From: a virus | DNA length: 29,117 nucleotides | Direction: 5' to 3' (one strand) | Virus record (IMG/VR): IMGVR_UViG_3300020418_000028 | Span: 1 to 29,117 of that record | Shown here: positions 1 to 29,117 of the stretch, piece after piece | Position numbering within the stretch: position 1 is the stretch's first letter | How the letters are laid out: each line of letters starts with the position of its first letter | The notes under the pieces: model-generated | Told to the model about the DNA's origin: nothing | Seen by the model: only the letters and a program-made list of their open reading frames with translations | The model's database searches: none | Program-made: the position numbers and the translations under genes

Positions 1-2480
1 CCTCACTATCACCTGGCACACCAGGTCAAACTCATAGTCTATCTGTAACTGATGAAACTGGTATCGTAAGAGTTCCTACAACTTATGGTACACGTAATGT
101 TCCTACACCTATATCTGGTGGTATCAGTACTGCTGACATCTTCTTCGGTGATACTTCAGGTGCATATGCTGAGATTATAAGAATACAGGACAACCTTGCA
201 GATATCCTATACGCTGTTAAGTGGATGCCACTAACAGTTACAAGTGATCCTGAGACATTTGTTAACGGTGAAGAAGTTGTTAAGACTGGTGCTACAGGAA
301 ATAAAGCTACAGTTCTTGCTACAGACAATGCAACATATGCAAAACTTATCATTACTTCTGGAAACATTCAAGAAGGTGATGCTATTGAGGGATCTACTTC
401 TGGTGCTACAGGAAATATTGGAACTGGTGCTCACGATCGCTTGTTAATTAACATCAAGCAAGGTGACTTTATTGCTACCGATATAATTTACGCTAAGAAT
501 GGAACCAGTAAGGCAGATGCATTGATCGTACGTAATAACGATGGTGCTCTACTTGATAATCAGTCTGGACGTGTCACATTCGACATTGAGACTGTTAAAG
601 GTAACTTTACACCTGGCGATGTTATTTACGGTTCTGTTACTGATCAAATTATTGAAATTGAAGGATTTAATATCCTACCTGGATTTGGTGAATATATTCA
701 CTCAACATTCATTACAAGAATTACATATAACTCACTTGTAACTGACTTTGGTGTAGATGATACATTCAAGGTTGGTGATACTCTTCAGATGCAGAACGCA
801 GGTCAGTCTGTTGGACATACATTTATCGTTACTGAACACGATGCTGATAATAATTACGTATACCTTGCAAATGAAGAAGGTAGATACGTGGGTATTGGTG
901 ATGATTTGACTGTAATTGCTGGCGATACTGCATATCAACTTGCGAAGATTCCACCTGGTTCTAACTTCCCAAGTGTTACAACTTCTGCAATCGTCGCTGT
1001 AGACATCTCAAACACAACTGCTTATGGAAGAATCGAAAAAATTGAACAAATTGGTTTACGTGCGATCATTCATTTGGGTGATACTTCTGGAACATTCGTT
1101 AAGAATGCTCAAATCATCGGTGATTATGGATTCAGAGGTGCTTGCTCAGTTGCGAAGACACTACGTGGTCGTGTTAGAAGATACTTCAGAGGATTTGATG
1201 GTGAGACTAAGGACTTCAAGTTAACTACTGGTAACGGTACTGCATACTTCCCAGATCCAGCTGGTCATATGATGATCTTCGTGAACGGTATTCTACAACC
1301 ACCAGGCGGTAGTAACGCATTCACTGCATTCTCTGACAACATTCAGTTCACTGAAGCACCTGCAATCAACTCTACCTTCCACGGTGTGTACGTAGGTAAG
1401 TTGAGACAGTTAGATGACATCTCATTTGACTTCGATTCATTACGTAACTCCTTCAACTTGAAGTTAGGTGGAGTGTTCTACTCCTTGACACTAACTGAAG
1501 GTGTACAGTCTAACACTATCAGACCTGAGAACAACATCATCTGTCAGTTGAATGGTGTTATTCAGGAACCAGGCATCGGTTTTGAGATCGTTGGTTCACG
1601 TATTATCTTCTCTGAAGTTCCTCGTGCTGGTTCAACATTCGTTGCATTCTCTTATATTGGTTCTGACGTTGACGTTATTGCTGCAACAGTCGTACCTCCT
1701 ATTGAAGCTGGTGATAGATTGGCAATCGAGGGTGAAGAATTTGAAAGAGAGGTTGCTCTAATTGAGTCTTCTAACTCACTAATTACCTTCGAATACACTG
1801 GTGCTGTTCGTGGACGTAACGCAGATGCCCTTGCAACTATCGAGAAAGGACGCATCATTGAAGCAATTCTAACCAACTCAGGTGATGGTTATACTTCACG
1901 TCCAAACGTTGATGTTATTTCCTCTACTGGTTTCGGTGGTAAGATCAAGGCACTCGTTGGTCTCGCACGTATTGATGTTAAGAATGCAGGTCAAGGTTAT
2001 ACAATGCCTTCTGTTTCAGTCCACAACACTGTCGCAGACGACTTCTTAGGACCTACAGGTGCAGGTGTTAACGGTGGTATCGATATCTACGATCCTAATT
2101 ACGTTCCACCTGGCGAATCTGAAGCAGTCGGTGAATCATTTATCACCATTGAATCACAACCAGTTAACACAACAGTTAACCAAGGTGATCCTGCATCATT
2201 CACCGTGATCGCATCTACAACACCTGCTGGCGGTACTATTAACTATCAGTGGCAGAAGAAGGATTACGGTACTAACGCTTGGATAAATATACCAGGTGCT
2301 ACATCACCTACCTTCAATACACCTGTAACTACTCAGGCAGATGGTGGTGATGAATTTAGAGTCGGACTAACATCAGTCGGTGCAACTCCAACATTATCTC
2401 AATCAGCAGTTCTAACGATTAACATCGGTTCAACTACGGTTGACAACTTCAGTCCAGATCAAATATTTGACGATAACTAA
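1..2480 (+). CDS. Large virion structural protein, C-terminal part (5' end outside window)
   Basis: The reading frame is open from base 3, with no in-frame stop before the first ATG at 225, so the gene starts upstream of the window and the 225 ATG is internal. Visible parts, in order: a region with a GE-x-I-x-G-x-TSGA type repeat (about 249-430); a domain with the motif pairs FVNGILQPPG and LNGVIQEPG (about 1195-1670), which I recall from cyanophage structural proteins; a Gly-rich N-x-G-x-GY repeat (about 1855-2060); and a C-terminal Ig-like domain (about 2143-2445) with the core NYQWQKK. It probably sits on the baseplate or a fibre, exposed to the medium. Its position ahead of gp8 is where T4 has gp7, but I see no gp7 similarity that I can defend. 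The stop overlaps the next start as TAATG. Confidence 0.8.
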   Translation, partial: SLSPGTPGQTHSLSVTDETGIVRVPTTYGTRNVPTPISGGISTADIFFGDTSGAYAEIIRIQDNLADILYAVKWMPLTVTSDPETFVNGEEVVKTGATGNKATVLATDNATYAKLIITSGNIQEGDAIEGSTSGATGNIGTGAHDRLLINIKQGDFIATDIIYAKNGTSKADALIVRNNDGALLDNQSGRVTFDIETVKGNFTPGDVIYGSVTDQIIEIEGFNILPGFGEYIHSTFITRITYNSLVTDFGVDDTFKVGDTLQMQNAGQSVGHTFIVTEHDADNNYVYLANEEGRYVGIGDDLTVIAGDTAYQLAKIPPGSNFPSVTTSAIVAVDISNTTAYGRIEKIEQIGLRAIIHLGDTSGTFVKNAQIIGDYGFRGACSVAKTLRGRVRRYFRGFDGETKDFKLTTGNGTAYFPDPAGHMMIFVNGILQPPGGSNAFTAFSDNIQFTEAPAINSTFHGVYVGKLRQLDDISFDFDSLRNSFNLKLGGVFYSLTLTEGVQSNTIRPENNIICQLNGVIQEPGIGFEIVGSRIIFSEVPRAGSTFVAFSYIGSDVDVIAATVVPPIEAGDRLAIEGEEFEREVALIESSNSLITFEYTGAVRGRNADALATIEKGRIIEAILTNSGDGYTSRPNVDVISSTGFGGKIKALVGLARIDVKNAGQGYTMPSVSVHNTVADDFLGPTGAGVNGGIDIYDPNYVPPGESEAVGESFITIESQPVNTTVNQGDPASFTVIASTTPAGGTINYQWQKKDYGTNAWINIPGATSPTFNTPVTTQADGGDEFRVGLTSVGATPTLSQSAVLTINIGSTTVDNFSPDQIFDDN

Positions 2481-4225
2481 TGTCAGCACAAGGTTCCTAT
2501 AATCCAGCAACAGATATCCTAACAGTAACAGGAGATGGTTTACCTCATCCTGTTGCTAAGGGTACGTTCCCTAATGAGAACAATCTAAATGATGTATCTG
2601 CATATACTTTTAGTCACGCTTTTACATATAGAGGTGGAAATAACACAACTGCTGGTGGTTCTGTACCACTAGGTATCGTTGGAATTTCTGCCAACGGTGT
2701 TGCTTTGTTTAATCCCTCTGCTGGCACTCTTGGAAGTCCTCCATCTGGATTTAATTGGATTGCGTCTGATGCTTTTGGTATGTACAATCCTGGTTCAGAT
2801 ACTGCTGGTGGTCGTCCTAATGTTAATGATCAGTATCATTACATTGATGGTAACTTTCTAACTTCTTGGAAAGTTAATCAGGTGATGGCTGGTTACAATG
2901 ATTATTATGGATTAAGTCAATATCAAGGTGATAATATGCGTCACCCTGATGGTCATTCTAAAATTCTAGGAATGTCATTTGATGGATATCCTATCTACGG
3001 TCCTTATGGATACGACAGTCCATTAGATAATAACTCTCCAGTTAAAATTATGGAGACAGGTTATCAAATGAGAGAAAATATTGCTGCTAATAGACCTGCA
3101 TATGGTACTACTACTGCAAACCCTCCTAAAGGTTCTCTTATGGAGGATTATGAATACAACGTTAGCAAACCAGGGAGACATTTAGATGTTTATAACGGTC
3201 GTTTTTGTCATACTCCTGAGTATCCCAATGGGACTTTTGCTTACTTCGTCACAATCTGGAATGATGAAACGGAGACGAAAACGTACGTAGTCACTGTATC
3301 AAGTGAAAGTGATGGTAATAAGTACCGTTTAGATGGAGTTTTATATCCCAACTTAACATTTATTAAAGGAAGTACATATAAGTTCATACAAGAAGACAGT
3401 ACAAATCTTACTCACCCTATTAGATTTTCAACAACACAACACGGTATTCACGGTGGTGGAGTTGAGTATACAAGCGGAGTAACTCACGTAGGTACACCAG
3501 GTCAATCTGGTGCGTATACCGAGTTTGTTGTACCACAAGATGCACCAAACTTGTACTACTATTGTCACAACCATAATGGTATGGCTGGTACTGGTGGTGC
3601 CATTACTGTAGTTCCTAATCGTTATCTAACTCCTAAGTATCCGTATATATTTGGACTTTCTTCTAAAGAGACGCTAAATATACCAGCAAATCAAGGAATT
3701 GGTCAAGCTGCGTCGGGTGGTGGAGATAGTGGAGGTTCGACTCCAACTGATCCTCCTAGTATCATTATTACCAACCAACCTACCAATGCAACCATTGCTG
3801 ATGGAGGTTCACAAACTTTCAGTTTGTTAGCTGTAATTGAACCTGAAGATGGAACAAAAAATTATCAATGGCAAGTATCTACCGATGGTGGATTTGCTTG
3901 GTCTAATATAAGTGGTGCAAATGCATCGACATATACATTGACAGCAGCAGCATTTATGACTGGTTATCGATACAGATGTATCGTTACAGGTCCTATAGGT
4001 GAAGCACAGCAAGCACAAAACTCACCGCTTGCTAGTAACTTAGTTATTCTCACCGTAACAGGTGGAACGAGTCAAACCGATACTTCTGGTGTACTGAGGT
4101 GGGATAGTAGTATTGGTAAATTTGATATGACATCGATACCCTTTGATAGGGACAATAATAATCCCGACTTTGCTAGAAACGACGTAAGGTTAGATCAAAC
4201 CAATTTTGAATTCGACCTCACATAA
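2480..4225 (+). CDS. YHYH-domain, cupredoxin-like and Ig-like virion protein
   Basis: This 581-residue protein has three recognisable parts. Residues about 28-265 fit the YHYH family: QYHY at 118-121, HPDGH at 155-159, FDGYPIYGPYGY at 167-178, then LDVYNGRF and TPEYPNGTFAYF near 235-256. Residues about 265-380 look like a cupredoxin, with HPIRF at 312-316 and YCHNHNGM at 361-368. This gives a type-1 copper set of His312, Cys362, His365 and Met368, with the Cys-x2-His-x2-Met spacing known from amicyanin. Residues about 425-530 are an Ig-like domain (NYQWQVS), after a Gly/Ser/Pro linker. There is no signal peptide, which fits a virion protein assembled in the cytoplasm. The start overlaps the upstream stop (TAATG). 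Its role on the particle is unknown; metal binding and host-surface contact are inferences. Confidence 0.85.
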   Translation: MSAQGSYNPATDILTVTGDGLPHPVAKGTFPNENNLNDVSAYTFSHAFTYRGGNNTTAGGSVPLGIVGISANGVALFNPSAGTLGSPPSGFNWIASDAFGMYNPGSDTAGGRPNVNDQYHYIDGNFLTSWKVNQVMAGYNDYYGLSQYQGDNMRHPDGHSKILGMSFDGYPIYGPYGYDSPLDNNSPVKIMETGYQMRENIAANRPAYGTTTANPPKGSLMEDYEYNVSKPGRHLDVYNGRFCHTPEYPNGTFAYFVTIWNDETETKTYVVTVSSESDGNKYRLDGVLYPNLTFIKGSTYKFIQEDSTNLTHPIRFSTTQHGIHGGGVEYTSGVTHVGTPGQSGAYTEFVVPQDAPNLYYYCHNHNGMAGTGGAITVVPNRYLTPKYPYIFGLSSKETLNIPANQGIGQAASGGGDSGGSTPTDPPSIIITNQPTNATIADGGSQTFSLLAVIEPEDGTKNYQWQVSTDGGFAWSNISGANASTYTLTAAAFMTGYRYRCIVTGPIGEAQQAQNSPLASNLVILTVTGGTSQTDTSGVLRWDSSIGKFDMTSIPFDRDNNNPDFARNDVRLDQTNFEFDLT

Positions 4226-4228
4226 ATA
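4221..4228 (+). promoter_or_regulatory. T4-type late promoter, CATAAATA
   Basis: The octamer matches the NATAAATA late promoter pattern of T4-like phages. It ends 24 bases before the ATG at 4253 and overlaps the stop codon of the upstream gene. The spacing is close to that of the other late promoters in this window. Confidence 0.65.
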
Positions 4229-4252
4229 AAAACGTAGAATAACCCCACTACT

Positions 4253-5914
4253 ATGGCTAAACAGAATCTTAATATTGGTGTAAGTGCCAATGATGGAACA
4301 GGTGATACCCTGAGAGATGGTGCTATAAAAGTTAATAACGTTATTAACGAAATGTATGCGGCTCTTGGAGATAATACAAACTTACAAATTTCAATCGGAT
4401 CACCTTCAACCAACCAAGTCCTAAAATGGACAGGTTCGGTATTTACCGAGGGACAACTTGCTGCATCTAATCTGACAGACGTGGACGTTAGTGGGGTTAC
4501 TAATGGACAGGTTCTTAAGTGGAATACTGCAAATGCTCGCTGGCAGCCAGGCGACGATCTACAAGGAGCAGGTGGTGGTGGATCTGCTATTAACAACTTG
4601 ACCAATAATGGTTCTGGTAATGTTGTTATACAAACTCATTTCTTACCTAATAGTGACAATACATACGACTTAGGATCTCCTACATTACGTTTTAGGGATG
4701 CTTACTTGTATAATGCTTCATTATGGTTAGGTGAAACTGCACTCTCTACTGATCCTACAACTCAAGAGATGCATCGTAAGAAACGTCAAGAGCATACTGT
4801 ACAAGCTATTGACACTGGTGCTACTCGTACTATAACATCTAAATTGTCTTCTGAAGATTCAACACAAGAAGAAAAGTTTAGATTGCGTTTCAATGCTATG
4901 AAAGCTGGCACTAAGTTGCATATTGAAGATAGTGTTGGTGCAAAGGTAGAAGTAGAATTCACTTCATTCACTGCTGAAGCAGGTGCTGCTAGAGGATATA
5001 TCCAAGTTGCTGCTGTTGGTGACAACCAATCACAAGAAATTGATGCAACAAGTGCTGTTAAGATTACATCTATCAACCGTATGTTATCTGAAGATGAAAC
5101 AGGTAAGGTTGATATTAGTGGACAAGATTTAGATTTTGGTGGTAGTAATAAACTATTCTTTGATGACTCTGGTGTTTTAGAACTTACTGGATCTAAGATT
5201 CGTTTTGGTGCTTCTGGTTCTAAGAAACTTATAGAATTTGATGGTAATGATAACTTAGTTCTCGATCAAGATACTGAAATACAATTTGGAACAACACATA
5301 AATTGAAGATGGACTCATCTGGTAACCTGACGGTACCCGATGGGGAAATCAGGTTTGGTACTTCTGCGAGGAAACTTAAGGTTGACTCTGATGGAAACCT
5401 TGAACTTCCTGCTGATGGTGAGATCAAGATTGGTACCAAGCGTATGAAGATCGGTAGTAACGGTACTTTAGACGTTGCTAACGATGGTACTAACTTCGCT
5501 GAAGTTGGTGGTGGATTCCAAACTCAGATTGGTAATGCTCCAGCTGGTGCATCTATCATTAAGGGTCACGCTAATGCGACTGTATACAAACCTTCACCTG
5601 CGTTTTTATACAGGTTTACTGCATCAGGTCAGTCTGCATACTTAGTAAACGGACCTGGCTTAACAACCAACACATCGAATGCATCATTAGTATTCCATAG
5701 AGGATTTACTTATGATCTTCATAACCAAGCAGGTGGCGTACATCCGTTGAGACTTCAGTCTACAACTGGTACTTCTGGTACACCGTATACTACAGGTATT
5801 TCGGGTGATCAAACAGGTATGCAAGAATTTGTTGTACCTATGGATGCACCAAATACTCTGTATCTACAATGTACTGCACACACCGATATGATGTGCACCA
5901 TTACTGTAAAATGA
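4253..5914 (+). CDS. Tail-fibre-like protein with beta-repeats and a C-terminal cupredoxin-like domain
   Basis: This is a 553-residue protein. The N-terminus (MAKQNLNIG...NDGTGDTLRDG) is a type I associate with cyanophage fibre and structural proteins, and probably anchors the protein to the virion. Residues about 45-110 carry two VLKW repeats and a Gly-rich hinge. Residues about 288-412 hold roughly five repeats of about 22 residues with the pattern GEIRFGT...KLKVDSDGNLELP, which suggests a trimeric beta-helical shaft. Residues about 450-553 look like a cupredoxin: HPLRL with His497, then Cys540, His543 and Met546 in Cys-x2-His-x2-Met spacing. The stretch EFVVPMDAPN-x-LY matches the same part of the upstream protein, so the two domains are probably paralogous. 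A late promoter lies just upstream, but I see no good Shine-Dalgarno sequence. Confidence 0.83.
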   Translation: MAKQNLNIGVSANDGTGDTLRDGAIKVNNVINEMYAALGDNTNLQISIGSPSTNQVLKWTGSVFTEGQLAASNLTDVDVSGVTNGQVLKWNTANARWQPGDDLQGAGGGGSAINNLTNNGSGNVVIQTHFLPNSDNTYDLGSPTLRFRDAYLYNASLWLGETALSTDPTTQEMHRKKRQEHTVQAIDTGATRTITSKLSSEDSTQEEKFRLRFNAMKAGTKLHIEDSVGAKVEVEFTSFTAEAGAARGYIQVAAVGDNQSQEIDATSAVKITSINRMLSEDETGKVDISGQDLDFGGSNKLFFDDSGVLELTGSKIRFGASGSKKLIEFDGNDNLVLDQDTEIQFGTTHKLKMDSSGNLTVPDGEIRFGTSARKLKVDSDGNLELPADGEIKIGTKRMKIGSNGTLDVANDGTNFAEVGGGFQTQIGNAPAGASIIKGHANATVYKPSPAFLYRFTASGQSAYLVNGPGLTTNTSNASLVFHRGFTYDLHNQAGGVHPLRLQSTTGTSGTPYTTGISGDQTGMQEFVVPMDAPNTLYLQCTAHTDMMCTITVK

Positions 5915-5917
5915 TAA

Positions 5918-7792
5918 ATGACAAGAACCGTCCCAGGCTCAGGAGCAAAAATTGAACCACTCTTTAACTCTATATTTGGTGTTCGAGATGTTTATGTGGT
6001 GGATGGTGGTAGTGGCTATAACAGCTCTGATCCTCCCAAGCTAACAATCGCGAACTGCGGTACTCCAATCCGTGAAGCAATCTTAAGTCCTGTTATTGAA
6101 AATGGGCAGATTGCTTCAGTTAACGTTTTGGATCCTGGTGAAGGTTATGATCCATTTAGAATTGATATTGAGACAGAAGGTAATGGTACAGGTGCAGTAG
6201 CAAAAGCAATTTTGTGGGAAGAAGATCAATATGACTCACTAGGAAATCTTCTTGCACCAGCTGGATCGATTCAATACATACAAGTTTTATCTAACGGAGA
6301 CGAATATTATTCAGCAGAAACCAGTGCTCAAGTAAAAGGTGGTGGTGGATCTGGTGCTGAACTACGTCCTGTTGTGGGATTAGTTACTGGTTTGTCATTA
6401 GAACAAGCTGGTGCTAATTATGAGATAGGGGATGTCAACCTCATAGTCTCTGGTGGCGGGGGTCAAGGTGCTACAGGTGTTACCGAAGTTAGTGAATTCG
6501 GTATTGTTAAAAATATAAACATATCAAATCAAGGTGAGTTCTATGAAACTCCTCCTGTCATTCTATTAAATGGTGGTGGAGGATCTGGTGGTAAAGCAAA
6601 GGCAACAGTAAATCTTGGTGCTATTACAAACATTGAGATTACTAATCCTGGTGGTGGTTATTCTAGTAACCCACAGGTTATCTTTACTAGAAATACTAAC
6701 TTGACAAAAGAGTCAAGAACCAGACAATCATTTAACTCAACAATATATGATATAAGTGGTCTTCTTAAAGACGTTGATGAAAATGATGAAACTATATTTG
6801 TACAAACAACTGCTCCTTATCCAGGCTCAGGTAAAATCCTAGTCGGTAGGGAGGTTATTCGTTATACAGGTAAAACACTCACATCATTTACTGGATGTGA
6901 CCGTGCTTTAAACTTTAGATATGATCAAAAAATTATCTTAGATAGTCTTTCTGATCTTGGTGGTATATCCCAATATAATTTCAATGTTGGAGATAGAGTT
7001 GTTAGAACTAATGAAAGTTCTGGTAATAAGATTGCTAGAGTATATGATTGGGTTCCATCTGAGAGAGCTCTCTATCTTGTCTTTGAGGTAGATGAACTTG
7101 CTTTCATCGATGGTGGTTCTTCAAAAATTGTTTCACAGGTTATTGACTTTACTGGTGGTGTCGCTGCTGCATCTGCTACAGGTGTTGAACCACACGTATT
7201 AGTTGATGCACCTGGTGAAGAGATTATCACTTTGACTGTACCTATTCAGAATATCCCCGATAAAGCATTCGAAGATGTCGCTGAATTAGATGGTGCAGGT
7301 GATGGTATCCCTGACCTGGTAAATACTAATACCGATTTCGAAGGTGAAATCAATTTAGATGGTGGTATTGCATCATCTTTATATGGTATTGAAGAGACAT
7401 TAGGTGGTACTAACACAACTCTGTTTGCAGTTGGTGACCAAATGACTGATGGTTCTAAACCAGCTCTTTCACCCACTGTATCCACAGCAGGTGAACTTGG
7501 TGATGGTGATTATCATTTTGCTTATGTAGATTTTGAGTTCCGTAGTCTTGATGAAAATGGTTCTCAAAACTTCAGTGTTGATGAGACTGTGACTGGTTCT
7601 ATTACTGGAATCACTGCTACAGTTCTTACTTGGGATGCAACAACAAAAATATTAAGAGTCAAATCCGTTGTTGAAAACAATGGAAATTCACTCTGGAATG
7701 GCAACGAATTAATCACTGGTTCTTCTACTGGTGCGGTAGGTACAATCAAGCAAATCTTGTATCCATCGAGCATTCGAAACGAGCCTGATTAA
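5918..7792 (+). CDS. Gly-rich solenoid-repeat virion protein
   Basis: This 624-residue protein has no enzyme motif. Residues about 24-265 are repeats built on (D/N)-x-G-x-GY, then P-x-V/L-x-(I/V), then GGGGSGA-x-A, then a turn and the next strand; at least five units are visible. This pattern suggests a beta-solenoid or beta-prism shaft. The middle part contains ILVGREVIRYTGKT and TGCDRALN, which I associate with marine phage structural proteins. The C-terminus (about 7570-7765) carries a paired module with DETVTGSITGITATVLTWD followed by ELITGSSTGAVG, which also occurs in other proteins of the window. The gene starts 3 bases after the upstream stop. It is probably a baseplate or fibre component made together with gp8; the exact role is unknown. 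Confidence 0.78.
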   Translation: MTRTVPGSGAKIEPLFNSIFGVRDVYVVDGGSGYNSSDPPKLTIANCGTPIREAILSPVIENGQIASVNVLDPGEGYDPFRIDIETEGNGTGAVAKAILWEEDQYDSLGNLLAPAGSIQYIQVLSNGDEYYSAETSAQVKGGGGSGAELRPVVGLVTGLSLEQAGANYEIGDVNLIVSGGGGQGATGVTEVSEFGIVKNINISNQGEFYETPPVILLNGGGGSGGKAKATVNLGAITNIEITNPGGGYSSNPQVIFTRNTNLTKESRTRQSFNSTIYDISGLLKDVDENDETIFVQTTAPYPGSGKILVGREVIRYTGKTLTSFTGCDRALNFRYDQKIILDSLSDLGGISQYNFNVGDRVVRTNESSGNKIARVYDWVPSERALYLVFEVDELAFIDGGSSKIVSQVIDFTGGVAAASATGVEPHVLVDAPGEEIITLTVPIQNIPDKAFEDVAELDGAGDGIPDLVNTNTDFEGEINLDGGIASSLYGIEETLGGTNTTLFAVGDQMTDGSKPALSPTVSTAGELGDGDYHFAYVDFEFRSLDENGSQNFSVDETVTGSITGITATVLTWDATTKILRVKSVVENNGNSLWNGNELITGSSTGAVGTIKQILYPSSIRNEPD

Positions 7793-7798
7793 ACCCAG

Positions 7799-7806
7799 TA
7801 TAAATA
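7799..7806 (+). promoter_or_regulatory. T4-type late promoter, TATAAATA
   Basis: This is an exact match to the T4 late promoter consensus. It lies in the 35-base gap between the upstream stop and gp8, and ends 21 bases before the gp8 ATG. A purine-rich ribosome binding site, AAGGAAGG, follows at 7808-7815. Confidence 0.8.
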
Positions 7807-7827
7807 AAAGGAAGGCAATAGTATCCA

Positions 7828-9363
7828 ATGGCACTACTAACCGATCAATTTAGGATTTTTACCGCAGAGAAGTTCATCAAATCGCTTGAAGGTCCCGACA
7901 AGAACCAGAGCGATATAGCTGCTGGTGCGAATCGAGATCGCTTGTATGTTTTTATTGGACGACCTCAAGAGTGGGATAATGAAAATAACCCACCAACCCC
8001 TGTTGACTCTTTCCAAGAGTTCTCAGATAGTTATGACGATATGATCTCAATGAAGCGTGTTCTAGCGAATGACGCTGTACAGGTTATACGTCGTATCGAC
8101 TGGATTCCCCCAGAGCAAACCACTGGTGGATTGGGTTATGTGTACGATATGTATCGTCACGATTACTCATCCAGTAAGACTGCATCTTCTGGTGCTACTA
8201 AACTATATGATGCCGACTTCTACGTTGTTAACTCATCGTATCAGGCATACAAGTGCATTTACAATGGAACATCACCCTCAGACCCGAACGGTAAACCTTC
8301 TACGGTTGAACCTACAGGTACTTCGACTTCAATTATCACTACTGCTGATGGTTATCGTTGGAAGTATATGTTTACAATACCTGTTGGACAGGTTCTGAAA
8401 TTCTTCTCAGGCGATTATATGCCTGTATTACAAGACACTGCTGTACAATCTGACGCTGTAGGTGGAGAGATTGATACGGTGGTTATACAATCATCTGGTT
8501 CAGGTTACAACAATGGAACGTACGAAAATATCCCGATCAAGGGAGATGGCACGGGCGGTAGGATTAGTGTCGTGGTGGACGGTGGTCGCATTGTTAGTGC
8601 TACTGTAACCTCTGGAGGATCGAACTACTCCTTCGGTAAAGTTATCATTGATGAAATCAATGGTATTGGTGCAGGTACTGGTAGTGGTGGTGCTATTGAC
8701 GTTATCATCCCTCCTAAAGGTGGTCACGGATCTAATCCAGCTATTGAGTTGGGTGGATTCCGAGTGATGATTAACACGAAGTTCACCTACGATGAAGGAT
8801 CAGGTGACTTCCCAACTGATAATGATTACAGACGTATCGGTCTAGTTCTAAACCCATTGAAATATGGTACTGAAGAATTAGGTGATGCTATTACTTTATC
8901 AGCATCTAATGCTGTGATATTTTCTCCAGATTTCACAGGTTCATTCAACACGGATGAAATTATTACACAAACTCGTACTATTGGTGGTCAACAGGTGACT
9001 GCTAGAGGTAGAGTTGTTTCTTGGAACTCAACAACTAAAGTTTTGAAATACTATCAAAACAGAGTTGATGGTATCTTCCCAGAAATTTCTGGTAACAAAA
9101 CAGTATTTGATGGAGGTAATACTATTGTTGGTTCAGGTTCTGGTACTTCAGCCGACCCTGATATTAACTTCCCAATCATTCCTGGTGAAGCAACACGTGT
9201 TATTAATAACACTGAATATGATCTTGGTATGTCATTCACCTCTGGTTACGCCAAACCTGAAGTGAAAAAGGACTCTGGAAAAGTCATCTACATAGACAAT
9301 AGGAGAGCAATCTCTCGTGCTGGCGACCAAATTGAAGACATTAAGATCGTAGTAGAGTTTTAA
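7828..9363 (+). CDS. gp8: Baseplate wedge protein gp8
   Basis: gp8 is a structural subunit of the baseplate wedge. From memory of the T4 protein (334 residues), the N-terminus aligns: FRIFTAEKFIKSL...GPDKN...FIGRPQEW here against FRTEKMLNFYNSI...GPDKN...FGRSEPW in T4. ADGYRWKYMFTIP (173-185) matches the T4 GDGYVWEYLFEIP stretch. DYRRIGLVLNPL (333-344) matches the T4 FRQISIITNPL stretch. The C-terminal GKVIYIDNR...DQIEDIKIVVEF matches GEMIYMENR...DQTEEINILFTF. At 511 residues it is much longer than T4 gp8. The extra length lies mainly in two stretches, a Gly-rich solenoid piece (about 206-295) and a T-G-x-F repeat module (about 366-448). The start follows a late promoter and a good ribosome binding site. 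Confidence 0.93.
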   Translation: MALLTDQFRIFTAEKFIKSLEGPDKNQSDIAAGANRDRLYVFIGRPQEWDNENNPPTPVDSFQEFSDSYDDMISMKRVLANDAVQVIRRIDWIPPEQTTGGLGYVYDMYRHDYSSSKTASSGATKLYDADFYVVNSSYQAYKCIYNGTSPSDPNGKPSTVEPTGTSTSIITTADGYRWKYMFTIPVGQVLKFFSGDYMPVLQDTAVQSDAVGGEIDTVVIQSSGSGYNNGTYENIPIKGDGTGGRISVVVDGGRIVSATVTSGGSNYSFGKVIIDEINGIGAGTGSGGAIDVIIPPKGGHGSNPAIELGGFRVMINTKFTYDEGSGDFPTDNDYRRIGLVLNPLKYGTEELGDAITLSASNAVIFSPDFTGSFNTDEIITQTRTIGGQQVTARGRVVSWNSTTKVLKYYQNRVDGIFPEISGNKTVFDGGNTIVGSGSGTSADPDINFPIIPGEATRVINNTEYDLGMSFTSGYAKPEVKKDSGKVIYIDNRRAISRAGDQIEDIKIVVEF

Positions 9364-9367
9364 AACA

Positions 9368-12300
9368 ATGCCACAGAATACCAATCTGAACATATCGCCA
9401 TATTTTGACGATTTTAACGCGGCTAATAACTTTTATCGTGTGTTATTCCGTCCTGGATATCCTATCCAAGCGAGAGAACTAACAACGTTACAAAGTCTGA
9501 TGCAGAATCAGATTGAGTCGTTTGGTTCTCATATGTTCAAGGATGGCAGTATGGTCATTCCTGGTCAGATTGGTTATGACTTAGATGCAAAAGCAGTTAT
9601 ACTTCAAGGATCATTCTTAGGTGCAGACGTTGAGCAATATAGAACACAGTTAGATGGAAAGATTATCAGTGGTTTGACTACTGGTGTTAAAGCAAAAATT
9701 ATTTTTAGTATACCTGCATCAACATCCGAGAGAGGATATATTACATTATATGTTAAGTACTTGACTTCTGGTGGAGAAGATTCTACTGAAGGAAGTTTTG
9801 TTGATAATGAACAGTTGATTTGTGAGTCTGAAATAACTTATGGTAGTTCTTTGATTGAGATCGGAACTCCATTTGCACAGTTGTTACCTACTAACTCTAC
9901 TGCTGTAGGTTCTACTGCTACTATTTCTAATGGTGTATATTTCATTCGTGGATATTTTGTTGACGTTGTTGAACAAACTATCATCCTCGATCAGTATACA
10001 AACAGTCCTTCTTATAGGGTTGGTCTTGAGATCTTTGAATCTATCGTTACCCCTGAAGATGACCCATCACTAAACGATAATGCTACAGGTACTTCTAACT
10101 ACTCTGCTCCTGGCGGACATAGATTCCGTATCAGAACCAGTCTAGTTAAGAAGGTTATCGATGATGATACTGATAAAAACTTCATCGAACTTTTAAGAAT
10201 TAATAATTCTCAGATTGAGAGTTTTGTAGAGAGAAGTGCGTATAATGAATTAGCAAGAGAGATGGCTCGTCGTACATTTGATGAGTCTGGTGATTATACT
10301 GTAAGAGATTTTGATATTCGTGTAAGAGAACATCTTAATGATGGTATCAATGGTGGTGTATATTTGCCTGGTAAAGTATCACCTGATGGTGTAGCTGCTG
10401 CTTCTGATCACTTTGCAGTTGAGATCGGACCTGGCAAGGCATACGTCAGAGGATATGAATCAGAAACTTTAGTTCCAACATTTACTGATCTAAGGAAATC
10501 AAGAACTACTGTTGCATTACAGAACTCTATTATCCCATTTGAACTTGGCAACTTTATGCTAGGTAATAATGTAAAAGGTTCTCCTATTATTAATGGTAAT
10601 AATATTACTGAAAACTATCAGGTTATCGAGTTTAGAGATATTGCACCTGGTGGTGTTCTAACTGCATCTGGTAATTGTATTGGTTATGGACGTGTTGCTG
10701 CATTTGAATACCATACTGGTACGAGTGCTGTTGCAGCAAATACTATTTTTAAAGCATATGTTTTTGATTTACAACCACTAACTCTAATGAAGATGAGTGG
10801 TAACGTTACTGTTGCTCAAGGTCACGTTATTAGAGGTCGTAGTTCTAAAGCAAAAGCATTTGTAGAAGCAGATTATAACGGTGTAGATCTTATTAAGGTA
10901 TATCAAGTTTTCGGACAGTTTAGAGATGGAGAAGTTATTGAAAGAGATGGTGTAGAAATTGGTACTCTTACTGATGTTTATCAGTATGAAATTACTGATG
11001 CTAAAGGAATTATTGGTAAAGATCCAGATACTAATGCTATTAGATTTGCAATGGACTTCCTATTAGATCAGGAAACAATCGTTGCAGGTTCTAACTTCAA
11101 TATTAATGGTAATCCTTCTGGTACTCTTACAGGTACACAGTCTAACTTTACTTTAGACTTGAGACCTGGTGATATTCTAACTGTTAACGGTGTTGCTGAA
11201 CTACAGATAGATTTAATTTCTATTGTATCAACTAATATTGATAATCAGATTAGTAGTGCTACATCTGCTGCATATAGCAGTAACGCAACTCCTATTCCTA
11301 ATGGTGACTATGGATTTATTGTAAGACGTAGACCACAGATCTATGATAGTGAAACTGCTGATTTGATGATTGAGATGCCTAAGCCATCTATCAAATCAAT
11401 CGCTGACGAATCTGCTATTGTTGCAAGATCATTTGATGATATTACTGTTACTGGTGCTAATGACTTTACTATTTCATTACCAGCAGACGAACAGTTCCTT
11501 GCATATGATAAAGATCATTATCAATTAGTAGAATTGGCACCTACAGCAGGTACTCTGATTGATATTTCTTCTAGTCATTCATTCAACACAACTGGTACTC
11601 CTAGGACATCTTTAACTGTCACAGGTCTAACAGGTGTTAGTTCTTGTCGTATGATTACCTCAGTTTCTAAAAACCAAGCTGAGAAAAAATTAAAGAACGC
11701 TACTGAAATGGAAGTGATGAAGGTTGAGCGTACTGCCAACTCTTCTGACAATATTAGATATGGTTTAACTTATGGTTCTCTATATGGTACACGTATTGAA
11801 GACGAAGAGATCTCACTAGGATCTACAGACGTATATCATATTCACGCAATATATGAATCTAACGATGATAATGCTGCTGTGATTCCTCATATGACTTTCC
11901 AAGATGCAACTATCTTTAAGAAAGGTACTATCATTGAAGGTATAACATCTAAAGCAAAGGCAAGAGTTGTAAACTTTAACTCAGTGTCTTATGTTTGCCA
12001 CTTTGTATATGAGAACGATAATAGATTTAATCTTGGTGAAAGTGTAACAGGATTTGATGCAAACAATAATGTAATTACAGGTTTAGTTAATGACGCAGAT
12101 AATAGTATTAATAATGGTTCAAGAAATATTACTTCTAACTTCTATCTTGATCCTAACCAAAAAGGACATTTTTATGATGTAAGTAAGTTGCTTAGATATG
12201 CATCTGCTAGTGCACCTCTTCGTAAGTTGATGATCGTATTTAACAGATTCGTTCACGAAGCAACAGGTGACTACTTTGCTGCACAATCTTATGTTGGTAT

Positions 12301-15300
12301 TGATTATGCTGCTATTCCAAGTGTTTCATTCAATGGTGAAATTAGAGAACTTAGAGACGTTCTTGACTTTAGACCTGCTGTAACTCCAGTTCTATCTGGT
12401 TCAGGTACTGTTGGATCACCATACTATGTTAACTGTGCTAGTTTAGACTTTAAAGATAGAGGATTTTCTTCAGGTGGTGTTGCAAATAACGCCACGGTTA
12501 TTGATATTCCAAAACCAGAATCAGATTTCCGTTGTGACTATGATTACTATGTAAGTAGAATTGATAAGTTGTTCTTAACTGATCAACAAAAATTCAAACT
12601 TGTTTATGGTATTCCTGGTGAAGGAGATGATGTACCAGCTAACATTGATAATGCGATGTTACTTGCAACTCTTTATCACGAACCCTATGGATATAGTCCT
12701 AGGAACGTAAAAATTGTTAGAGAAAACAACAGACGATTTACTATGCGTGATATCGGTCTGATTGAAAGACGTGTTGATAATTTAGAATATTATACTGCAC
12801 TAAGTTTACTTGAACTAGAAACATCATCTATGTCTGTTAAAGACTCTGATGGTTTTGATAAGTTTAAGAATGGATTCCTTGTGGATGATTTCACATCCTT
12901 TGATTCAGCAGCAACACTACACGAAGACTTTGCTTGTGCTGTTGACTTTGCTGGTGGTCAATTACGTCCATCACATTACACAACTAACGTACCACTAGAA
13001 TATAATGCTTCAGGATCTTCAGGAGTCACTGCCCACGAAACTGGAACACTAACACTTCCATATGAAGAGATCACATTCATTGTTCAACCATATGCATCAC
13101 GTGTTGAAAATGTTAACCCATTCAACGTTTTCGCGTACATAGGGCGTTTAGATTTATTCCCATCTTCTGATGACTGGGTAGATACACGTCGTGCACCTGA
13201 TGAAGTTGTAAACTTAGAAGGTGATTTTACTGCACAGGTTCAACGTTTTGGTGGTGATACCAATACAGGTTTCGTTCCAACACAATGGAACTCTTGGAGA
13301 ACTAACTGGTCTTCAAGTTCTAATAGATCTGATACTCAGACTATGAGAAGAGGTTCTTGGCCATTCATTAGAAGGATTACAACTAATACTACAACTACAA
13401 CCAGATCACAAACACGTTCTGGTATTAGAACTACTATCACACCAAGAATTGATAGACAATCTCTAGGTGATAAGGTAATTGAAAGGACAGTAGTTCCATT
13501 TATTAGATCAAGAAATATTGCATTTAAGATTCAGCGTCTTAAGCCTAATACAAGATTCTATGCCTTTATTGATAACGTAGATGTAAATTATTACACTACT
13601 CCAAGATTAATCGAAGTTATTAAGAACCCAACTGATGATACTCGTACTAATAACACTCCATTTGTTAATGGTGAAACTGTTATTGGTCAAACATCTGGTT
13701 GTAGATTGAAAATCGTAAGTCCAGAGACAGGATTTGATGATGGTTTAAGTCCCTATGATGGATCTGAACTACCAACATCTTACGCATCTACTACACCTCT
13801 TCTTAACATTGATACTAGAACGATGTCTGAAACCGTTTCAGGTGCGTTCCTAGGTAACCCATTAGAGACTGAAATACTTGTTGGACAATCTTCAGGTGCT
13901 CGTGCTGTTGTTAAAACAAAACGTTTAGTTGCAAACACTAACGGTGATATGGAAGGTATTATGTGGATACCTAATCCTGGTGTACAAACTAATCCAAGAT
14001 TTGCTACAGGTACACGTGTTATTAGATTAACTACATCTGCTAATGACTCTAGGATTCCTGGTCAAGTTGATTCTGCTGCAAATGCTAACTACGTTGCGTC
14101 AGGTGTTATTGAAACTAAGCAACAAACAATTCTTGCTGTTAGAAATGCTGACATCGTAAGAGATACAGTTCTTAGTGATCGTGTTGTTAATGACACAAGT
14201 ACATCAACCAGAGACACAGGTTGGTACGACCCTCTTGCTCAGTCCTTCTTGGTTGAGTCTAAGGGTGGTGCATTTATCTCTAGTGCTGAACTATACTTCA
14301 ATACAAAGGATGCAAGAATCCCTGTATCAGTACAGATCAGAGAGATGGCAAATGGTTATCCAACTACTAAGGTTCTTGCTTTCTCTGACGTTACTCTTCT
14401 ACCTTCACAGATTAATCTATCTGAAAATGGTACAGTTTCTACAAGATTTACATTCCCATCACCTGTATATGTTACAGAGAACAGAGAATATTGTTTAGTT
14501 GTTCTTTCTGACTCTAACGAATACAAACTCTGGATCTCCAGAATGGGTGAGGATGATGTTACTAATGATAGAACGATCTCTGAACAGCCTTATGCAGGTG
14601 TTCTATTCAAATCACAGAACGCATCTACTTGGACTGCTGACCAGTACGAAGACCTTAAGTTTATCTTATATAAAGCGAAGTTTAGTACTTCTGGTTCTGG
14701 TACTGCTATATTCAATAACGCTGAACTTGCTATAGGTAACAGTGGTATTGCTGAGTTACGTTCTAATCCAATCAAGACTCTAAAACCAGAGATTAAGATT
14801 ATTCTTTCTGATCACCAAGCAAACTTTACTATTGGTGCTGAGATTACACAGACAGATACATCTCCTGTACCTTCAGCTATTGTTAGATCTGTTGTACAAG
14901 GTATACAAGGATCATCTAACGCATATATTATTGTTGATGATGTTAATGGAACATTCAGAGAAGGTGTACAGTCTGGTGCTAATTACATCTATAGATTAGT
15001 ATCTTCAAGATCACTTGCTGATATTACATTAACTGGTGTTACAGGTACATTCCAAGCTGATGTTGCAATCACAAATGGTACTGGTGCATCTGGTATGGTT
15101 ACTGCTTGGAATTCTGGTACTGGTGTTCTTTCAGTTAAATCTATCACAGGTACATTTGCAGACGCAGACGCAGTTCAGCAAGAGGTGGGTGGATCTACAA
15201 CTGGATCTGGTACTATCGGATCTAGTGGTGTATCTCTAAGTGGAGATGATATTAATGATTATCCAGCTGCTCCTATCTCATACTTCAACCAAGCAACTGA

Positions 15301-16582
15301 AGTTGAGATTCTACACGCTAACCACTGTATGCACGATGCAGGTAATAATGTAAATATCGAGGGTGTGATCTCAGAGGTTGCTCCTACAATTATTGACTCT
15401 GCATATCATACAAATGGTATCACCGCGTCTGATGGTGTTTCAGGTACTTTCTCATTACACGTTAATGATGCATCTGCATTCCATACAACTATCAATGGAT
15501 CTGGTGTAGGTACAAGTAATCCTGGTTACATTATCATCCGTGATCCTGAAGTTGGACAAAGACATTTTGAGATTATCGAATACAGTAATATATCAGACGA
15601 TGGTAAGATCATCACACTACCTTCTGGATCTCGTGGTAAGGCAGGTACTGCTGCTCTGATACATAGTTCTCTAAGTATCATTGAGTGTTATAACATCGAT
15701 GGTATTCCTCTAACAGAAATCAATAAGCTTCACACTGCTATTGGTTCACCTACTTTGGATTCTTATAAGGTCGCAGTTACATCTGTGTCTACTAATGGTA
15801 TTCAAAATGGTGGTCACAATGTTACTGCCACACAGAACGTTCAATTTGAACAGTTCTATCCACAGTTACAGACTACTGTGTATCCAGAAACAGAAATCAT
15901 TCCTAGATTGAATGTTGTTTCTGCTACTTCCATTAAGAATGGAAACAATACAGACGAAGCATCGTTTATTAATGATGGTGTTTATCTCGACTGTATTGCT
16001 AATGAGGATAACTACCTCACCTTCCCTAAATTGATATGTTCTAAAGTAAATGAAGATGCTAAGTTAAGTGGTTCTAAATCCTTAACAATGCAACTATTAC
16101 TTAACACAGGTAATGAGAACTTATCACCTGTTGTTGATACTGATCGTTGTTCTTTGATTACTACTTCTAATAGAGTCAACGAATTAGCACAGGTAGATTC
16201 TGATGCTGAGAAAAGAACAGGTGATAAGAATGATGCAGTATACATTACTAAGGTAATGAATCTATTGCAACCTGCAAATACTCTTAAAGTACAGTTTGAA
16301 GCGTGGAGACACCCTGATACTGAAATCTATGTTATGTACAGAATTCAACCAGTCGGATCTTCGATTGCGTTTGATGAAATTGGATATACATACTTTAATG
16401 GGAATGGTAAAGAAGACAAAACAGTTCAGAAATCTGAAGCATACTTGCTCAGAGACCTTGAATACACATACAACGGTCCTGAATTCATTTCAGCTCAGGT
16501 AAAAATTATTATGACTTCGAAAAACCAAGCATACGTTCCTATGATTAAGAACCTTCGCTGCTTATCGTTAAGTGACCTCTAA
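9368..16582 (+). CDS. Giant DUF4815-type baseplate/tail fibre protein
   Basis: At 2404 residues this is the longest gene here. The N-terminus (NTNLNISPYFDDF...FYRVLFRPGYPIQARELTTLQ...QNQIESFG) is the hallmark of DUF4815-type phage structural proteins. Around residues 1301-1410 lies a conserved W-x2-W and PFIRSRNIAF...LKPNTRFYAF block. Around 1617-1700 is a DPLAQSFLV...FISSAELYF...IPVSVQIRE domain, which I recall from the distal part of myovirus fibre proteins. Several GE-x-I-x-G-x-(T/S)SGA modules are scattered along it (near 10822, 11926, 13659, 13852 and 15048). The C-terminal 140 residues form a compact domain (VYITKVMNLLQPANTLKVQFEAWRHPD begins near residue 2275). It follows gp8 by 4 bases, so it should belong to the baseplate rim or a fibre. 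Equivalence to T4 gp7, gp9 or gp10 is not shown. Confidence 0.85.
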   Translation: MPQNTNLNISPYFDDFNAANNFYRVLFRPGYPIQARELTTLQSLMQNQIESFGSHMFKDGSMVIPGQIGYDLDAKAVILQGSFLGADVEQYRTQLDGKIISGLTTGVKAKIIFSIPASTSERGYITLYVKYLTSGGEDSTEGSFVDNEQLICESEITYGSSLIEIGTPFAQLLPTNSTAVGSTATISNGVYFIRGYFVDVVEQTIILDQYTNSPSYRVGLEIFESIVTPEDDPSLNDNATGTSNYSAPGGHRFRIRTSLVKKVIDDDTDKNFIELLRINNSQIESFVERSAYNELAREMARRTFDESGDYTVRDFDIRVREHLNDGINGGVYLPGKVSPDGVAAASDHFAVEIGPGKAYVRGYESETLVPTFTDLRKSRTTVALQNSIIPFELGNFMLGNNVKGSPIINGNNITENYQVIEFRDIAPGGVLTASGNCIGYGRVAAFEYHTGTSAVAANTIFKAYVFDLQPLTLMKMSGNVTVAQGHVIRGRSSKAKAFVEADYNGVDLIKVYQVFGQFRDGEVIERDGVEIGTLTDVYQYEITDAKGIIGKDPDTNAIRFAMDFLLDQETIVAGSNFNINGNPSGTLTGTQSNFTLDLRPGDILTVNGVAELQIDLISIVSTNIDNQISSATSAAYSSNATPIPNGDYGFIVRRRPQIYDSETADLMIEMPKPSIKSIADESAIVARSFDDITVTGANDFTISLPADEQFLAYDKDHYQLVELAPTAGTLIDISSSHSFNTTGTPRTSLTVTGLTGVSSCRMITSVSKNQAEKKLKNATEMEVMKVERTANSSDNIRYGLTYGSLYGTRIEDEEISLGSTDVYHIHAIYESNDDNAAVIPHMTFQDATIFKKGTIIEGITSKAKARVVNFNSVSYVCHFVYENDNRFNLGESVTGFDANNNVITGLVNDADNSINNGSRNITSNFYLDPNQKGHFYDVSKLLRYASASAPLRKLMIVFNRFVHEATGDYFAAQSYVGIDYAAIPSVSFNGEIRELRDVLDFRPAVTPVLSGSGTVGSPYYVNCASLDFKDRGFSSGGVANNATVIDIPKPESDFRCDYDYYVSRIDKLFLTDQQKFKLVYGIPGEGDDVPANIDNAMLLATLYHEPYGYSPRNVKIVRENNRRFTMRDIGLIERRVDNLEYYTALSLLELETSSMSVKDSDGFDKFKNGFLVDDFTSFDSAATLHEDFACAVDFAGGQLRPSHYTTNVPLEYNASGSSGVTAHETGTLTLPYEEITFIVQPYASRVENVNPFNVFAYIGRLDLFPSSDDWVDTRRAPDEVVNLEGDFTAQVQRFGGDTNTGFVPTQWNSWRTNWSSSSNRSDTQTMRRGSWPFIRRITTNTTTTTRSQTRSGIRTTITPRIDRQSLGDKVIERTVVPFIRSRNIAFKIQRLKPNTRFYAFIDNVDVNYYTTPRLIEVIKNPTDDTRTNNTPFVNGETVIGQTSGCRLKIVSPETGFDDGLSPYDGSELPTSYASTTPLLNIDTRTMSETVSGAFLGNPLETEILVGQSSGARAVVKTKRLVANTNGDMEGIMWIPNPGVQTNPRFATGTRVIRLTTSANDSRIPGQVDSAANANYVASGVIETKQQTILAVRNADIVRDTVLSDRVVNDTSTSTRDTGWYDPLAQSFLVESKGGAFISSAELYFNTKDARIPVSVQIREMANGYPTTKVLAFSDVTLLPSQINLSENGTVSTRFTFPSPVYVTENREYCLVVLSDSNEYKLWISRMGEDDVTNDRTISEQPYAGVLFKSQNASTWTADQYEDLKFILYKAKFSTSGSGTAIFNNAELAIGNSGIAELRSNPIKTLKPEIKIILSDHQANFTIGAEITQTDTSPVPSAIVRSVVQGIQGSSNAYIIVDDVNGTFREGVQSGANYIYRLVSSRSLADITLTGVTGTFQADVAITNGTGASGMVTAWNSGTGVLSVKSITGTFADADAVQQEVGGSTTGSGTIGSSGVSLSGDDINDYPAAPISYFNQATEVEILHANHCMHDAGNNVNIEGVISEVAPTIIDSAYHTNGITASDGVSGTFSLHVNDASAFHTTINGSGVGTSNPGYIIIRDPEVGQRHFEIIEYSNISDDGKIITLPSGSRGKAGTAALIHSSLSIIECYNIDGIPLTEINKLHTAIGSPTLDSYKVAVTSVSTNGIQNGGHNVTATQNVQFEQFYPQLQTTVYPETEIIPRLNVVSATSIKNGNNTDEASFINDGVYLDCIANEDNYLTFPKLICSKVNEDAKLSGSKSLTMQLLLNTGNENLSPVVDTDRCSLITTSNRVNELAQVDSDAEKRTGDKNDAVYITKVMNLLQPANTLKVQFEAWRHPDTEIYVMYRIQPVGSSIAFDEIGYTYFNGNGKEDKTVQKSEAYLLRDLEYTYNGPEFISAQVKIIMTSKNQAYVPMIKNLRCLSLSDL

Positions 16583-16805
16583 TAAAAAGAAGTACCTCTA
16601 CGTAGAGGGAAAACCCAATCTAGTTCGAGATACCACTTCTGGTGCTATACTAAATACAAAAGCAACCCCTCCTGGCACTGCTGCTAAAGCAAGACGTGCT
16701 AAGGATGACAAGATGGAATCTATGCAAAACGAGCTAGATGTGCTAAAATCAGAACTATCTGACATTAAATCATTACTTATTAAATCATTGGAGCTGAACA
16801 AATGA
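16572..16805 (+). CDS. Small conserved phage protein (YVEGKP type)
   Basis: This is a 77-residue protein that starts with GTG, 11 bases inside the end of the giant upstream gene. The N-terminus, KKKYLYVEGKPNLVRDT-x-SGAI-x-NT, is a type I recall in small proteins of T4-like marine phages. It argues for the GTG start, because the first in-frame ATG (at 16713) would remove it. The C-terminal half (about 45-77) is a charged heptad-like helix, MQNELDVLKSELSDIKSLLI, probably a coiled coil. It overlaps the next start by four bases (ATGA). It may be an assembly or structural helper; no function is known to me. Confidence 0.75.
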   Translation: MTSNKKKYLYVEGKPNLVRDTTSGAILNTKATPPGTAAKARRAKDDKMESMQNELDVLKSELSDIKSLLIKSLELNK

Positions 16806-17014
16806 CTGCTGACAAATCTGAAACTGTTGATCAGGAAAAACTACTTTCTGACTTTAAAACTCGTTATCAAAACTTGATTGGAGAGAACCAAAAACTCGCT
16901 GGTCAAATCAAACAAAACGAAACTCAAGCACTAAAACTGCAAGGAGCAATCGAAACGCTAGAATATATTTTACAACCTGGAGAAGAAGTAGACGAGGTTT
17001 CAACCGCAGAATAA
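16802..17014 (+). CDS. Small coiled-coil phage protein
   Basis: This 70-residue acidic protein is predicted to be mostly helical. The stretch from DQEKLLSDFKTRYQNLIGEN through KLQGAIETLEYIL shows hydrophobic heptad spacing, so it is probably a coiled coil. The ATGA overlap with the upstream gene suggests coupled translation and perhaps an interaction between the two short helical products. It is the last gene before an intrinsic terminator. I do not recognise a function. Confidence 0.75.
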   Translation: MTADKSETVDQEKLLSDFKTRYQNLIGENQKLAGQIKQNETQALKLQGAIETLEYILQPGEEVDEVSTAE

Positions 17015-17016
17015 GC

Positions 17017-17041
17017 AAAGAGACCGCAAGGTCTCTTTTTT
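17017..17041 (+). terminator. Intrinsic (Rho-independent) terminator
   Basis: A 9-base-pair stem (AAAGAGACC with GGTCTCTTT) closes on a GCAA tetraloop of the GNRA type and runs into six T residues. It starts two bases after the stop of the coiled-coil gene and separates the gp8 transcription unit from the tail fibre unit. Confidence 0.93.
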
Positions 17042-17046
17042 ACGGT

Positions 17047-17054
17047 TATAAATA
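17047..17054 (+). promoter_or_regulatory. T4-type late promoter, TATAAATA
   Basis: An exact T4 late promoter consensus sits five bases after the terminator T-run. It should drive the long tail fibre gene at 17107. Its distance to the ATG (52 bases) is about twice that of the other late promoters here. Confidence 0.85.
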
Positions 17055-17071
17055 TCTCCAGTAGGCATTTC

Positions 17072-17089
17072 GTTTTCGTGCACGGAAAC
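17072..17089 (+). promoter_or_regulatory. Leader hairpin upstream of tail fibre gene
   Basis: A near-perfect palindrome is centred on GTGCAC. In RNA it gives a seven-pair stem, GUUUUCG with CGGAAAC including one G-U pair, and a UGCA loop. It lies between the late promoter and the start codon and has no T-run, so it is not a terminator. A role in mRNA stability or translation is an inference. Confidence 0.45.
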
Positions 17090-17106
17090 CATTAGAGATT
17101 TAACCA

Positions 17107-20100
17107 ATGGCAAATAGATTACAATTACGACGTGATGGTGCCCAACAGTGGGCGAACATTAACCCTATTTTGGCACAGGGTGAACTTGGTATTGAAATTG
17201 ATACATCACGTATTAAGATCGGTGATGGTGTAACTCCGTGGAATAGTTTAAAATACGAAAGACCTTTAGAAACAGAATCGAACGCTGCTAATACACTTGT
17301 AAAAAGAGATGCTGATGGTAACTTCCAAGCAGGTGCTGTAACTGCTACTCTAATTGGTAATGCTTCTACATCCACACGTCTTGCCAACGCACGTCAAATC
17401 CAATTAGCTGGTCAGGTTACAGGATCAGGATCTTTTGATGGATCTCAGAACCTTACATTAACAACTGACCTATCTCTAATTACAACACTACCGCATTATG
17501 ATCCCAGTAATCCAGATGCTGATGCACTCTATACTAGAGTCCGAGTTAACTCTCAAGGTAGGGTTATTGGTGCTGAGCTTGCATCTACTCTGGCAAACTA
17601 TGGTATTACTGATGCTCAGCCCCTTGATGACGAACTTACCTCACTTGCTTCTCTAACAACACTAGGTATCCTTGTAAGATCATCTGTTGGTAATGTCTCT
17701 ACCAGACAACTAACTGGTGGTGCAGGTCGTCTTGTATTTACAGTACCTGATGGTAGTTCACAGAACCCATTCATTGACCTTGCTGATACAGCAGTTGTTG
17801 TTGGTAACTATAACATTGAATCATTAACATCTGTTAATGCTAATGGTGCTAACTCAGAACCATATGGTACAGAGACAGTTAATGCTACAAGGTTTAGTGT
17901 TGATAGATATGGTCGTGTCACACTGGCAAAGAATGTTCCTATTGCTACTGCAACAGAGGGATCTAAGTATGCTACTTATGACGCTGCTACTGCATATAAC
18001 CGTTATGACATCCTTGAACAGGGTGGAAGGATATATCAGGCAATTCAAGATATAAGTGCTGGTGGTGGAGCACCTGGTCACACTACAGGAGATGTAGGTG
18101 GATGGAGATTCACTAATAATGCTGCTATTGAACAGAAAGGTCTTGCTTCTTTCGCACAAGAAGACTTTGATGTAGATTCAAACGGTCACGTAACTATCTC
18201 AGCAGCAGGTGTTGATAACACCCAACTACAGAACAACCGCATCATTTATACTGACGGAAATACTGTACAGGAATTTGAGTTAGACAATGAGCTAACAACT
18301 TCCACTGGACACACAGGATTTGATTACCTCAACTATATTAAAATTAATGACACTTCTGGAAATCTTCTCTTTGGTGCTAATAACACCGATAATAGTTCTG
18401 CTGGTGGAGTTGATATTAATGTTGACACTAATATTAGTGGTGCGAATATCATCCTAGACAGACCTGGCAACACTCCTTTACAGACTATTGAAAGGACAGC
18501 AGGTTCATTAAAAATTCATCATAATGTCAATTCAGCAACTGATAGAACTCTTGATATTATTTCAAACAATAGCGGTGCTGGTACTGCTAGTATTAATATT
18601 ACGGCTGACGAAGATATAACAATATCTGCGACTAATGTATCTAATAGAGTTAATGTAGAGGGATTCCAATTCCAAGACGATACCCTCAGTAGCACTGCTA
18701 CTACTATGATCTTGGATCCAGGTGATGACGATGCTGCAACTGGTAAAGTTCAGATTCGTGGTGACCTTCAAGTAGATGGTACAACCACTACTGTTAATTC
18801 CACTGTGGTAACTGTCGATGATCCAATCATCGTTCTAGGTGGTGACACTGCTCCTGTTGCTGATGATAACAAGGATCGTGGTGTAGAGTTCTCATATTAC
18901 GACACACAAGCAAGGGTAGGATTTTATGGATGGGATGAAGATTACGCGGACTCTAACATATGGTCTGGCACTGGTGGGTATAGGTTCCTCTACAATGCCA
19001 CTAACACAAATGAAGTTTTTGCTGGTACTGACGCTCCTATCATTGCTGGTAACCTCCGTCTAACAACCAACACAGGTTCTACATCAACTACAACTGGTAC
19101 ATTAGTTGTAACTGGTGGACTTGGACTTTCTGAGAACGCACACATTGGTGGTACTGTTACGATTGCAGGTCAATCAGAAATCAATAACAATGTAATTCTA
19201 AAGGCAGATAATAAGTCATTTAATATACAGACTGCTGCGGGTGTAGATAAGTTTACAGTCGATTTTGATAATGGTAATACAGTAATTCAAGGTACGGTTG
19301 ATATTCAACTGGAAACCAAGGTTACTGATAACATAATTTTACAAGCCGATGCTAAAGAATTTTCAATTAAGAACGCTAGTGGGAACACTCAGTTTGTTGT
19401 CGATTCCGATAATGGGAATACAGTTACTGAGGGGACGCTTAACGTTAAGCAAGGGGTTGACTTTGATACGACCCTCAATGTGGATGGTAAAGCAGACTTT
19501 AACAGCGACCTTGAAATAGATGGTGACATTACATCACATAATGATATTCTAATTGACACTACAGGTAAGTTCCTTAAGTTAAATAACGGATCTGCTGATA
19601 AATTTGTTGTATCAAGTACATCAGGTAATATCGATACTGACGGAACATTGAACGTAGCAAGTCTTGTTCACTTTGAATCATCAGATACACCTACAGTTAC
19701 TACTGATGCTCAAGATAACTTTGTTATCAGTGCAGCTGACTACGGTGCTTTACGAGTAGATGGTGGTGGTTACGTTGAAGGTGATGTTCTCTTTAACTCT
19801 GACATCTATGTAAACGGTATTATTAATGAGAGAGACTTAGGTACTACTGAAACATTCAACACACAAAACTACTTAAGAGTTAGATATAAACTTCGTACTG
19901 GTGTTTCTGCTGCATACACTCCTACCTTTGCACAGGATAATGCATCAAACCTAAGAGTATTTGGTGGAGGTGGTATTGCTACTGATCTTCATATTGGTGA
20001 AAATCTATTTGTAGGTAAGAAAGCGAATACAGATACTGTTGAATTCTCTGTTGATGAAGATGGTAATACAGTTATAGGTAGAGCAGGTGCAGGTACAAAC

Positions 20101-23100
20101 ACTGTCGGAACATTAGTTGTACACGGTGACGTTACAACAAACCGTAATGTATCGTTCACAGGCTCACAGGTTACTATAGGTGATGCTACTGGCGATGCTT
20201 TGACAGTCGAAGCAACATCCACATTCAATTCTAATGTAACTCTTGCTTCAGGACAGGATCTATTGGTTGGTGGTAATGCTGAAATTACTGGCAACTTGAC
20301 AGTTCAAGGAACTACTACAACAACCAACAGTACTACTGTTACTATTGATGATCCTATATTCACACTGGGTGGAGATACTGCTCCAAGCTCAGACGATAAT
20401 ATGGATCGTGGTATTGAGTTCCGTTATTATGATTCACAAGCACGTCTTGGATTCTTTGGATGGGATGATTCAGCAGCTAGGTTTGCTGTTTATCACGCTG
20501 CTACTAACAGTGCTGAAGTATTCTCTGGTACAAGATCAGGTATTGATGCTGGTTCTATAAAATTATTTGATACAACAAATGCAACCAACGCTTCAAGTGG
20601 TGCTCTCATTGTCGGTGGTGGTGCTGGCATTGGTCTTGATTTATATGTGGGTGATGATCTCGTAGTAACTGACGATGGATCATTTGGTGGTAACGTTGAT
20701 ATAACAGGTACATTAGATGTTGGAGACGACTTCGCAGTTAACACTAACAAGTTTAACGTTGATAAAGTTACTGGTAACACAACTGTTGCTGGTACTTTTG
20801 GTGTCACAGGTATTTCAACACTTGCTTCTACAGTCAATATCACAGGATCAGGATCTAATCTTACTGTAGGTGGTACAGGATCTATCGCAGGTGACTTTGA
20901 TATTAACGTCAATAAGTTTACAGTTGCTGCTGCCACAGGTAACACAGTAATTGACGGAACCTTAGACGTAGATGAAGCAACAAATGTCACATCAACATTT
21001 GGTGTAACAGGAGTTGTTACTGCTACAAATCAAACTCAATCTACAGTTGGCAATACTTACAGTAGTGACGGTGCTTTCAGATTAACTGGTGGTGCTTCTA
21101 TCGGTAAGAACGCTGCTATTTCTGGTGATCTTAGAGTTTATACTAACTCACAACTAGATGGAACTCTTGACGTAGAAGGTATAACCAACTTCACAGAGAA
21201 GGTTCTATTTAATAAGAATACTGACTCTGGTTCTGCTACAGATACAAGTGCTTCGATATATTCAGCAGGTGGTTTAGCGATCACTAAGAAAGCATTTATT
21301 GGAGATGACTTAAACGTTGGTGCAGGTAACTTCACTGTTGACGGACCTACAGGTAACGTTGGAATTGCAGGTACTCTATCTGTAACACAAGCATCTGGAT
21401 TCTCTACTATTACTGCTAGTGGTGTTGCTGAACTACAATCAACCTTGAACCTTGGTGGTGGATTTAACATTAACACTAACAAGTTCAACGTTTCATCTGC
21501 AACTGGTAACACAGATATTGCAGGTACACTTGATGTTACAAACGCAGTTGACTTAGATTCTACTCTTAACGTAGATGGTAATGCTGACTTTAATAGTGGT
21601 ATAGATGTCACATCTGGTAATGCTACATTTGCTGGTCTTGTACAGGCAGATAACGTAACTGATTCTACTGGATACACTGATGCTTCTGCATCTCTATCCA
21701 CAGATGGTGGTCTATCAGTTACTAAGAAAGCATATGTTGGTGGTGACTTTTCAGTTGGTGGTGCTGCTGGTATTAAAGCATCTATCACTGCTGCATCTGG
21801 TAACACAGATATCAAAGGAACACTCAACGTTGATGACGCTGTAACCCTCGGATCAACTCTTGGAGTCACAGGTCAGATTACAGGTGATGTAACTGGTGAT
21901 CTAACAGGTAATGCTGATACTGCATCTCAGATCAATGTTACTAACACTAACAACAACACTCTGTTCTACCCTGCGTTTATGGGTGGTAACACTGGTAATC
22001 AAGGTGTATTTGTTGACTCTGCTAACTTAACTTACAACCCATCTTCTAACACTCTATCTGTAAGTAACTTCGTTTCTACTACAAACTTCGAAGTTCAGGG
22101 TAACTTGAACGTTACTGGAACTATTGCATTCCACGAATCTCAAGTTAGTGATATCAGTAACCACAATACTGATGCTCTTACTGAAGGATCTACAAATCTA
22201 TACTTCACAAACGAAAGAGTTGATGACAGAGTAAATGCTCTTATCGTTGCAGGTACAGGACTTACAAAAACTTATGACGATGCTGCTAACACATATACTT
22301 TAGCATTTGACTTTACAGAATACGATACTGATAACGTAGTTGAAGGATCAACCAACTTGTTCACCACTGCTGCTCGAACAAGGACACACTTTACTTACGG
22401 AACAGGTATTGAGTTGTCTGGTGGTGGTGAACTATCTGTGACACAAGCGGATATTGATACCGACAATGTTACTGAAGGATCTACAAATCTATTCACAACT
22501 GCTGCTAGAACTAGAACACACTTCACATATGGTACAGGTATTCAGTTAGATACTGGAACACTTTCTGTAACTCAGGCAGATATTAATACTGATAATGTTA
22601 CTGAAGGATCTACAAACCTCTTTACTACTGCTGCAAGAACTCGTGGACACATTAGTGTAAGTGGAGACTTAGGATACAATGCTTCTACTGGTGTTATATC
22701 ATACACAATCCCAACAACTATTGCATCTCTATCTAACCACGATACTGCTGATCTTGCTGAAGGAACTAACCTTTACTACACAGATGCAAGGGCAGATGCA
22801 AGAATTGCTGCTGCTGATACTGGAGATCTTACAGAAGGATCTAATCTATACTTCACAGATGCTAGAGCAAGAGCTGCGATCTCTGAGAACAGCACACAAC
22901 TAGCATACAATTCCACTACTGGTGTACTAACATATACACAGGGTGATACTGACACAGTTGCAGAAGGATCAAGCAATCTATACTTTACTAACGCTCGTGC
23001 TGATGCTAGAATTGCTGCTGCTGATACCGATGATCTATCTGAAGGATCAACCAATCTTTATTACACAGACGCTAGAGCAGACGCTCGTGTAACAGCAGGT

Positions 23101-23559
23101 ATCACTGGAAAACTTGATGCATCTGCTGTTAGCACATTTGGTCTAACACTGGTTGATGACGCTACAGCATCTGCTGCAAGGACAACTCTTGGACTTGGAA
23201 CTGCTGCTACTACTGCATCATCTGATTATGCAACTGCTGCACAGGGTACACTTGCTGCATCTGCTACACAACCAGGCGACTTGGCAACTGTAGCAACCAG
23301 TGGAGCATATAATGACCTAACTGGCAAACCTACATTATTCTCTGGTGATTATGATGATCTATCTAACAAACCAACACTAGGTACTGCTGCTGCAACTGCA
23401 AGCACTGCATATGCAACTGCTGCACAAGGTACGAAGGCAGACGCTAACGATACTGACATAGATGACATCTATACTCAGTTAGTTGCTATTGGTAATAACA
23501 ATGCTATTACCACAGTCGCACAACTTAAAACTGCACTACTCGCACTCGCAAGATCTTAA
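17107..23559 (+). CDS. Giant modular tail fibre protein
   Basis: This is a 2150-residue protein. The N-terminus (RLQLRRDGAQQW...GELGIEIDTSRIKIGDGVTPWNSL) resembles the virion-anchoring N-terminal domain of phage tropism and fibre proteins. Residues about 290-336 (AYNRYDILEQGGRIYQA...GGWRF) look like a small CBM5/12-type carbohydrate-binding fold. Next come many beta repeats of the form GTLDVDGKADFNSDLEIDG, including a domain present twice (near residues 551-630 and 1061-1124, VDDP-x-x-x-LGGDTAP...RG-x-EF). The C-terminal third has three TEGSTNLFTTAARTR repeats and five copies of a (Y/F)(T/F)(D/N)ARA repeat, then LTGKPTL and LSNKPTL motifs. No C-terminal peptidase S74 chaperone motif is visible. 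It is probably a long fibre involved in host recognition. The first ATG after the late promoter is used; the ribosome binding site is weak. Confidence 0.88.
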   Translation: MANRLQLRRDGAQQWANINPILAQGELGIEIDTSRIKIGDGVTPWNSLKYERPLETESNAANTLVKRDADGNFQAGAVTATLIGNASTSTRLANARQIQLAGQVTGSGSFDGSQNLTLTTDLSLITTLPHYDPSNPDADALYTRVRVNSQGRVIGAELASTLANYGITDAQPLDDELTSLASLTTLGILVRSSVGNVSTRQLTGGAGRLVFTVPDGSSQNPFIDLADTAVVVGNYNIESLTSVNANGANSEPYGTETVNATRFSVDRYGRVTLAKNVPIATATEGSKYATYDAATAYNRYDILEQGGRIYQAIQDISAGGGAPGHTTGDVGGWRFTNNAAIEQKGLASFAQEDFDVDSNGHVTISAAGVDNTQLQNNRIIYTDGNTVQEFELDNELTTSTGHTGFDYLNYIKINDTSGNLLFGANNTDNSSAGGVDINVDTNISGANIILDRPGNTPLQTIERTAGSLKIHHNVNSATDRTLDIISNNSGAGTASINITADEDITISATNVSNRVNVEGFQFQDDTLSSTATTMILDPGDDDAATGKVQIRGDLQVDGTTTTVNSTVVTVDDPIIVLGGDTAPVADDNKDRGVEFSYYDTQARVGFYGWDEDYADSNIWSGTGGYRFLYNATNTNEVFAGTDAPIIAGNLRLTTNTGSTSTTTGTLVVTGGLGLSENAHIGGTVTIAGQSEINNNVILKADNKSFNIQTAAGVDKFTVDFDNGNTVIQGTVDIQLETKVTDNIILQADAKEFSIKNASGNTQFVVDSDNGNTVTEGTLNVKQGVDFDTTLNVDGKADFNSDLEIDGDITSHNDILIDTTGKFLKLNNGSADKFVVSSTSGNIDTDGTLNVASLVHFESSDTPTVTTDAQDNFVISAADYGALRVDGGGYVEGDVLFNSDIYVNGIINERDLGTTETFNTQNYLRVRYKLRTGVSAAYTPTFAQDNASNLRVFGGGGIATDLHIGENLFVGKKANTDTVEFSVDEDGNTVIGRAGAGTNTVGTLVVHGDVTTNRNVSFTGSQVTIGDATGDALTVEATSTFNSNVTLASGQDLLVGGNAEITGNLTVQGTTTTTNSTTVTIDDPIFTLGGDTAPSSDDNMDRGIEFRYYDSQARLGFFGWDDSAARFAVYHAATNSAEVFSGTRSGIDAGSIKLFDTTNATNASSGALIVGGGAGIGLDLYVGDDLVVTDDGSFGGNVDITGTLDVGDDFAVNTNKFNVDKVTGNTTVAGTFGVTGISTLASTVNITGSGSNLTVGGTGSIAGDFDINVNKFTVAAATGNTVIDGTLDVDEATNVTSTFGVTGVVTATNQTQSTVGNTYSSDGAFRLTGGASIGKNAAISGDLRVYTNSQLDGTLDVEGITNFTEKVLFNKNTDSGSATDTSASIYSAGGLAITKKAFIGDDLNVGAGNFTVDGPTGNVGIAGTLSVTQASGFSTITASGVAELQSTLNLGGGFNINTNKFNVSSATGNTDIAGTLDVTNAVDLDSTLNVDGNADFNSGIDVTSGNATFAGLVQADNVTDSTGYTDASASLSTDGGLSVTKKAYVGGDFSVGGAAGIKASITAASGNTDIKGTLNVDDAVTLGSTLGVTGQITGDVTGDLTGNADTASQINVTNTNNNTLFYPAFMGGNTGNQGVFVDSANLTYNPSSNTLSVSNFVSTTNFEVQGNLNVTGTIAFHESQVSDISNHNTDALTEGSTNLYFTNERVDDRVNALIVAGTGLTKTYDDAANTYTLAFDFTEYDTDNVVEGSTNLFTTAARTRTHFTYGTGIELSGGGELSVTQADIDTDNVTEGSTNLFTTAARTRTHFTYGTGIQLDTGTLSVTQADINTDNVTEGSTNLFTTAARTRGHISVSGDLGYNASTGVISYTIPTTIASLSNHDTADLAEGTNLYYTDARADARIAAADTGDLTEGSNLYFTDARARAAISENSTQLAYNSTTGVLTYTQGDTDTVAEGSSNLYFTNARADARIAAADTDDLSEGSTNLYYTDARADARVTAGITGKLDASAVSTFGLTLVDDATASAARTTLGLGTAATTASSDYATAAQGTLAASATQPGDLATVATSGAYNDLTGKPTLFSGDYDDLSNKPTLGTAAATASTAYATAAQGTKADANDTDIDDIYTQLVAIGNNNAITTVAQLKTALLALARS

Positions 23560-23561
23560 TT

Positions 23562-23882
23562 ATGAAACCATTCCCACTTAAATACGTACCGCTATTATTT
23601 GTACTTTGTTGCATAGCATCAATTACATTGAACGTAGCACCTGTACTTGCCAATCACTTACCAGTGATGTATGTACAAGTACCTCAGTGGGCAGATGATT
23701 GGGCAGTGTGTGCTGTAGATATACCTGACGCAAAATGTCATTGGTATGTTATGGCACCTGACAACACATTCGGTGAAGGATTCGACTGGGAGACTGCTCC
23801 TTGGTTCGATGCCAATGGTTTAAATGATGTTGCTCCTATGCAAAAAGAAACTGTTGTACAACAAATTCAATATCAAAAGTAA
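23562..23882 (+). CDS. Small exported protein with N-terminal signal peptide
   Basis: This is a 106-residue protein. The first 30 residues have a Lys-containing start, a hydrophobic core (VPLLFVLCCIASITL) and an APVLA-N stretch that fits signal peptidase I cleavage after residue 30. A stable membrane anchor is the alternative. The mature part is acidic and Trp-rich, with two cysteines (Cys50 and Cys59) that could form a disulfide outside the cytoplasm. No lipobox is evident. It lies between the fibre gene and gp13, and its stop overlaps the gp13 start as TAATG, so it is made late with the neck proteins. I do not recognise the family. Possible roles are in the periplasm, in the envelope during lysis, or in superinfection exclusion; none is shown. 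Confidence 0.72.
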   Translation: MKPFPLKYVPLLFVLCCIASITLNVAPVLANHLPVMYVQVPQWADDWAVCAVDIPDAKCHWYVMAPDNTFGEGFDWETAPWFDANGLNDVAPMQKETVVQQIQYQK

Positions 23883-24700
23883 TGGCTTCCCCTAATTCAA
23901 AAGCAACTTTAAAAGAGTACGCACTTCGTAGACTCGGTAATCCTGTATTGGAAATTAATGTTTCTGATGACCAGATTGATGATGCTTTAGATTATACATT
24001 ACAAAAGTTTGAAGAATATCATTACGGTGGATCTGAAAGGATGTATATGAAACATCAGTTCACTGCTGAAGATATTGCAAGATTTCAAGGAGATACATCA
24101 GAGACAGGAACTGATACATTACAGGCAGGTAGTACAGGAACAGTATTTAAGACGCAGAATAATTATTTGATTATGCCTGATCATATTCGGGCAGTGAATG
24201 GTATCTTTACTTTCCAAGATAAAGGTACTGCTAATATGTTTGACATTAGATATCAGTTGAGATTGAATGATCTGTTCGATTTTACATCGACACAGTTTCA
24301 TCATTACTATATGATTCAGACTCACCTCTCAACAATTAACTTCTTGTTGGAAGGAATGAAACCTACCAGATTTATGGCAGAGACTGGTAAGTTATACATT
24401 GATATGGATACTACAACAGATATGAGAGAAGGTGAGTATATGGTTATGGAATGTGTCAGTGCAATCGATCCTGTAAACTATCCTAAAATATATAATGTGA
24501 TGTGGGTTAAAGATTATGCTACATCAATGATCAAGAAGCAGTGGGGAACAAATTTAACTAAGTTCCAAAATGTTCAGTTACCTGGTGGTGTTACTCTTAA
24601 TGGCGAGAAGATTTATTCTGATGCTATTACAGAACTAGAAGCACTAGATGAACAACTTCGTACCACATACGAAACACCTCCTATGGATATGATAGGCTAA
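23882..24700 (+). CDS. gp13: Neck protein gp13 (head completion)
   Basis: gp13 works with gp14 to close the filled head and make the site where the tail joins. The 272-residue length is close to T4 gp13 (309). The N-terminal stretch LKEYALRRLGNPV...DDQIDDALDYTLQKFEEYHY (about residues 9-47) matches the T4 pattern of LKD-x-ILRRLGAP...DQI-x-D-x-I...EYHYDG as I remember it. A conserved middle part (YLIMPDHIRAVNGIF, then FDIRYQLRLND) is typical of the marine versions. Both ends of the gene overlap their neighbours by one base (TAATG), and the order gp13-gp14-gp15 is that of T4. Confidence 0.92.
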   Translation: MASPNSKATLKEYALRRLGNPVLEINVSDDQIDDALDYTLQKFEEYHYGGSERMYMKHQFTAEDIARFQGDTSETGTDTLQAGSTGTVFKTQNNYLIMPDHIRAVNGIFTFQDKGTANMFDIRYQLRLNDLFDFTSTQFHHYYMIQTHLSTINFLLEGMKPTRFMAETGKLYIDMDTTTDMREGEYMVMECVSAIDPVNYPKIYNVMWVKDYATSMIKKQWGTNLTKFQNVQLPGGVTLNGEKIYSDAITELEALDEQLRTTYETPPMDMIG

Positions 24701-25566
24701 TGGCTACTAATTCCTTTTTCACAATGGGAACTTCGGGGGAGCAAAACCTCGTAGGTTCTCTAGTCAAAGAACAGATTAAAATGTTTGGTGAGGATGTATA
24801 TTACATTCCTAGAGTCATCGTGGATGAAGATCCTGCATTTGGTGAAGACTCTATGTCTAAATTTGATGACGCATATCTTATAGAAGCGTACCTAGAAAAC
24901 GCACAAGGATTTGAAGGAGATGGAGATTTATACAGTAAGTTTGGTGTAAGAATATCTGATCAGGTTACATTTGTTATTGCAAGAGAAAGGTTCACAGAGT
25001 TAGTGGATGACAATGCCACACTTGTAGTGGAAGGTAGACCTAATGAAGGAGACTTGGTTTACTTCCCTCTAGCACAAAAGTTATTTCAAATACAGTACGT
25101 TGAATATGAAACTCCTTTCTTCCAGTTAGGTAAGATTCATACTTGGGGTCTGAAATGTGAACTCTTCGAGTTTAGTAATGAGAACTTTGACACAGGTGTT
25201 GATGCTATTGATGTAGTTGAAAGAAACTTCTCTACTACAATTACTCTTAACTTTGCAGAAGGTGGTAGTGGAACCTTCACTGCTGGTGAAACAATCGCAG
25301 GTGGTACATCTAATGTAACTGCTGAAGTTAAGTCGTTTGATTCTGCTACAAGACAACTACAAATCTACAATAGATCAGGTATCTTTACAATCCCAGAAAC
25401 CGTTACTGGACAGACATCTGGAGCAGCGTGGACAACTGCCAGTTATAATACCCTAAATAATACTAACTCTGAGTTTGATCAGAATCAATTCTTTGAGACT
25501 CAGGCTGATGGAATACTTGACTTTAGTCAAGGAAATCCATTTGGTGAATTTGGAGGAGAAACTTAA
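24700..25566 (+). CDS. gp14: Neck protein gp14 (head completion)
   Basis: gp14 completes the neck together with gp13. The N-terminal half (to about residue 170) aligns with T4 gp14: LVKEQIKMFGEDVYYIPR...DPAFGED...KF-x-x-AY-x-IEAYL-x-x-x-x-GFEGDGDLYSKFG, against T4 ESIQMRG-x-x-CYYVPRE...FGEDLKNKF...AAYLNSFEGYEGQKSFFSNFG. Residues about 183-248 are an extra piece with GTFTAGETIAGGTSNVTAEV and FTIPETVTGQTSGAAWT. That is the same paired module seen in the fibre and baseplate proteins, and it is not part of T4 gp14 as I know it. The tail DGILDFSQGNPFGEFGG resumes the gp14-like part. Total length is 288 against 256 in T4. Confidence 0.92.
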   Translation: MATNSFFTMGTSGEQNLVGSLVKEQIKMFGEDVYYIPRVIVDEDPAFGEDSMSKFDDAYLIEAYLENAQGFEGDGDLYSKFGVRISDQVTFVIARERFTELVDDNATLVVEGRPNEGDLVYFPLAQKLFQIQYVEYETPFFQLGKIHTWGLKCELFEFSNENFDTGVDAIDVVERNFSTTITLNFAEGGSGTFTAGETIAGGTSNVTAEVKSFDSATRQLQIYNRSGIFTIPETVTGQTSGAAWTTASYNTLNNTNSEFDQNQFFETQADGILDFSQGNPFGEFGGET

Positions 25567-26363
25567 TGTTAGGAACGTATGCTTATAACGAAATATTTCG
25601 AAAGACTGTAATTGCATTTGGTACGCTATTCAATAATATTGAGATTAGACGTGCTGCTACTGGTGCAACTACCGAGGTTATGAAAGTACCCTTGGCATAC
25701 GGTCCTAAAGATAAGTTTCTAGCAAGGTTAGCACAAGCTGCCACTGCTGAGGATAGAACAACTCAGATTACTTTACCTCGTATTTCATTTGAAATATCAG
25801 GTTTCTCTTATGACACCACAAGAAAAGTAGCACCGACTCAGATCATACGTCACGTAGACTCTAGTGACAAAACAAGAAAGGCATTTATGCCTGTACCATA
25901 TAATGTTGATTTTGAATTAGCAATTCTTGCTAAAAATCAAGATGATGGTTTACAGATTCTTGAACAGATCTTACCAATCTTCCAACCAATGTTCACAGTA
26001 ACAATTAATTTGGTTGATGCTATTGGTGAGAAGAAAGATTTTCCAATCATTCTTAATGGAGTTTCTTATGATGATGATTATGAAGGTGATTTCACAACAC
26101 GGAGAACCTTAATTTACACCTTAACATTTTCTGCTAAGACATACTTGTACGGTCCTGTACCTGATATTAGCAGTAAGGTTATTAAGAAATCTATTGTTGA
26201 TACTCATCTTAAGGTCGATACAACTGCTGCCAGAGAAGTCAGATACACAGTCACTCCAGATCCATTGACTGCTGAGGCTGATGACGACTTTGGATTCAAT
26301 GAAATTAAATCGGAATGGCAAGATGGAAAAGCCCGCAATCCAGTCACAGGACAAGACGAGTAA
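25566..26363 (+). CDS. gp15: Tail sheath stabiliser/completion protein gp15
   Basis: gp15 caps the tail at its head-proximal end and stabilises the contractile sheath before the tail joins the head. The 265 residues compare with 272 in T4. The N-terminus MLGTYAYNEIFRKTVIAFGTLFNNIEIRR matches the T4 pattern MFGYFYN-x-SFRRY-x-x-LMGDLFSNIQIKR. V-P-x-x-Y-x-x-K-x-x-F, LPRI...FSYD and a block centred on EQILPIFQPMF (about residues 137-147) are also shared. It overlaps gp14 by one base. Its last 41 bases are read in another frame as the start of gp16. Confidence 0.94.
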   Translation: MLGTYAYNEIFRKTVIAFGTLFNNIEIRRAATGATTEVMKVPLAYGPKDKFLARLAQAATAEDRTTQITLPRISFEISGFSYDTTRKVAPTQIIRHVDSSDKTRKAFMPVPYNVDFELAILAKNQDDGLQILEQILPIFQPMFTVTINLVDAIGEKKDFPIILNGVSYDDDYEGDFTTRRTLIYTLTFSAKTYLYGPVPDISSKVIKKSIVDTHLKVDTTAAREVRYTVTPDPLTAEADDDFGFNEIKSEWQDGKARNPVTGQDE

Positions 26364-26754
26364 GTACGACGGTATAGAGGAAGCTCTCGATGTAGAGACT
26401 TCTATATCACCTGTTGAAACTGAAGATGTATCTTTGCAACAAGAACAAGTTAACAAAGATTACGAATATACTCGTGGCAACCTGTACTCACTTATTGAAA
26501 AAGGACAAGAAGCTGTTGATGGTATCTTAGATCTAGCACAACAGTCAGATAGTCCCAGAGCATATGAAGTTGCAGGTAATATGATTAAAAACGTTGCAGA
26601 TACAACTGATAAGTTAATGGATCTGCAAAAGAAATTGCAAGAAGTTGAGGGAGGAGGTGTAGGACCTTCTGCTAAGAACGTTACTAACAACACTATGTTT
26701 GTTGGAAGTACCGCAGAACTTGCAAAATTTCTTAAGTCCCAAAAGGATAAATAG
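26323..26754 (+). CDS. gp16: Small terminase subunit gp16
   Basis: gp16 recognises phage DNA and controls the gp17 packaging motor. It follows gp15, as in T4. From the ATG at 26323 the protein has 143 residues (T4 gp16 has 164). The conserved core is a long helical region with DYEYTRGNLYSLIEKGQEAVDGIL...SDSPRAYEVAGNMIKNVADTTDKLMDLQKKL, which matches the T4 region around NADSPRHMEVFATLMGQM...REILKLHKDM. In-frame ATGs also exist at 26281 and 26299. I prefer 26323 because it gives the shortest overlap with gp15 (41 bases) and a normal length. The C-terminus NTMFVGSTAELAKFLKSQ is a type seen in terminase small subunits of cyanophages. The large subunit is not adjacent. Confidence 0.87.
   Translation: MEKPAIQSQDKTSKYDGIEEALDVETSISPVETEDVSLQQEQVNKDYEYTRGNLYSLIEKGQEAVDGILDLAQQSDSPRAYEVAGNMIKNVADTTDKLMDLQKKLQEVEGGGVGPSAKNVTNNTMFVGSTAELAKFLKSQKDK
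26746..26753 (+). promoter_or_regulatory. T4-type late promoter, GATAAATA
   Basis: The octamer fits NATAAATA and overlaps the last codons of gp16. It ends 24 bases before the ATG at 26778, and an AAGGAA ribosome binding site follows at 26762-26767. Confidence 0.65.
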
Positions 26755-26777
26755 ATAGTAAAAGGAATCAAGTCACA

Positions 26778-27317
26778 ATGTCAGTTTTAAATGTATTAGA
26801 TACTCAGACAGTGAGTGGTTCAGGCACTTCATATATTGTGGTGAAAACTGGTGTTGTACGTGCATACGCTGCTTCAGCATCCACGATCGCATTTGATGGA
26901 GGTCCTGCCATAACTCTTGCTGCTGGCGAAGCTGTTCTACTTTCAGTAGGCAAACCAAAGAACGCTAAGATCGCTGCTGCAACAGATGCTGTTGCAATGG
27001 TAATTACCCCAGAAGGATTTTCTAACGGTGGTCGTCATACTTTTAGTGTTGGAGATTATATCGAAACCGTAGATGGTGGTGATACAGATGGATTTACATC
27101 TGACTTTGAATCTGCTGCTTCAGGTGGTAAGAAGGTAACAGCAATCACTGCTACTTCTATCACAACAGATTACGATTCATCTGGTGCAAGTGGAGACTAT
27201 GCTCTCAGTGCTGCTGATGCAACTGCTGGAGATATTCCATTAGTGAAGCGTGCAGTTAAATGTGTCGCAGGTGGTAACGCTGTTATCCTTGAGCAAGTGC
27301 AAATTGTAGGTGGTTAA
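26778..27317 (+). CDS. Possible virion structural protein, unknown family
   Basis: This 179-residue protein is rich in Ala, Gly, Ser, Thr and Val, with few charged residues, the usual composition of beta-rich phage surface proteins. Motifs include SGSGTSYIVVKTGVVRAYAA, the Gly-rich middle GDYIETVDGGDTDGF and the C-terminal AVKCVAGGNAVILEQVQIVGG. No signal peptide or enzyme motif is seen. It has its own late promoter, which suggests that much of it is made. A head decoration or other capsid-associated role is possible, but this is inferred only from composition and position after gp16. Confidence 0.72.
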   Translation: MSVLNVLDTQTVSGSGTSYIVVKTGVVRAYAASASTIAFDGGPAITLAAGEAVLLSVGKPKNAKIAAATDAVAMVITPEGFSNGGRHTFSVGDYIETVDGGDTDGFTSDFESAASGGKKVTAITATSITTDYDSSGASGDYALSAADATAGDIPLVKRAVKCVAGGNAVILEQVQIVGG

Positions 27318-27968
27318 ATGTCAGACGATAGACTTAAAAAACAAAAGAGTTTTATCGATAAGAAGCAACTGATGCTTAACTTTCGTAAGTTAAGACTTCA
27401 GAGGAAAGCTGTAGCACAAAAGGCAGACACTGATATGCAGATGCAAACTCAGTCCTTTAAGATAAAACCGTTCGGACAGTTCATAACTGAGGGTGGTTTA
27501 GCACGTGCTATTGAAAAATCTAAGACTAAAGTTACTGGACACATCAGTGCTGACAGAGGTTCTGATGAAAAGAAAAATCGTGATAAGCGTAAAGGATTAG
27601 AGAAAGATCTCAAGAAGAAGGGTATCGGATATAAGAAGGGTGTGGGACAGTACAAGTATGACGATGGTAAAACTGGCACAGAGGTTTCCTATCACACCAC
27701 AAAACCTGATAAAATGTCGAAGCGTCGTTTCGGAAAACTCTCCAGACGACTCGGTAGAAAACACGGACAAGAGTCTGTGATTACGAAGGATAAAGCGAAA
27801 CCTGCAAAATTGCACTATACTGATAATAGTGGTAAGAAATCCGAGTCTATCGGTAAAACTAAAGCTGGAAAGCATCCTGGTGGATATGGTGAAACATCTT
27901 CTACTAACGTGCGTTCTGGTAAACTTCCTAAAAAAGTAAAGGACAAAAAACTACATTATGACAACTGA
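27318..27968 (+). CDS. Very basic DUF3293-like protein
   Basis: This is a 216-residue, strongly Lys-rich protein. The central region (about residues 70-155) resembles DUF3293: TGHISADRG...KKNRDKRKGLEKDLKKKGIGYKKGVGQY, then EVSYHTT, then RLGRKHGQESVIT. This gives the family pattern of an A-x-R start, an N-x-x-R helix, a G-Y turn and a closing QxSV strand. The N-terminal 50 residues and the C-terminal tail (two KLHY motifs, many Lys and Gly) are extensions. It begins directly after the upstream stop and overlaps the next gene by 11 bases. The high positive charge suggests binding to nucleic acid or packaging inside the capsid, but this is inference. The family's biochemical role is not known to me. 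Confidence 0.7.
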   Translation: MSDDRLKKQKSFIDKKQLMLNFRKLRLQRKAVAQKADTDMQMQTQSFKIKPFGQFITEGGLARAIEKSKTKVTGHISADRGSDEKKNRDKRKGLEKDLKKKGIGYKKGVGQYKYDDGKTGTEVSYHTTKPDKMSKRRFGKLSRRLGRKHGQESVITKDKAKPAKLHYTDNSGKKSESIGKTKAGKHPGGYGETSSTNVRSGKLPKKVKDKKLHYDN

Positions 27969-28191
27969 ATGGGACGATTCTAATTGGAGGGAGGAGCAGA
28001 AAGCTTTTACTTCTAATAAAAGACATCTTGAATTACTAGAGAACGGACCTAAGAGTCTGTCTCAATCTTGGATTCTTCAAGCATTGCATCAGCAATGGAT
28101 GAAGAGGAATGGATATAAATATCCAGACACAGAAAACAAAGGTCAACTGCAATCATCATTTAAGGAGTGGAACGATGGCACTAAAGTGTAA
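27958..28191 (+). CDS. Small hypothetical phage protein
   Basis: This is a 77-residue soluble protein with no cysteines and several Trp residues (DDSNWREEQ, SQSWILQALHQQWMKRNGYKYP, FKEWNDG). It is probably helical. Its start overlaps the DUF3293-like gene by 11 bases, and its end overlaps the zinc-finger-like gene at 28175, whose ribosome binding site lies inside it. I recall similar short proteins in cyanophage genomes but know no function. Confidence 0.7.
   Translation: MTTEWDDSNWREEQKAFTSNKRHLELLENGPKSLSQSWILQALHQQWMKRNGYKYPDTENKGQLQSSFKEWNDGTKV
28114..28121 (+). promoter_or_regulatory. Possible internal late promoter, TATAAATA
   Basis: An exact late promoter consensus occurs inside the 77-residue gene, within the palindrome GGATATAAATATCC. 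It ends 53 bases before the ATG at 28175. It could be chance within codons for Gly-Tyr-Lys-Tyr, so confidence is moderate to low. Confidence 0.35.
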
Positions 28192-28315
28192 ATACTGTGG
28201 ACTTATTGTTCCTAGCAGTAAACCAAACCCAGAAAAGTGGTTACATAAACACGAGATGAATTGTGCTCGTAACCCAAATAACAATAAAACAAGCGGACCT
28301 ATAGGTACAGAATAA
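28175..28315 (+). CDS. 46-residue zinc-finger-like protein
   Basis: The short product begins MALKCKYCGL and contains WLHKHEMNC. Cys5, Cys8, His26 (or His24) and Cys30 give a C-x2-C-x17-H-x3-C arrangement, typical of a small zinc finger. A longer reading frame starts at 28109, but the ATG at 28175 has a strong AAGGAG ribosome binding site seven bases upstream (28162-28167) and gives a compact domain. The Asn/Lys-rich C-terminus is probably disordered. A small regulator or nucleic-acid-binding role is plausible but unproven. Confidence 0.72.
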   Translation: MALKCKYCGLIVPSSKPNPEKWLHKHEMNCARNPNNNKTSGPIGTE

Positions 28316-28473
28316 TGGCATTGTCAGATAAGACACAGAAACTATTTGACAAGGTGGTAGAATGGGATAGAACTTTGGCAAAAAAGTTCCAAACCAAATT
28401 TAACTTGACAGATTATCAGATGCTGTGTATAGCTTTTGGTAAGGGTTTCATCATCGGAGCACTACTACTGTAA
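28315..28473 (+). CDS. 52-residue protein with C-terminal hydrophobic helix
   Basis: The start overlaps the preceding stop (TAATG), which suggests coupled translation. The product begins MALSDKTQKLFDKVVEWDRTLAKKF, an amphipathic helix. It ends with MLCIAFGKGFIIGALLL, a short hydrophobic segment that may sit in a membrane. I do not recognise the family. The tight overlap, the intact frame of 53 codons and the matching context of small late genes support it as real. Confidence 0.6.
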   Translation: MALSDKTQKLFDKVVEWDRTLAKKFQTKFNLTDYQMLCIAFGKGFIIGALLL

Positions 28474-28497
28474 CAGCTTGAACTAAATAAATTTATT

Positions 28498-28809
28498 ATG
28501 AGTCCAGAATCACACCCGAAACGCTACTATACAAAAGCAGAAGTTGATGTATTAATAGCAGCAACTATTGCAGAAGCTAGAGAAATCGATGAAGCTTCAA
28601 TGCGTAAACATAACCGAGAAGCAACTGTTATAAGTATGATTCTCGGTTTTACTACACTTGCCCTCTTTATAGATGGTCTTCTTAGAATCCTTGGTATCAT
28701 TCCTCCCTTTATGGATTTGGATGTTAACGTAATTGATGATATAATAGATAAGGTAAAGGGAGATTTAATTCCTATTATCGAATCTTCTAAGAAAATTATT
28801 ACAAGATAA
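28498..28809 (+). CDS. Small membrane protein, unknown family
   Basis: This is a 103-residue protein. Residues 1-43 are polar and probably helical (YYTKAEVDVLIAATIAEARE). Residues about 44-70 form one membrane segment (VISMILGFTTLALFIDGLLRILGII), followed by an amphipathic C-terminal part (VNVIDDIIDKVKGDLIPII). A CTAAATA element, reported as a late promoter variant in some cyanophages, lies at 28483-28489, but only 8 bases upstream, with no clear ribosome binding site. It belongs to a run of small late genes with membrane segments. Confidence 0.68.
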   Translation: MSPESHPKRYYTKAEVDVLIAATIAEAREIDEASMRKHNREATVISMILGFTTLALFIDGLLRILGIIPPFMDLDVNVIDDIIDKVKGDLIPIIESSKKIITR

Positions 28810-28811
28810 TT

Positions 28812-29117
28812 ATGTCTACAAAAACTGTGAAGAGACGCAACCAACTTAAGTCTCGTTTTTATTATTACTTTTGGGGTGCAGCAACCCTTGCGGTTGTCTC
28901 AGGTCAATGGTATGTTGGGTCTGGATACAGACAAATGTCAAGATCTATTAATAGAATCCTTGATGCTACTATCGAAGTATTGGAAGCACCTATGCGACCA
29001 CCTACAGGTAGATACTATCCACTTGTTCCTCAACCAGATCTGACTGAGGACAGTATTGATCCTTATATATACCTTGAGAGGGATGAAAGAGAATCCGAAA
29101 TACAGCGACATAAAATC
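28812..29117 (+). CDS. Small membrane protein, 3' end outside window
   Basis: The frame is open to the window edge (102 codons visible). A basic N-terminus (KTVKRRNQLKSRFYYYFW) precedes one membrane segment (GAATLAVVSGQWYVGS). This is followed by a periplasm-like or cytoplasmic region with a Pro-rich stretch (APMRPPTGRYYPLVPQPD) and an acidic tail. The protein should be oriented with the basic end inside. I recall the same N-terminal pattern in small cyanophage membrane proteins, with no known function. It starts 2 bases after the upstream stop. Confidence 0.7.
   Translation, partial: MSTKTVKRRNQLKSRFYYYFWGAATLAVVSGQWYVGSGYRQMSRSINRILDATIEVLEAPMRPPTGRYYPLVPQPDLTEDSIDPYIYLERDERESEIQRHKI

Follow-up and report, generated by a model that had tools for sequence, protein, structure and literature searches.

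Two adjoining genes of a marine phage raise the question of whether copper sites are built into phage tails and, if so, what a metal would do there. The window analysed here is an entire 29,117-base virus record. It comes from a T4-like marine phage, kin of the Prochlorococcus and Synechococcus myoviruses; among cultured phages, its DNA is most similar to that of P-SSM7, over gp8 and VrlC. The initial annotation proposed that two adjacent virion genes each carry a cupredoxin-like domain with a full set of copper ligands. The open reading frames, the structural models and the recovery of both domains by one profile bear this out.

Two adjacent baseplate-type genes carry cupredoxin-like domains

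The two ORFs adjoin on the plus strand and contain the following features.

2480..4225, plus strand: 581-aa baseplate/virion-type protein with YHYH, cupredoxin and Ig-like domains (ORF; Pfam YHYH; PHROGs)
2660..3256, plus strand: YHYH domain PF14240, residues 61-259 (E = 6e-26, 92 bits against a cut-off of 25)
3272..3628, plus strand: predicted cupredoxin-like domain 1, residues 265-383 (AlphaFold2 mean pLDDT 88.4; Foldseek, rusticyanin)
3413..3415, plus strand: putative ligand His312, invariant in the YHYH-type family alignment
3563..3583, plus strand: putative ligand loop Cys362-x2-His365-x2-Met368 (CHNHNGM), with Cys, His and Met invariant in the YHYH-type family
3752..4045, plus strand: Ig-like domain, residues about 425-522 (PHROG3995/613 matches; sub-threshold ZirU match)
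4253..5914, plus strand: 553-aa gp9-like baseplate wedge / tail-fibre connector (PF07880, E = 2.6e-10; PHROG677, E = 2e-66)
4259..4510, plus strand: T4 gp9/gp10 N-terminal domain (PF07880), residues 3-86 (Pfam)
5603..5911, plus strand: predicted cupredoxin-like domain 2, C-terminal, residues 451-553 (AlphaFold2 mean pLDDT 92.3; Foldseek)
5741..5743, plus strand: putative ligand His497, invariant in the gp9-type family alignment
5870..5890, plus strand: putative ligand loop Cys540-x2-His543-x2-Met546 (CTAHTDM), with Cys, His and Met invariant in the gp9-type family

The 581-aa protein matches PHROG25852 ('virion structural protein') and PHROG708 ('baseplate wedge subunit'). PHROG677, matched by the 553-aa protein, is labelled 'baseplate wedge tail fiber protein connector', and this protein qualifies as a cyanophage gp9 by its gp9/10-like N-terminal domain (PF07880) together with the family profile (PHROG677). 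A homologue in S-TIM5 is annotated 'virion structural protein and packaging'. Going by family annotation alone, both proteins would sit in the virion or baseplate.

All eight ligands that had been assigned (His312, Cys362, His365 and Met368 in the 581-aa protein; His497, Cys540, His543 and Met546 in the 553-aa protein) are found at those residues, and the HP-x-R(F/L) motif occurs as HPIRF and HPLRL, respectively. The EFVVP-type motif is also present, as EFVVPQDAPNLY and EFVVPMDAPNTLY, although its rendering as DAPN-x-LY needs a slight correction to DAPNLY in one protein and DAPNTLY in the other. Each protein contains a single CxxHxxM pattern, which none of the five other large window ORFs examined possesses; the probability of this pattern in shuffled sequences is 0.001 for the 581-aa protein and 0.0005 for the 553-aa protein.

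In the domain tree, the two window copies lie 2.77 apart, and each is closest (0.07-0.3) to its positional counterpart in other phages. A recent tandem duplication is rejected, as the two are not sisters. Judged from the shared profile and the tree, they are homologous and represent ancient paralogues.

The domains are predicted to adopt a cupredoxin fold

A sequence-only search of the PDB with the single YHYH-type domain returned nothing significant. The profile of the gp9-type domain matched a nitrite reductase (2vmj, loop CTPHPFM) with Cys, His and Met in register, at a marginal E = 9e-4. Such outcomes made a fold search necessary. The domain has no name in Pfam, NCBIfam or PHROGs, and no Pfam family covers it at threshold. 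PF00127 ('Copper-bind') gave weak matches in 4 of 20 relatives, the best at E = 8e-4, and no match in the window proteins even at E <= 1.

We ran AlphaFold2 with alignments of 16 (YHYH-type) and 21 (gp9-type) sequences. Mean pLDDT reached 88.4 for domain 1 and 92.3 for domain 2, with core blocks at about 95-98, and both models are all beta except for one short helix. In Foldseek searches against the PDB, rusticyanin ranked top for both domains (E = 2e-4 for domain 1 and 3.6e-5 for domain 2, probability 1.00). Behind it came copper nitrite reductase, laccases, amicyanin, plastocyanin and pseudoazurin. The 50 listed matches for each domain are copper proteins apart from one factor VIII chain, and factor VIII itself has a cupredoxin-type fold. 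Against the BFVD viral models, Foldseek returned 72 matches at E <= 0.001, and none of the 50 listed among them bears a copper-protein name.

Two observations count against a type-1 copper reading of the domain. Against solved cupredoxins, the models reach TM-scores of only about 0.5, and the rmsd over the long, gapped alignments is large. In addition, the residue following the first His is usually Pro in this family, whereas classical type-1 sites have Asn or Ser there. Even so, the models leave us nearly certain that the domain has a cupredoxin fold, and the Greek-key topology that the initial annotation had put forward for checking is the one predicted.

The four ligands are retained or lost as a unit

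Within the close families, the invariant columns number 21 for the YHYH type (16 sequences) and 25 for the gp9 type (21 sequences), and in both they include the four ligands. We further pooled relatives from IMG/VR (at least about 600 matching stretches per profile), from GTDB genome contigs (83) and, by profile search, from the whole records of 24 cultured phages. All four ligands are retained in 324 of the 374 distinct aligned domains; two domains keep three, none keeps two, ten keep one and 38 keep none. Independent loss at the observed site frequencies predicts about 221, 124, 26 and 2 domains with four, three, two, and none or one, against the observed 324, 2, 0 and 48. One of the three-ligand domains is cut at the ORF end, and the other carries a Met-to-Gln change (HCHQ, P-RSM6); the Met-to-Gln cases are entries L366 and L161. 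Gln in place of the axial Met is a natural variant of type-1 copper sites, as in stellacyanin.

A tree built with the ligand columns masked requires about 11 parsimony changes of ligand state, compared with 42-48 for shuffled labels, which indicates that loss has been repeated and has always removed the whole set. As a control for search bias, we left out all sequences matching the search patterns that contain C-x-x-H. The remainder comprised 96 domains with four ligands, two with three, none with two and 49 with none or one. The same two-peaked distribution remains, so these patterns do not explain the conservation. The quartet His, Cys, His and Met is kept, in this order, in the homologues, as expected of type-1 copper proteins, and the suggestion that these positions might vary freely is not borne out. 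By these alignments, the four residues behave as a single unit, and the fold appears to persist without them.

Ligand-less copies lie beside intact gp9 proteins

C-terminal gp9-type domains were classed as intact without exception (103 from IMG/VR, 3 from cultured phages and 12 cellular). In Syn9, P-SSM7 and S-SM1, gp9 is followed immediately downstream by a gene (1375-1387 aa) that bears a copy of the domain within a split YHYH domain. This copy lacks all four ligands, while the neighbouring gp9 retains them. The ligand-less copies still match the domain profile and, judged by that match, the ligands are not needed for the fold; some other constraint must maintain them where they remain. Among the sequence evidence for metal binding by the intact copies, for which no metal data exist, we regard their occurrence next to ligand-less ones as the strongest. 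This combination of His, Cys, His and Met, in which the axial position admits only Gln as an alternative, is how type-1 copper sites are recognised. It is quite probable that the intact copies hold a real metal site, in the absence of ligand distances as well as metal data, and if a metal is bound we have very little doubt that it is copper.

The domain is widespread in marine phages

Of 50,697 phage records searched by tblastn, 315 contain the gp9-type domain and 139 the YHYH-type. Going by their organism names, they are cyanophages, those of Synechococcus and Prochlorococcus among them, together with a few records named for Pelagibacter, Methylophilales or a marine source. The carriers include myoviruses, the podoviruses P-SCSP2 and P-GSP1, the small-genome pelagiphage Baldr and the cyanophage PSS2. 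The domain also occurs in marine bacterial and archaeal contigs, some of which may be phage or contaminant pieces; in one case, a complete flavobacterial chromosome encodes a giant repeat protein with a single intact copy (L241). Its partners are of adhesion type, namely YHYH, Ig-like domains, tail-fibre proteins and the giant flavobacterial repeat protein. As far as these matches tell, the domain is widespread in marine phages and no peculiarity of this window.

Comparison with known copper proteins and tail metal sites

The phage domain shares with rusticyanin, amicyanin and plastocyanin the predicted fold, the order and identity of the four ligands, and the aromatic residues immediately before Cys. 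However, these are small soluble electron carriers, whereas the phage domain is part of tail proteins, and identity in the aligned region is about 13-20%. The proposed amicyanin spacing holds for the length of the C-x2-H-x2-M loop and fails for the distance from His to Cys, which is 50 and 43 residues in the phage domains and 39 in amicyanin (His53 to Cys92). Amicyanin is a soluble protein of about 105 aa, and identity as amicyanin is rejected both on this spacing and on the large multidomain proteins of 581 and 553 aa in which the phage domains sit.

T4 gp9, the long tail-fibre connector, and the 553-aa protein have a common N-terminal family (PF07880, PHROG677). They differ at the C-terminus, which in the phage protein is cupredoxin-like with a copper ligand set; to our knowledge, such a C-terminus is not a feature of T4 gp9.

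Cyanophages are known to encode a cupredoxin, the plastocyanin PetE, as an auxiliary metabolic gene (PMC3037559). PetE is soluble, has a gene of its own (about 108-123 codons, derived from the host) and serves photosynthetic electron flow, whereas the tail domain is fused to baseplate proteins and is much more distant in sequence. Identity with PetE is rejected on architecture and size.

Metal sites on phage tails (T4 gp37, R22Y; the Ferrojan horse hypothesis) have been proposed to be relevant to marine trace metals and adsorption (PMC11705849). In that source, the metal of the T4 fibre is cited as Fe at HxH motifs. There, Fe is held octahedrally between the His pairs of trimers, in contrast to the single-chain His-Cys-His-Met set of the phage domain. 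The YHYH domain of phage baseplates has been described in a jumbo-phage survey as a predicted metal-dependent hydrolase with conserved His and a predicted Zn site (PMC7824862), and this survey does not mention cupredoxin. In the 581-aa protein, YHYH is a domain separate from the cupredoxin, with its own predicted Zn site. We found no report linking cupredoxin or plastocyanin to phage tails, baseplates or fibres in the literature searched, which covered few subscription papers or preprints, leaving priority unsettled. We classify the domain as a cupredoxin-type domain, a known kind, in a new structural setting.

Possible role of the proposed copper site

We favour, with a probability of roughly 0.55, the reading that the domain is a genuine type-1 copper site and that its part in the tail is that of an adhesion or joint module. 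The sequence, the predicted fold, the co-retention of ligands and the baseplate family are observed; copper, its time of loading and its role are inferred. Each domain would bind one copper ion through His-Cys-His-Met in type-1 geometry. In T4 gp9 it is the C-terminal part that contacts the long tail fibre, and the gp9-like protein has the domain in place of this part of the connector, at the joint where the tail fibre attaches; in the 581-aa protein, the domain lies behind YHYH. Most likely, the domain folds without metal in the cytoplasm and captures copper at high affinity from lysate or seawater, after assembly or release, and the metal then locks loops at the host- or fibre-facing end of a beta-sandwich module. 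A metal-locked joint or adhesion module is favoured on two grounds: the repeated use of the domain alongside many adhesion-type partners, and the fibre-meeting position in gp9. We lean towards a structural or adhesive role over a redox one.

Copper on the virion might instead be redox-active, exchanging electrons with reductants at the host surface or in seawater, and thereby act as a switch that sets off fibre movement or irreversible adsorption, or as a redox buffer. The nearest folds are electron carriers or type-1 domains, and the full type-1 set including the axial Met is present in 324 of 326 intact or near-intact domains, with Gln the sole axial change seen. A metal with a purely structural task would not require Met to be so constant; this counts against the favoured reading and leaves room for a redox role. 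However, neither a partner domain nor a conserved docking surface was identified, the domain occurs in many unrelated tail proteins and in bacterial giant proteins, and the adjoining gene of this baseplate region tolerates copies without ligands. We consider a redox function unlikely, without dismissing it.

Less likely still, the residues may be kept for a reason other than copper, such as another metal (zinc) or a metal-free network of hydrogen bonds and thiols, leaving the virion domain apo. The lack of metal data and the Fe of the T4 fibre allow for this. Virions are assembled in the cytoplasm, where free copper is negligible, so that loading is not trivial; this counts against copper. Against a non-copper role, a cupredoxin fold with H and C-x2-H-x2-M is the classical type-1 Cu set, and all-or-none loss together with the Met-to-Gln change is what a copper site would show, unlike residues kept for general packing.

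We also compared P-HM2, P-HM1, P-SSP7 and S-PM2 with respect to a site that makes cyanophage adsorption light-dependent, redox-gated by photosynthetic activity. S-PM2 is said to be the phage tested by Jia and colleagues in 2010, and light-dependent, but it bears only a degenerate copy. P-SSP7 infects in the dark and has no domain matches, while P-HM2, which does not adsorb in the dark (PMC7112961), has five. For P-HM1, no account of dark adsorption was found in the literature searched. Three phages allow no statistical test, intact domains occur in pelagiphages and Methylophilales phages, whose hosts are non-photosynthetic, and light gating is not supported and appears highly improbable.

Finally, tail proteins often contain beta-sandwich domains, and this one is named in no library, but the idea of a chance Cys-His-Met motif in an ordinary virion domain of Ig-like or jelly-roll type is refuted by the fold search, the ligand statistics and the shuffles.

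Implications for marine phages

These findings suggest that ocean phages carry copper on their tails, although there are no binding data. If the sites hold copper, they would define a class of metalloproteins on virus particles that is named by no library searched. The T4 baseplate contains 18 copies of gp9; at this stoichiometry, copper-loaded gp9 alone would bring at least 18 coppers to each particle. A further-reaching picture, with many functional type-1 copper centres per marine tailed phage at the fibre joint, a redox- or copper-gated switch for attachment and virions as a pool of copper ligands in seawater, is doubtful at present. The loss of ligands beside intact copies offers a natural experiment on what the copper is for. 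The domain is common to some of the most abundant phages in the ocean. If our reading is true, it would bear on the annotation of many 'hypothetical' and 'structural' phage genes, on how tails recognise and hold their hosts, and on the copper chemistry of the surface ocean.

Genes of the window

The main match of the 624-aa ORF (5918..7792) is the C-terminal part of PHROG708, 'baseplate wedge subunit' (positions 773–1252), so that, judging from the sequence, this phage seems to be missing there the N-terminal half found in the 1375–1387-aa protein after gp9 of Syn9, P-SSM7 and S-SM1. Ig-like domains locate at the C-terminal ends of two neighboring proteins, of 751 aa (225..2480) and 581 aa (2480..4225), and these ends both match PHROGs 613, 3995 and 25852. 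We also notice that the neck gene is directly preceded by the gene of a 106-aa protein (23562..23882), which matches PHROG14182, 'esterase', with E = 1.5e-47.

Variation of the cupredoxin-like domain

The ligand loop is longer by one residue in P-HM1 and P-HM2 (loci L329 and L330), reading CQTHGGGM and CTVHGIGM, respectively. At loci L366 (P-RSM6) and L161, Gln replaces the axial Met, giving C-x2-H-x2-Q. Stellacyanin-type copper sites have Gln as the axial residue, and these two domains resemble them in this respect.

In Syn9, P-SSM7 and S-SM1 (records W12, W02 and W23; loci L331, L323 and L376), the gene after gp9 encodes a 1375–1387-aa protein, in which a cupredoxin-like domain without copper ligands is inserted into a split YHYH domain.

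On a flavobacterial chromosome (NZ_OU342399, locus L241), one intact domain copy resides in a giant repeat protein of 2807 aa, whose reading frame is open at both locus ends. Based on this case, it is possible that adhesion modules are exchanged between phages and marine bacteria.
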